From Pseudomonadota bacterium (GTDB lineage Bacteria > Pseudomonadota > Alphaproteobacteria > Sphingomonadales > Sphingomonadaceae): 64,000 bases of DNA. The translations under genes were made by a program, and so were the position numbers. How positions within the stretch are numbered: the stretch's first letter is position 1; each line of letters opens with the position of its first letter. A model generated the notes under the pieces. That model saw nothing but the letters and a program-made list of their open reading frames with translations. It was not told the origin of the DNA and made no database searches. Shown here piece after piece: positions 1-64,000 of the stretch. The DNA is taken from contig JAJZTH010000012.1 in the NCBI GenBank assembly GCA_021849075.1, forward strand, positions 26,741 to 90,740, written 5' to 3'.

Positions 1-2
1 CC

Positions 3-296
3 GAACTGCTGGTCGGGCCGACGCCCGCCTGCCGCAACAATACGGACTGGAAATCGGACGATGGCGAATTCATGGCCGGCACCTGGGATTCCACGCCCTA
101 TTATCGCCGGGCGATGCGCTATGGCCATTTCGAACTCATGTATCTGCTCGATGGCAGCGTGACGTTTACCGATGAAATTGGCGCGGAAGCCACCTTCTCG
201 AAGGGCGACATTTTTCTGGTGGAACAGGGCGCCAGTTGCAGCTGGGACAGCCGGGTTCATGTGAAGAAAATCTACTGCATCTATCGCCCGGCCTGA
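3..296 (+). CDS. Cupin-domain protein (C-terminal part; 5' end outside window)
   Basis: Frame open from the window edge; ...GHFELMYLLDGSVTFTDEIGAEATFSKGDIFLVEQGASCSW... is cupin-like. Confidence 0.75.
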   Translation, partial: ELLVGPTPACRNNTDWKSDDGEFMAGTWDSTPYYRRAMRYGHFELMYLLDGSVTFTDEIGAEATFSKGDIFLVEQGASCSWDSRVHVKKIYCIYRPA

Positions 297-302
297 CGAT
301 CT

Positions 303-332
303 GGCTCCGATCGCGCAGTCGCGATCGGAGCC
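303..332. terminator. Hairpin between convergent genes
   Basis: GGCTCCGATCGC-GCAGTC-GCGATCGGAGCC perfect 12-bp stem just after the stop at 296. Confidence 0.6.
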
Positions 333-336
333 GCTG

Positions 337-1203
337 CTACGCCATGGGATCGAGCGTTCCGAGCCAGGCGACCAAAACGAGGATCGCAACGGCGGCGCTG
401 CTTTCCGCCAGCAGCGACAGGCGCAGATGGGCGATGGCGCGTTGCGGCGTCACGCCCGCTTCCAACGCCGGGGTCAGCCACCAGCGGTTCGCCGCCGCCA
501 GTCCCAGCATCAGCCCGAACAACAGCAGTTTGGCGCCGAGCAGCAGGCCGTAACGGCTCTGCAGCAAGGCCGGCAATTGGGCTAACCCAACGATCATCAG
601 CGCGTTGACGGCGCCGGTGATGACGAGGGTGGCGACTATCAGCGTTCCTATCAGCGAAAAACGCGCCAGCATGGTCGCTACCGGCGCTGTATCTGCTCCT
701 GGTCGCAACCGGACGACGGTGTATAGCAGAACCGCCAGCGCGCCGATCCAGCCCGCCGCTGCCCAGATATGCGCAACATCGGCGATGCGGTGGAGCGATC
801 CTGCCGTTTCTTCGGTTGCGCCGGCATGGCCGGTCCAGGCGAGCGTTCCGGCGGCCAGCGCGGCGGGGACAAGCGCCCATTTGCGCCCATGCGGCAGGGC
901 CGTTGCGATGATCGTACTTAGAAGAGCTGCGCCGCGCACCGCCAACACAGACCCGATCGGCGTCATCGTCAGCAATATCCCGATCGTAGGCCAGTCGGGG
1001 GCCGTGATCGGCGTGCCGGTCATGGTCGCTGCGCTTGCCAGCAGCCACAGCGCCGACAAAGCGATGCCACCAGCCGCCAGCCATGCGATCACGCTCCTGC
1101 GCCCCGCCATGCCCATGACCCACCAGAAAAGTGGCAGGCCCATGAGCAGAGCAAGGTCGATCATCAGCGCGAAACGCGCGCCGATCAGCGCCCCCTCGGT
1201 CAT
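337..1203 (-). CDS. copD: CopD-family copper resistance membrane protein
   Basis: Multi-TM protein MTEGALIGARFALMIDLALLMGLPLFWW..., adjacent to copC; start trimmed from the ORF at 1266. Confidence 0.85.
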   Translation of the reverse strand: MTEGALIGARFALMIDLALLMGLPLFWWVMGMAGRRSVIAWLAAGGIALSALWLLASAATMTGTPITAPDWPTIGILLTMTPIGSVLAVRGAALLSTIIATALPHGRKWALVPAALAAGTLAWTGHAGATEETAGSLHRIADVAHIWAAAGWIGALAVLLYTVVRLRPGADTAPVATMLARFSLIGTLIVATLVITGAVNALMIVGLAQLPALLQSRYGLLLGAKLLLFGLMLGLAAANRWWLTPALEAGVTPQRAIAHLRLSLLAESSAAVAILVLVAWLGTLDPMA

Positions 1204-1207
1204 CCGC

Positions 1208-1582
1208 TTACTTGACCGTGAAGCTGTAGCCGCCTTCCATCTTGTGCTGGTCTGCGCCGACCACATGCCATTTCAGGTCATAGGTGCCGGCGGGAAGCGC
1301 GCGGGGGAAGGTCAGGGTCATGGTCTTGCCATCAACAGCGGTCTTAAAACCCTTGATCGGCATCGGATCATGATTGGCCATGCCCGGCATGCCGGTCATC
1401 GTCAGGTCCGCGCCACTCAAAGGCGCGAGAAAGGTTTCGGAGAAGGTCAGCGTCATCTTCGTCGGCTTGGCGATGGTCGCGTTGGCGGCCGGAGTGGACG
1501 AAACCAGCTTGGTGTGGGCGCTCGCAACGCCGGGCAGGGTCAGCGCCAAGGCGGCAGCGGCGATCAGGAACTTACGGGTCAT
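1208..1582 (-). CDS. copC: CopC-domain periplasmic copper-binding protein
   Basis: Signal peptide then AHTKLVSSTPAANATIAKPTKMTLTFSE...; CopC family. Confidence 0.93.
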   Translation of the reverse strand: MTRKFLIAAAALALTLPGVASAHTKLVSSTPAANATIAKPTKMTLTFSETFLAPLSGADLTMTGMPGMANHDPMPIKGFKTAVDGKTMTLTFPRALPAGTYDLKWHVVGADQHKMEGGYSFTVK

Positions 1583-1726
1583 GGCACTGTCTCCAACAAG
1601 GGGTGTTAGGGGCATTTACGCATGGACTTGCTCCACCCCTCGACCCATGCGCATAATTTTTCCGCCTGATGCCAAGGGGTGGGCGCTTCGCGCGCGTATG
1701 CGGTCATGAGGATGGAGAATGACGTG

Positions 1727-1987
1727 ATGACCGATCTGGACCGAATGCTGGGCGCGGTGCGGGCGATGCCCACCGATGCGCGGCTGGAAATGATGGACGA
1801 TGCCGTGATGGGCGGCGTTGCCAGGAAGCGCGAACAGGTGACGGCGCGGCGCAGCCTGATGCTGGCCGGCCTGTTAGCGATCGGCATCGGCTGGGCAGGC
1901 AGCATCGTGCCGGCCGCGCCTGCACAGGCATCGTCCTTGCCGATCGGCATGTCGGACTATGCGCCCTCGCGCCTGCTTGGCCAATGA
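1727..1987 (+). CDS. Small single-TM protein, candidate CnrY-like anti-sigma
   Basis: Short cytosolic N-terminus, one TM (SLMLAGLLAIGIGWAGSIV), overlaps the sensor gene by ATGA, upstream of an ECF sigma. Confidence 0.6.
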   Translation: MTDLDRMLGAVRAMPTDARLEMMDDAVMGGVARKREQVTARRSLMLAGLLAIGIGWAGSIVPAAPAQASSLPIGMSDYAPSRLLGQ

Positions 1988-2421
1988 CCGCGCGCCGCTA
2001 TCTTCTGGTCGCGCTGGTCGCTTTTGCCGCCTCGCTTGCAGCGGTATTGGTTGCGCGCTTCTGGCTCGTCCCCGAACCGCAGGTCGAAAGTGAAGTCCAC
2101 ACGCTGCTGCATCAACGGTTGACGCTCGATGCGGCGCAGGAAAAGCGAATTCATGAACTGGAGGCGGGCTTCGCGCAGCGACGTGCGGCGCTGGAGGCCG
2201 AGATGCGCGCCGACAATCAGCGACTGGCCGACGCTATTGCCGCCGAACATGGCTATGGTCCCAAGGTCGGCGAAGCGGTCGACCGGTCGCATCATGTCAT
2301 GGGGCAGCTTCAGAAGGAAACGCTCCAGCATATCTTTGCGATGCGTGCCGTCCTGCGCGCCGATCAGGCGGCGCAATTCGATGCTGCCGTCGTCAAGGCG
2401 CTGACTCAGCCGGGCCAGTGA
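1984..2421 (+). CDS. Periplasmic heavy-metal sensor (Spy/CpxP/CnrX-like)
   Basis: N-terminal TM, helical LTLDAAQEKRIHELEAGFAQRRAALEAEMRADNQRLADAI... Confidence 0.8.
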   Translation: MTARRYLLVALVAFAASLAAVLVARFWLVPEPQVESEVHTLLHQRLTLDAAQEKRIHELEAGFAQRRAALEAEMRADNQRLADAIAAEHGYGPKVGEAVDRSHHVMGQLQKETLQHIFAMRAVLRADQAAQFDAAVVKALTQPGQ

Positions 2422-2975
2422 GCGAAGCCGAAACCGACGATAGCGCACTCGCTGCCCGCGCATTGGCCGGGCAGCAATCGGCTTATGGCGCGCTGATGCG
2501 GCGGCATCGCGAAGCCATCTATCGCATCGTGCGCGGCCATGTCGGCGACGGGCATGAAGCGCTCGATATCACGCAGGAAACATTCATCGCGGCCTTCGCT
2601 GCGCTGGCTCGCTATGATGGCATGCGCCCTTTCCGCGTCTGGATCGCGCGCATTGCGCTCAATAAATGCCGTGACTGGGCGCGCCGCCGCACCGTTCGGC
2701 GCTTCTTTGCCTTCGCCAGACCCGTTGAGGATGCGGCCGAGGTTGCCGATCCTGACTCTACGCCGGAAGAAGCACTGCATTCGCAACGGGAACTGGCCCG
2801 GATCAACGCCGCGATTGCATCCTTGCCCGCCAATCTCAAAGATGTGCTGCTGCTCCGCACGATCGAGCAGATGAGCCAGGCGGAGGTGGCGATGGTGCTG
2901 GGCGTCACCGAAAAGGCGGTCGAAACCCGCCTTTACCGCGCCCGCGCCAAACTCACGGAAATTTTGAGGGATTAG
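2418..2975 (+). CDS. ECF sigma-70 factor
   Basis: GTG start; sigma region 2 (DITQETFIAAFAAL) and region 4 (LLRTIEQMSQAEVAMVLGVTEKAVETRLYRARAKL). Confidence 0.93.
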   Translation: MSEAETDDSALAARALAGQQSAYGALMRRHREAIYRIVRGHVGDGHEALDITQETFIAAFAALARYDGMRPFRVWIARIALNKCRDWARRRTVRRFFAFARPVEDAAEVADPDSTPEEALHSQRELARINAAIASLPANLKDVLLLRTIEQMSQAEVAMVLGVTEKAVETRLYRARAKLTEILRD

Positions 2976-2999
2976 GCGGTGGCCCGCGTATGAAGGGGC

Positions 3000-4739
3000 A
3001 TGACCAACCTGTTCCTTGATCGCCGCACTCTGTTCAAGAGCGCCGCCGCCCTGACTCTGGCCGGCGCTTTCCCTGCTTGGGCGCGCAGCGGTACTGGTGG
3101 CCTGTACCCGGCGCCCGGCGTCCTTTCGGGGGACAGCATAGCCCTGACTGTTGGAGAAAGTCATTTCGGCACCGGCGGGCGTTCTGCCCATGCCATCACC
3201 ATCAACGGCACTGTTCCCGCGCCGCTCATTCGTCTGAAGGAAGGGCAGAATGTGCGGCTGTCCGTCACCAACAGTCTGAAGGAGGATACGTCGATCCACT
3301 GGCATGGGCTGATTCTACCCTTTCAGATGGATGGCGTGCCGGGCGTCAGCTTCCCGGGCATCCGCCCCGGTGAAACCTTCACTTACGAATTTCCGGTTCG
3401 CCAGTCAGGCACCTATTGGTATCACAGCCATTCGGGCATGCAGGAGGCGATGGGTCATTATGGTCCGATCGTGATCGACCCCGCCGGTTCCGACCCGATC
3501 CAGTCCGACCGCGAGCATGTGATCGTGCTGGCTGACTGGTCGCCAGTCCATCCCCATATGCTGCTCAAGCGCCTCAAGCAGATGGGCGGTTATTACAACA
3601 TGCAGCGCCAGACGTTGGCCGGCCTGGTCGCGGGCAAGGATCAGGGCGTCAAGGACCGGATGGAATGGGGCGCGATGCGCATGGACCCCACCGACATTTC
3701 GGATGTCACCGGTTCGACCTACAGTTTCCTTGTGAATGGCCATGGCACGCCGGAAAACTGGACGGGCCTGTTCGCGCCTGGCGAGCGGGTGCGCCTGCGC
3801 ATCATCAATGCGTCGGCGATGACCAATTTCAACGTCCGCCTGCCGGGCCTGGCGATGACGGTGGTCCAGTGCGATGGCCAGCATGTCCAGCCGGTCGAAA
3901 CGGACGAATTCCAGATCGGCATAGCCGAAACCTATGATGTGATCGTCCAGCCGTCAGAAGCAAAGCCCTATGGCCTGATCGCCGAAGCGATAGACCGTTC
4001 TGGTCTGGTCCGCGCCACCCTTGCACCGCAAATCGGGATGGTCGCGCCGATCCCCGACCTGCGCCAGCGCCCGCTGCTCACCATGAAGGACATGGGCATG
4101 GATATGGCGGGCATGGATATGGGGCAGGGCGGCGTGATCGATCTTAGCCAGCCTGCCAATGAAAGCATGTCCGGCCATAGCATGAAGATGCTGGACCCCT
4201 CCGTCGCCCCCAATGTGCCGATGGGACCTGGAGTCGCCACCCTTTCCGCCATGCCGGCCGATCGCACTGCAGACCGGCCGACGGGTCTGGAGGACGTCGA
4301 TCATCGCGTCCTCACCTATGCCGACCTGCGGGCGCTCGAACCGAATGAGGACACACGCACGCCGACCCGCACGCTCGACATTCACCTGACCGCCAACATG
4401 GAACGCTATATGTGGTCTTTCGACGGGGTGAAGCTGTCGGATGGGGCGGAACGCATAGCCTTCCGCCACATGGAACGGGTGCGCGTGAACCTGATCAACG
4501 ATACGATGATGCCGCATCCCATCCATATCCACGGTCATTTTTTCCAGCTCGTGACCAGTGAAGACGTCGCCAGCAATCCGCGCAAGCATACGGTGAATGT
4601 GCTGCCCGGCGGCAAGGTCAGTTTCGATCTGACGGCCGACGCGATCGGCGACTGGGCCTTCCACTGCCACATGGTGATGCACATGCATGCCGGGATGATG
4701 CGCGTTGTGACGGTCCGTCATGAAGGAGACGCTGCATGA
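3000..4739 (+). CDS. copA: CopA-family copper resistance multicopper oxidase
   Basis: IHWHGLILPFQMDGVPGVSFPGI, HPIHIHGHFFQL, HCHMVMHMHAGMM copper ligands; Met-rich MKDMGMDMAGMDMG segment. Confidence 0.97.
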   Translation: MTNLFLDRRTLFKSAAALTLAGAFPAWARSGTGGLYPAPGVLSGDSIALTVGESHFGTGGRSAHAITINGTVPAPLIRLKEGQNVRLSVTNSLKEDTSIHWHGLILPFQMDGVPGVSFPGIRPGETFTYEFPVRQSGTYWYHSHSGMQEAMGHYGPIVIDPAGSDPIQSDREHVIVLADWSPVHPHMLLKRLKQMGGYYNMQRQTLAGLVAGKDQGVKDRMEWGAMRMDPTDISDVTGSTYSFLVNGHGTPENWTGLFAPGERVRLRIINASAMTNFNVRLPGLAMTVVQCDGQHVQPVETDEFQIGIAETYDVIVQPSEAKPYGLIAEAIDRSGLVRATLAPQIGMVAPIPDLRQRPLLTMKDMGMDMAGMDMGQGGVIDLSQPANESMSGHSMKMLDPSVAPNVPMGPGVATLSAMPADRTADRPTGLEDVDHRVLTYADLRALEPNEDTRTPTRTLDIHLTANMERYMWSFDGVKLSDGAERIAFRHMERVRVNLINDTMMPHPIHIHGHFFQLVTSEDVASNPRKHTVNVLPGGKVSFDLTADAIGDWAFHCHMVMHMHAGMMRVVTVRHEGDAA

Positions 4740-5662
4740 CGCGCCTGGTCCTCGCCGCGCTGCTGCTCGCCGGAAGCGCCTTGCCTGCGCAGGCGCAGAC
4801 CATGGACCATAGTCAGATGGATCATGGCGCGCATCAGATGCCGCTGGCGGATGACGCAGCAGTTGCGCAGGAGCCTGCCAATCCGCATGCAGGGCATGGC
4901 GCTCCCGCGGTCGACGCAGCAATTCCCCAAGGCGCGGCCCCGCCCGTGCCGACCGATTATGCCGCCGAAGCCTTTTATCCGCCCGACGTCATGGCCCGCT
5001 CCCGCGCCGCCATGATCAAGGAGAGCGGCGGCATGACCTTTTCCCAGCTGATGATCGACCGGCTGGAATATCGTGCGCAAAAGGGCGGCGATGGCTATCA
5101 TTGGGAAGGCGAAGGCTGGATCGGCGGCGACATTAATCGCCTCGCCATCAAGTCGGAAGGCGAGGGCGAAGTCGGCGGCCGCCTTGAAAGCGCCGAATTG
5201 CAGGCGCTCTACAGTCGCGCGATCGATCCCTGGTGGAATATCGTCGCCGGCGTCCGTCAGGATTTTCGCCCCCAGCCCCAGCGCACTTATGCGACAGTCG
5301 GCATAGAGGGGCTGGCCCCCTATTGGTTCGAAGTGGAGGCACAGGCTTTCCTGTCCGACAAGGGCGACGCCCATTTGCGCGTTGAAGGCACATATGATCA
5401 GCGGATCACCCAGCATCTGATCCTGCAACCGGCCGCTGAAGTGAATTTCGCGGCGCAGGATGTGCCCGACATCGGCGTCGGGTCTGGCCTGTCCAACGTC
5501 GAACTGGGCCTGCGCCTACGCTACGAAATCGTGCATGAATTCGCGCCCTATATCGGCGTCAATTGGGAACGCAGCTTTGGCGATACCGCGCGCTACGCCC
5601 GCGCCGTCGGGGATCAGGCTTCGGCCACCAGTCTGGTCATGGGCATTCGCTTCTGGTTCTGA
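4736..5662 (+). CDS. copB: Copper resistance protein B (outer membrane)
   Basis: Met/His-rich N-terminus (MDHSQMDHGAHQM) and CopB domain ending in VMGIRFWF; overlaps copA stop. Confidence 0.95.
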   Translation: MTRLVLAALLLAGSALPAQAQTMDHSQMDHGAHQMPLADDAAVAQEPANPHAGHGAPAVDAAIPQGAAPPVPTDYAAEAFYPPDVMARSRAAMIKESGGMTFSQLMIDRLEYRAQKGGDGYHWEGEGWIGGDINRLAIKSEGEGEVGGRLESAELQALYSRAIDPWWNIVAGVRQDFRPQPQRTYATVGIEGLAPYWFEVEAQAFLSDKGDAHLRVEGTYDQRITQHLILQPAAEVNFAAQDVPDIGVGSGLSNVELGLRLRYEIVHEFAPYIGVNWERSFGDTARYARAVGDQASATSLVMGIRFWF

Positions 5663-5886
5663 CGCTGGCCGCCGGCAGCATCCCCGCTGAAATTATTATC
5701 GCCTTCAGGACGCTACGGCACGCCGCCATGTCGCAGCATCCCGCTCCAAATCCTGCCTCTTCCGGCTATTCCTGCCCCTAGGAGCGGGCGAAGAAGGCGA
5801 TTATGCATCCTGCATCCGGGCGGGATTCGCGCAGCGAATATCATGCGGGATCACGAAGATATAATGGTGAAGGAGTGCGCGTTTCC

Positions 5887-6825
5887 ATGTCTTTGCTTGA
5901 CCGTTTCAAGGATCGCCTCGTTCTTCCGGCCATCGCGTCTCCCATGTTCATCGTGTCGCAGCCCGATCTGGTGATGGCGCAATGCCGGGCCGGCGTCATC
6001 GGCGCTTTTCCTTCGCTCAATGCACGGCCGTCGGGCGTATTCGAACAATGGCTGCAACGGCTGACGATGGAACTGACGGACGATGATGCCCCCTTCGCGG
6101 TCAACCTTATCGTTCATCGGTCGAATCCGCGGCTTCAGGAGGATCTTGCGCTTTGCTGCAAATATAAGGTGCCGATCGTCATCACCTCGCTTGGCGCGCA
6201 GGTGGAGGTGAATGCGGCGATCCACAGCTATGGCGGTGTGGTGCTGCATGATGTCATCGACAATCGCTTCGCACGCAAGGCCGTGGACAAGGGTGCGGAC
6301 GGGCTGATCGCGGTGGCGGCCGGCGCGGGCGGTCATGCCGGCACCTTGTCGCCCTTTGCCCTGATCCAGGAAATTCGCGACTGGTTCAGCGGTCCGCTGG
6401 CCCTGTCGGGATCGATCGCCAATGGCGGCGCGATCCTGGCGGCGCAGGCGATGGGCGCCGATTTCGCCTATATCGGTTCGGCCTTCATCGCCACGCAGGA
6501 AGCCAATGCGGAGCCAGCCTATAAGCAGATGCTGGTGGACAGCAGCGCCAGCGACATCATCTATTCCAACCTGTTCACTGGCGTACACGGCAATTATCTG
6601 CGCGGATCGATCGAGCGGGCAGGGCTGGACCCTGACAATCTCGCCCTGTCGGACCCGACGAAGATGGATTTTGCCAGCCTGTCCGAAGACAAGAAGGCGT
6701 GGCGCGACATCTGGGGTTGCGGCCAGGGTATCGGCGCGATCGATGCGGTCGTGCCGGCGGCCGACCTGATCGCGCGGTTGAGCCAGGAATATCAGGCTGC
6801 CCGATCGCGGCTGTGCGCCATGTAG
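5887..6825 (+). CDS. Nitronate monooxygenase / 2-nitropropane dioxygenase family flavoprotein
   Basis: LPAIASPMFIVSQPDLVMAQCRAGVIGAFPSLNARP..., GAGGHAGTLSPFALIQEIR, GADFAYIGSAFIATQEA; start at MSLLDRF. Confidence 0.92.
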   Translation: MSLLDRFKDRLVLPAIASPMFIVSQPDLVMAQCRAGVIGAFPSLNARPSGVFEQWLQRLTMELTDDDAPFAVNLIVHRSNPRLQEDLALCCKYKVPIVITSLGAQVEVNAAIHSYGGVVLHDVIDNRFARKAVDKGADGLIAVAAGAGGHAGTLSPFALIQEIRDWFSGPLALSGSIANGGAILAAQAMGADFAYIGSAFIATQEANAEPAYKQMLVDSSASDIIYSNLFTGVHGNYLRGSIERAGLDPDNLALSDPTKMDFASLSEDKKAWRDIWGCGQGIGAIDAVVPAADLIARLSQEYQAARSRLCAM

Positions 6826-6829
6826 AATG

Positions 6830-6871
6830 GACAGGCAGGGGATAACGCCCATGCGCTATCCCCTGCCTGTC
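6830..6871. terminator. Intergenic hairpin (convergent genes)
   Basis: GACAGGCAGGGGATA ... TATCCCCTGCCTGTC perfect 15-bp stem. Confidence 0.75.
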
Positions 6872-6873
6872 TA

Positions 6874-8808
<1,935 letters not shown>

Positions 8809-8816
<8 letters not shown>

Positions 8817-9483
8817 ATTTCAGGCCCATTTCTTCCAGACGCGGCCGCATATTGTAAATGTCGAGGCCCAGCTCGCCAGCGGCAAGCCGCACGCGCTTGG
8901 CTTCTTCGGCGGCTTCGCGGGCCTGCGCTTTTTCCAGCACGGAAGCCGCGTCGGCACGCGGCACGATGCACACGCCATCATCGTCGGCAATGATCACGTC
9001 GCCCGGATTGACCAGCGCATTGGCGCAGATGACGGGGATGTTGACGCTGCCCAGCGTATTCTTGACCGTACCCTGCGCGTGAACGGCTTTCGACCAGACG
9101 GGGAAATTCATCTGCGTCAGATCGCGCACGTCGCGCACGCCCGCGTCGATGATGAGGCCGCGGCAGCCGCGCGCCTGCGCCGATGTCGCGAGCAGATCGC
9201 CAAAATAGCCGTCGGTGCACGGGCTGGTGGGGGCGAGGAGGAGGATATCGCCTTCCTTCAACTGCTCGATCGCGACATGGACCATCCAGTTATCGCCGGG
9301 CGCGGCGGAAATCGTGACGGCGCTGCCGGCTATGCGGGCGCCGATATAGATTGGGCGCATATAGGGGGCGAGCAGGCCGGTGCGGCCCTGTGCTTCATGG
9401 ACCGTGGCGACGCCGCATTTGGCGAGACCGTCAATGACGCAGAGGTCCGCCCTTTCGATATTCTGGACGACGACGTTGGACAT
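8809..9483 (-). CDS. ligK: 4-carboxy-4-hydroxy-2-oxoadipate aldolase / oxaloacetate decarboxylase
   Basis: HMG/CHA aldolase (RraA-like) fold: [49 protein letters not shown]; start at MSNVVVQN. Confidence 0.95.
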
Positions 9484-9569
9484 GGAACCGTTCCTTCTCC
9501 CAAAGTAGACAGCGAAATGGACACTATGGGGGCGATGCTCAAATCCGAACTGGCGCTGGCCCATAAAAT

Positions 9570-9585
9570 TTTGATAATCATCAAA
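9570..9585. promoter_or_regulatory. Inverted repeat in the ligK/ligR divergent region, candidate LysR-type operator
   Basis: TTTGAT-AATC-ATCAAA, immediately 5' of the ligR ATG (9587). Confidence 0.4.
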
Positions 9586-9586
9586 T

Positions 9587-10738
9587 ATGCAAGCCGATCA
9601 GTTCAATATCCGCCACCTTGCCGCCATGGCCGCCATTGTCGATCAGGGAAGCGTCAGCCTGGCGGCGCGCGCGGTCAATCTGACCCAACCGGCGGTGACG
9701 CAGGGCATCGCCAAATTGGAGGCGCAGCTGGGCGTGCGGTTGTTCGACCGGCAGCCCGGCGGCATGGCCGCGCTTGAGGCGGCGCTGCGGCTGAAGCCAC
9801 GCATCGATGTGGCGCTGCGGCTGATCGGCAGCAATCGGGTGACGGCGGCGCAGATGCGCGCATTCGTCGCGCTGGCGCGGGCGGGCAGTTATGCTGCTGC
9901 GGCGGCGGCGACGGGCGTGGCGGAACCGTCTTTGCACCGCGCCGTCGGCGATCTGGGACTGGCGGTGGGCAGCCGGCTGGTGGACCGCCGGGGCAGGGGG
10001 GTGATGCTGACGAAGGCAGGCGTCACCCTGGCGCAGCGATTGCGGTTGGCGCTGGCGGAGTTGCGGCAGGGGCTGGAAGATCTGGCCGACCTGAAGGGGG
10101 AAGAGGGCGGCCGCATATTGGTCGGCGCGATGCCGCTGTCGCGCGCACGATTGCTGCCTGACGCTATCGCGCGGTTTCGGGCGGGTTTTTCGCAGGTCGA
10201 CATAGCGGTGCATGAAGGATCGCATGCTGAACTGTCGGGACCGCTGCGCGAGGGGGAAATCGACATGATGATCGGCGCGTTGCGTGATCCGGCACTGGCG
10301 GCCGACCTGACACAAAAGCCTCTGTTCGAGGATCGGCCGACGATATTGGCGCGGCGCGGCCATGTGCTGGAAAGCGGCTGGGATGCGGACGCATTGCGCC
10401 GCTTTCCATGGATTTTGCCGCCTGAAGGCACCCCGCTGCGGCAATTGTGGCGGATGATGTTTGCCGAACTGGGGGGCGACTTGCCTGCCGTGCCGATCGA
10501 GTGCGGATCGGTGATGACGATCCGGCAACTGCTGGTCGGCGGCGATTATCTGACCTTGTTGTCCCATGATCAGCTGGCGCTGGAACTGGAGGCGGGGCTG
10601 CTGACGGACATTGGCCCCGCGCCGGGTGCGATTAGCCGTACCATCGGCCTGACGACTAGGGCGGACTGGCGGCCGACGCGATTGCAGCAACAGTTCATGG
10701 CGGCCGTAGAGGCATCGGCGCAAAACATCACTTCGTAA
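9587..10738 (+). CDS. ligR: LysR-family transcriptional regulator, probable LigR
   Basis: N-terminal LysR HTH ([37 protein letters not shown]); divergent from ligK. Confidence 0.85.
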
Positions 10739-10769
10739 TTTCTTATGTCGACATGACGGATTCGATTGG

Positions 10770-11690
10770 ATGCGTTCGATAGGATGCGCCATCCCTGACG
10801 CCATGGAGCAGGAAGTTGGTCTGATCGGTTTTGGCGAAGCGGGGGCCACCTTCGCACGGGCGGGGGACTGGACTGATGCGGCCCATGTATTTGATATCAG
10901 CACGGATTGTGAAGGTGCATTGCGCGACGCCATGCTCGCTTCCTATGCTGATGCCGGCGTTCGGCCTGCGCACAGGCTGGGCGATGCCCTGAACGGCATG
11001 CCGCTGATTATATCGCTGGTGACGGCGGATCAGGCGCTGTCGGTCGCCCAAATTGCGGCACAATCGATCGCGCCGGGGGCCATCTTCTGCGACATGAACA
11101 GCGTCGCGCCGCAGACCAAGCAGGCGGCGGCGCAGGCGATCGAGGCGGCGGGCGGACATTATGTCGACGTCGCGGTCATGGCCCCGGTCGATCCCGCGCG
11201 CCTCAACGTGCCGTTGCTGTTGAGCGGAGTGCAGGCGGACGAAGCGGAAACGCGGCTGCGGGCGCTGGGCTTCGGCAAGACCCGCGTCGTCGGTGCGGAC
11301 GTTGGCCGGGCCTCGTCGATCAAGATGATCCGGTCGGTGATGGTCAAGGGGATCGAGGCGTTGACCGCCGAATGCGTGCTGGCGGCGCAGGCGGCCGATG
11401 TGCTGGACGAAGTGCTGACCTCCCTCGACGCGAGCGAGAAGGCCCGGCCCTGGGACGCGCGAGCGGATTATAATCTGGACCGTATGCTGGTGCATGGGCT
11501 GCGCCGCGCCGCCGAGATGGAGGAAGTGGTCAAGACGCTGGAGGGGTTGGGCACCGGGGCGGCGCTGACGCGCGGCACGGTGGCGCGCCAGCAGGCGATC
11601 GGTGCGCTGGGCGTGAAGACGCCGCCCGAAGGGTTGAGCGCAAAGATTGGCGTGATCAGTGTCGATGGCGTTCCCGCCCGGGGCGGGTGA
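10770..11690 (+). CDS. NAD(P)-dependent 6-phosphogluconate/3-hydroxyisobutyrate dehydrogenase-like protein (DUF1932 C-terminus), lig-cluster orf
   Basis: VGLIGFGEAGATFARAG Rossmann motif, GGHYVDVAVMAPVDP, SSIKMIRSVMVKGIEAL. Confidence 0.8.
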   Translation: MRSIGCAIPDAMEQEVGLIGFGEAGATFARAGDWTDAAHVFDISTDCEGALRDAMLASYADAGVRPAHRLGDALNGMPLIISLVTADQALSVAQIAAQSIAPGAIFCDMNSVAPQTKQAAAQAIEAAGGHYVDVAVMAPVDPARLNVPLLLSGVQADEAETRLRALGFGKTRVVGADVGRASSIKMIRSVMVKGIEALTAECVLAAQAADVLDEVLTSLDASEKARPWDARADYNLDRMLVHGLRRAAEMEEVVKTLEGLGTGAALTRGTVARQQAIGALGVKTPPEGLSAKIGVISVDGVPARGG

Positions 11691-11729
11691 CGAGGTTTAT
11701 GGGTTTGGCGTCGGGCACCTCCGCCTGAG

Positions 11730-11749
11730 ATCCCAGCTTTCGCTGGGAT
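11730..11749. repeat. Intergenic palindromic repeat (REP-like)
   Basis: ATCCCAGC-TTTC-GCTGGGAT; dispersed palindrome type recalled from sphingomonad/xanthomonad intergenic regions. Confidence 0.65.
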
Positions 11750-11796
11750 GACGGAAAGGGGGCGGGGCGGTGGGATAAGGTTGGAGATAGAAGCGG

Positions 11797-12818
11797 ATGA
11801 GCCTGATTATCGATTGCCATGGTCACTATACTGTCCTGCCCAAGGGGCATGACGCTTGGCGCGAGGAGCAGAAGGCGGCTTTCAAGGCCGGTACGTCTTG
11901 TCCGCCCTATCCCGAGATCAGCGACGCGGAAATTCGCGAGACGATCGAGGCGAACCAGTTGCGCTTGATCAAGGAACGCGGCGCCGACCTCACCATCTTT
12001 TCTCCGCGCGCATCGGCGATGGCGCCGCATGTCGGTGACGAAGCGGTCGCGAAGGAATGGGCGATCCGCTGCAACGACCTGATCGCGCGCGTCGTGGCGA
12101 TGTTCCCCGAAACCTTCGTTGGCGTGTGCATGCTGCCCCAATCGCCCAAGGCGGACATGAGCAATTCGATCGCGGAGCTGGAGCGCTGCGTCACCGAACT
12201 GGGCTTCATCGGCTGCAACCTCAATCCCGACCCGGGCGGCGGCCATTTCACCCATCCGCCGCTGACCGACCGTTACTGGTATCCCTTCTATGAGAAGATG
12301 GTCGAACTGGATGTGCCGGCGATGATCCATGTGTCGGGCAGTTGCAACCCGGCGATGCACGCGACCGGCGGCTATTATATCGCAGCCGACACGATCGCCT
12401 TCATGCAGTTGCTGGAAGGCGACCTGTTCAAGGATTTTCCGACCCTGCGTTTCATCATCCCGCATGGCGGCGGCGCAGTGCCCTATCATTGGGGCCGGTA
12501 TCGGGGGCTAGCTGACATGCTGAAGAAACCCGACCTGTCGACGCATCTGATGAACAACATCTTTTTCGACACTTGCGTCTATCACCAGCCGGGCGTCGAC
12601 CTGCTGGCCGACGTGATCGAGAACAAGAATATTCTGTTTGGTTCGGAAATGGTCGGCGCGGTGCGCGGCATCGATCCCACCACCGGCTTCTATTTCGATG
12701 ACACCAAACGCTATGTCGATGCGTTGGACATCAGCGCCGTGGAACGCGCCGCGATTTTCGAGGGCAATGCCCGCCGCGTCTTCCCGCGCCTCGACGCCAA
12801 GTTGAAGGAGAGGGGGCT

Positions 12819-12822
<4 letters not shown>
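11797..12822 (+). CDS. ligJ: 4-oxalomesaconate hydratase
   Basis: Amidohydrolase_2 family: MSLIIDCHGHYTVLPKGHDAWREEQKAAFKAG...; upstream of ligAB. Confidence 0.95.
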
Positions 12823-14166
<1,344 letters not shown>

Positions 14167-14250
14167 GTTTGTCGAGGCGCGCCTTAGCGCGCGCCTCATC
14201 CCACCCCAAGCCCTCTCCTAAAGGGGAGGGGCTACAGTACGGAGTTTCCC

Positions 14251-15189
14251 ATGCGTATTGCCCTGGCTGGCGCTGGCGCCTTTGGCGAAAAGCATCTTGA
14301 TGGCCTCAAGAATATCGATGGCGTGACGGTCACGTCGATCATCGGTCGCGAACTGGACGCGACGAAGAAGGTCGCGGAAAAATATGGCATCGGCCATGTC
14401 ACAACTGACCTGGATGAAACGCTGGCGCGCGATGATGTCGACGCGGTGATCCTGTGCACACCCACCCAGATGCATGCGGCGCAGGCGATCGCCTGCATGA
14501 ATGCTGGCAAGCATGTGGAGGTGGAAATTCCACTGGCGGACAGCTGGAAGGATGCGCAGGCGGTGCTCGCCAAGCAGCAGGAAACCGGCCTGACCTGCAT
14601 GGTCGGCCATACCCGCCGCTTCAATCCGTCGCACCAGTTCGTCCATAACCGCATCAAGGCGGGCGAATTCAACATCCAGCAGATGGATGTGCAGACCTAT
14701 TTCTTCCGTCGCAAGAATATCAATGCGAAGGGCGAGCCGCGGTCCTGGACCGACCATCTGCTGTGGCATCACGCCGCGCACACGGTCGACCTGTTCGCCT
14801 ATCAGGCGGGCAAGATCGTGTCGGCGCACGCCATGCAAGGGCCGATCCATCCGGAACTGGGCATCGCCATGGACATGTCGATCCAGTTGAAGAGCGAGAC
14901 GGACGCGATCTGCACCCTGTCGCTTTCGTTCAATAATGACGGGCCGCTGGGCACTTTCTTCCGCTATATCGGTGACAGTGCAACTTATATTGCGCGCTAC
15001 GACGATCTGGTGAACGGCAAGGAAGAGCCGATCGACCTTAGCGGCGTCGCCGTCTCCAACAATGGCATCGAATTGCAGGACCGCGAATTCATCAGCGCTA
15101 TCCGCGAAGGCCGCGATCCCAACAGCAGCGTCGCCAAGGTGTTCGATTGCTACCGTGTACTGGGCGAACTGGAAACACAGCTGGGCTGA
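14251..15189 (+). CDS. ligC: 4-carboxy-2-hydroxymuconate-6-semialdehyde dehydrogenase (Gfo/Idh/MocA family)
   Basis: MRIALAGAGAFGEKHLDGLKNIDGV... and EVEIPLADSWKDAQAVLAKQQETGLTCMVGHTRRFNPSHQF. Confidence 0.95.
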   Translation: MRIALAGAGAFGEKHLDGLKNIDGVTVTSIIGRELDATKKVAEKYGIGHVTTDLDETLARDDVDAVILCTPTQMHAAQAIACMNAGKHVEVEIPLADSWKDAQAVLAKQQETGLTCMVGHTRRFNPSHQFVHNRIKAGEFNIQQMDVQTYFFRRKNINAKGEPRSWTDHLLWHHAAHTVDLFAYQAGKIVSAHAMQGPIHPELGIAMDMSIQLKSETDAICTLSLSFNNDGPLGTFFRYIGDSATYIARYDDLVNGKEEPIDLSGVAVSNNGIELQDREFISAIREGRDPNSSVAKVFDCYRVLGELETQLG

Positions 15190-15220
15190 TGTGACAGCCT
15201 CCCTTCGGGGTCGCGGGAAA

Positions 15221-15253
15221 GGGCGTGGGCGCTATGGCGTCCACGCCCTTTTT
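15221..15253. terminator. Terminator downstream of ligC
   Basis: GGGCGTGGGCGC-TATG-GCGTCCACGCCC-TTTTT. Confidence 0.85.
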
Positions 15254-15257
15254 CATG

Positions 15258-16652
15258 TCAGTCTTCGTCGGCGGCGAAACGGACGCGGATGTGCGTGCCG
15301 GGGCCGTCGGGCAGGATGGCGACGCTCGCGCCCATCCGCGATGCGGCGGACTGGACGATCGCCAGACCCAGGCCGGTGCCATCAGGTCCGCTCTGGCTGT
15401 TGCCACGAAAAAAGCGTTCGAAGACCTTTGCATGATGCTGGGGCGCAATGCCGGGACCATCGTCGCCGACCGTCAACAGGATATGATCCGGCGTGCGTGA
15501 CAGGGTGACGGTCACGCCGCCGCCGGGCCGGTTGTAGCGAATGCCATTGTCGATCAGATTGGCGAGGATTTCGAACACCAGCGTGCGATGCGCCTGCACG
15601 CGATAGGGGTAATCGTCCTGCACATCGAGGTTGAGTTCGACCTCGGCATGGATCGCCTGATTGATCAGGCGGCCGATCACGGCGGCGCTGACTTCCTTCA
15701 GGTCGACCGTCTCCAGCGGCGGCGCGGCGCCGGCTTCCTCGGCCCGCGCCAGCGCCAGCAATTGCGTCACCAGCCGCTCCAGCCGCTGCACGGCGTCGGC
15801 AATCTCGTCCATCGCGGCGATCGATCCGCGTCGGGCGAGTTCGATCTGGACCTTCAGCACGGACAAAGGCGTGCGCATCTGGTGGGAGGCATCGGCGGTG
15901 AAGCGCCGCACACCGCTGGTCGCGCGGTCGAGCTGGGCCAGAAGATGGTCGAACGCGGTCGCCAGCGGCTCCAGCTCATTGGGCAGCGGTCCGGCATCGA
16001 GCGGCGAGAAATCGGGGCGGGTGCCCGAATCGCGCGCCTCCACCGATCGACGCAGGCGCGCCAACGGGCGCAGACTCCACCCCAGCGCCGGGCGCACCAG
16101 CAGGACTGCAAATCCCACAAGAGCGACTTCGCCCAGCAGCAGCGCGATCACCAGTTGGTTCACCAGCGCCTTGCGATTGTCGAGCGTTTCAGCGACCTGT
16201 ACGATGACCGGCTGGCTGATCCGGGGCAGCATGCGCTTCACTTCGGCAATGCGGATGCCCTGATCACGATAGCGGGCGAAGCGGAAGCGGGGCTGGTCGA
16301 CCAGCATCGTCGCGGGATCGGGTGCGGGCAGATCGGCGTATCCGGTCAACAGGGCGCGCCCCACGGCGATGCGATAATAGACATTGTCGCGCTCGCCATT
16401 CTCCAGCATGCCAAAGGCGGCGGGGGGCAGGTCCAGCGTCACTTCGCCGCGCTCAACCTGCACCGTTTCGGCGATCGCGCCCAGCGCGCCGCCCAGCACC
16501 CGGTCGTTGGTGCGGCGCACGACGTCGGCGATCAGCGTCGCGCCGCCAATACCGATGATCGCCGCCGCCCCCAGCAATGGTCCCAGCATTGCCGCCAGCA
16601 GGCGCGTGCGCAGCGCAATGGCGCGCGCCTTGCCCGGCCTGTCAGCCGGCAT
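15258..16652 (-). CDS. TctE-like sensor histidine kinase
   Basis: H-box DASHQMRTPLSVLKVQIELAR, N/G boxes NLIDNGIRYNRPGGGV, GDDGPGIAPQHHAKVFERFFRG. Confidence 0.93.
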   Translation of the reverse strand: MPADRPGKARAIALRTRLLAAMLGPLLGAAAIIGIGGATLIADVVRRTNDRVLGGALGAIAETVQVERGEVTLDLPPAAFGMLENGERDNVYYRIAVGRALLTGYADLPAPDPATMLVDQPRFRFARYRDQGIRIAEVKRMLPRISQPVIVQVAETLDNRKALVNQLVIALLLGEVALVGFAVLLVRPALGWSLRPLARLRRSVEARDSGTRPDFSPLDAGPLPNELEPLATAFDHLLAQLDRATSGVRRFTADASHQMRTPLSVLKVQIELARRGSIAAMDEIADAVQRLERLVTQLLALARAEEAGAAPPLETVDLKEVSAAVIGRLINQAIHAEVELNLDVQDDYPYRVQAHRTLVFEILANLIDNGIRYNRPGGGVTVTLSRTPDHILLTVGDDGPGIAPQHHAKVFERFFRGNSQSGPDGTGLGLAIVQSAASRMGASVAILPDGPGTHIRVRFAADED

Positions 16653-17307
16653 CGAGCATATAGCCCACGCCCCGCACGGTGCGGATGCCCGGACCATCGG
16701 GCGCCAGCTTGCCGCGCAGGCGCGTGACATGCACTTCGATGGCGTTGCTGCCCACTGGCTCGTCAAAGCCAAAGACTTCGCCGATCAGCAGTTCGCGCGG
16801 CACCACCTGGCCCGCGCGGGTGGCGAGTGATTCCAGCACCGCCAGTTCGCGGCGGCGCAGGTCGAGCGTGCGGCCCGCAACATCGGCCACGCCGGTCGAG
16901 CGGTTGATGGTGAGCGACCCCACGCTGATTTCCGGCGTCGGATCGCCGCCGCGCCGCCGGCCCAGCGCCCGGACCCGCGCCTCCAGCTCTTCGGGATCGA
17001 AGGGTTTGCGCAGATAGTCGTCCGCGCCCAGATCCAGCCCGCGCACCCGATCGTCCAGCGCATCGCGCGCCGTCAGCATCAGCACTGGCACCTTTTCGCC
17101 CCGCCGCCGCAATTCGGCCAGCACAGCGAATCCATCCATGTCGGGCAGGCCGACGTCCAGAATCACCAGCGCATAGGGTTCACTGCCCACCACGGACAGC
17201 GCATCCTCGCCGGTCGCGACATGATCCACCGCATTTCCGCCCGCGCGCAGCAGGGCGGCAATGCTGCGCGCGAGCGCGGCGTCATCCTCGATCATCAAAA
17301 TCCGAAT
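16642..17307 (-). CDS. OmpR/TctD-like response regulator
   Basis: RILMIEDDAALARSIAALL..., phosphoacceptor VILDVGLPDMDG, winged helix SNAIEVHVTRLRGKL. Start uncertain: ATT at 17307 gives the canonical MRILMIEDD; ATG choices are 17295 or 17364. Confidence 0.88.
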   Translation of the reverse strand: MRILMIEDDAALARSIAALLRAGGNAVDHVATGEDALSVVGSEPYALVILDVGLPDMDGFAVLAELRRRGEKVPVLMLTARDALDDRVRGLDLGADDYLRKPFDPEELEARVRALGRRRGGDPTPEISVGSLTINRSTGVADVAGRTLDLRRRELAVLESLATRAGQVVPRELLIGEVFGFDEPVGSNAIEVHVTRLRGKLAPDGPGIRTVRGVGYMLDAG

Positions 17308-17320
17308 AGGGCACCTGATG

Positions 17321-17339
17321 CTGAAAGGTTGATGACAGC
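17321..17339 (+). promoter_or_regulatory. Shared motif site S1 (upstream of SBP gene)
   Basis: CTGAAAGGTTGATGACAGC-N9-TAACTG. Confidence 0.65.
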
Positions 17340-17403
17340 TTGGCTTCGTAACTGAGCCGCACATTCTTATCCGACGACAGAAACGGAAAAGCACAAGGAC
17401 AGG

Positions 17404-18480
17404 GTGATGCGACGGCTTATTCAGATACTGGCAGCGTTGGCAAGTCTGGCGATACCGGCCGCCACCGCGGTTGCGGAACGGCCGGCCGGTTATCCCCGAT
17501 CTTACGACCAGTTGATTGCGGACGCGCAGGCTGAGCGGCAGGTCATCGTCTACGCCAATGCCGACACATCGGAAATGACGCCGGTCATCATCGCCTTCCA
17601 GCGACGCTACCCCGGCGTGATTGTGCGTTATGCCGATCTTGGCTCCAATGAAATGTATCGCCGCTTCGTGGCGGAAGCGCGGTCGCGCAAGCCTTCCGCC
17701 GATCTCGTCTGGTCGTCGGCGATGGACCAGCAGGTCAAGCTCATCAACGACGGCTATGCGCAGGCTTATGCCAGTCCGGAAAAGCCCGCTTTGCCGCCCT
17801 CGGCAGTGTGGAAGAATATGGGTTTTGGCGTCACCGCCGAACCCATTGCCTATGCCTATAACAAGAAAGCCGTTCCCAACCCGCCGCGCAGCCATGCGGC
17901 GCTGGAGGCGATGCTGCGCAGGGATCGCCGGGCGCTGACCGGCAAGGTCGCAACCTTCGATCCTGTGCGGTCCAACACCGGCTATCTTTATCTGACGCAG
18001 GATTTTGCCATCACCCGCGACACAAGGACGCTGGTGGAGGCGATGGCGGCGACGCGCCCGCATTTGTCCGTCACCACCGAACCGATGCTGCGCGGCGTGG
18101 CCGAGGGCAAATTGTCGATCGCCTATAATGTGATCGGTTCCTACGCCGTGGAACGGGCGCGCCGCGATCCGCGCATCGGCGTGATCTTCCCGCAGGATTA
18201 CACCATCGTCATGTCGCGCATCGCCTTCATCGCGCGTGAGGCGCGGCACCCGGCCGCCGCCAAACTGTTCCTCGATTTTCTGCTGTCGCGTCAGGGCCAG
18301 TCCCTGCTGGCGCAGCATAGCTTGTGGCCGGTGCGCACCGACATTCGCGGCCGCCGGCTTCCCGCCGCGCAGGCGCGGCCGATTCGTGTCGGTCCGCAGC
18401 TTCTCGTCAATCTCGATCGCCTGAAACAGCAGCGCTTCCTGCGCGACTGGAACGCGATTCTCGCCTCTGGAGCCAAATGA
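17404..18480 (+). CDS. Extracellular solute-binding protein (Fe3+/AfuA-like)
   Basis: Signal peptide; VIVYANADTSEMTPVIIAFQRRYPGVIVRYADLGSNEMYRRFVAEARS. Confidence 0.85.
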   Translation: MMRRLIQILAALASLAIPAATAVAERPAGYPRSYDQLIADAQAERQVIVYANADTSEMTPVIIAFQRRYPGVIVRYADLGSNEMYRRFVAEARSRKPSADLVWSSAMDQQVKLINDGYAQAYASPEKPALPPSAVWKNMGFGVTAEPIAYAYNKKAVPNPPRSHAALEAMLRRDRRALTGKVATFDPVRSNTGYLYLTQDFAITRDTRTLVEAMAATRPHLSVTTEPMLRGVAEGKLSIAYNVIGSYAVERARRDPRIGVIFPQDYTIVMSRIAFIAREARHPAAAKLFLDFLLSRQGQSLLAQHSLWPVRTDIRGRRLPAAQARPIRVGPQLLVNLDRLKQQRFLRDWNAILASGAK

Positions 18481-18481
18481 A

Positions 18482-19981
18482 ATGATGTCTTCGTTATTGC
18501 GTGGCGGTTCCGCCGCGCTGGCGCTCATCGCCGCCACACCTGCTCTTGCACAGGCCCCGAGCGCGGAGGAACTGGCCGCTCTCGTCAAGGCGCAGGCGGC
18601 CGAAATCGCCGCACTAAAGGCGCGACTGGACAAGATCGAAGGGCAGGCTGTTGCGCAAAATGCTGCGCCAGCCCCCGCACAACAGCCCGCACAACAAGTC
18701 GCCCAGCAACAGGCTGCGCCGCAGGCGGGCCAGCCGCTCGTCATCGCGCCCTTCGCGCCGCAGATCGTGCCGCCCGGTCCCGCCGATATCGACGTGGCGC
18801 AGGCGCGCGCCGTCGCCGCCAACCCATCGGGCGTGACGACTGAATGGGGCGCGGGGCTGCCCGTATTCCGGTCCGCCGACGGCGTCTTCACCTACAAGCC
18901 GCGCGGCCGCATATTGGTGGACGTCAGTTCGACCATGGGGTCGCGCTATAATGGCCGCAACACCACCACCACCGGCATGCGCGCGCTGCGCCTGGGTCTG
19001 GAAGGCGGCGTCGGCCCGCATTTCTTCTATCAGTTCGAAAGCGACTTTTCCGAAAATGAGGTCGATATCGTTACCGCCTTCATGGGCTGGCGCAACCGGC
19101 TGAGCAGCAAGGTCGACTATGATGTGCGCGCCGGCCATCTGTTCAACGATCGCGCATTCGAAGGCAGCACCGGGTCGGACTCTACGCCCTTTCTGGAGCG
19201 CGGCGTGGTGTCTACAGCAATCATCCCGCAACGCGGCTTTTATGGCATCGGCATCATGGGCCGCATGTTCGGGCCAAACTGGCATGCATCGGTCAGCGTG
19301 ACCGGCGATCGCGTCGATGGCCAGCAGACGACCAATGACAGCCGCACCGCCGCCTTCCGCGCCCATTGGAACCCGATCAAGACCGATAATTCGCTGCTGC
19401 ATGTCGGCGCATGGGGCTTTGATGAGGCGCTGTCTTCAGCGGCCACCACCCTGACCCGTAGTACAGTCATCGGCGGCCGTTTCAACGGTGCGGTGCGCGT
19501 GTCGACCGGCGAATTGCTGGGCGGCAAATCCACCACAGGTTATGGCGTCGAACTGGGCGGCTATACCGGCGGCCTTTGGGTCATGGGCGAGGCCGGTCGC
19601 CGTGTCGCGCGGCTGACCGGCGGCCGCCCCGATTTCGAAAGCAAGGCATGGAGCGTATCGAGCGGCTTCTTCCTGACCGGCGAATTGCCGCCCTATAACC
19701 CGCGGCTTGGCAGCTTTGGACAGCCCAATGTTCTCGATCCGGTGCTGAATGGCGGATCGGGCGCGATCGAACTGACGGCGCGCTACGAAAATCTGGATTA
19801 TACCGACCTCGTCCTTGGCGGCGACGGCTGGGCCGCAACGCTGGGCGTGAACTGGTATCTCAACAGCTTCACCCGCATTCAGCTGAACGGCATTCATTGG
19901 CGCACCAACAACCGCGCCGGAACCTTCACCGGCAGCGATGACGGCCAGACCGTCAGCGCGCGCGTCGGCGTGACCTTCTGA
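18482..19981 (+). CDS. OprO/OprP-like porin
   Basis: Signal peptide, coiled-coil N-terminus (LKARLDKIEGQ), then RGRILVDVSSTMGSRYNG...RALRLGLEGGVGPHFFYQFESDFSENEV; beta-barrel ending SARVGVTF. Confidence 0.88.
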   Translation: MMSSLLRGGSAALALIAATPALAQAPSAEELAALVKAQAAEIAALKARLDKIEGQAVAQNAAPAPAQQPAQQVAQQQAAPQAGQPLVIAPFAPQIVPPGPADIDVAQARAVAANPSGVTTEWGAGLPVFRSADGVFTYKPRGRILVDVSSTMGSRYNGRNTTTTGMRALRLGLEGGVGPHFFYQFESDFSENEVDIVTAFMGWRNRLSSKVDYDVRAGHLFNDRAFEGSTGSDSTPFLERGVVSTAIIPQRGFYGIGIMGRMFGPNWHASVSVTGDRVDGQQTTNDSRTAAFRAHWNPIKTDNSLLHVGAWGFDEALSSAATTLTRSTVIGGRFNGAVRVSTGELLGGKSTTGYGVELGGYTGGLWVMGEAGRRVARLTGGRPDFESKAWSVSSGFFLTGELPPYNPRLGSFGQPNVLDPVLNGGSGAIELTARYENLDYTDLVLGGDGWAATLGVNWYLNSFTRIQLNGIHWRTNNRAGTFTGSDDGQTVSARVGVTF

Positions 19982-20015
19982 TCTTTCTTCTTTCCGCCTC
20001 TTCAAGGATGCAGCG

Positions 20016-21323
20016 ATGAACCTTGCCCTGCTCGGCTTCCTGATGGTCGCCACCTTCATGACGCTGATCATGACCAAAAAGATGACGCCGCTGGTCGCGC
20101 TGATCGTCATCCCTTCCATTTTCGGCGTGGTCGCCGGTCAGGCCGCCGGTCTTGGCGACATGATGATCGACGGCATCAAGAATCTGGCCCCGACCGGCGT
20201 CATGCTGCTCTTCGCCATCCTGTTCTTCTCGACCATGACAGACACGGGGCTGTTCGATCCGCTCGTTGGCCGGCTGGTGAAGCTGGTGCATGGGGATCCG
20301 CTGCTGATCCTGCTGGGATCGGTGGTGTTGTGCGCGATCGTCAGCCTGGATGGCGATGGGTCCACCACTTACATCATCACCTGCGCCGCATTGCTGCCGC
20401 TCTATAAACGGTTCGACATGAAGCGCATTTACCTCGTCTGCCTGTTGATGGTGACGAGCGGGATCATGAACCTGACGCCTTGGGGCGGGCCGACCGCCCG
20501 TGCGGCGAGCGCGCTGAAGCTGGACCCCGCAACCCTGTTCCTGCCGTTGATCCCCGGCATGATTGCGGGTCTTGCCTTCCTGCTGGGCCTGGCCTTCTGG
20601 TTCGGGATCAAGGAGCGTCGTCGCCTGGGCCATGTTCGGGTCGCAAAGCGTGAGCCGGTCGACATCGCCGACCTTGGCGTGTCGCAATATCCCGAAGCGC
20701 GCCGCCCGCATCTGCGCAAGGTGAATGCGGCGCTGGTCGTTGCGTTGCTGGTTCTGCTGGTCTGGGGCGTTCTGCCGCTGTCGGTGTTGATGATGATCGC
20801 CTTCGCCATTGCGATGATCGTCAACTATCCCGGCGTTGCGCAGCAGAAGGAGCGGATCGCCGCCCATGCCGGCAATGTCCTGTCGGTCGTGTCGCTGATC
20901 TTCGCCGCCGGCATCTTCACCGGCATATTGGGCGGCACCGGCATGGTGGAAGCGATGAGCAAGGAAGTCGTGGGCGTCATTCCGCCAGCGCTTGGACCCT
21001 ATATGGCGCCGATCACGGCCCTGCTCTCCATGCCCTTCACCTTCTTCATCTCCAACGACGCTTTCTATTTCGGCATGCTGCCGATCCTGGCCGAAGCCGG
21101 GTCGCATTATGGCGTCGATCCGATGGCGATTGCCCGCGCCTCGCTGATGGGTCAGCCGGTCCATCTGCTCAGCCCGCTGGTCCCGTCCACCTATTTGCTG
21201 GTCAGCCTGGCCGGCATCGACCTGGCCGATCATCAGCGCTTCACGTTGCTGCCGGCGGCGGCCGTCTGCATCGTCATGACGCTGGTCGGCATGATCGCGC
21301 TGGCATTCCCCCTGGTCGCCTGA
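20016..21323 (+). CDS. CitMHS-family (citrate-metal:proton) transporter
   Basis: MNLALLGFLMVATFMTLIMTKKMTPLVALIVIPSIFGVVAG..., VSLDGDGSTTYIITCAALLPLYKR, NLTPWGGPTARAA. Confidence 0.93.
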   Translation: MNLALLGFLMVATFMTLIMTKKMTPLVALIVIPSIFGVVAGQAAGLGDMMIDGIKNLAPTGVMLLFAILFFSTMTDTGLFDPLVGRLVKLVHGDPLLILLGSVVLCAIVSLDGDGSTTYIITCAALLPLYKRFDMKRIYLVCLLMVTSGIMNLTPWGGPTARAASALKLDPATLFLPLIPGMIAGLAFLLGLAFWFGIKERRRLGHVRVAKREPVDIADLGVSQYPEARRPHLRKVNAALVVALLVLLVWGVLPLSVLMMIAFAIAMIVNYPGVAQQKERIAAHAGNVLSVVSLIFAAGIFTGILGGTGMVEAMSKEVVGVIPPALGPYMAPITALLSMPFTFFISNDAFYFGMLPILAEAGSHYGVDPMAIARASLMGQPVHLLSPLVPSTYLLVSLAGIDLADHQRFTLLPAAAVCIVMTLVGMIALAFPLVA

Positions 21324-21375
21324 CAATGGGGTATCCGATCGCCAGGAAAGTCACGCATATATGAGGAATTAGACC

Positions 21376-22455
21376 ATGATCCGCCCCAACTCCATCGGAT
21401 CATGGTCTGACGCTACAGGCGCGTTTTTACGTTTCCTTGCGGCTCTCGCCGTGGGAGCGGGTGGCGGCGCGCTGTTCCACTGGATCGGCGCACCCCTGCC
21501 ATGGGTGCTGGGGTCGATGGCGGCCTGCGCCATCGCCAGCGTCGCTGGCTTGCCGATACAGGCATCCTCCGCTACGCGCCGCCCGATGGCGGCGGTGATA
21601 GGCGTTGTGCTGGGCAGCAGCTTTGGCCCGCATCTCTTCATGCAGGCGCGCGACTGGATCATCCCGCTCGCCGCCTTGCCTTTTTTCCTCGCCACCGCAG
21701 CGTTGCTGTGCGTCACCTATTTCCGCAAGGTGGCGAAATTCGATCCGGCCACCGCCTATTTTGCCGGCATGCCCGGGGGCATCGCCGAAATGGTGGTGAT
21801 GGGGGCAGAGCGGGGCGCGGATGAACGCGCCATCGGCCTGATCCATGGCGCGCGCATCTTTCTGGTGGTTTTCATCCTGCCCTTCCTGATCCGGCTGGAT
21901 CATCACCCGGTCGCGATTGCCCCGGCCGCAGCGGTGACGGGAGAGGTGGCGGACTGGTCGCTGCTGCTGTGGGCGGGGGGCTGTGTGATAGTCGGGCTGG
22001 CCATCGGCAAGCTCCTGCGCTTGCCAGCCTGGCATCTGGTCGGGCCTCTGGCGGTCAGTGCGGCCGTGCATATGAGCGGCCTTGCCGATTTTCGCATTCC
22101 CGGCTGGGCGCTGGCCGCCGCCCAAGTGGGGCTTGGCGCGACCATTGGCTGTCGCTTTGTGGGGCTGACGCTGAAGGCGTTGCTGCGCACGCTGGCGCTG
22201 GCGGCGGGATCGACCCTGATCCTGCTGGCCGTCACCTTTGCCTGGGCGGCAGGTATCGGCATGGCGACCGGCCTAGATCCGGTGTTGCTGACGCTCGCCT
22301 ATTCGCCTGGTGGTCTGGCCGAAATGAGCATGGTGGCGCTCAGCCTGGCGCTGGAGCCGGGCGTCGTCATCGTCCATCACCTGACCCGGGTGGTGCTGGT
22401 CCTGATTGCGGCGCCGCTGGGCTTCAGGACAATGGCCCGGCAAGACTTCGCCTGA
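21376..22455 (+). CDS. AbrB-family membrane protein (putative transporter)
   Basis: Multi-TM; GGGALFHWIGAPLPWVLGSMAACA and GMPGGIAEMVVMGAERGAD. Confidence 0.85.
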   Translation: MIRPNSIGSWSDATGAFLRFLAALAVGAGGGALFHWIGAPLPWVLGSMAACAIASVAGLPIQASSATRRPMAAVIGVVLGSSFGPHLFMQARDWIIPLAALPFFLATAALLCVTYFRKVAKFDPATAYFAGMPGGIAEMVVMGAERGADERAIGLIHGARIFLVVFILPFLIRLDHHPVAIAPAAAVTGEVADWSLLLWAGGCVIVGLAIGKLLRLPAWHLVGPLAVSAAVHMSGLADFRIPGWALAAAQVGLGATIGCRFVGLTLKALLRTLALAAGSTLILLAVTFAWAAGIGMATGLDPVLLTLAYSPGGLAEMSMVALSLALEPGVVIVHHLTRVVLVLIAAPLGFRTMARQDFA

Positions 22456-22464
22456 ACAGAAAAA

Positions 22465-22502
22465 GGGGCGGCTGATCCGGTTCGCGCCGGATCAGCCGCC
22501 CC
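22465..22502. terminator. Bidirectional terminator
   Basis: GGGGCGGCTGATCCGG-TTCGCG-CCGGATCAGCCGCCCC flanked by A- and T-runs. Confidence 0.9.
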
Positions 22503-22515
22503 TTTCTATTCGCGA

Positions 22516-23169
22516 TCAGAACAGGGTCAGCAGGCCCGTCGCCGGATCGATCGTCCCTTCATAGATCATCTTGCCAGCGACATAGAGGATCACCAGCAGG
22601 CCGAAATAGGCGATGATGCGATAGCGTTCGATCACGCGGGCCAGCAGGTTGGCGGCGATGCCCATCAGCGCGACCGACAGGACCAGACCAATCACCAAAA
22701 TGCCGGGATGCTCGCGCGCCGCGCCGGCAACCGCCAGCACATTGTCCAGGCTCATCGATACGTCGGCGATGGCGACGGCCCATGCGGCCTGGGCAAAGCC
22801 CTTTGGCGCGGCCTTGCCGGCAATATCTTCGGCATCTTCCGCTTCGCCGTCGGAGCGCAGTTCGCGCCACATCTTCCATGCGACCCAGACCAGCAGCAGG
22901 CCGCCGGCAAAGACCAGACCCACCAGCTGCATCAGCTGGGTCACGACCAGAGCAAAGGCGATGCGCAGCACCAGTGCGGCGATCACGCCGATTGCGATCA
23001 CCTTGCGTCGCGATGCGGGCGGTAGGCCGGCAGCCAGCGCGCCGACGACGATCGCATTGTCGGCCGCCAGCATGATGTCGATCAGGACGACCTGGCCAAA
23101 GGCGGCGAGGGCGGATGGGGAGCCGAGATTGGAGAAATCGGCGACAATATGGGTCCAGATGTCGTTCAT
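22516..23169 (-). CDS. TerC/YjbE-family integral membrane protein
   Basis: GQVVLIDIMLAADNAIVVGALAAGLPPASRRKVIAIG and ADVSMSLDNVLAVAGAAREHP. Confidence 0.92.
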   Translation of the reverse strand: MNDIWTHIVADFSNLGSPSALAAFGQVVLIDIMLAADNAIVVGALAAGLPPASRRKVIAIGVIAALVLRIAFALVVTQLMQLVGLVFAGGLLLVWVAWKMWRELRSDGEAEDAEDIAGKAAPKGFAQAAWAVAIADVSMSLDNVLAVAGAAREHPGILVIGLVLSVALMGIAANLLARVIERYRIIAYFGLLVILYVAGKMIYEGTIDPATGLLTLF

Positions 23170-23295
23170 AAATCCTCTCGCCGTTCGCGGGGGCGGGTCT
23201 TGGACGCTGGCGTCGCTTCGAACGGCCAGGGGCGCGCAGGCGTCGGGATTCCTGCGGCGTTAGCCGCGCGGAACGCCCGCCGGTTAGACCGGGAA

Positions 23296-23314
23296 GCTGT
23301 CATCAACCTTTCAG
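23296..23314 (-). promoter_or_regulatory. Shared motif site S2 (upstream of terC-like gene)
   Basis: Minus strand CTGAAAGGTTGATGACAGC-N9-TAACCG; identical 21 bp CTGAAAGGTTGATGACAGCTT also at 17321-17341. Confidence 0.65.
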
Positions 23315-23422
23315 CCGCCCGACCCGACATCCGGCGCATAGATGTGCGGGCGTCGCGACACAAGCGATCAGATGACAGCGAGGGGGGAGGGGGGATCGAA
23401 ACCTACCCTCCCCGGGGCCGGA

Positions 23423-25081
23423 TTATTGGCGCTGGACCGCAGTGGCGTCGCGGGTAGCGCGGAATTCGCTGTCGCTTGACCAGTTGGGCCAGTCATGGCT
23501 GTCGGCGACGCGGCGGCCGACATTGTAAAGCAGTGTCATGTCACCCTGCCAGCTGCTGGTGTCCCAGCTGGCGTCATATTCGTCGGCCGGCTGGTGATAG
23601 CGGTCGCGCGTATAGATGTCGCCCAGTTCCTTGCCGCGCGCCGCGCCGCCATTCACCAGTTCGCGGCCGGGGTTGAAGGAAATGGCGGGCACGCCCCGCT
23701 TGGCCATGGGGAAATGGTCGGAACGGTAAAAGCTGCCCGCTTCCGGCCGCGCGTCGGGCGTGTAGTGGCGGCCGAGCTTTTCGCCCTCCTCCGTCAACGT
23801 GGTGAGCAGATCCAGCTTGGCTGCGCCGGAAATGCTGAAATTGGTCGTTTTCTCGATACCGAGCGGCCCGTCCATATTGACCACAGCTGCCGTCGTCGCG
23901 AGCGGCCGCAGCGGATTGTCGGCATAATATTCGGAGCCAAGCAGGCCCTTTTCCTCCGCCGTCACCGCCAGGAACAGTATGCTGCGTTCGGGCTTCGGCC
24001 CCTTGGCATAGGCGCGGGCCAGTTCCAGCAGGGCGGCGGTGCCCGATGCATTGTCCTTCGCGCCATTATAGATGGTGTCGCCCTTCGCATCCGGCGCGCC
24101 GATGCCCAGATGGTCCCAGTGCGCCGAATAGATGACGGTTTCGTCCGGATATTTGCTGCCCTGCACGAAGCCCGCGACATTGTGCGAGGTGATGATTTCC
24201 GACTTCACCGCATAGTCGGCGCTCATTGTCGCCTTGAGCGGAATCGGCTGGAAATCCTTCTTGCGCGCGGCAGCCTTGGCGGCGTCGAAATCGATGCCCG
24301 ATGCGGCGAACAGCCTGGCGGCCAGATCCTTCTGCACCCATCCTTCCATCTGCGTATGCGCCGCCTTGGGATTGGCGCGGACAATGTCGAACATAGTGTT
24401 GGTGTTGCTGTTCTTGACCGTCGCCCAGCCATAGGAGGCTGGCTCGCTTTCATGCACCACCAGCACGCCAGCCGCGCCCTGCCGTGCGGCCTCTTCATAC
24501 TTGTAGGTCCAGCGGCCATAATAGGTCATCAGCTTGCCGCCGAAATCGCCTTCGCCGCCTTCGAAATCCGGGTCGTTGACCAGCACGACCATGATCTTGC
24601 CCTTCAGGTCCACGCCCTTGAAATCGTCCCAGCCGCGCTCGGGCGCTTTCACGCCATAGCCGACGAACACCAGCGGCAGATTGGTGAACTGCACCGCCGA
24701 CTGGCCGGTTTCGGCTGCGCGCACGGCAATTTCGCTCCCCTGCGTCAGCGTCTGCGCCGTGCCGCCGATCGTCATCGACAAGGTGGGCGTGCCGGTGATG
24801 TTGGACATGCGCAACGGCACATCCTGGAACCATGTGCCCTTCTGTCCCGCAGGCTTCAGGCCGGCCGCCTTCATCCGGGCGGCGATATAATCGATGGTCT
24901 TCACCTCGGCGCGGGTGGCCGGGCCGCGTCCTTCAAATTCGTCGCTTGCCAGCGTTTTGATGTCGTTGCTGATGCGCGCGACGTCGAAAGTCGGGGCCGA
25001 TCCAGCGGCGATGGCCATGGCCGACGTGGAAAGCAGCCCGGCAACCGCCAGGAAGGTCAGGGATTTGATAGGGGGCAACAT
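23423..25081 (-). CDS. M28-family metallopeptidase (PA domain)
   Basis: VIYSAHWDHLGIG, NGAKDNASGTAALLELARA, LAVTAEEKGLLGSEYY. Confidence 0.94.
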   Translation of the reverse strand: MLPPIKSLTFLAVAGLLSTSAMAIAAGSAPTFDVARISNDIKTLASDEFEGRGPATRAEVKTIDYIAARMKAAGLKPAGQKGTWFQDVPLRMSNITGTPTLSMTIGGTAQTLTQGSEIAVRAAETGQSAVQFTNLPLVFVGYGVKAPERGWDDFKGVDLKGKIMVVLVNDPDFEGGEGDFGGKLMTYYGRWTYKYEEAARQGAAGVLVVHESEPASYGWATVKNSNTNTMFDIVRANPKAAHTQMEGWVQKDLAARLFAASGIDFDAAKAAARKKDFQPIPLKATMSADYAVKSEIITSHNVAGFVQGSKYPDETVIYSAHWDHLGIGAPDAKGDTIYNGAKDNASGTAALLELARAYAKGPKPERSILFLAVTAEEKGLLGSEYYADNPLRPLATTAAVVNMDGPLGIEKTTNFSISGAAKLDLLTTLTEEGEKLGRHYTPDARPEAGSFYRSDHFPMAKRGVPAISFNPGRELVNGGAARGKELGDIYTRDRYHQPADEYDASWDTSSWQGDMTLLYNVGRRVADSHDWPNWSSDSEFRATRDATAVQRQ

Positions 25082-25128
25082 GGTCAGGATACTCCTCGGC
25101 CGGCGGGCGGCTGATGGGGAAGGGGGGA

Positions 25129-26547
25129 TCAGTTCGATCCGCTGACGCGGATAATGCCGATCCCGCGCGCGATGTCGATACGGGTTCCAAAAGGTTGCGA
25201 CAGGCGCTGCAACCGGGCAAGGATGCGCGCGCCAACCGTCGCGTCCGCCAGATGCGGCACGCCGCGTCCCGCGCCGGCGGCGTTGACGCCCAGATCGACG
25301 GGATAGAGGCGAATTTCGCTCAGCTTGCCATCCTTATACTGGCTGACTGCGATCACGGTTTCATAGAGGTTGGGATCGCCAAATTCCTTTGCCCCGCGCG
25401 CTTGCAACAGCTCCGGCGCGGTGACGCTGCCTGGCGTGATGCCGAACTGGTCGTACATGTCGGCCGGCAGGTCATCCAGGCTGTTGTTCATCATCGCGAA
25501 GTTGCCGAGCGAATAGAAGATCGGCTTGCCCTTGTAGATTTCGATCCCGCGCAGCTGGTGCGGGCCATGGCCGACATAGACGTCCGCGCCCGCATCGATC
25601 GCCTGATGCGCCAGCGTCGGCGCGAAATTGGCCGGCGTCTGGAAGGCGTTGCCCGGTTCATGATTGTGCAGCGAGAAGACAGTGAAATTGCCATTCTGAT
25701 GGGCTTGACGCACGGCGAGCAGATTGGCGTTCACATCCCTGGCGTTGAGATCATATTCGATCGTCATCGGCGTGGCGGGATTGGCGGTCGCGCGATATTC
25801 GCGGCCCTTCATCTTGACCGGCGCACCCGACTTCGTCCCAGCGAGGCGGGCGATGGTGGCCAGATCGGCATCGGACACCAGACCGATTTCGGTGCTGCGG
25901 ATCGCGTTCGCGCCGCCGCGTCCGGGCACCTGCCCCAGCGGGTCGGAAGCGGGAGACATCGGCGTGAAGCTGGTGGTCGCGGACACCAGTCCGACGCGGC
26001 CATGCGGCCCGTCAAAATAGGCGGGCGCGCGCGCCGCCGTCATGCTGCGTCCAGTGCCGGCATGGACCAGATGGGCGTCGTCCAGCAGGTCTAGCGTGTC
26101 ATACAGCCCCTCGACGCCCCAGTCGGTGGCGTGGTTGTTGGCATGGCCGACAATGTCGACGCCCATCTTGGCGACATCGCCCGGCACGGCGGGATCGGCC
26201 AGCATCCAGGTGCCGCCCGATTCCGCCTGTGGCGATCCCTTGAAGGTCTTGAGGTCGAGGGCAGTCGTTTCGAAATTGCCGAAGGTGACGTCCGCGCCGC
26301 GCAGGATGGCCAGCATGTCAGGCGACTGTTTTTCGATCGTCGCCAGCATCGGCCGCAGATAGATGAGGTCGCCGACTGCCGCGAAGCTGAAGTCTCCGGC
26401 GATCGGTGTGCTCGGTACGGTCGAGGTGGTCAGCTTGCCGCCGCTTTCCTCTTCCTCGGCATGCGCGGGGATGGCGGCCATCAGGGCGATGCTTGCCAGC
26501 GAGAGGGCGCGCACGGAGGCGCGGCGGAACAGAGTGGGCAGGATCAT
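25129..26547 (-). CDS. CapA-family protein (poly-gamma-glutamate biosynthesis-like metallophosphatase fold)
   Basis: FSFAAVGDLIYLRPML, DIVGHANNHATDWGVEGLYDTLDLL, VYVGHGPHQLRGIEIYKGKPIFYSLGNF. Confidence 0.93.
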   Translation of the reverse strand: MILPTLFRRASVRALSLASIALMAAIPAHAEEEESGGKLTTSTVPSTPIAGDFSFAAVGDLIYLRPMLATIEKQSPDMLAILRGADVTFGNFETTALDLKTFKGSPQAESGGTWMLADPAVPGDVAKMGVDIVGHANNHATDWGVEGLYDTLDLLDDAHLVHAGTGRSMTAARAPAYFDGPHGRVGLVSATTSFTPMSPASDPLGQVPGRGGANAIRSTEIGLVSDADLATIARLAGTKSGAPVKMKGREYRATANPATPMTIEYDLNARDVNANLLAVRQAHQNGNFTVFSLHNHEPGNAFQTPANFAPTLAHQAIDAGADVYVGHGPHQLRGIEIYKGKPIFYSLGNFAMMNNSLDDLPADMYDQFGITPGSVTAPELLQARGAKEFGDPNLYETVIAVSQYKDGKLSEIRLYPVDLGVNAAGAGRGVPHLADATVGARILARLQRLSQPFGTRIDIARGIGIIRVSGSN

Positions 26548-26603
26548 CGACTTTCCCCTTGGCTTCGACCGGAATCGGTTTTGCCAAGGGGATAGTCATG
26601 GGG

Positions 26604-26622
26604 GCTGACAAGAACCTGTCGT
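26604..26622 (-). promoter_or_regulatory. Shared motif site S4 (upstream of capA-like gene)
   Basis: Minus strand ACGACAGGTTCTTGTCAGC-N9-TATCCC. Confidence 0.5.
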
Positions 26623-26634
26623 GTGGGCTTGCGA

Positions 26635-28131
26635 TCAGCCGGTGGTGGAACGGAAACGGACGATCGCGCACAGCCCCCGGCCCGACCGGCCATCTTCCAG
26701 ACTGATGGTCGCGCCCATCTGTTGCGCGATGGCGCGGGCGATCGGCAGGCCAAGGCCAGTGCCGGCCGGCGCGTTGCGTGCGGGGATACGGTAGAAACGA
26801 TCCCACACCTTGTCGCGCTCGGCCGCCGGGATTCCCGGCCCATCATCATCGATCGCCACGATCACCGCTTCATCGTCGCGGTCGACATGCACAGACACCA
26901 TCCCTCCCGGACGGTTATAGCGAATGGCGTTGTCCAGCAGATTGCCGATCAGTTCGGCCGCCAGCGTCGGCTCGCCGATCGCCATGGCGCGGCCCTCCAC
27001 ATGATTGTCATAGCCGATATCCATGTCCGCCGGCGCCTGCGCCGCACGCTCGCCCGTCACCGTGGCCGCAACATCCGTCAGGTCGAAGGGGCGCAGGCGC
27101 ACGCCGGCCTGATCCTCGCTGCGGGCCAGTGCGATCAACTGGCGCAGCAACTGCTCCAGCGTGTCGATGGCGTGGGGAATATCCTGTAAGGCGGCCTTGC
27201 CCTGCGGCGAGTGCGGGCCATAGCGGTCCAACACGTCAAGCTGCACTCGCGCCACCGCCAGCGGCGTGCGCATCTGGTGCGACGCATTGGCGGTGAATTG
27301 CCGCAGCGAATTGGTCACGCGCTCCAGCCGCGCCATCAGCCCGTTGAATGCCGCGACGAAGGGCTGCATTTCGACCGGGTCCGTTTCGGTCGTGGTCAGG
27401 CGGAAGGTGGGGGATGCTTCGCCGCGCGTACTTTCCACTTGGCGGGTCAGGTCTGCGAGCGGGCGCAGCCCCCATTCGATCGCCCACCAGAAAAGCAAGC
27501 CCGTCACCAGAAGCGCTGCCAGCCCGGCCAAGACCACCTGTTGCAGGAAATTGCGCTCATAATCGGCGCGGTCATCCATATAGTCGGCGATCTGAATGGC
27601 GATGAGCTGGCTGTCTCCGGCGGCGCGGCGAATTTCGGTCGCAATTCGGGCGGGCTTGCTATGCAGCGTGCCGCTGCGCAGATAGGCGGCCTGTATCACC
27701 TGACGCGCGTCCGCCGGGTCCAGATAACCGCGCACCATCGGCGTTTCGCGATAGGCGTTGACGAAGGTCGCAGGCTTGTGTCGGTCGACCACCCCGTCCC
27801 ATGTCGCGCTGTAATCAGCAGGCGGCAGCAATGCGGGGTCGCCGGCCACCAGCGTCTGACCACGATAGACGCTGTAGAGCACGACCGGGCGCGCGCGCCG
27901 CCGCAGCAGATGGATCACCAGCGGCACCAGCCGCTCGCGCTCGGCCGCCGGGCTGTTATAGGCTAGGCTCAGCGTCCGCACCGATCCGATCAGCACCCTA
28001 TCGACGGTGTTCGCTTCGGTATCATGCGTCACCAGCGCAGTAAGGATGCAGAACAACAGCACCAGCGCCGCCAGCGGCATCAAAACGGCGCCGGTCAGCC
28101 GCAGGCGCAGGGAATGGGAGGATTGCCGCAT
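26635..28131 (-). CDS. TctE-like sensor histidine kinase
   Basis: NASHQMRTPLAVARVQLDVLDRY, NLLDNAIRYNRPGGMVSVHV, IDDDGPGIPAAERDKVWDRFYRI. Confidence 0.93.
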   Translation of the reverse strand: MRQSSHSLRLRLTGAVLMPLAALVLLFCILTALVTHDTEANTVDRVLIGSVRTLSLAYNSPAAERERLVPLVIHLLRRRARPVVLYSVYRGQTLVAGDPALLPPADYSATWDGVVDRHKPATFVNAYRETPMVRGYLDPADARQVIQAAYLRSGTLHSKPARIATEIRRAAGDSQLIAIQIADYMDDRADYERNFLQQVVLAGLAALLVTGLLFWWAIEWGLRPLADLTRQVESTRGEASPTFRLTTTETDPVEMQPFVAAFNGLMARLERVTNSLRQFTANASHQMRTPLAVARVQLDVLDRYGPHSPQGKAALQDIPHAIDTLEQLLRQLIALARSEDQAGVRLRPFDLTDVAATVTGERAAQAPADMDIGYDNHVEGRAMAIGEPTLAAELIGNLLDNAIRYNRPGGMVSVHVDRDDEAVIVAIDDDGPGIPAAERDKVWDRFYRIPARNAPAGTGLGLPIARAIAQQMGATISLEDGRSGRGLCAIVRFRSTTG

Positions 28132-28147
28132 CGTCGTAAATGCGCGC

Positions 28148-28813
28148 TCAGGCCGTTTCGATCATATAGCCAAGCCCGCGTATGGTGCGGATCGCCGGGC
28201 CTGACGGTTGCAGCTTGCGGCGCAGGCGACCGATATAGACTTCCAGCGCATTGGGCGTGACCGCATCGTCGAAATTGAACACTTCGGCCGCCAGCCTTTC
28301 CTTGGCCACGACCTTTCCCGGACGCCCCATCAATGTTTCCAGCACGGCCAGTTCGCGGCGGCGCAGGTCCAGCACGGCGCCGTCCAGATAGACGGTCCGG
28401 CTCGACCGGTCGAACACCAGCTTGCCGATGCGCAGCACCGGATCGGGCGTGCCCTGGCTGCGCCGCACCAGCGCGCGGATGCGCGATTCCAGTTCGCGCG
28501 GGTCGAACGGCTTGGCCATATAATCGTCCGCGCCCCGGTCCAGCCCATCGATCCGGTCGTCCACCATGTCGCGCGCGGTCAGGATCAGGATCGGCGTGGT
28601 CGCGCCGCGCGCGCGCAGCCGGCTCAATATGTCCAGCCCGTCCATGTCAGGCAGGCCCAGGTCCAGCACGATCGCGCAATAGGGTTCCTGATCGGCCAGC
28701 CGCAGCGCATCTTCGCCATTGGTCAGCAGGTCGACGGCAAAGCCGGCAGCCTCCAGCGAGGCGACCATGCCGCGCGCCAGCCGTTCGTCATCTTCCACCA
28801 GCAATAATCGCAT
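28148..28813 (-). CDS. OmpR/TctD-like response regulator
   Basis: MRLLLVEDDERLARGMVASLEAAG, VLDLGLPDMDGLDIL, winged helix PNALEVYIGRLRRKL. Confidence 0.95.
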   Translation of the reverse strand: MRLLLVEDDERLARGMVASLEAAGFAVDLLTNGEDALRLADQEPYCAIVLDLGLPDMDGLDILSRLRARGATTPILILTARDMVDDRIDGLDRGADDYMAKPFDPRELESRIRALVRRSQGTPDPVLRIGKLVFDRSSRTVYLDGAVLDLRRRELAVLETLMGRPGKVVAKERLAAEVFNFDDAVTPNALEVYIGRLRRKLQPSGPAIRTIRGLGYMIETA

Positions 28814-28936
28814 GACCGTCTCCGCGTTGCGGCATCCTTCGCAGGCAACAGGAAATTGCGCCGTGCATGGCGCATCCCGATCCAAAAAGGAAGGCCGGGC
28901 AACGACCGCTTGCCGTTGATTGCGCGTGAATGCCCT

Positions 28937-28992
28937 TTGGCTGGCATGTGTCAGGTTCATGACAGCGACTCTGGGTTAGGCATGCCAGCCAA
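28937..28992. repeat. 12-bp perfect inverted repeat around site S3
   Basis: TTGGCTGGCATG (28937-28948) / CATGCCAGCCAA (28981-28992), nested TGTCA-N6-TGACA. Confidence 0.7.
28948..28966 (+). promoter_or_regulatory. Shared motif site S3 (upstream of serine hydrolase)
   Basis: GTGTCAGGTTCATGACAGC-N9-TTAGGC. Confidence 0.55.
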
Positions 28993-29072
28993 CAGATATC
29001 CGCGCCGGTTCCGACGCGGAACGCCATATTGAGCCGCCTGTCCGTAAAGGGGCGGGCGCAGGGGAATCAGAC

Positions 29073-30692
29073 ATGACGATCATACGGCCTTCGCTCGCGG
29101 GGGCGCTCCTGTCCTTGTGCCTTGCCGGCGCTGCCCATGCCGCGCCGGAACCGGCGGATGCAACCAGCCTCGCCCGGCTCGACGCGCTGTTCGCGCGCTG
29201 GAACAGCCAAAGTGCGCCGGGCTGCGCCGTGGCCGTGTCGCGCGATGGACAGGCGATCGCAACACGCGCCTATGGCATGGCCAGTCTGGAGCTGGGCGTC
29301 CCCAACAGCGTCGACAGCATTTTTGAGGCCGGGTCCGATTCCAAGCAGTTCACTGCCGCCGCCACGCTGATGCTGGCGCGCGCGGGCAAGCTGTCGCTGG
29401 ACGATGATATTCGCAAGTTCGTGCCGGAAATGCCCGATTATGGCGCGCCGGTGACGATCAGCCATTTGTTGCACCACACCAGCGGCCTGCGCGACTGGGG
29501 TTCGGTCGCCGCGATCGAAGGCTGGCCGCGCAACAGCCGTACCGCCGACAATCAGGACATGCTGGCCATCGTGTCGCGCCAGAAGGAGCTGAACTTCGCG
29601 CCCGGCAGCCACTATCTCTACAGCAACAGCAACTTCAACCTGCTGGCGATCATCGTCGCAAGAGTCAGCGGCCAGTCGCTGGCGGACTTCACGCAGGACC
29701 ATATCTTCAAGCCGCTGGGCATGACGCATACGCGCTGGCGCGACGATCATGGCGATGTCGTGCCCGGCCGCACCGGCGCTTATGATTATGAAGGCGCCAT
29801 CTATCGCAACGATCAGGTGATCGAGGACGCCTATGGCAATGGCGGCCTGCTGACGACGGTGAGCGATCTGGTGAAGTGGCAGGCGGCGCTGGACGCCGAC
29901 ACTTTCGGCCCCGGCTTCACCGCGCAGATGCAGACGCCCACGAAGCTGAATGACGGCACGCCGATCGCCTATGCGCTGGCGCTGGTGAACCTGGATCATC
30001 ATGGCCAGCAGGAAGTCAGCCATTCAGGGTCGACCGGCGGCTATCGTGCTTGGATGGCGCGTTATCCGCAGCATAAGCTCGCCGTATCGCTGCTGTGCAA
30101 TACCGGTAACGCCGATACGCCCACGCTGGGGCGCGCCGCCGCCGACATTTTCCTCCCTGCCTACAAGGCGAAGCCCTATGCGCCCAAGGGCGCGCTGCCC
30201 ACCGGCGTCTATGCCGATGGCATGACTGGCTTTCCGGTGCGCTTCGACAGCGATGACAAGGGCAATCTGCGCGCCAACGGCACGGTGCTGACGCCGATCG
30301 GCCCGGGCCGCTGGGCGCAGCGCGAGGATATTTTCGTATTCGGCAAGGGCGGTCTGACGCTGGAACATCGTGAAGGGGAGACGATCGCCTATCGCAAGGT
30401 CGACGCCGTCACCGCCTTCGATCCCAAGCCTTATGTCGGACGTTTTTGCGGCGTCGACACCTTCGCTTGCCTCAGCTTCCGGCAGGATGGCGACCGGCTG
30501 ATCTACAGCGGGCCGCGCTGGTACAATCAGCCGCTCAAACCCGCTTATTCCGATGTTTTCACCGGAGAAGCGATGCCGCAATCCTCGCGCATCACGGTCA
30601 AGTTTGAACGCGACGCCAGCGGCGCGGTTACGGGCCTGCGCTTTGGCGAAGGCCGCGCCTACGACGTCGCCTTCCGCCGCGTCGCCGACTGA
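29073..30692 (+). CDS. Serine hydrolase (class C beta-lactamase/DD-peptidase family)
   Basis: FEAGSDSKQFTAAATLMLARAGKL (SxxK-type), YSNSNFNLLAIIVARVSGQ (YxN), HSGSTGGYRAW. Confidence 0.93.
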   Translation: MTIIRPSLAGALLSLCLAGAAHAAPEPADATSLARLDALFARWNSQSAPGCAVAVSRDGQAIATRAYGMASLELGVPNSVDSIFEAGSDSKQFTAAATLMLARAGKLSLDDDIRKFVPEMPDYGAPVTISHLLHHTSGLRDWGSVAAIEGWPRNSRTADNQDMLAIVSRQKELNFAPGSHYLYSNSNFNLLAIIVARVSGQSLADFTQDHIFKPLGMTHTRWRDDHGDVVPGRTGAYDYEGAIYRNDQVIEDAYGNGGLLTTVSDLVKWQAALDADTFGPGFTAQMQTPTKLNDGTPIAYALALVNLDHHGQQEVSHSGSTGGYRAWMARYPQHKLAVSLLCNTGNADTPTLGRAAADIFLPAYKAKPYAPKGALPTGVYADGMTGFPVRFDSDDKGNLRANGTVLTPIGPGRWAQREDIFVFGKGGLTLEHREGETIAYRKVDAVTAFDPKPYVGRFCGVDTFACLSFRQDGDRLIYSGPRWYNQPLKPAYSDVFTGEAMPQSSRITVKFERDASGAVTGLRFGEGRAYDVAFRRVAD

Positions 30693-30765
30693 ATTTCACG
30701 CATCACACAAGAGCCGCTCGGGTCGCGGCCACAACAAAGCCAAGAGCATCAAAAGGGGACTATCC

Positions 30766-33465
30766 ATGTACAAGAATGAAGACGGGCTACGCCGCCTCCT
30801 GATGGCCGGCAGCGCGGGGGCCGCTTTGGTTCTCTCGCTCGCCTCGGCGCCCATCGCCATGGCGCAGGACAGCGCCGCCGCTGCGGATGAAGACGCCGCA
30901 CCCGCCATCGTCGTTACCGGATCGCGCATCGACCGCAAGGGCTTCGAAGCGCCGACGCCGACCACCGTCATCGGCGAAACCGAACTGCGTCAGGGCGCCC
31001 GTCCCAGCATCGCGCAGGTTCTGAACGATCTGCCGCAGTTCCGCGCGACCCAGTCGCCAGCCAGCACGGTCGCAAACACCAACTCCTCCTCGTCGGCGAT
31101 GGACCTTCGCGGCCTGGGCGTCACGCGCACGCTGACCCTGCTCAACAACCGCCGCTTCACCGGCGCGACCGACCTCAACACCGTGCCGCAGGGTCTGGTG
31201 AAGCGCGTTGAAGTCGTCACCGGTGGCGCATCGGCCGCCTGGGGTTCGGGCGCGATCGGCGGCGTGGTCAACATCATCCTGGACGACGAATTGGAAGGTC
31301 TGACGATCGGCGCGCAGAACGGCGTATCGTCGCGCGGCGACGGCTATCGCTACGGCTTCGACGGCACCTTCGGCACGAAGTTTGCCGATGGTCGTGGCCA
31401 CTTCATGATCGGCGCCGAATATCAGAAGGATGAAGGCATTCTTGACCGCAATTCGCGCAAGAATGTCGGCAGCGCGAACATTTTCACGCCGGCTGGCACC
31501 GATGCCAGGCCGATCCTGGTTCGTGACGTCAACGCCTCCAACACCAGCCTGGGCGGCCTGATCACGGCGGGCACGCTGCGCGGCCAGACTTTCAACAGTG
31601 ACGGTACGCTGCGCCCGTTCCAATATGGCAGCATGGTCAGCGGCACGACCATGGTCGGCGGCGAAGGCGTCGCCACCAACGACGAATATTCGCTGACCAA
31701 TCCCTATCAGCGCGTCAACAGCTATGCCCGCGCCAGCTTCGAGGTTGGCGACGCCACTTTCTGGGCGGACGGCAGCTACAGTCGCATCTGGGCCAAATAT
31801 CCCTTCTACGCGGAAAGCGGCACTTACACCCTGTCGGCCAGCAACCCCTATCTGTCGGACACGATCCGCAGCCAGCTGGCCGCCGCCGGTGAAAGCAGCG
31901 TGCGCGTCGGCCGCGTGTTCGAGGATTATGGCTATCGCACCTTTGGCTATTATCGCCAGAATGTGGAAGGTTCGGTCGGTGTCGACGGCAGCTTCGCCGA
32001 CGGCAAGTGGCGCTATTCGGCTTATTACAGCCATGGCGAAAACCGCAACATGCAGAGCTATGACAACCAGATCACCGGCACGAACCTGACCAATGCGCTG
32101 GATGCGGTGCGGGATTCGAGCGGCAACATCGTCTGCCGCGTCGCGCTGACCGATCCGACCACGGCCTGCCGTCCGCTCAACATCCTGGGCACCGGCACCG
32201 CCAGCCAGGGCGCGATCGACTATGTGTTCGGCAACACCGCGCGCGTCGTCTACACGACCAAGATGGACAGCGCCGGCGCCAGCTTGCGCGGCGATCTGTT
32301 CGAAACCTGGGCCGGTCCCGTTTCGGTCGCCGTCGGCGCCGAAGCGCGCTGGGAAGAACAAGTCACCAACAGCCTGGACGCCACTTCGGCAGCCCGCGGT
32401 TTCAGCCGCTTCAACTTCTCGCCGCTCGACGGCGGGTTCAACGTGCAGGAAGGCTTCGGCGAAGTCGCGATCCCGCTGCTGGATCAGCCCTTCAGCAAGC
32501 TCGACGTCAACGGCGCGGCCCGCTACAGCCGGTACAGCACCAGCGGCGGCATCTGGTCGTGGAAACTGGGTCTGACCGATCGCATCTTCGACAATCTGCT
32601 GATCCGCGTGTCGCGTTCGCGTGACATTCGCTCGGGCAGCCTGGCGGAACTCTACACCACCACCACGACCAGCTTCACGACCATCGTGGAAGCCGACGAG
32701 AATAATGTTCAGCGGACCTATTCGATCACCCGCTATGGCGGCGGCAACGCGAACCTGAAGCCGGAAATTGGCAGCACGCTGACGCTGGGCGCGGTGTTCA
32801 CGCCGACCTTCCTGCCGGGCTTCAACCTGTCGGTCGACTATTACAACATCAAGCTGAAGGACGCGATTACCTCGCTCGGCGCGCAGGATGTCGTCAGCGG
32901 CTGCGCCGGCGGCAACGCCAATCTGTGCAGCCAGATCGTGCGTGACAGCGCCGGTGCGCCCACGACCATCTACACCACCTATATCAACCTGGCCGAATAT
33001 CGGACCAAGGGCGTAGACATGGAAGCCAGCTACACCCTGCCGCTGAACAAGGTCAGCAGCGTTCTGGGCGGCACGATGCGCTTCCGTGGTCTGGCGACCT
33101 ATGTGCCCAAGGTGATCATTGACGGCGTGAACCGCGCCGGCGATGTGGGCGACAATGTCAGCTATGGCACGCCGCACTGGCGCGCGACCGGATCGGTCAA
33201 CTACACCAATCAGGATGTGTCGATCGACGCCCGCGTCCGCTATGTCGGCGGCGGCAAGTTCAACCATCAGCTGGATATCGTGAACAATGACATCGCATCG
33301 CGCGTCTATGTCGACCTGGGCGGTCAGGTGAATATCGACAAGTTCACCCTGTTCGCCAACGTCAACAATCTGTTCGATCGCGATCCGCCGCTGACCACCT
33401 ATGGCGCGATCCACTATGACACGATCGGTCGTTACATGACCGTCGGAGCGAAGGTTCGCTTCTGA
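30766..33465 (+). CDS. TonB-dependent outer membrane receptor
   Basis: Signal peptide, PAIVVTGSRIDRKGFEAPTPTTVIGETEL plug, VEVVTGGASAAWGSGAIGGVVNIIL, C-terminal F; start corrected from ORF 30553. Confidence 0.95.
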   Translation: MYKNEDGLRRLLMAGSAGAALVLSLASAPIAMAQDSAAAADEDAAPAIVVTGSRIDRKGFEAPTPTTVIGETELRQGARPSIAQVLNDLPQFRATQSPASTVANTNSSSSAMDLRGLGVTRTLTLLNNRRFTGATDLNTVPQGLVKRVEVVTGGASAAWGSGAIGGVVNIILDDELEGLTIGAQNGVSSRGDGYRYGFDGTFGTKFADGRGHFMIGAEYQKDEGILDRNSRKNVGSANIFTPAGTDARPILVRDVNASNTSLGGLITAGTLRGQTFNSDGTLRPFQYGSMVSGTTMVGGEGVATNDEYSLTNPYQRVNSYARASFEVGDATFWADGSYSRIWAKYPFYAESGTYTLSASNPYLSDTIRSQLAAAGESSVRVGRVFEDYGYRTFGYYRQNVEGSVGVDGSFADGKWRYSAYYSHGENRNMQSYDNQITGTNLTNALDAVRDSSGNIVCRVALTDPTTACRPLNILGTGTASQGAIDYVFGNTARVVYTTKMDSAGASLRGDLFETWAGPVSVAVGAEARWEEQVTNSLDATSAARGFSRFNFSPLDGGFNVQEGFGEVAIPLLDQPFSKLDVNGAARYSRYSTSGGIWSWKLGLTDRIFDNLLIRVSRSRDIRSGSLAELYTTTTTSFTTIVEADENNVQRTYSITRYGGGNANLKPEIGSTLTLGAVFTPTFLPGFNLSVDYYNIKLKDAITSLGAQDVVSGCAGGNANLCSQIVRDSAGAPTTIYTTYINLAEYRTKGVDMEASYTLPLNKVSSVLGGTMRFRGLATYVPKVIIDGVNRAGDVGDNVSYGTPHWRATGSVNYTNQDVSIDARVRYVGGGKFNHQLDIVNNDIASRVYVDLGGQVNIDKFTLFANVNNLFDRDPPLTTYGAIHYDTIGRYMTVGAKVRF

Positions 33466-33489
33466 TTATCCCGGCCTTGGCCTGAACGG

Positions 33490-33524
33490 GGGCGGCGCGT
33501 CGGCCGGACGCGCCGCCCTTTTTT
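33490..33524 (+). terminator. Terminator downstream of TonB receptor
   Basis: GGGCGGCGCGTC-loop-GACGCGCCGCCC-TTTTTT. Confidence 0.88.
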
Positions 33525-33588
33525 CAGGGGCTTGCATCCTGCCTGCGGTTCGGGGAAGCTATGCCCCTGCACAGGGAGAAGCGCCTTC

Positions 33589-34331
<743 letters not shown>

Positions 34332-34332
<1 letters not shown>

Positions 34333-34712
34333 TGCCGTTTGAACCGATCAACCCGCCGCAATTCCCGAGGCCGATCGCGCCCTATTCGGCCGGGGCGAAG
34401 GCGGGGAGCACCGTCTATGTCTCCGGCGTGCTGGCCTTGGGGGAGGGCGGCACGGTGTTGCATGTGGGCGATGCCGCCGCCCAGACCCGCCATGTGCTGG
34501 ACGTGATCAAGGTGACTCTGGAAGCTGCCGGTGCCAGTCTGGAGGATGTGGCGATGAACCATATCTTCCTCAAGGATTTGGCCGATTATGCCGCGTTCAA
34601 CGCCGTTTATGCGGACTATTTTCCCGGCGCGAAGCCTGCCCGCTACTGCATCCGCGCCGATCTGGTAAAGCCCGACTGTCTGGTGGAAATCGCATCGGTG
34701 GCGCATATCTGA
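34332..34712 (+). CDS. rutC: Aminoacrylate deaminase (RidA family)
   Basis: [27 protein letters not shown], operon position. Confidence 0.92.
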
Positions 34713-35512
34713 TGCAGACGGCAGGCATCTATTATGAAGAGCTGGGTACACCGGCAGGCGCGCCCCTGCTCTTTTCCGCCGGTCTTGGCGGGTCGGGCAA
34801 TTACTGGCGCATCAACATCGATCAGAGCGACCAAGGGCTTGATCTCACAGAGGAGCATCGCATCCTCCTCTACGACCATCGGGGCACGGGGCGCAGCGAC
34901 CGGGCCTTGCCCCAGCATGTGAGTGTCGACGACATGGCCGATGACATGTTGGCCGTGATGGATGCCGCCGGCGTCGCCAAGGCAAATCTGGTTGGTCATG
35001 CGGCGGGGGCTGTCGCCGCCTTGTCGATGGCCGTCCGATACCCTGATCGGGTTCAGGCGCTGTTTCTGGTCAATGGCTGGTCTCGCGCCGATCCCCATTT
35101 CCTGCGCTGCTTCGACGCGCGTCTGGCCTTGCTGCGCGACAGCGGGCCGCGCGCCTATGTGCGCGCCCAGCCGCTTTTTCTCTACCCGCCCGACTGGATT
35201 TCCGATCATGCAGATCAGCTGGCGGCGGATGATGAGATGCATCTGGCCCATTTTGCCGGCGCGGACATCTACGAAAAACGGATTGCGGCGCTGGCCGCAT
35301 TCGACATCGACGACAGGTTGGGCGAGATATCCGTGCCGACGCTGGTCATAACCTCAACGGACGACATGCTCGTCCCGCCAAAATGCGGGCGTCACCTCGC
35401 CGCGCATATTCCCGGCGCGCAGCTTGTGGAAATGTCGTGGGGCGGCCATGCCTGCAACGTCACCGACCCCGAAACCTTCAACCGCATCGTCCTCGACTTT
35501 CTCAGGAGTTAG
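34712..35512 (+). CDS. rutD: Aminoacrylate hydrolase (alpha/beta hydrolase)
   Basis: LLYDHRGTGRSDRALP, NLVGHAAGAVAALSMAVRYPDRVQALFLVNGW; operon position. Confidence 0.92.
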   Translation: MQTAGIYYEELGTPAGAPLLFSAGLGGSGNYWRINIDQSDQGLDLTEEHRILLYDHRGTGRSDRALPQHVSVDDMADDMLAVMDAAGVAKANLVGHAAGAVAALSMAVRYPDRVQALFLVNGWSRADPHFLRCFDARLALLRDSGPRAYVRAQPLFLYPPDWISDHADQLAADDEMHLAHFAGADIYEKRIAALAAFDIDDRLGEISVPTLVITSTDDMLVPPKCGRHLAAHIPGAQLVEMSWGGHACNVTDPETFNRIVLDFLRS

Positions 35513-35518
35513 CAATCC

Positions 35519-36592
35519 ATGCAGGTCGGCGTCTTCATCCCCATCAATAATAATGGCTGGCTGATTTCGGAAAATGCGCCGCAATATAAACCCAGCTTCG
35601 ACCTCAATAAGGAGGTGGCGCTGCGGGCGGAAAAACATGGGTTCGATTTCCTGCTGTCGATGATCAAGCTGCGCGGCTTTGGCGGGAAGACGGAGTTCTG
35701 GGAATATGGGCTGGAAAGCTTCACGCTGATGGCGGGCCTTGCCGCCGTGACAGAGAAGATCAAGATTTTCGCCACCTGTCCGACGCTGATCATTCCACCC
35801 GCCTTTGCCGCCCGCATGTGCAACACGATCGATTCGATCAGCCATGGCCGCTTCGGCCTCAACCTGATCACTGGCTGGCAGCCGCCCGAATATACGCAGA
35901 TGGGCCTGTGGCCGGGCGAGGAGCATTTCCGCAACCGCTATGCGATGCTGGACGAATATGCCGCGATCCTGCGCGAATTGTGGGAAAGCGGAACCTCCGA
36001 TTTCAAAGGTCAATATTATAGCATGGATGATTGCCGCGTCTGGCCGCAGCCGACCGGCGACATGAAGATCATCTGCGCGGGATCATCCGACGCCGGCCTC
36101 GCCTTTTCGGCCAAATGGGCGGACTACGCCTTTTGCCTGGGCAAGGGCGTCAACACGCCCACCGCTTTTTCTTTCAACAATGACCGGCTGGCGGCCGCTA
36201 CGGCGAAGACGGGGCGCGACGTGCAGGTCTTCGTCCTCGTCATGGTGATCGCCGCCGAAACGGACGAGGCGGCGATGGCGAAATGGAAAAGCTATAATGA
36301 CGGCGTGGACCTGGACGCTATCGCCTGGCTGGCGGAGCAGGGCGCGAAGGATCAGGTCAACGCCGACACCAATGTCCGCCAGCTCGCTGCGCCCGAAGGC
36401 GCGGTAAACATCAATATGGGCACATTGGTCGGCAGCTATGCCAGCATCGCGCGGATGCTGGATGAGATGGCGCAAGTGCCCAATACTGGCGGCGTGCTGC
36501 TAACCTTCGACGATTTTCTGGAAGGCGTCGACGCCTTCGGCACGCATATCCAGCCATTGATGAAGAGCCGCACCCACATCGACGCAGGCTGA
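35519..36592 (+). CDS. rutA: Pyrimidine monooxygenase
   Basis: [59 protein letters not shown]. Confidence 0.96.
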
Positions 36593-36616
36593 TGCAGCCT
36601 GAGCCGGCGCGTCGCC

Positions 36617-37633
36617 TCAATGGGTGGCGAGCCAGGCGTCGACCTTGGCGACATGCGCTTGCGCCACCTCTTCGGGCAGGAAGGCGCCGGTGAAGCTATT
36701 GCGGGCAAGCTGCGCCAGCGCGGTTTTGTCCAGCCCGCGCGCCTGCGCGATGGCGCGATAATTGTCGGCGACATAGCCGCCAAAATAGGCCGGATCGTCG
36801 GAATTGACCGTGGCCTTCAGGCCCAGCGCCAGCATCCGGTCGATCGGATGATCCTCGATCCGGTCGATCACGCACAGCTTCAGGTTGGACAGCGGACAGA
36901 CGGTCAGCGTCATGCCCGACCGGACCAGTCGATCGATCAGCGCCGCATCCTCCAGCGCGCGATTGCCATGGTCGATCCGGTCGGCCTTCAGCAGGTCGAG
37001 CGCCTGGATGACATAGTCGGGCGGACCCTCTTCCCCGGCATGGGCGACCAACCGCAACCCCTTTGCGGCAGCAGTTGCGAAGACGCGGGCGAATTTCTCA
37101 GGCGGATGGCCCAGTTCCGATGAATCAAGGCCCACCGCCGCGATCCGGTCCAGCCAGGGTTCGGCCATGGTCAGCGTTTCGAACGCGGCCTCTTCGCTCA
37201 GATGGCGCAGAAAGCTCAGGATCAGGCTGCTGCTGATGCCATGCCGGGCCTCAGCCTCCGCCATGGCCGACAACAGTCCCTCGATTACCTCTGCAAAGGG
37301 GATGCCGCGATCGGTATGGGTCTGGGGATCGAACATGATTTCGGCATGGATCACGCCGTCGGCTGCGGCGCGGTCGAAATAGGCGGCGGCGAGGTCATGG
37401 AAATCCGCGCGCGTCCGCAGCACATCCGCCCCGGCATAATAAATGTCGAGGAAATCCTGCAAATTGCTGAAGGCATAGGCGGCCCGCACATCCTCGACAG
37501 AGGCATAGGGGATGGCCACATCATTGCGCCGCGCCAGCGCGAACATCAGTTCAGGTTCCAGGCTGCCTTCAATATGCAGATGCAGTTCGGCCTTGGGCAG
37601 GCCGGTGATGAAATCGTCAAGATCGGTCATCAC
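36617..37633 (-). CDS. add: Adenosine deaminase
   Basis: LPKAELHLHIEGSLEPELMFALARRN, LVAHAGEEGP, RIDHGNRALED, NSDDPAYFGGYV. Confidence 0.93.
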   Translation of the reverse strand: MMTDLDDFITGLPKAELHLHIEGSLEPELMFALARRNDVAIPYASVEDVRAAYAFSNLQDFLDIYYAGADVLRTRADFHDLAAAYFDRAAADGVIHAEIMFDPQTHTDRGIPFAEVIEGLLSAMAEAEARHGISSSLILSFLRHLSEEAAFETLTMAEPWLDRIAAVGLDSSELGHPPEKFARVFATAAAKGLRLVAHAGEEGPPDYVIQALDLLKADRIDHGNRALEDAALIDRLVRSGMTLTVCPLSNLKLCVIDRIEDHPIDRMLALGLKATVNSDDPAYFGGYVADNYRAIAQARGLDKTALAQLARNSFTGAFLPEEVAQAHVAKVDAWLATH

Positions 37634-37726
37634 CCCTGTTTAGAACGCGACCCCGGCAGCGGCAAATGCAATATTGGCGATGCCCGGTTGCCGGGATGTG
37701 CGCAGTTGCCGGGGGCGGCTCAAGGG

Positions 37727-38860
37727 TCAGGCTCCGGCGAACCGCGCGATATTATATGGCTCCATCGGAATGTCCGTGCCGCCCTTCGCGATGATTTCCG
37801 CCATCGTCTCACCCACGCCCGGCCCGATCTGGAAGCCGGAACCGGAAAAGCCGAAGGCATAATGAAGACCGCTGGTCGTCGCGCTTGGCCCCATCACCGG
37901 CTGGCTGTCGGGCATATAGCCTTCTATCCCGGACCAGACGCGGATGATGTTGAGCCTGCCCAGTTGCGGGGCCAGCCGGCGGATCTGCTTCAGCTGGCTC
38001 AGCGTATTTTGCGGCAGCACATAGGCGCGATAGTCTTCGGGATAGGATGGACCGCGCGTACTGCCCCCCAGCACGATATTGCCGCGCGCGACTTGTCGGA
38101 AATAGACCGTCTCTTCCTCCAGCGGCGTCATCACGCCGACGGCGGGGGGGATCGCATAAGGCACCGGCTCGGTCACGCTCATATTGGGGCCACGCGGCAC
38201 GATCGGCACCGGTTCGCCGAACTGGCTGGACAACGTATTGCCCCATGCGCCCGCCGTCACCAGCAGGATCGGCGCGCGAAAGGTCCGCCCGTCCGCTGCG
38301 GTCACGACGAAGTCTTCGCCGACCTTTTGCGCATCGATGATCTTCGTATTTTCGTGGATCACCGCGCCCAGCTTCTGCGCCGCGCGGGCGAAGGCCGGGG
38401 CGGCGAGGCGCGGATTGGCATGGCCGTCAGTCGGCGAATAGGAACCTGCCAGCACATCCGGTCCGAAGAAGGGAAATTTGTCCCGCAGCGCATTGCCGCT
38501 CAACAGTTCCAGGTCCAGCCCTTCCAGCCGCGCCTTGTCTGCATAATCCTCCATCGCGCCGACCAGTTCGGGCCGTTCGCGATAGCAGACGCGGATATGC
38601 CCCGACTGGAGATATTCAACATCCGCGCCCAGCAATTCGCGCGACTTGCGCCAGATGGCGATGGCGCGGTTGGCGAGCGGCAGTTGATGGATGGCGCGGC
38701 CCTGCCGACGGACATTGCCGAAATTGGTGCCGCTTGCCTGCCGCCCGATCAGGTCGGTTTCCAGCAATGTGACCGACAGGCCATGGCCGCGCAGGAACAG
38801 GGCTGCGGATGATCCCATCAGCCCCCCGCCAACGATGATGACGTCGCTCGCCCCGCTCAT
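37727..38860 (-). CDS. FAD-dependent oxidoreductase (DAO; opine oxidase / D-hydroxyproline dehydrogenase beta-like)
   Basis: DVIIVGGGLMGSSAALFLRGHGLSVTLLETDLIGRQASGTNFGNVRRQGR. Confidence 0.88.
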   Translation of the reverse strand: MSGASDVIIVGGGLMGSSAALFLRGHGLSVTLLETDLIGRQASGTNFGNVRRQGRAIHQLPLANRAIAIWRKSRELLGADVEYLQSGHIRVCYRERPELVGAMEDYADKARLEGLDLELLSGNALRDKFPFFGPDVLAGSYSPTDGHANPRLAAPAFARAAQKLGAVIHENTKIIDAQKVGEDFVVTAADGRTFRAPILLVTAGAWGNTLSSQFGEPVPIVPRGPNMSVTEPVPYAIPPAVGVMTPLEEETVYFRQVARGNIVLGGSTRGPSYPEDYRAYVLPQNTLSQLKQIRRLAPQLGRLNIIRVWSGIEGYMPDSQPVMGPSATTSGLHYAFGFSGSGFQIGPGVGETMAEIIAKGGTDIPMEPYNIARFAGA

Positions 38861-40230
38861 TCTTCGTCTCCGATCGCGATCGTCAATGGCTTGACTGGCG
38901 CCTGTCCGCGCAGGCGGCCGACCTGCTCGACCGGGATGCCGGCTTCGGCTGCGATCAGCTCCGCGGCGGCGAGGCCACAATAACGCCCCTGGCATCGGCC
39001 CATGCCGACCCGGCTGAACGCCTTGGCCCGGTTCGCCTCCTTCGCGCCCGTCTCGCGCATCACGCTGCGCAGATCGCCCGCCGTCACGCCTTCACAGCGG
39101 CACAGGATGGCGTCGTCGGGCAAGGCGGCGGCCTGATCGACCGGCCATGGGAAAGCCTTGGCAAGGCCGCGCGCGAATTTCGCATAGGTCGCGACTGCGC
39201 CGCGCAGGCTGGCCATTGCGCCCTTGTCCACCGGCAGGCCCAGATCGGTCAGCGCCGCCAGCGCCGCCAGCTTCCCGCTCGCCTCGGCCGACCGCGCGCC
39301 CAATATCTTCGCGCCGTCCCCGGCCAGATAGACGCCTGCAACGCTTGCGCGCCCGTCGCCATCGCGTTCGGGCAGCCATTGCCGCGTCCCGACGTCGAAG
39401 GCAAAGGCGCAGCGGGCCAGATCGGCCAACTGCGTCTCGGGCCGCAGATGATAGCCCATCGCCACCGCATCGCAGGCGATCTGCCGTTCCTTGCCGCCGC
39501 CATCGCGATAGCGGATGCCGCTGACGCCGGTATCGGCATCGCCGATAATCTCCAGCGGCGTCACGCCATGGTGAACCAGCACGCCGGCGCGCTTGAGCGC
39601 CCGCGTCAGCTTCACGCCGTTCCACAACACCGACGGCACGGCCATCAGGTCCGGCATCGCTTTCACCCGCGCCGAGAAAGGCGATGTGTCGAGCACCGCC
39701 GCCACCTGTGCGCCCGCCTCCACATATTGGCTGGCGACCAGATAGAGCAATGGTCCCGATCCCATGAAGATCACGCGATGCCCGATCGACACCGCCTGGC
39801 TTTTCAGCGCCACCTGCGACCCGCCCAGACTATAGGCGCCTGCGAAATGCCAGCCCTTGACCGGCATCAGCCGATCGGTCGCCCCGGTGCACAAGAGCAG
39901 CGCATCGAACGGCAAGGCTTCCTGCGCTGCGCCGTTGGCGGTCCACACATGTCGATCGGCGATGTTCCAGACCAAAGTTTCGGGCCGATAGTCGATGCGG
40001 CCCTTGATCGCGTCGAACGCACCATGCACCGCCTGCGCCCGGCCCGCTTCGGTGCCGTAGAGCTTGCCATAGGGGCGGGTGAAATGATCGGGCTGACGGC
40101 GATAGATTTGCCCACCGTCGCGCCGCCCTTCGTCGATGACGGTCGGCCGCAGCCCCGCTGCAACACAGGCTTCTGCCGCGCGCGTGCCGGCAGGCCCCGC
40201 GCCGACGATGATTATCCGTGGTTCGGCCAT
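38857..40230 (-). CDS. NAD(P)/FAD-dependent oxidoreductase (opine oxidase subunit A / HcnB-like)
   Basis: RIIIVGAGPAGTRAAEACVAAGLRPTVIDEGRRDGGQIYRR; CxC...GRCQGRYCG C-terminal Cys motif. Confidence 0.88.
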   Translation of the reverse strand: MAEPRIIIVGAGPAGTRAAEACVAAGLRPTVIDEGRRDGGQIYRRQPDHFTRPYGKLYGTEAGRAQAVHGAFDAIKGRIDYRPETLVWNIADRHVWTANGAAQEALPFDALLLCTGATDRLMPVKGWHFAGAYSLGGSQVALKSQAVSIGHRVIFMGSGPLLYLVASQYVEAGAQVAAVLDTSPFSARVKAMPDLMAVPSVLWNGVKLTRALKRAGVLVHHGVTPLEIIGDADTGVSGIRYRDGGGKERQIACDAVAMGYHLRPETQLADLARCAFAFDVGTRQWLPERDGDGRASVAGVYLAGDGAKILGARSAEASGKLAALAALTDLGLPVDKGAMASLRGAVATYAKFARGLAKAFPWPVDQAAALPDDAILCRCEGVTAGDLRSVMRETGAKEANRAKAFSRVGMGRCQGRYCGLAAAELIAAEAGIPVEQVGRLRGQAPVKPLTIAIGDEE

Positions 40231-40517
40231 GACGCCCCCGGCTGGCTGGTGAGGATGCGCTGGCCCGGTGCGGCCAGGGTTGAGCAGGCGCGCAGGCGGT
40301 CGCCTTTTTCGGTCCAGACCCAGCAATCCTGGCAGGCCCCCATCAGGCAGAAGCCAGCGCGTTTTTCCGGTCCGAACTCGCTCTGGCGCAGCGTTCCGCC
40401 ATTGGCGAGCAGCGCCACCATCAGCGTATCGCCCTCCAGCGCCGCGACGGGCTGTCCATCGACATGCAGGGTCACGGGCGGGCGATCGGTTTCGCCCAGG
40501 CGAACGAACCGGCTCAT
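40212..40517 (-). CDS. (2Fe-2S)-binding small subunit
   Basis: FVRLGETDRPPVTLHVDGQPVAALEGDTLMVALLANG...KRAGFCLMGACQDCWVW; overlaps neighbours. Confidence 0.88.
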   Translation of the reverse strand: MSRFVRLGETDRPPVTLHVDGQPVAALEGDTLMVALLANGGTLRQSEFGPEKRAGFCLMGACQDCWVWTEKGDRLRACSTLAAPGQRILTSQPGASWPNHG

Positions 40518-42334
40518 GACGGGATCAAGCTTTCGTCTCCATGGTGGCACAATATATGGCTGCTCATTCCGTCGGCCTTTCCCAGCGGATGGCGCGGCGG
40601 CGGCGTGACGTTGCACAGGCCATCCACGCGCGCGGCGCAACGTGGCAGAAAGCGGCAAAGGTCGGGATGCTCGCCGCTCGCGCCGATCAGCGGCGGCTTG
40701 CGCCCGGCGTGGCTTTCCTCCAGCCAGCCCGCCCGCATTTCCGGCACCGATCCGATCAGCAGGTCGGTATAGGGGTGGAAAGGCGCGGACTGGAAAGCGG
40801 CGCGCGGTCCCATTTCGACCATCGTGCCCGAATAGAGGACGAGGATATCGTCGCAGATCGCCCGTACGGTCGAAATGTCGTGGCTGATGAACATGGTCGC
40901 GATGCCCAATTCACGGCGCAGATCCGCCATCAGGTCCAGGATCGCCGCGCCGACCACCGTGTCGAGCGCCGACGTCACCTCGTCGCACAGGATCAGTTGC
41001 GGATCGGCGGCGAGCGCCCGGGCCAAATTGACGCGCTGCTTCTGCCCGCCCGAAAGCCCGCCGATATTGCGGTCAATGAGGCTCACCGGCAGGCGAATGA
41101 GGTCCATCAGCTCCAGCACACGCATATGCGCGGCATTGCCCTTCAGCCCGGCGTAAAAGGCCAGCGGCCGCTCCAATATCTGCCCCACGCTATGCGCCGG
41201 ATTGAGCGCCGTGTCGGCATTCTGGAACACCAGTTGCACCCGACGGAATTGTTCGCGGCTGCGCCCCTTCAGGCCCGGCGGCAACGGCTCGCCGTCCAGC
41301 AGCACCTGTCCGGTCGCCGGCGGCAGCAGCCCGGCGATGACCCGCGCGATGGTCGATTTGCCCGACCCGCTCTCGCCGATCACGCCCAAAGTCCCGCCGC
41401 GCTCGATCGTCAGATTGATGTCGCGCAGCACCGGCACGCGCGGTAGGCCATCCTTGCCGATCCTGCCATAGCCCGCCGTCACGCCACGGATCTCCAGCAG
41501 AGGCGCGGCCGGCACATCGATCCGCATCGGCGCCGGCCGGATCGCCGGGCGCGCGGCGGCCATCAGTGTCTTCGTATAATCGCCTGCCGGCCGGTGCAGC
41601 ACCTGATCGGCGGCGCCCGCCTCCCGGATGCGGCCTTGTTGCAGCACGACGATCTGGTCCGCCATCTGCGCCACCACGGCCAGATCGTGCGAGACATAGA
41701 TGGCGGTCGCTCCGCGCTCCAGCACCACCGCCTTGAACGCGCGCAGCACTTCGATCTGGGTGGTGACGTCCAGCGCCGTCGTCGGTTCGTCCAAAATAAC
41801 CAGTTCAGGATCGGTGATCAGCGCCATCGCCGCCATCAGCCGCTGTAACTGTCCGCCCGACAGCTGGTGTGGGTAGCGGCTTCCGATCGTGTCGGGAAAG
41901 GGCAGGGCCAGCGCGCGGAACAGCTCCACCGCCTTCGCCTCCGCCTTGTCGCGCAGCATCAGGTCATGGATCAGCGCCGGTTCGACCACCTGATCCATGA
42001 TCGTGCGCGACGGGTTAAAGGCCGATGCGGCGCTCTGCGCGATATAGGCGATGCGGTTGCCGCGCAGTTGGGCCAGAGCCTTGGCATCCAGCTGCGTGAT
42101 GTCGGCGTCGCCCACCCGGATCGATCCGCCGGCAATGGTTGCGCCCGGCCGGGCATGGCCCAGCAGCGTCAGCGCGATTGTCGTCTTGCCCGACCCGGAT
42201 TCCCCGATCAGCGCCAGCACTTCGCCGCGCTTCAGCGCAAAATCGATGTCGCTGACGATCGGGAATGCCTCGCCCCGCGCGTTACGCGCGGTGACGCGCA
42301 GGTCTTTCACCTCGACATGGAAAGCCTGTGTCAT
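40514..42334 (-). CDS. Dpp/Gsi-type peptide ABC transporter ATP-binding protein (two fused ATPase domains)
   Basis: Two Walker A ([22 protein letters not shown]) and two signature motifs ([18 protein letters not shown]). Confidence 0.96.
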
Positions 42335-43170
42335 TTGCGCTTCCCCCGGCCCGTCCCGGATACCCCGATTGCATCGATCAAAAGGTTCACGCCCACCGTC
42401 AGCGTGGCGATGGCGATGGCCGGCGCAAGAATGGCGAGCGCCCCTTCGCCCAGCCCTGAAATATTCTCGCGCACCAGCGATCCCAGATCGGCATCAGGCG
42501 GCTGAACGCCCAGCCCCAGGAAGGACAGGCCCGACAGCAGCAGCACGATGAACACGAAGCGCAGGCCGAAATCGGCGAGCAGCGGATGGATCATGTTGGG
42601 CAATATTTCGGCGATGGCGATGTGGAGCCGGCCTTCGCCTCGCGCTCTGGCAACCTGCACATAGTCCATCTGGGTCAGATTCACCGCCAGCGCGCGGGCG
42701 ATGCGATAATTGCCGGGAACATAGGTGATTGCCGCGATCAGCAGCAGCAATGGCAGCGACGATCCGAACGCCGCCACCAGCACCAGCGAGAAAATCTTGG
42801 ACGGGATGGAAATCAGCATGTCCATGAAGCGCGACAGCGGTTCGTCCACTTTCGCCCCCCCCACGGCCGCCGTCAGCGCCAGCGCCGTGCCGGTCGCGCT
42901 CGCCAGGAATGCGGCGGCGGCGGCCAGCGCCACCGTATAGCGCGCGCCCCACAGCAGTCGGCTCAATACGTCGCGGCCCAGATAGTCGCTGCCCAGCCAG
43001 TGCGCACTGGACGATCCGTCAAATACGTCATAGGCCACGAATGCGCCCACCGGATAGGGGGCCAGCATCGGTCCAACCAGCGCGGCGACCAGCCAGAACA
43101 GCACCAGCGCCAGCCCAACCTTGCCCGACAGCGGCAGGGCCTTCGCCCCCTTTATCGACCGCGCCATCAT
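42331..43170 (-). CDS. Dpp-type ABC transporter permease (DppC-like)
   Basis: HWLGSDYLGRDVLSRLLWGARYTVALA; start trimmed to MMARSIKG. Confidence 0.93.
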   Translation of the reverse strand: MMARSIKGAKALPLSGKVGLALVLFWLVAALVGPMLAPYPVGAFVAYDVFDGSSSAHWLGSDYLGRDVLSRLLWGARYTVALAAAAAFLASATGTALALTAAVGGAKVDEPLSRFMDMLISIPSKIFSLVLVAAFGSSLPLLLLIAAITYVPGNYRIARALAVNLTQMDYVQVARARGEGRLHIAIAEILPNMIHPLLADFGLRFVFIVLLLSGLSFLGLGVQPPDADLGSLVRENISGLGEGALAILAPAIAIATLTVGVNLLIDAIGVSGTGRGKRK

Positions 43171-44147
43171 TGTGCGCGCAGCCGGGGGTTGGCCAGGATC
43201 GCGGTGACATCGGCGATCAGCATCAGGATCAGATAGGCTGCGCAGAATATCATTGCGCATGCCTGGAGCAGCGGCATGTCGCGGCTGGTGACGGCATTGA
43301 CCATCAGGCTGGCGAGTCCCGGATAGTTGAAGATGGTTTCCACGATCACTGCCCCGCCCAGCAGATAAGAGAGGGAAAGGGCCATGGCGTTGACGATCGG
43401 CGCGATCGCATTGGGCATGATGTGCTTCAGCACGACCTGTACTGGCGCGACGCCCTTCAGCACCGCCATTTCGACATAGGGCCGGTCCATCTGGTCGATT
43501 ACCGCCGCGCGGGTCATCCGCGCCATCTGCGCGATGACGACGATGCTCAGGCACAGGATCGGCATCGCCGCCCCGCGCAGATAATCGCCCCAGCTCATTT
43601 CGTCGGAAACGAGCGCAATCGAGGGCAGCCAGCGCAGCTTGACGGAGAAGATCAGCACCGCGATCGTCGCGACCAGAAATTCGGGCACCGCCACCATCGA
43701 CAAGGTCGTGATATTGAGCGCGCGGTCGATCCGCCCGCCCCGGTTCATGGCGGAGCCGATGCCGATCGCCAGCGCCACCGGCACCGCGACCAGCGCCGTC
43801 AGCGCGGCCAGCAACAGGCTGTTGGGCAGACGGCTGGAGATCACTTCGGAAACCGGCATGTTGGCGACCAGCGACTGGCCAGGATCGCCACTCACCATAC
43901 CGCCGAGCCAGCTAATGTACCGCACCGGCGCCGGCCTATCGAGGCCCATTTCATGGCGCAGCGCCGCCACTTGCTCCACCGTCGCGCTCTGGCCCAACGC
44001 CTCCTGCGCAGCGTCACCCGGCAGCAGCTGCGCGATGACGAAGATAGTCACCGACACCAGCAGCAACGTCAGCAGCGATGACGCCAGCCGCTTGCCGATC
44101 AGGACGAAAGCGGCCTTCGCGCCGCTGGAGGTCGAAGCGCCCGCCAT
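43167..44147 (-). CDS. Dpp-type ABC transporter permease (DppB-like)
   Basis: LLPGDAAQEALGQSATVEQVAALRHEMGLDRPAPVRY; GGAVIVETIFNYPGLASLMVNAV; start approximate. Confidence 0.92.
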   Translation of the reverse strand: MAGASTSSGAKAAFVLIGKRLASSLLTLLLVSVTIFVIAQLLPGDAAQEALGQSATVEQVAALRHEMGLDRPAPVRYISWLGGMVSGDPGQSLVANMPVSEVISSRLPNSLLLAALTALVAVPVALAIGIGSAMNRGGRIDRALNITTLSMVAVPEFLVATIAVLIFSVKLRWLPSIALVSDEMSWGDYLRGAAMPILCLSIVVIAQMARMTRAAVIDQMDRPYVEMAVLKGVAPVQVVLKHIMPNAIAPIVNAMALSLSYLLGGAVIVETIFNYPGLASLMVNAVTSRDMPLLQACAMIFCAAYLILMLIADVTAILANPRLRAQ

Positions 44148-45688
44148 CAGCCTTCCCACCACACATGTTCGGCAAACTGATAGCCCATCAGCCCGCCCAG
44201 CGACACCGGGCGCAATCCTTTTAGCCGCCGGTCATAGCCGTCGATCAGGCTGATGAAGACCGGGATGCCGACCCCGCAATGATGATGAACCAGCCCCTGC
44301 ATCTCGCCATAAAGCTGTTTGCGCCGCGCTTGATCGGCTTCGCCCCGCGCCTCCAGCAACAGCCTGTCGAAACGCGGATTTTTCCATCCGCTCTCATTCC
44401 AGGCCGCGTCGGACTTGTAGAACAGGCTGAACAACAGGTCGGCGGTCGGGCGCGGATTGGTGTTGCCGAAACCCAGCGGGTGCTTCATCCAGTGGGTCGA
44501 CCAGTAACCGTCCGCCGGCACGCGATTGACCGCCAGATTGAGGCCCACGCGCGACCCATATTCCTGCAGGATCGACGCCATGTCGACCGACCCGTCCGCC
44601 GCCGGAGAGGCGTAGACGGGCAGGCGCACGCCCGACAGGCCGGCGCGTTGCAGATGCCAGCGCGCCTTGTCCAGATCGAGGCTGGTCTGCGGCAGGTCCG
44701 ATCGATAATAGGGGTGGAAGGGCGGGATCGGCTGGTCGTTGGCGATCGTCGCATAACCGCGATAGAGGGCCCGCTTGATCAGCGGCCGGTCGATCAGATA
44801 TTTCATCGCGGCGACGAAATGGGCGTTGCCGGTCGGCAACTGGTCCTGCCGCATGATGAGGTTGGTGTAGAGGCCCGACGGCGTTTCAAGCAATCCATGG
44901 CCGCGCGACGCCATGATCCGTTTTGTGGACCGCGGATTGACCGCGATCACCAGCTGGACGTCGCCCGACAGCAGCGCATTGACCCGGCTGACCTCGTCGG
45001 GAATGCCGATCAGCTCAATCTCGTCCAGCCATGCCTTGCCCGATTTCCAGTAATTGGGGTTGCGTCGCACCAGTGTCCGCACGCCTGGCCGGAACTGGCT
45101 CACCATATAGGGGCCGGTGCCGTTGGCGGTACGGAAATCCTTCGTGCCCGCGCGCAGGATCAGGAAATGGGACTGGGCGAGGATGGCGGGCAAATCGGCA
45201 TTGGGACCGGTCAGGCGGATGACGACATCCTGTTTGCCCGTTGCCCTGACCTCGGCAAATTGCTCGGCGATGGTGGCCAGCTTTGATCCGACGGCCGGAT
45301 CCTTGTGCCGCAGCAGCGACCAGACCACATCCTGCGCGGTCAAGCTGGCGCCGTCATGGAAGGTCACGCCCTTGCGCAGCCTGATATGCCAGATCGTCTG
45401 GTCGTTGCTGACGATCCGTTCGGCCAGCGCCGGCCGCGCGATCAGGTCGCCGCCCATCTCGGTCAGGCCGTTATAGACCATATAATGGCGCACATAGTCG
45501 GTCGACAGCGCACCCTTGGCGGGATCGAGCGTGTCGGCGGTGGAGCTGGACAGGCTGGCGACGCGGATGCGTCCGCCCCGGCGCGGCTTGCTGGCGGCCA
45601 TCGCGCCGTCCGGCAGCAGCAGCCCTGCACCAAGGCCCAGCCCTGCGCCGATCAGCCCGCGCCGTGAAAGGGCAGAAATATCGTCCAT
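44147..45688 (-). CDS. Dpp-type ABC substrate-binding protein (SBP_bac_5), Tat-like signal
   Basis: LSRRGLIGAGLGLGAGLLLPDGAMA; WHIRLRKGVTFHDGASLTAQDVVWSL. Confidence 0.94.
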   Translation of the reverse strand: MDDISALSRRGLIGAGLGLGAGLLLPDGAMAASKPRRGGRIRVASLSSSTADTLDPAKGALSTDYVRHYMVYNGLTEMGGDLIARPALAERIVSNDQTIWHIRLRKGVTFHDGASLTAQDVVWSLLRHKDPAVGSKLATIAEQFAEVRATGKQDVVIRLTGPNADLPAILAQSHFLILRAGTKDFRTANGTGPYMVSQFRPGVRTLVRRNPNYWKSGKAWLDEIELIGIPDEVSRVNALLSGDVQLVIAVNPRSTKRIMASRGHGLLETPSGLYTNLIMRQDQLPTGNAHFVAAMKYLIDRPLIKRALYRGYATIANDQPIPPFHPYYRSDLPQTSLDLDKARWHLQRAGLSGVRLPVYASPAADGSVDMASILQEYGSRVGLNLAVNRVPADGYWSTHWMKHPLGFGNTNPRPTADLLFSLFYKSDAAWNESGWKNPRFDRLLLEARGEADQARRKQLYGEMQGLVHHHCGVGIPVFISLIDGYDRRLKGLRPVSLGGLMGYQFAEHVWWEG

Positions 45689-46971
45689 CAATGGATCAGG
45701 TCCTGCCATTTATACCACAGGCCGACCAGCGGCAGGAACCATGGCTTGCCGAAATGGCCCGGCACGCTGGGCCAGTCGAGGTCGCGCCAGGGATTTGCTG
45801 CGGGATCGCCCTGCATCACCCGCGCCATCATCTGCCCCATATAGGTCGCCATCTGCACGCCATGGCCACTATAGCCCATGGAATAGAAAATGCCGTCTTG
45901 CTCGCCCGCGCGCGGCAGGCGATCGGCGGTCAGGTCCACCATCCCGCCCCAGACATGGCTGACGCCCACGCCTCTCAATGCGGGGAAGATGTCGCCCATG
46001 ACGTCCTTCAATATATGCCCGCTCTTCAGGTCCGATCGCGGATCGCTGATCGCAAAGCGCGCGCGACCACCAAAGATCAGCCGATTGTCGGGCGCCAGGC
46101 GGAAATAATTGCCGATATTCTTGCTGGTCACATAGTTGCGCCGGTTGGGCAGCAATGTGTCGATCAGCGCATCTTCCAGCGGATCGGTGGCGATGATGAA
46201 GCTGCCGACCGACACGATCCGGCGACGGAAAAAGCCGAAGGGCGCGGCGGCAGGCGCGCCGCCGGTCGCGACCAGAATGCGCGATGCAGTGACCGATCCC
46301 CTGGACGTCGTCACTTTCCAGCCGCCCGCTTGCCTATCCATGCCGGTCACTTCGGCCTGTTCGAAAATCTGCGCGCCCGCCCGCGCCGCCGCTTCCGCCA
46401 ATCCCACGCCAAAGCGGGCAGGGTGTAGTTGCGCGCTGGTCGTCTGGATAAGCGCACCGTGAAAGGCGTCCGATCCGACTTCCTCGGCGATGCGTTCTGG
46501 CGGCACCAGTCGGACATTCTCGTCCACTTCCGCCGCCAACAGGTCATGCGCGCGGACCAGCTTGTCATAATGGGCGGGCTTGGCGGCCAGCTTCACCCGG
46601 CCGCAGCGGCGGAAGGCGCAATCGATGCTTTCCGCCGCCACGATCCGTTCGACCATATCGACCGCGTCGCAATGGACGCGGTAATAGGCTTTGGCGACAT
46701 CCTTGCCGAAGCGGGCGGATAGCGCGCCATAATCATGGGCCGTGCCATTATTGCACTGGCCCCCATTGCGTCCCGAAGCCTCTCCGGCCACTCGTCCCTT
46801 TTCCAGCAGCGTCACGGAAACGCCCTGCTTCGCCAACGCGAGCGCCGCCGACAGGCCGGTGAAGCCGCCGCCGATGATGGCGACGTCCACCTTGCCTTCG
46901 ACCGCGCCCTGCGCGCCGCCGGCAAAGGCGGGGGCGCTGGCCAGCCAGTAGGATAGGGAAGGGGCCGTCAT
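45688..46971 (-). CDS. FAD-dependent amine oxidoreductase (DAO; PuuB-like)
   Basis: VDVAIIGGGFTGLSAALALAKQGVSVTLLEKGRVAGEASGRNGGQCNNGTAHD; SMGYSGHGVQMATYMGQMMA. Confidence 0.92.
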   Translation of the reverse strand: MTAPSLSYWLASAPAFAGGAQGAVEGKVDVAIIGGGFTGLSAALALAKQGVSVTLLEKGRVAGEASGRNGGQCNNGTAHDYGALSARFGKDVAKAYYRVHCDAVDMVERIVAAESIDCAFRRCGRVKLAAKPAHYDKLVRAHDLLAAEVDENVRLVPPERIAEEVGSDAFHGALIQTTSAQLHPARFGVGLAEAAARAGAQIFEQAEVTGMDRQAGGWKVTTSRGSVTASRILVATGGAPAAAPFGFFRRRIVSVGSFIIATDPLEDALIDTLLPNRRNYVTSKNIGNYFRLAPDNRLIFGGRARFAISDPRSDLKSGHILKDVMGDIFPALRGVGVSHVWGGMVDLTADRLPRAGEQDGIFYSMGYSGHGVQMATYMGQMMARVMQGDPAANPWRDLDWPSVPGHFGKPWFLPLVGLWYKWQDLIH

Positions 46972-46978
46972 GGCGCTC

Positions 46979-47647
46979 TTACAGCCCCACCACCGCCGGC
47001 AGGCAGCCGATATGGGGGATTTCAACATCGCGATAGAAGGGGTTGGACGGCTCATGGCCCCGGCCCACGAACACGCGGCAACCGAAATGCAGGTCGGTGG
47101 CCGTATTCTGGTCGTACCGGAAGCTGGAGGAAACGTGCATCATCTCCTCGGGCTTGGCGCCCAGCTGATCGAACATATACTCGAACGCCTGCATCCGCGG
47201 CTTATAGGCTTGCGCCATCTGTGCGGTATAGACCGCGTGGAAGGGCGCGCCCAGCATGCCGACATTGTGATGGATCTGGTCGTTCATCGCGTTGGACAGG
47301 ATGACGAGCGGGATCTTGTCGCCGATCTTGGAAAGGCCGCCGGGCACATCGTCATGCGGTCCCCAGGTCGGAACGGCGGCATAGACGGCATCGGCATCCG
47401 CCTCATTATAGGCGACGCCCCATTTCTGGCAGGTGCGGCGCAGCGAATTGCGGATGATTTCCTGATAGGGTTCCCAATCGCCCATCACCTGGTCGAAACG
47501 ATAGGCGCTCCAATCCTTGCAGAAGGCGGGCAAGTCCTCAGCTGCGACGCGATCGGCCATGAAGGCGGTCGCCATTTCGGTCATGCGGAAACGGGTCAGC
47601 GTGCCATAGCAGTCGAAGCTGATATATTTGGGCCGGAAATTGGGCAT
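46979..47647 (-). CDS. Haloacid dehalogenase type II-like HAD hydrolase
   Basis: KYISFDCYGTLTRF, VILSNAMNDQIHHNVGMLGAPFHAVYTAQMAQAYKPRMQAFEYM. Confidence 0.88.
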   Translation of the reverse strand: MPNFRPKYISFDCYGTLTRFRMTEMATAFMADRVAAEDLPAFCKDWSAYRFDQVMGDWEPYQEIIRNSLRRTCQKWGVAYNEADADAVYAAVPTWGPHDDVPGGLSKIGDKIPLVILSNAMNDQIHHNVGMLGAPFHAVYTAQMAQAYKPRMQAFEYMFDQLGAKPEEMMHVSSSFRYDQNTATDLHFGCRVFVGRGHEPSNPFYRDVEIPHIGCLPAVVGL

Positions 47648-47694
47648 CGGCGGAGCGTCCTTTGCAGAGTCTACAGGTGGCTTGGGAAGCCGTT

Positions 47695-47713
47695 TGACGG
47701 GTATATTACGACA
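47695..47713. promoter_or_regulatory. Candidate operator O1 (upstream of HAD-DAO-ABC-opine oxidase operon)
   Basis: TGACGGGTATATTACGACA, 16/19 identical to O2. Confidence 0.65.
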
Positions 47714-47885
47714 TGGCGTGGCCGGAACATGCGCCCGATATCTTCGGGTCGGGGGGCAGATTCACGGCTTTATCGCGATCCTTTCGGCATAGTTTGCCGC
47801 GCCCTTTGGCAACCGGCAATCGGGCCGTCGATATCGGATGCAAAGCAGCGGTCCCGCCCCGGCCACGGCATGGAATGTTGCTGCT

Positions 47886-48812
47886 TTAATAGCCCCGATT
47901 CCGTGCGACTTCGCCGTCCAGCGGCGCGCCTGCCTGATGCCGGCGGATATTGGCGATCAGGGCGCGTGCGGCGCTGTCCGCGCGGGTCATGCTGGCGATG
48001 TGGGGCGTGATGACGATGCGCGGATGCGTCCAGAAGGGATGATCGGCAGGCAACGGTTCTGGGTCGGTCACATCCAGAAACGCGCCGGACAGATGCTCTT
48101 CATCAAGCAGCGACAGCAGATCATGCTCCACCAGATGGCCACCCCGTCCGACATTGATCAGCCCTGCGCCGCGCGGCAGGCGGGACAGGGTTTTCCGGCA
48201 CAAAATGCCGCGTGTCTCCTCGGTCAGCGGCAGCAGACAGATCAGTATGTCGCACGCCGCCAGAAAATCGGGCAGCGCCGCTTCGCCGGCATGGCATGTC
48301 ACGCCCTCGATCGCGCGGAGCGTTCGGCTCCACCCCGATAGCGCGAAGCCGAACGGGGGCAGCGCCTGCAACACCGCCTGCCCCAGATTGCCCAGCCCCA
48401 TGACGCCGATCCGTCGTTCGCCAGCCGGCGTCAGCTTGATTGGAGACCAGCGGGCTTCTTGCTGCGCCACGCGATAATCGATCAGATTGCGGTGCAGCGC
48501 CAGCGTAGCCATTGTCGCATATTCGACCATGCCGGCCGCGATGCCGGGCTCGATCATGCGCACGACCCGCACATGCGGCGGTAACGCGCTCAGATCGAAC
48601 TGGTCGATGCCCGCGCCGATCGAAAACAGAATTTCCAGATTGGGCAGGCTGGCGATCAGGTCGGCCGACGGCGCCCAGGCCGCCAGATAGCGGATGGCGG
48701 CGGGATCATGGCCGTCGGCCGGATCGACAAAGGCGATATCGCTTGCTTCCTCGCCAAAAATCTCCCGCCAGATGCGGCCACGGGTCGGATCGGATGTGTA
48801 GAGCAGGGTCAT
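47886..48812 (-). CDS. D-2-hydroxyacid dehydrogenase (glyoxylate/hydroxypyruvate reductase-like)
   Basis: RRIGVMGLGNLGQAVLQALPPFGFALSGWSRT, GAGLINVGRGGHLVEHDLL, AFLDVTDPEPLPADHPFWTHPRIVITPHIA. Confidence 0.93.
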   Translation of the reverse strand: MTLLYTSDPTRGRIWREIFGEEASDIAFVDPADGHDPAAIRYLAAWAPSADLIASLPNLEILFSIGAGIDQFDLSALPPHVRVVRMIEPGIAAGMVEYATMATLALHRNLIDYRVAQQEARWSPIKLTPAGERRIGVMGLGNLGQAVLQALPPFGFALSGWSRTLRAIEGVTCHAGEAALPDFLAACDILICLLPLTEETRGILCRKTLSRLPRGAGLINVGRGGHLVEHDLLSLLDEEHLSGAFLDVTDPEPLPADHPFWTHPRIVITPHIASMTRADSAARALIANIRRHQAGAPLDGEVARNRGY

Positions 48813-48826
48813 GCCGGCGCCTTTGT

Positions 48827-48879
48827 AAAAGAAAAGGCCGCCCGTGTCCCCGAGCTTGGAGGGAGGGACACGGACGGCC
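48827..48879 (-). terminator. Terminator after the TonB receptor, abutting the downstream start codon
   Basis: Minus strand GGCCGTCCGTGTCCC ... GGGACACGGGCGGCC-TTTTCTTTT. Confidence 0.85.
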
Positions 48880-48911
48880 GGTCGGGGCGGGCATGCCCCG
48901 AATGGTTAGGA

Positions 48912-51044
48912 TCAGAAGTCGAAGCTGGCCCGGACCGTGAACTGGCGCGGCGTGCCCGGCTGGATCCACAGCGCCGAATAGGAGCTGGCGTAATATTTCT
49001 TGTTGAACAGGTTGTTCACGTCGGCCGACAGCTTGATCTGGTCGGTGATATTGAACGATCCCAGCACCTTGGCGATGGTATAGTTGGGCAGATAGAAGTC
49101 CGCCGCCGTCTGCCCCAGGCGCTTGCTGACATGGGTCACGCCCGCGCCCAGCATCGCTTCATGATTGCCGATCGAAAAATTCTTGAACAGCAGGGCGTTG
49201 CCCTGATGCTTGGGAATGTTGATCAACGGATCATTCTTGCTGACCCCGGCAGTGGCATAGTCGTCGGCCCAACCCGCGTCGGTGTAGGCATAGGTCACGA
49301 ACAGTTCGAACCCGGCGGGCAGCTTGGCGTTGACGTCGAACTCCACGCCCTGGCTCTTCGCTTCGCCGACCGCCACCGACAGGCCGCTCAGCAGATCGGC
49401 GGTCAGGACGTTGCTCTTTTTCATCTTGTACAGCGACAGGGTGCTGGTCAGCTTGCCATCCGGCGTCACGAACTTCGCACCGACTTCATAGCTTTTGCTG
49501 ACTTCGGGAGCGAAGGGATTATTGTTGACGTCGACGCCGCTGTTCGGCCGGAACCCCTTGCCATAGCTGGCGTAGAAGGACAGGCTGCTGGTCGGTTCGA
49601 ACACCAGTCCCGCCATCGGGCTGAACTTGGTGTAGGATGCAGGATTGGTCGTCCCCAGGCGATTGTCGATATTCTGGCTGAAATCGTCATACCGACCACC
49701 GAAGCGCACCTTGAACTGCTCTGTAATCTCGATCTGGTCCTGCGCATAAACGCCCCAGGCTTTCTGGATTTCCGTCGCATTTTGAATCACGCTGGTCGGC
49801 GCTGGCGCAGCGATCGTGTAATCGGGGTTGAAGATGTCGATCGAATAGGACTGGTCTGCAGCCGTCGGGCGATAGCGCAGCTGATAGGTATCGATCTTGA
49901 AACGGTCCCAATCCCCGCCGATGCGGATATTGTGGACGATCGATCCGGTTTCCAGCTTACCGCTGATTTCGCCGCGGAACACCATATGGGTGGTGCTATA
50001 GTCGCGGAAACGGCGCTGGCGCGACAGGGTGCGCCCGTCATTGTCCAGCATCTGCCGGCCCATCGCCAGTTCAGGGTCGCTGGAATAGCCTTCAAAGGTC
50101 GTCTTCTTGTATCCGGCGCCCAGCATCAGCGTCCAGTCGTCGCTGAAGTCGTGCTGATATTGCGCCTGATGCCCCAGCACGCCGATCCGGATCGGGCCGT
50201 CATTGGGGTTGCTCAGGAAGCGCGAATTGGGAATGGCCCCCAGATTATAGCTGGTCGTGCCGTCGGCGTTGACGGTCGGGATCGCCACCACGCCGCGATC
50301 GAACGGCACCTTCTGTTTCACATATTCCAGTTCGTAGGTGAAGATGTCCTTGTCCGACAGCTTCGCCAGGAAGGACGGCGTCAGCGTATATTTCTGCGTC
50401 TCCACCGTGTCGCGGAAGCTGTCGCCCTGTTCCGCCGAACCGTTGATGCGCACGGCGATGCTGTCGCTCAGCGGCAGATTATAGTCGCCCTCGACGCGAT
50501 AGGTTTCCCAGCTGCCACCTGCGACCGAGAAGCTGCCGCCCTGCTTGAAGGTCGGCTTCTTGGTCACGATGTTGATCGTGCCGCCCGGTTCGCCGCGCCC
50601 GAACAAAGCGGAGTTCGGCCCCTTGAGCACTTCGATCCGTTCGACGTTGGATGCGTCGCGCGGGCCGCCATAGCCACGGCCGCCGTTAAAGCCGTTGACC
50701 AGGAAGCCGCTCGGGAAATTTTCGTCGCCGGCAAAGCCGCGGATCGCGAAACTGTCCCACAGGCCGCCGAAATTATTCTGCTTCGACACGCCGCTCGCCA
50801 GTTCCAGTGCGGTGTCGAGCCGGGTGATGTTCAGATCGTCCAGCAGCTTGCCTTCCAGAAACTGGACCGCCTGCGGAATTTCACGGACGGGCGTGTCGCC
50901 AAAATATTGGCGCTTCAGGCCGGTGACGACGATTTCGCTATCCGTCGTTTCGGCGGCAGGCTCCTGCGCCTGCGCGGTGGAGGACAAGGCGATGGCGGCT
51001 GTGCTGGCGATGAAAGCCAGGCGTAGGGCGGATGATGATCGCAT
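48912..51044 (-). CDS. TonB-dependent siderophore-type receptor
   Basis: Signal peptide; VREIPQAVQFLEGKLLDDLNITRLDTALELASGV...FAIRGF; NVERIEVLKGPNSALFGRGEPGGTINIVTKKP; C-terminal F. Confidence 0.95.
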   Translation of the reverse strand: MRSSSALRLAFIASTAAIALSSTAQAQEPAAETTDSEIVVTGLKRQYFGDTPVREIPQAVQFLEGKLLDDLNITRLDTALELASGVSKQNNFGGLWDSFAIRGFAGDENFPSGFLVNGFNGGRGYGGPRDASNVERIEVLKGPNSALFGRGEPGGTINIVTKKPTFKQGGSFSVAGGSWETYRVEGDYNLPLSDSIAVRINGSAEQGDSFRDTVETQKYTLTPSFLAKLSDKDIFTYELEYVKQKVPFDRGVVAIPTVNADGTTSYNLGAIPNSRFLSNPNDGPIRIGVLGHQAQYQHDFSDDWTLMLGAGYKKTTFEGYSSDPELAMGRQMLDNDGRTLSRQRRFRDYSTTHMVFRGEISGKLETGSIVHNIRIGGDWDRFKIDTYQLRYRPTAADQSYSIDIFNPDYTIAAPAPTSVIQNATEIQKAWGVYAQDQIEITEQFKVRFGGRYDDFSQNIDNRLGTTNPASYTKFSPMAGLVFEPTSSLSFYASYGKGFRPNSGVDVNNNPFAPEVSKSYEVGAKFVTPDGKLTSTLSLYKMKKSNVLTADLLSGLSVAVGEAKSQGVEFDVNAKLPAGFELFVTYAYTDAGWADDYATAGVSKNDPLINIPKHQGNALLFKNFSIGNHEAMLGAGVTHVSKRLGQTAADFYLPNYTIAKVLGSFNITDQIKLSADVNNLFNKKYYASSYSALWIQPGTPRQFTVRASFDF

Positions 51045-51201
51045 ATTGCTGTAACCCCTTCTGAAATCGCTGTTCCCTAATGTCCTGCGAAACGGGGGGA
51101 CCGGCTGGTCTTCTCTTTTTTCCCGCGCGGACTTTGTCCTGTCGTCGGGGCCGATCCTCGGGTGATTTGCCACCTCTTCTTGGTTTCGAGGCTAGGTTGA
51201 G

Positions 51202-51220
51202 TGACGGAAATATTACGTCA
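51202..51220. promoter_or_regulatory. Candidate operator O2 (upstream of TonB receptor)
   Basis: TGACGGAAATATTACGTCA, near-palindrome. Confidence 0.65.
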
Positions 51221-51317
51221 AACTTGGCTCATGGAACGGCGCAAAATTGTGAATCCGGCCTCGTTACGGCAGGAAAATGCTGTGGTGATTATTGCGTGAA
51301 CAGGGGCGGAAACCCCC

Positions 51318-51350
51318 GGAAAATGGCCGCCTTCCGCAAGGAAGGCGGCC
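51318..51350 (-). terminator. Terminator downstream of DUF1624-like gene
   Basis: GGCCGCCTTCC-loop-GGAAGGCGGCC then ATTTTCC on minus strand. Confidence 0.75.
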
Positions 51351-51374
51351 CAAGTCGACCCTAACGCAGGACCG

Positions 51375-52586
51375 TCAGAGATATTTGAGCCACCATATGT
51401 CCTTGCGGCGCTGTTTAAGCTGCGCGAACCAGCGGGTCGGAAAGTAGAGGACGGGGATCAGGATGAAGACCCAGATCCATACCCAGCGCAGCTGATCGAC
51501 TCCGAACACCGTGCCTTTGGTCGGGCCGTACATCAGCAGTGCGACATTATAGATGGCTTTCAGCACATAGAGATGCAGGATATAATAGAACATTGGCGCG
51601 CCGCCCAGCATGGCCAGCGTCGGCATCGCCTTGCTGCTCTCGAAGCGTTCGAACAGGGCCAGCAACAGGCAGCCCGTGCCGATGGTGGGCATCAGGAACA
51701 GCAGCGATGGCGGATATTTGGTCAGCGCCAGAAAGCTCATCACCGTGCGCAGCGGCGTTTCCGCCACGAACCAGGGCTTGTCGCCATAGATGTTCAGCCA
51801 GCGAAGGACGACGAAGCCGGCGATCAGGCCAAGGCCCAACAGCGCCAGCCGGCGAATACGCGGCGCGGGATCGCTGCCGCGCGCGAACCAGGGGCCACAG
51901 GCATAGCCCAGCAGGATGACGCCGATCCATGGCAGGATCGGATAGGTGGTCTTGACCGCGATACCGCCAAAATCGATCAGCGACCGCTGATGCAGCACTG
52001 CCCACAGCGCGTAGCCCGGCTGGTCGGCCGTCAGCCGGACCGGATCGAGCAGATTGTGCAGGCACACGATGGCAAGACCCACGGCAAATTGCGCCGGGCG
52101 CGGCAGATGCAGCAGCGCAGCCAACGCAATCATGCTGAAGCCGATCGCCCAGATCACCTGCAACCAGATTGCCGTCGGCGGAAAGGCGGGCGCCTGTGTC
52201 GGCCATGCATAGCCGACCACGGTGAATTCCAGGAAGATCAGGAACAGGCCGCGTTTCAGCAGGAATTCCGATACCTGCCCCTTTGTATGCGACTGGCCAT
52301 AAAGCCAGGCCGACAGGCCGGTCAGCGCCACGAAGGTCGGCGCGCAAAAAGTGGAGAGAAGGCGGGTGAAGAACAGGCCGGGGTCGGTTGTGTTCGCATC
52401 GACCGGGTCCGTGACTTGCAAATGCAGGAACCATGTCTCACGGACATGGTCGACCAGCATGAACAGCATGACCAAACCACGCAGCGCGTCGATGGCGATC
52501 AGCCGCGTCCGCGCCTTTGCGGCATCGATCGCAGATGTGGAGGCCCGAAGACCGATGGGGGGCGCCTGGCCCGCAATGCTGTTCAT
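51375..52586 (-). CDS. DUF1624 / heparan-alpha-glucosaminide N-acetyltransferase-like membrane protein
   Basis: RLIAIDALRGLVMLFMLVDHVRETWFLHLQVTDP...; ~10 TM segments; start at MNSIAG. Confidence 0.85.
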   Translation of the reverse strand: MNSIAGQAPPIGLRASTSAIDAAKARTRLIAIDALRGLVMLFMLVDHVRETWFLHLQVTDPVDANTTDPGLFFTRLLSTFCAPTFVALTGLSAWLYGQSHTKGQVSEFLLKRGLFLIFLEFTVVGYAWPTQAPAFPPTAIWLQVIWAIGFSMIALAALLHLPRPAQFAVGLAIVCLHNLLDPVRLTADQPGYALWAVLHQRSLIDFGGIAVKTTYPILPWIGVILLGYACGPWFARGSDPAPRIRRLALLGLGLIAGFVVLRWLNIYGDKPWFVAETPLRTVMSFLALTKYPPSLLFLMPTIGTGCLLLALFERFESSKAMPTLAMLGGAPMFYYILHLYVLKAIYNVALLMYGPTKGTVFGVDQLRWVWIWVFILIPVLYFPTRWFAQLKQRRKDIWWLKYL

Positions 52587-52831
52587 AACCTTGATCCCTG
52601 TCCCCGCAACGCCTTCCGGCCGCATATGATACTTTATATCATTTGTGGCAAGAGAGCGCAGCGTGTTTGTCAGCGATGCCCCATTCTCGATCGATGCTGC
52701 TATCACCTGAAGATCGAAGCTATGGCTCGCGCACGACCAAATGTTCCGAATTTATGAACGCGCAGAGCGGAAAATGTCAAAAAGAGAGGGGCGACGAAGC
52801 GCAATGCTTCGCCCGCCCTTTCCCGCGCGAT

Positions 52832-52957
52832 TTATGAGTCGAGCGTCAACCGTCTTCCCGCGCCGCGATGTTGGATGTGTGTCTGGGCATAGTCCAGCAG
52901 ACTCGCCTCGCCCGGTCCACCGCCCAGCCTTGATTGCTTGACCCCGCGGAAAGGGCG
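52832..52957 (-). pseudogene. Possible aldehyde dehydrogenase C-terminal remnant
   Basis: Minus-strand frame reads RPFRGVKQSRLGGGPGEASLLDYAQTHIQHRGAGRRLTLDS*, resembling ALDH C-terminal PFGGVKQSGLG...GLxxY; upstream in-frame stop. Confidence 0.45.
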
Positions 52958-53046
52958 GCGCCTCTACTGGGCGATGCGCCCAAAGCGATGGATGCGGGCG
53001 GCAACAGCCGCTTCCTGGAACGCACCCGGCCCAATGGCGATGCGGA

Positions 53047-53934
53047 TCAGGTTGATTGGGCCAATGCGGCAGGCAGTCGCTGGCGCAAAAGGTCCAGCAA
53101 TCCACTGATCTTCGGCAGCAAATGGCGACGCTGGGGATAGACGGCCCAGATCGGTTCTTCATCCGGCCGGAAATCGGCCAGCACTTCCTGCAACGCGCCC
53201 GACGCCAGATGCGCCAGCACATAGAATTCGGGCAATTGGCATATGCCCATGTCCGCCAGCGCCGCCTCCGTCACCGCGCTGCCGCTGTTGCAGCGCCAGC
53301 GTCCTTTGGGCCGGATCGTTTCGTCCCGTCCACCGCGCCTGAACCGCCAGAGCGGTGTCGTCCCGGCCAGACATTCATGATCCGCCAGATCGGCGGGCTT
53401 TATCGGCACGCCATGCTTGGCCAGATAATCGGGCGAGGCGCAGCTATAGAGGCGGCGCGAAGCGATGCGCGTGCCGATCAGCCGTGATTCCGCCAACTGG
53501 CCGGTGCGGATGGCGAGGTCATAGCCTTCGCCGATCAGGTCGACGACCCGGTTGGTCAGGTCGATCGTCACCCGCAATTTCGCATGCTGCGCAGCATAAA
53601 GCTGTACGATCGGCGCGATGAACCGCTCGCCCATCGCCGTGGAGCATGTGATGCGAATGTCGCCCTGCGGCTCGCCGCCCTCGCTGATCATCGCGATCGC
53701 CTCGTCCCGCTCCGCCACGATGCGACTGCAATGATCGAAGAACAGCCGTCCCGTATCGGTTAGTCGAACGGTGCGTGTGGTCCGGTGGAACAGGGGCGCC
53801 TGCACCCGCGCTTCCAATGCCGCGATCGCCCGGCTCATATGGGTGGTGGATACGCCCAGCGCCTCCGCGCCGGCCTTGAAACTGCCGGCGGCCGCGACTG
53901 CGACAAATTCGTCTATCCCTTCCCAGCGGCGCAA
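53047..53934 (-). CDS. LysR-family transcriptional regulator
   Basis: EFVAVAAAGSFKAGAEALGVSTTHMSRAIAALEARVQAPLFHRTTRTVRLTDTG; likely TTG start; upstream part of the 709-aa ORF is antisense to frmA. Confidence 0.92.
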   Translation of the reverse strand: MRRWEGIDEFVAVAAAGSFKAGAEALGVSTTHMSRAIAALEARVQAPLFHRTTRTVRLTDTGRLFFDHCSRIVAERDEAIAMISEGGEPQGDIRITCSTAMGERFIAPIVQLYAAQHAKLRVTIDLTNRVVDLIGEGYDLAIRTGQLAESRLIGTRIASRRLYSCASPDYLAKHGVPIKPADLADHECLAGTTPLWRFRRGGRDETIRPKGRWRCNSGSAVTEAALADMGICQLPEFYVLAHLASGALQEVLADFRPDEEPIWAVYPQRRHLLPKISGLLDLLRQRLPAALAQST

Positions 53935-54017
53935 TGATTGTCCCGTCAGTGTAATAATGAATTTCCTATATGCTTTCTTATCGCGCCGGTGGGATATTGC
54001 TAGAGCGGGTTCATAAC

Positions 54018-54063
54018 GGCGGAAACAGCCGCCCGGTCTTGCGGCCGGGCGGCTGTTTCCGCC
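54018..54063. repeat. Perfect 19-bp inverted repeat upstream of frmA
   Basis: GGCGGAAACAGCCGCCCGG-N8-CCGGGCGGCTGTTTCCGCC. Confidence 0.8.
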
Positions 54064-54099
54064 ATATCCGATCATCCTTGTCCTTTCGGGAGTAGCCCC

Positions 54100-55212
54100 A
54101 TGAAGACCCGCGCCGCCGTCGCCTTCGCAGCGAAGAAGCCCCTCGAAATCGTGGAACTGGATCTGGAAGGCCCCAAGGCTGGCGAAGTGCTGGTGGAAAT
54201 CATGGCGACCGGCATCTGCCATACCGACGCCTATACGCTCGACGGCTTCGACAGCGAAGGCATTTTCCCGTCCGTACTGGGCCATGAAGGCGCAGGCATT
54301 GTGCGCGAAGTCGGCGCGGGCGTTACCTCGGTCAAGCCGGGCGACCATGTCATCCCGCTCTACACCCCCGAATGCCGCCAGTGCAAAAGCTGCCTCAGCG
54401 GTAAGACCAACCTCTGTACGGCGATCCGCGCGACACAGGGCAAGGGGCTGATGCCCGATGGCACGACCCGCTTCAGCTATAAGGGGCAGCCGATCTTCCA
54501 TTATATGGGCTGCTCCACCTTCTCCAACTTCACTGTCCTGCCCGACATTGCGGTGGCGAAAATCCGGGAGGACGCGCCCTTCCAGTCGAGCTGCTATATC
54601 GGCTGCGGCGTGACGACGGGCGTGGGCGCGGTCATCAACACGGCGAAGGTGCAGGTCGGCGACAATGTCGTCGTCTTTGGCCTTGGCGGCATTGGTCTCA
54701 ACGTCATTCAGGGCGCGCGCCTTGCCGGCGCCAACAAGATCATCGGCGTCGACATCAATCCCGATCGCGAAGAATGGGGCCGCAAGTTCGGCATGACCGA
54801 CTTCCTCAATTCGAAGGGCCTGTCGCGTGAGGACACGGTCGCGAAAATCGTGGAGATGACCGATGGGGGTGCTGACTATACGTTCGACGCGACCGGCAAT
54901 ACCGAAGTGATGCGTACCGCGCTCGAAGCCTGCCATCGCGGCTGGGGCACGTCGATCATCATCGGCGTGGCTGAAGCCGGCAAGACCATCGAGACGCGCC
55001 CCTTCCAACTCGTCACCGGGCGCAACTGGCGCGGCACGGCCTTCGGCGGGGCCAAGGGGCGGACCGATGTGCCAAAGATCGTCGACATGTACATGACCGG
55101 CAAGATCGAGATCGATCCGATGATCACCCATGTCATGGGGCTGGAGGAGATCAACACCGCCTTCGACCTGATGCATGCGGGTAAGAGCATTCGTTCGGTC
55201 GTCGTCTTCTGA
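54100..55212 (+). CDS. frmA: S-(hydroxymethyl)glutathione dehydrogenase / class III alcohol dehydrogenase
   Basis: [68 protein letters not shown]. Confidence 0.97.
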
Positions 55213-56075
55213 TGGAGACGGTCAGCACCAATCGCGCCTATGGCGGGTTGCAGGGCGTGTACCGGCATGCCTCTACCGCCACCGGCACGGACATGACCTT
55301 TTCCGTCTATGTTCCGTCGCATGCGGAAGGCGCGCGGCTGCCGGTGGTCTGGTATCTGTCGGGGCTGACCTGCACCCACGCCAATGTCACCGAAAAGGGC
55401 GAGTTTCGTGCGCTGTGTGCGGAACTCGGGCTGATCTTCGTGGCGCCCGATACGTCGCCGCGTGGCCCGGACCTGCATGGAAACGCCGTGGCGGACGATC
55501 CCGACGGCGCCTATGATTTCGGCCTTGGCGCGGGCTTTTATGTCGATGCGACACAGGCCCCGTTTGCCTCCAATTACCGCATGTGGACCTATGTTACGGA
55601 AGAACTGCCCGCGCTGATCGCGGCGGAATTTCCTGCCGACATGGATCGCCAGTCGATCATGGGGCATAGCATGGGCGGCCATGGCGCGCTGACCATTGGC
55701 CTCAGCTTTCCCGATCGGTTCAAGGCGGTGTCCGCCTTCGCACCGATCGTCGCGCCCTCGCAGGTGCCCTGGGGGCAAAAGGCGCTGGGCGGCTATCTGG
55801 GCGATGACAAGGCGGCATGGCGCAAGCATGACGCCGTCGCCCTGATCGAGGATGGCGCGCGGGTGCCGGCGCTGCTGGTGGATCAGGGCGCAGCCGACAC
55901 GTTTCTGGAAAAGGAACTGCGCCCTGATCTGCTGCACGCCGCCTGCGATGCAGCCGGCATCCCGCTGACGCTCATGCTGCGCGATGGCTATGATCACAGC
56001 TACTATTTCATCTCGACCTTCATGGCCGATCATCTGCGCTGGCACGCCGATCGCCTGAAGGCGGGGGGCTTATGA
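55212..56075 (+). CDS. fghA: S-formylglutathione hydrolase
   Basis: FSVYVPSHAEGARLPVVWYLSGLTCTHANVTEKGEFRALCAELGLIFVAPDTSPRG; GHSMGGHGAL. Confidence 0.97.
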   Translation: METVSTNRAYGGLQGVYRHASTATGTDMTFSVYVPSHAEGARLPVVWYLSGLTCTHANVTEKGEFRALCAELGLIFVAPDTSPRGPDLHGNAVADDPDGAYDFGLGAGFYVDATQAPFASNYRMWTYVTEELPALIAAEFPADMDRQSIMGHSMGGHGALTIGLSFPDRFKAVSAFAPIVAPSQVPWGQKALGGYLGDDKAAWRKHDAVALIEDGARVPALLVDQGAADTFLEKELRPDLLHAACDAAGIPLTLMLRDGYDHSYYFISTFMADHLRWHADRLKAGGL

Positions 56076-56223
56076 CGTGTTTCCACCCATTACGGATAGG
56101 GTCACGCAACACCCGCCACATTCCTAAAGTCCTTCCAATGTAGGATTTTGTCTGATCTATCCTTTTGAATGGATCGGCATCCCCGCGCATCCCGGCTTTC
56201 CGTCGCCAAATCGTCGCTTTTCC

Positions 56224-56345
56224 GGCGCGTTGCGGTCGCGCAACTGTCGCGTGGGTGGCGCATTGCTGTGACCCACATGGCGCGTGATTGTCGCTTCGTC
56301 GGCGCGTTCCTGTCGCTTGACCTGTGTCATTGGCGCAAATTACCC
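56224..56345. repeat. Degenerate tandem repeat array (~20-22 bp unit, GGCGCGTTnCTGTCGCTT-like)
   Basis: GGCGC(A/G) starts at 56224, 56257, 56279, 56301, 56332 (plus CGCGCAACTGTCGC at 56236). Confidence 0.5.
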
Positions 56346-56379
56346 GACGACGTCGTGAACTTCGGCCTGTCGCGTCGCC

Positions 56380-56403
56380 GCGACATATATTGCCATATGT
56401 CGC
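56380..56403. repeat. 9-bp perfect inverted repeat, possible operator
   Basis: GCGACATAT-ATTGCC-ATATGTCGC. Confidence 0.6.
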
Positions 56404-56529
56404 GCACGAAGGAAGACGCTGTCTCGTTGGTTTGCAGGCGCAGCGACGTGCTCGATTGCGACAAGGGCACACACCATGTCCTCAAGCGCCTTGATCGCCT
56501 CTGCCAAGTCCGATAGGGCGGGCCCTGCG

Positions 56530-56690
56530 TCCGGTTCCCCGCAAGGGGATCAAAAGGGAACGGGGTTCAAGACCCCGGCTGCCCCTGCAACTGTGAGCGG
56601 CGAGCCAGCGAGGCACAAGCCATTGGGATGCATGTCCCGAGAAGGCGCTTCGCCCCGGCATTGACCCGCGAGCCAGGAGACCTGCCGGCC
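56530..56690 (+). promoter_or_regulatory. Cobalamin riboswitch
   Basis: GGTTCCCCGCAAGGGGATCAAAAGGGAA...GCCCCTGCAACTGTGAGCGGCGAGC...GACCCGCGAGCCAGGAGACCTGCC; contains the B12-box (AGCCAGGAGACCTGCC). Confidence 0.93.
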
Positions 56691-56903
56691 GCGGTCGTTC
56701 TTCGACCGGACAGGGTGTGCCGGGCGAACGGGGTCATCCCTCGCGCAACGACAAGCCGACCGTGCGGGAGCGCGGCGGGGATATCGTGTGCCTGAGGCGC
56801 ATGGCATCGTCGTTTCGTCGCCGCGCGGTCCTGTCACGGACCGGGGATCATGATGCGCGCGTCATTTATATGTCGATTTTCCAGCCAGAGGGCGGCCTGA
56901 GCC

Positions 56904-57311
56904 ATGTTGCGGCCGGTCGAGGATGTGCCTGCGGTGGTGGTGTGCAACAGCTGTCGTTATTCGCCAGATGCGCGCGAAGATGAAGAAGGTGTGCGCGGCG
57001 GCGCGCGGCTGGTGGAGGCATTGCGGCGGGTGAAGGCTCAATCGCCCCGTTATGATGGCGTCGCAGTGCAGGACATGCCCTGTCTGTTCGCCTGTTCGGA
57101 ACATTGCACCGTGCATCTGCGTGCGCCCGGCAAGGTCGGTTATGTGTTGGGGCGTTTCACCCCCGACGAGGCGGCGGCGCGCGCGATCCTGGACTATGCC
57201 GCCCATCATGCGAATAGCGAACATGGCCGCGTGCCCTTTGCCGACTGGCCGCAGGGGGTGAAGGGCCATTTCATCGTCCGCACTCCCCCGCCCGGTTTCG
57301 TCGCGACATGA
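56904..57311 (+). CDS. DUF1636-family putative metal-binding protein
   Basis: VVVCNSCRYSPDAR...DMPCLFACSEHCTVHLRAPGKVGYVLGRF; first gene after the riboswitch. Confidence 0.85.
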   Translation: MLRPVEDVPAVVVCNSCRYSPDAREDEEGVRGGARLVEALRRVKAQSPRYDGVAVQDMPCLFACSEHCTVHLRAPGKVGYVLGRFTPDEAAARAILDYAAHHANSEHGRVPFADWPQGVKGHFIVRTPPPGFVAT

Positions 57312-58321
57312 GCCGCTTTCCAACCGTCGCCGCGTTCGAAGCGGCGCTGGCGTCGTTACCCGGTCCCGATCAGGCGGCGCGCGATGCCGCCGCCGTGCGG
57401 CAGGCGCAACTGACAAAGCCGGCCGGATCGCTGGGCCGTTTGGAGGACATCGCGCTGTTCATGGCCGGATGGCAGGGGCGGGAGCGGCCGCGGATCGACC
57501 ATGGTCTGGCGTTGATCTTCGCCGGCAATCATGGCGTGACCCGGCATGGCGTCAGTGCTTTTCCCGCCGAAGTGACGGCGCAGATGGTGGCCAATTTCGC
57601 CGCCGGCGGCGCGGCAATCAATGCGCTGGCGGGCGCGACGGGGCTGGACCTGCGCGTGGTGCCGATCGATCTCGACCGGCCGACGGCGGATTTCACGATC
57701 GAACCGGCGATGAGCGAGGCGGAGTGTCTGGCGGCGATTAATGCGGGGGCCGATGCGGTTGATCCCTCGCTGGACCTGTTGCTGCTGGGCGAAATGGGGA
57801 TCGGCAATACCACGGCCGCGGCGGCGCTGTGCCTGCGCAGCTTTGGCGGCACGGCGCAGGACTGGGTGGGCGCGGGCACTGGCGTTGGGGCGCATGGCCA
57901 GATGGTCAAGCGGCAGGTGCTCGACCTTGCCATGGCCTGCCATGCCGGCTTGCCCAAAACGCCGTTTGAAACGCTGCGCTGCGTAGGTGGGCGCGAAATT
58001 GCGGCGATGGCGGGCGCGATGCTGGCGGCGCGGCATCACCATATTCCTGTGGTGCTGGATGGTTTCGTCTGCGCCGCGGCGCTTGCCGCGCTGGCGGCCG
58101 GCGTGCCGGAGATTTGCGAGCATGTCATTGCCGGCCATCGTTCGGCCGAGGCGGCGCACGGGCGGCTTCTCACGCGGCTGGTGCTGACCCCGTTGCTCGA
58201 CCTTGGCATGCGGCTGGGGGAGGCTAGCGGCGGGGCCGTGGCCGTGGCGGTGATGCGGTCCGCGCTGGCGATGCATGATCAAATGGCGACCTTTGCCGAT
58301 GCAGGCGTGTCGGCCGGCTGA
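57308..58321 (+). CDS. cobT: Nicotinate-nucleotide-dimethylbenzimidazole phosphoribosyltransferase
   Basis: KPAGSLGRLEDIALFMAGWQ, IFAGNHGVTRHGVSAFP, GEMGIGNTTAAAAL. Confidence 0.96.
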   Translation: MSRFPTVAAFEAALASLPGPDQAARDAAAVRQAQLTKPAGSLGRLEDIALFMAGWQGRERPRIDHGLALIFAGNHGVTRHGVSAFPAEVTAQMVANFAAGGAAINALAGATGLDLRVVPIDLDRPTADFTIEPAMSEAECLAAINAGADAVDPSLDLLLLGEMGIGNTTAAAALCLRSFGGTAQDWVGAGTGVGAHGQMVKRQVLDLAMACHAGLPKTPFETLRCVGGREIAAMAGAMLAARHHHIPVVLDGFVCAAALAALAAGVPEICEHVIAGHRSAEAAHGRLLTRLVLTPLLDLGMRLGEASGGAVAVAVMRSALAMHDQMATFADAGVSAG

Positions 58322-58890
58322 TGCAGGGCGTGTTGCTCCACCTGATGCGGCATGGCGCGCCGGCGCAAACGGGACGCTTGCTGGGGCATGGCGATTGGCC
58401 TTCCACTGAAGCAGGCATCGCCGCCTGTCGGGTGCAGGCAAAGGTGCTTGAGATGGCGGCGATCCATTCTTCCGACCTGGCCCGCGCGGCGCTGGCGGCG
58501 GAGGCGATCGCGCAGGATCGCGGCCTTACGCTCCGAACAGATGCGCGATGGCGGGAACTGGATTTTGGGGCGTGGGACGGCGCTGACCCCGCGCAACTGG
58601 ATGCCACGGCGCTGGCCCGGTTCCACGACGATCCAGACGCTTGCCCGCCTCCCGGTGGCGAGCGCTGGTCTGTACTTGTGGATCGGGTCAGCGCGGCGCT
58701 TGCCGATTTGTCGGCGGAACCCACTCTGATCGTCACCCATGGCGGGGCGATGCGCGCGGCGCTGGCCAGTCTGTGCGGCTTCGACCAGCGCCAGATATGG
58801 GCGATCGACCTGCCCTATGCCGCCTGTCTCACCCTACGCCTGTGGCCGGGGGAACCGCGCTGGGGTCAGATTGTCGGACTGACGGCATGA
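58321..58890 (+). CDS. cobC: Histidine phosphatase family, probable alpha-ribazole phosphatase
   Basis: LHLMRHGAPAQTGRLLGHGDWPSTEAG, WRELDFGAWDG, IVTHGGAMRAAL. Confidence 0.88.
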   Translation: MQGVLLHLMRHGAPAQTGRLLGHGDWPSTEAGIAACRVQAKVLEMAAIHSSDLARAALAAEAIAQDRGLTLRTDARWRELDFGAWDGADPAQLDATALARFHDDPDACPPPGGERWSVLVDRVSAALADLSAEPTLIVTHGGAMRAALASLCGFDQRQIWAIDLPYAACLTLRLWPGEPRWGQIVGLTA

Positions 58891-59603
58891 GGCGGCTGGT
58901 GTTGGCGATCCAGTTTCTCACGCGCCTACCGATGCCGCGCGTTATTGCGGATGATCGGGATTTCGCGGCGTCGATCCGTTGGTTTCCGTCGGCGGGCCTG
59001 GCTGTGGGCGCTCTGGTCTGCGGGGCAGGGTGGATCGGTGTGCAGTTGGATGTCTGGACCGGCGCGCTGCTGGCGTTGATCGGCTGGCTATGGGTGACGG
59101 GCGCGCTGCATCTCGATGGCCTGGCCGATCTGGCCGATGCATCCGGGGCGGTGCACAAGGGGCCGGATCGGCTACGCGCGGTGCTGGCCGATCCGCATGT
59201 CGGTGCGATGGGCGCGACGGCGGTGGCGGTGCAGGTGGCGGCGAAGCTGGTGTTGCTGCATGGCCTGCTGGAACAGCGGGCATGGGTGGCCCTGATCCTT
59301 ATTCCCTTTGCCGCACGGATCGGGCCTTTGGCGTGGAGTCGCTGCTTGCCGCCACTGCATGATGGGCTGGGTGCGCGCTTTCGACATGCGGTGCGGCCGA
59401 TCGATCTGCTTTTCTGGGCGGTGTTGCTGCTGGCGGCCAGTTGGTTTGCGCCTGCGCTGCTGGTTGCGCCTTTGCTGATCCTATTATGGGCATGGAAGCT
59501 GCGCCGGTTGATGGGTGGGATTTCCGGTGACGGGCATGGCGCGGGGATCGAACTGGTGGAAAGCGGGCTGCTGCTGGCGACGCTGATTGCGGGGCGGTTT
59601 TGA
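58887..59603 (+). CDS. cobS: Adenosylcobinamide-GDP ribazoletransferase
   Basis: LAIQFLTRLPMPR, TGALHLDGLADLADA, GATAVAVQVAAKLVLL; start corrected from ORF 58641. Confidence 0.94.
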   Translation: MRRLVLAIQFLTRLPMPRVIADDRDFAASIRWFPSAGLAVGALVCGAGWIGVQLDVWTGALLALIGWLWVTGALHLDGLADLADASGAVHKGPDRLRAVLADPHVGAMGATAVAVQVAAKLVLLHGLLEQRAWVALILIPFAARIGPLAWSRCLPPLHDGLGARFRHAVRPIDLLFWAVLLLAASWFAPALLVAPLLILLWAWKLRRLMGGISGDGHGAGIELVESGLLLATLIAGRF

Positions 59604-60586
59604 CCAATCCATGGACCTATCATGGTGGCCGGCTTGATGCGGCGCGGCGTCATTTTGGCGGCGGCGATGCGGACTGGATCGACCTGTCGACTGGGATCAA
59701 TCCCAATCCCTGGCCGATCGAGGGTGCTGGGGCTATCGATTGGGCCAGTCTGCCCGATGAGGCGGCGCTGGCCGATCTGGAGGCGCGCGCCGGTCGCTAT
59801 TTCGGGGTGGATGCGGGCCATGTCTGCGCGCTGCCGGGAACGGAGATTGGCTTGCGCATGCTTGCCGACATGTTGCCCGGCGCGGTTCGCTATGCCACTC
59901 CCTGTTATCGCACCCATGGCGACATCTATCCGGAGGGGCGGGCCTTCTCGCTTGATGCCGCCGCGGGTGGGGAAGGTGAGATACTGCTGTTCGCCAATCC
60001 CAATAATCCTGACGGTCGCCTGCTGACACCCAGGCAGATCGACAGGATGCTGGCGAGGGTCGAGGCGTCGGATGGCTGGCTGGTGATCGATGAAGCCTTT
60101 GCCGATGTCCATCCAGGTTTCAGTCTGGCAGATAGGATCGGGGACGGGCGTCGGCTGCTGATCTTCCGATCCTTTGGCAAATTTTTTGGTCTTGCCGGGG
60201 CGCGGCTCGGCTTCCTGTTGGGACCGGGCGACATTGTTGCGCGCTACCGTGCGCGGCTGGGCAGCTGGCCGGTGTCGGCAGCGGCGCTGGCAATCGGGCG
60301 GGCTGCCTATGCCGATGCGGCGTGGATCGACGCGACTCGTGGGATGCTGGATATGCAGGCAATGGCGCTGGATGCCGTGTTGCAGCGCCATGGTTTAACG
60401 CCGATCGGGGCCTGCCCATTGTTCCGGCTGGTCGCATGCGCTGATGCGGCCGCCCTGTTCGATCGGCTGGCGCGGGCGGCGATTCTGACCCGGCCTTTTA
60501 CCGATCAGCCGCACTGGTTGCGTTTCGGCTTGCCCGGTGACGCTGCGGCGCTGGATATGCTCGACCGGGCGCTGGCCGATGGTTGA
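59600..60586 (+). CDS. Threonine-phosphate decarboxylase (CobC/CobD-type aminotransferase)
   Basis: YHGGRLDAARRHFGGGDADWIDLSTGINPNPWP, FANPNNPDGRLL, IFRSFGKFFGLAGARLGFLLG. Confidence 0.93.
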   Translation: MTNPWTYHGGRLDAARRHFGGGDADWIDLSTGINPNPWPIEGAGAIDWASLPDEAALADLEARAGRYFGVDAGHVCALPGTEIGLRMLADMLPGAVRYATPCYRTHGDIYPEGRAFSLDAAAGGEGEILLFANPNNPDGRLLTPRQIDRMLARVEASDGWLVIDEAFADVHPGFSLADRIGDGRRLLIFRSFGKFFGLAGARLGFLLGPGDIVARYRARLGSWPVSAAALAIGRAAYADAAWIDATRGMLDMQAMALDAVLQRHGLTPIGACPLFRLVACADAAALFDRLARAAILTRPFTDQPHWLRFGLPGDAAALDMLDRALADG

Positions 60587-61520
60587 GCCGGTCGCCCTGC
60601 TGGCGATGGCACTGGAGGCGCCGGTCGGCTGGCCCGACGCGGTGCAACGCCGGATCGGGCATCCGGTCGGGCTGTTCGCCGCGATCATTGGTGCGTACGA
60701 GCGACGCTGGAACCAGACTGATGGATCGGCCGCTGCGCGCCGGGCGAGCGGCATCGGCTGCGTACTGATCCTGCTATGTATAACGATAGGTGGCGGGTTG
60801 CTGTTGGAATGGGCGGCAAAGCTGCTGCTGGGGCAGTGGAGCTGGATCATGGTCGCGCTGCTGGCTATGCCCGGCATGGCGGCGGGTAGCTTGCATCGTC
60901 ATGTCCGCGCCGTGGCGATCCCCCTGCGCGCTGGCGATCTGGAACAAGCGCGCGCAGCGGTCGGCATGATCGTGGGGCGGGATACCGCGCAGCTTGATCG
61001 GGCCGGGGTGGCGCGCGCGGCGATCGAAAGTCTGGCGGAAAGTTTCTGCGATGGCGTGGCGGCGCCGCTTTTCTGGTTGCTGCTTGGCGGATTGCCGGGC
61101 CTGTGGGCCTATAAGGCGATCAATACCGCCGACAGCCTGATCGGGCACAGGGAGCCGCGCTGGCGCGCCTTTGGCTGGGCGGCGGCGCGGCTGGATGATG
61201 GGCTGAACCTGATTCCGGCTCGGTTGGCGGGGCTGCTGCTGTGTCTGGCGGCTGGGCGGGGCTGGCGCATCCTATGGCGCGATGCGCGGTGCCATGCTTC
61301 CCCCAATGCGGGTTGGCCGGAGGCGGCGATGGCCGGCGCGCTCGACCTGTCGCTGGCCGGGCCGATCGCCTATGACGGCGTGCCTCAGGAAAAGGACTGG
61401 ATTGGATCGGGCCGTCGGGATTTGGACGGGCAGGATATCGATAGGGCGCTGCGCCTTTATCGCCGGGCCTGTCTGCTGCTGGCGGTGGTGGCAGGGGGAG
61501 GGGCCTGGGCATGGCGATGA
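60579..61520 (+). CDS. cbiB: Adenosylcobinamide-phosphate synthase
   Basis: GRDTAQLDRAGVARAAIESLAESFCDGVAAPLFWLLLGGLPGLWAYKAINTADSLIGHREPRW. Confidence 0.95.
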   Translation: MVEPVALLAMALEAPVGWPDAVQRRIGHPVGLFAAIIGAYERRWNQTDGSAAARRASGIGCVLILLCITIGGGLLLEWAAKLLLGQWSWIMVALLAMPGMAAGSLHRHVRAVAIPLRAGDLEQARAAVGMIVGRDTAQLDRAGVARAAIESLAESFCDGVAAPLFWLLLGGLPGLWAYKAINTADSLIGHREPRWRAFGWAAARLDDGLNLIPARLAGLLLCLAAGRGWRILWRDARCHASPNAGWPEAAMAGALDLSLAGPIAYDGVPQEKDWIGSGRRDLDGQDIDRALRLYRRACLLLAVVAGGGAWAWR

Positions 61521-62023
61521 AACATCTACTGGTGCTGGGCGGCGCGCGATCGGGTAAGAGCCGCCATGCGCAGAGGCGCGCGGAGGCGATGCCCGGCGAC
61601 CTTATTTACGTCGCGACGGCGCAGGCGCTGGATGCGGAAATGGCCGACCGGATCGACCGCCACCGTGCAGATCGCGGCCCGCGTTGGCGCACGGTTGATG
61701 CCCCGTTCGATCTGGCGGGGGTCGTGACGGCGCAGGCCCGGCCCGACCAGACGCTATTGATCGACTGCCTTACGCTGTGGGCGTCCAACTTGTTGCTAGC
61801 CGAACGCGATTTTAACGAGGCGCTGGCGGCGTTGGTCGATGCGCTCGATCACGCGCAGGGGCCGGTCATTCTGGTCGCTAATGAAGTCGGCTTGGGCATC
61901 GTGCCTGACAATGCGCTGGCGCGGCGCTTCCGCGATATGGCGGGGATGATCAATCAAGCGGTTGCTGCTCATTGCGCGGAGGTTGTCTTTGTCGCGGCCG
62001 GCCTGCCACTGCGATTGAAATAG
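61511..62023 (+). CDS. cobU: Adenosylcobinamide kinase / guanylyltransferase
   Basis: LLVLGGARSGKSRHAQRRAE, LIDCLTLWASNLL, VILVANEVGLGIVPDNALARRFRDMAGMINQAVAAHCAEVVFVAAGLPLRLK. Confidence 0.96.
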   Translation: MAMKHLLVLGGARSGKSRHAQRRAEAMPGDLIYVATAQALDAEMADRIDRHRADRGPRWRTVDAPFDLAGVVTAQARPDQTLLIDCLTLWASNLLLAERDFNEALAALVDALDHAQGPVILVANEVGLGIVPDNALARRFRDMAGMINQAVAAHCAEVVFVAAGLPLRLK

Positions 62024-62026
62024 GCT

Positions 62027-62038
62027 GAACTCGACTCA
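62027..62038 (+). repeat. Left copy of a 12-bp inverted repeat pair
   Basis: GAACTCGACTCA; exact reverse complement at 63718-63729. Confidence 0.6.
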
Positions 62039-62129
62039 TTCCCTTGGCAAGTACAATAGCGATTGTTGCTATGAGTCGAGATGAGAGAGGATGTTGGCGG
62101 CCACATGGACAAGTTGGAGGTTGTGGCTT

Positions 62130-62580
62130 TCACGGGACATGGACGGACTGAACCTCAAGCCGTGCATCTGATGTGTCGGGCAATCTGGCGTGAAGAGTAA
62201 GATCGCTGACTTGGTTGTCATCGGTCGTCAGATCGACAAGGAACAGCGAATAGCCATTCATCCAGCGATAGACAGAGCGTTCCCAGGTGGCGATGTTTAA
62301 TGCGGACAGCGTCGCGCGATATGCGTTTACATTGCTTCCGCTGTTGCGGGCCTGATCGGTTGCACGCGGTCGATAGGGTGATCGGAGAGGTGTAAGTCGC
62401 CTATCAGGAAGGCATCGACAATTTGCTCGAATGGCTCGCGCCAATCCAGTGGCACTTCATACTCTTCAACATCCCGCCCCGGCCTTGACCTGCCCGGCGC
62501 ATTCCGGGAAGGCGGTAATCCATGTCCGACAGGATAAGGATTTTCGCCGCTTGGAACCGACCACCATGATGTCGAAGTCA
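62130..62580 (-). pseudogene. Frameshifted small protein gene (unknown family)
   Basis: Two overlapping ORFs join into EEYEVPLDWREPFEQIVDAFLIGDLHLSDHPIDRVQPIRPATAEAM / VNAYRATLSALNIATWERSVYRWMNGYSLFLVDLTTDDNQVSDLTLHARLPDTSDARLEVQSVHVP across a frame change near 62325-62340. Confidence 0.5.
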
Positions 62581-63699
62581 TCCCCCGGCTTATTGGCCGC
62601 CACCCGGATCGCTTTCGTGGTTCCCGGCTATGCGATATCGGCCTGGGCGCCGCTGATCCCGCATGTGCAGGCGCAAATTGGTCTCAATCCCGGGCAATTG
62701 GGACTTGCCCTGTTGGCATTGGGCGCCGGGTCGATGACGACGATGCCCATGGCGGGCGGGCTGGTCGGGAAACTGGGATGCCGACGGCTCTTCGCTGGAT
62801 CGGGTTATGTCATTGCACTGATCCTCCCCCTGCTGGCGCTTGCGCGATCGGCCATGATTCTGGCTTTAGCCTTGTTCGTCCTCGGTCTGGCGATCGGGTT
62901 GTTCAGTTGCGCGCGCAACCTGCATGGGATTCATACCGAACAGACTTTGGGACGACGGTTGATGTCCGGCTTTCATGGCTTCTACAGTATGGGGTGCATA
63001 TTGGGTGCCGGCACGATGAGCGTGCTGATGGGATCGGGTGTGTCGCCGGCCATCGCGATCCTGCTGGTTGCGATCGCCGTGATGATCGGCGTGACGGTGT
63101 CGACGCCGCGTATCACGGATGAGCGCAACGCCAGCGGACCGGCCCATGCCTGGCCGCGCGGCGTGGTGCTGGGGATCGGCCTGCTGTGTTTCGTCATCTT
63201 CATGGCGGAGGGATCGGTACTGGACTGGAGCGCGCTGTTGCTGTCGGATCATTTCCACCTCGATGCGGCGCGGGCGGGCCTTGGCTACGTGGCCTTTGCC
63301 ATGATGATGACGGTCGGCCGTCTGAGTGGCGATGCGCTGGTTCGGCGCTTTGGCGACCGGATCATTCTGGGCCTTGGGCCGGTGATCGCTGCCTTTGGCT
63401 TCGGCATCGCCATCCTGCCGCTGCACTGGACGCTGGCGGTTGCCGGCTTTGCGCTGGTGGGGGCGGGATTGGCCAATGTCGTGCCGCTGCTTTACAGCGC
63501 CGTCGGCCGACAGACCATCATGCCGCAAAATCTCGCGCTCGCTGCTGCCGGATCGATCGGCTTTGCCGGGGTGCTGACTGGACCCGCCGCAATCGGCTTC
63601 ATTGCTCAATGGACCAGCCTCGCAACCGCCTTTGCCATTCTGGCCGGTCTGGTCCTGCTGGTTGCCCTTCAAGCGCCTCGAACGACCTCTAGGGCATAA
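62566..63699 (+). CDS. MFS transporter
   Basis: ~12 TM segments; RIAFVVPGYAISAWAPLIPHVQAQIGLNPGQLGLALLALGAGSM; start at MMSKSSPG. Confidence 0.92.
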   Translation: MMSKSSPGLLAATRIAFVVPGYAISAWAPLIPHVQAQIGLNPGQLGLALLALGAGSMTTMPMAGGLVGKLGCRRLFAGSGYVIALILPLLALARSAMILALALFVLGLAIGLFSCARNLHGIHTEQTLGRRLMSGFHGFYSMGCILGAGTMSVLMGSGVSPAIAILLVAIAVMIGVTVSTPRITDERNASGPAHAWPRGVVLGIGLLCFVIFMAEGSVLDWSALLLSDHFHLDAARAGLGYVAFAMMMTVGRLSGDALVRRFGDRIILGLGPVIAAFGFGIAILPLHWTLAVAGFALVGAGLANVVPLLYSAVGRQTIMPQNLALAAAGSIGFAGVLTGPAAIGFIAQWTSLATAFAILAGLVLLVALQAPRTTSRA

Positions 63700-63717
63700 G
63701 GCCATCGCCTGCTTGAG

Positions 63718-63729
63718 TGAGTCGAGTTC
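63718..63729 (-). repeat. Right copy of a 12-bp inverted repeat pair
   Basis: TGAGTCGAGTTC. Confidence 0.6.
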
Positions 63730-63839
63730 TATGTTTGGCGCGTTGATTCTTGAATTTGTTGAGAAAACAGGTGGTTGATTCGGTGTTTTGGGGGTTTTTG
63801 GGTGGATTGTGGTTTGGTGATGGGGGCGTTCTGCCTTGT

Positions 63840-63940
63840 GGAGATGTTTGTTAGAATGTTGTAATTATTGCACTTTTCCGTAAAATTCACGAAAGTTTCA
63901 AAAAAGCATTTGACGGAATCAGCAGCCCCGCCTAGAGGGC
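63840..63940 (+). promoter_or_regulatory. Strong promoter with AT-rich UP-like region, possibly of an rRNA/tRNA operon beyond the window
   Basis: AT-rich tract (GTTGTAATTATTGCACTTTTCCGTAAAATTCACGAAAGTTTCAAAAAAGCA) then TTGACG-N16-CTAGAG. Confidence 0.5.
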
Positions 63941-64000
63941 TTTTCACCGGACGGGGCGCTGCCAAACGGGAGCGCTTCTACCGGTCGCCAACATAGACGG

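Follow-up and report, generated by a model that had tools for sequence, protein, structure and literature searches.

The locus examined here raises the question of why genes resembling CnrYXH, a well-studied periplasmic metal switch acting on a sigma factor and described for nickel and cobalt, should lie among copper-resistance genes, and whether they control them. In the window (the whole stretch of 64,000 nucleotides that was analysed) three plus-strand genes, here termed Y (1727-1987, 86 amino acids), X (1984-2421, 145 amino acids) and H (2418-2975, 185 amino acids, with a GTG start), overlap by 4 bases at both the Y/X and X/H junctions, their coordinates matching exactly the three overlapping genes of the original prediction. 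They are placed between copCD, transcribed divergently on the minus strand, and copAB on the plus strand, a placement also claimed there and with which the Pfam and NCBIfam matches of all four neighbors agree. These are copC (1208-1582, minus strand; Pfam CopC, 4e-20; NCBIfam copper_CopC above its cut-off), copD (337-1203, minus strand; Pfam CopD, with NCBIfam copper_CopD above its cut-off), copA, coding for a multicopper oxidase with a twin-arginine-type leader (3000-4739, plus strand; TIGR01480, 779 bits) and constituting the single copA of the 3.67 Mb genome, and copB, coding for an outer-membrane copper resistance protein (4736-5662, plus strand; Pfam CopB, 2.7e-92). The start of copD was chosen by inspection, the open reading frame caller running it to 1266, and that of copC (MTRKFL) was set downstream of the predicted transcription start. 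No CnrCBA-type RND efflux pump linked to Y-X-H is present in the window, and the relatives have cop genes instead, as had been proposed.

Further along the window, downstream of copB, lies a gene of the nitronate monooxygenase family (5803-6825, plus strand), and genes for a LigI-like amidohydrolase, 4-oxalomesaconate tautomerase and 4-carboxy-4-hydroxy-2-oxoadipate aldolase (LigK) occupy 6874-9564 on the minus strand; the latter are part of the protocatechuate 4,5-cleavage pathway, near the cop locus. On the same contig, approximately 7-11 kb upstream of the first base of the window, we observed genes coding for a RepA-type replication initiator, a ParB-like protein and a ParA/RepA partition protein (L207:948-4751, minus strand), based on which the cop locus probably resides on a secondary replicon.

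The CnrYXH likeness had originally been deduced from gene anatomy, and sequence and structure comparisons bear it out for all three proteins. In searches of the sequences of solved structures H recovers CnrH first (6e-34; runner-up 9e-21), with sigma-70 regions 2 and 4 matched in Pfam, and X recovers CnrX first (1e-18) along with NccX, in addition to matching the Pfam Metal_resist domain (2e-16). The AlphaFold2 model of X (pLDDT 90.6) retrieves CnrX entries at Foldseek ranks 1-14, including 3epv, titled as apo- and copper-bound CnrX, and NccX at rank 15. Y, the gene at whose position is labelled 'hypothetical protein' in named relatives, has zero Pfam or NCBIfam matches. Nevertheless, a profile-profile comparison of Y (105 homologues) with CnrY (11 homologues) yielded a full-length alignment at 95% probability (E 3.6e-8), which lies so far above the column-shuffled controls (n=15, none exceeding 0.8%) that Y is very probably an anti-sigma factor, with a single transmembrane segment predicted by hydropathy at about residues 43-62 and a C-terminal tail of APSRLL. 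At the level of sequence, Y, X and H are hence confirmed as homologues of CnrY, CnrX and CnrH.

The association of these genes with copper resistance extends well beyond a single genome. X is present in 36 of 61 genomes, comprising 35 of the 37 from the same genus (this genome included) and one of 24 from other members of the order. The first 30 loci of the genus all unite X, H and copA, with copC in 29 of them; Y was detected in most of the 30 as a BLAST match and in the remainder as an open reading frame at the same place. Additional loci from sphingomonads and Caulobacteraceae mostly display the same or a similar gene arrangement. In wider samples, 384 other genomes of the class yielded 12 with a match at an E-value of 0.001 and 398 from the phylum yielded 17, several of these matches being weak. 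An orphan Y-X-H set lacking cop genes occurs on a plasmid of Sphingobium yanoikuyae A3 (7595-8923, locus L042), adjoining genes for a TonB-dependent receptor and a transposon. Conversely, Y-X-H sets of the true cnr type, accompanied by genes for an RND pump, are found outside Burkholderiaceae in Novosphingobium (L118, L119, L122) and Azomonas (L120).

Support for a tie between this switch and the cop genes comes from a shared promoter motif. The copC/Y intergenic region contains two divergent predicted promoters with the identical -35 and -10 elements, AGGGGTGG-N11-GCGTA, one directed towards Y-X-H (1675-1698, plus strand) and the other towards copC-copD (1617-1640, minus strand), and a third of the form AGGGATTA-N11-GCGTA overlaps the stop codon of H and is predicted to serve copA-copB (2967-2990, plus strand). 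The looser pattern AGGGRT-N13-GCGTA has exactly three copies in the 3.67 Mb genome, before copC, Y and copA. Since the genome also has six copies of a reversed control pattern, the telling point is the location of all three real copies rather than their number. The motif recurs at the same three places in the 30 relatives with few losses; furthermore, across 100 distinct cop loci, AGGG-N13-18-CGTA precedes Y in 92, stands in the divergent direction in 80 and occupies the H-copA junction in 85, where the coding DNA of the same loci would predict 0.01 per region. Some of the absences may reflect contig ends or differing gene order. Within 809 kb from 78 cop loci there are 194 matches to the strict motif as opposed to none for the reversed pattern, and the genes 3' of it are mostly copper genes: copA (46), Y (44) and copC (41), followed by those for Cys-rich proteins of the type labelled 'four-helix bundle copper-binding protein' (18), DUF4396 (17), DUF305 (8) and a DUF305-like membrane protein (4). 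A plasmid in a genome of the same genus has it also before a DUF411-like gene, and in Asticcacaulis, where the cop genes are rearranged, it stays with the separated copA. These predicted targets point to a copper regulon. Genus-wide, the exact motif has 243 matches versus 176 for the reversed pattern (summed table); hence, we do not trust isolated genomic matches outside copper loci.

The motif is a mark of shared control, which alone does not establish that it is read by H. Its confinement to this locus within the genome, where it precedes Y, copC and copA, and its retention in relatives support the link between the switch and the copper genes, and the same elements are recognizable in the cnr system. 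The pMOL28 promoters, AGGGGGAGTCCTTCGCGCAGCCGTA for cnrY and AGGGGAAGCATCGACCTGGTCCGTA for cnrC, share the core AGGG...CGTA, which here likewise lies before Y and before an output operon. Published start sites fall 24 and 25 bases ahead of the two genes, and the promoters depend on CnrH (PMC9045368); if this distance were carried over, transcription of copA would start almost at its ATG. The predicted starts at the present locus fall near 1608 (minus strand), 1706 (plus strand) and 2998 (plus strand). The CnrYXH system of the Cupriavidus metallidurans plasmid pMOL28, and likewise NccYXH, also has homologous proteins encoded in the same overlapping Y-X-H order. The two arrangements differ in that the output here is copAB plus the divergent copCD rather than the CnrCBA pump, in the third, divergent promoter, and in the AGGG-to-CGTA spacer, which is N16 here as against N17 in cnr. 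This last difference recurs at most sites: the spacer is 17 bases at 16 of 19 cnr-type sites (and at most sites of the cnr-type sets from Novosphingobium and Azomonas), versus 16 bases at 243 of 257 cop-type sites. The Y-X-H set is most likely a variant of the known CnrYXH switch, with copper-resistance genes as its output.

An alternative is that copAB and copCD are mainly under another copper regulator encoded elsewhere, with Y-X-H merely adding to this control or controlling itself. CopRS/CusRS systems govern the same output genes in cop/pco loci, and the CopRS genes of C. metallidurans adjoin copABCD (PMC10304878). Here, unlike at such loci, there is no such pair near the cop genes, in keeping with the earlier claim that no two-component system adjoins them; the nearest OmpR-type regulator lies about 14 kb off on the contig. 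In the genome, whose assembly is 95.6% complete, no protein exceeds the curated cut-off for CopR/CusR or for CueR. There are, to be sure, 41 response-regulator-like matches that fall short of the CopR/CusR cut-off of 279 bits, the highest of them scoring 255, and some related plasmids have CueR and response regulators near their cop genes, but the best CopR-like gene of this genome is not beside copper genes, and the sigma factor motif stands before both copA and copC, here and in relatives. We therefore regard control mainly from elsewhere as very unlikely; basal or RpoD-driven expression of the cop genes may also occur. With regard to the ECF-controlled copper regulon that was initially envisaged, the ECF control is well supported, and copper as the metal is suggested by the predicted content of the regulon.

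Taken together, we consider it likely that Y, X and H form a transmembrane sigma-factor switch of the CnrYXH type, with a small set of copper-resistance genes as its regulon. In the resting state, H would be kept at the inner membrane by Y, with X on the periplasmic side of Y; binding of a periplasmic metal by X through H39, H43, E60, H116 and M120 would alter the X-Y complex and release H, which would then bring RNA polymerase to the three AGGGRT-N13-GCGTA promoters of Y-X-H, copCD and copAB. By analogy to the Cnr system we infer the Y-H-X complex, the metal-triggered release and the autoregulation. A different mode of release may be conceived, in which Y is inactivated by proteolysis, with signal-peptidase cleavage after the transmembrane segment coming first, and not solely by a change of conformation. 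For the anti-sigma factor RsiP, cleavage by signal peptidase has been published (PMC8844934), and 80 of 105 cop-class Y proteins have an A-x-A after the transmembrane segment, which is AQA here (window 1911-1929). Against this, CnrY is described as weakened through the conformational change of CnrX (PMC7689651), the stretch in Y is alanine-rich, and A-x-A also occurs in 5 of 11 CnrY homologues, in light of which it may be there by chance; we accordingly rejected it as proof of proteolysis and hold this route to be very unlikely, on a par with a regulator elsewhere. Our preferred reading remains release through the conformational change.

The identity of the inducing metal can be approached through the sensor itself. 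The metal ligands of CnrX, namely H42, H46, E63, H119 and M123, align with H39, H43, E60, H116 and M120 of X, such that the ligand comparison put forward in the original prediction finds five of five kept. Across the homologues the five are invariant save in two remote sequences, which have Asp for the first His, one of them also Ile for the Met. The role of M123 in CnrX has been described (PMC7689651). Given the copper genes in the predicted regulon, we suggest copper as the chief inducer under physiological conditions; a crystal form of CnrX with bound copper is also known (PDB 3epv). Nevertheless, the retention of all five Ni/Co ligands could also mean that the switch senses nickel and cobalt, or divalent metals generally, with the cop genes as a co-opted multi-metal output. 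In Sphingobium ba1, copA, copB and copC were raised at 10 mM nickel, an effect for which the authors offered no explanation and knew no precedent (PMC5557971). If the ba1 cop genes are linked to Y-X-H, this result would fit a switch with the Ni/Co ligand set, and copper may consequently not be the sole inducer. However, a nickel concentration of 10 mM is very high, and it could have introduced copper or had indirect effects; ba1 in nickel also raised a two-component system of the CopS family (PMC5557971). Moreover, in the cop-class loci the motif precedes copper genes, including those for four-helix copper-binding proteins, and no nickel efflux genes, and six conserved positions set the cop-class sensors apart from those for Ni/Co. 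On balance, a general or Ni/Co-directed switch appears unlikely, and we favor copper.

These six well-conserved positions, corresponding to CnrX 49, 55, 106, 109, 131 and 135, emerged from a comparison of 105 cop-class with 11 RND-class distinct sequences, the former including two without classified neighbors. Among them is an HxxM signature (H103 and M106 in X) in place of the Glu and Ala of CnrX, and X also has a Phe at the position of Tyr135. HxxM is found in 128 of 128 cop-linked loci and in 0 of 14 RND-linked loci, which have Glu and Ala there; two cop and six RND entries not caught by the pattern were read by eye. The sensor of the orphan set in S. yanoikuyae A3 also has the cop-class HxxM. 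By helical-wheel arithmetic H103, M106, H116 and M120 lie on one face of the helix spanning residues 93-123; as H103 is about 20 angstroms along the helix from H116, HxxM would be no primary ligand but would make up a second site or contribute to a different contact. A single fully supported branch of the sensor tree separates the cop and RND classes, so that the association of HxxM with cop genes amounts to one event and not many; the idea that HxxM predicts copper output independently, in the statistical sense, was therefore rejected, the tree needing only a single change. As a tentative proposal, somewhat more doubtful than not, there might be two CnrX-type metal classes built on the same five-ligand site, in which the gain of an invariant HxxM on the ligand helix and changes at CnrX positions 49, 55, 131 and 135 would shift selectivity to copper and leave the primary site as it is, and the spacer shorter by one base would insulate the two circuits within one cell.

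Sigma factors of the ECF type have previously been connected with copper in other ways. CorE of Myxococcus xanthus similarly serves copper genes including a multicopper oxidase, but it has no anti-sigma factor and senses copper via a Cys-rich extension at its own C-terminus (PMC10141476). In contrast, H is accompanied by Y and X and has no such extension, ending just after region 4 (residues 128-179 of 185) with no Cys cluster. SigAb-AabA-AabB of Acinetobacter baumannii comprises a copper-induced ECF sigma factor and two proteins with anti-sigma activity, the model of AabA resembling CnrY bound to CnrH (PMC12153292). Unlike the system described here, it is Acinetobacter-specific, with the sigma factor gene first in the operon, and its direct regulon consists of sigAb, relA and an sRNA, copper genes being affected indirectly (PMC12153292). 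In the openly readable literature we found no previous publication that connects a switch of the CnrYXH type with cop genes, though an earlier report may exist.

If our proposal is correct, much of sphingomonad copper resistance, both chromosomal and plasmid-borne, would be run by a close relative of CnrYXH, and a small gene that routinely goes unannotated would code for its anti-sigma factor. The analysis also yields a promoter signature and a list of target genes. Furthermore, the two sensor classes with the same ligands offer a natural pair for asking how metal selectivity arises, and the switch may explain the induction of copA, copB and copC by nickel in Sphingobium ba1.
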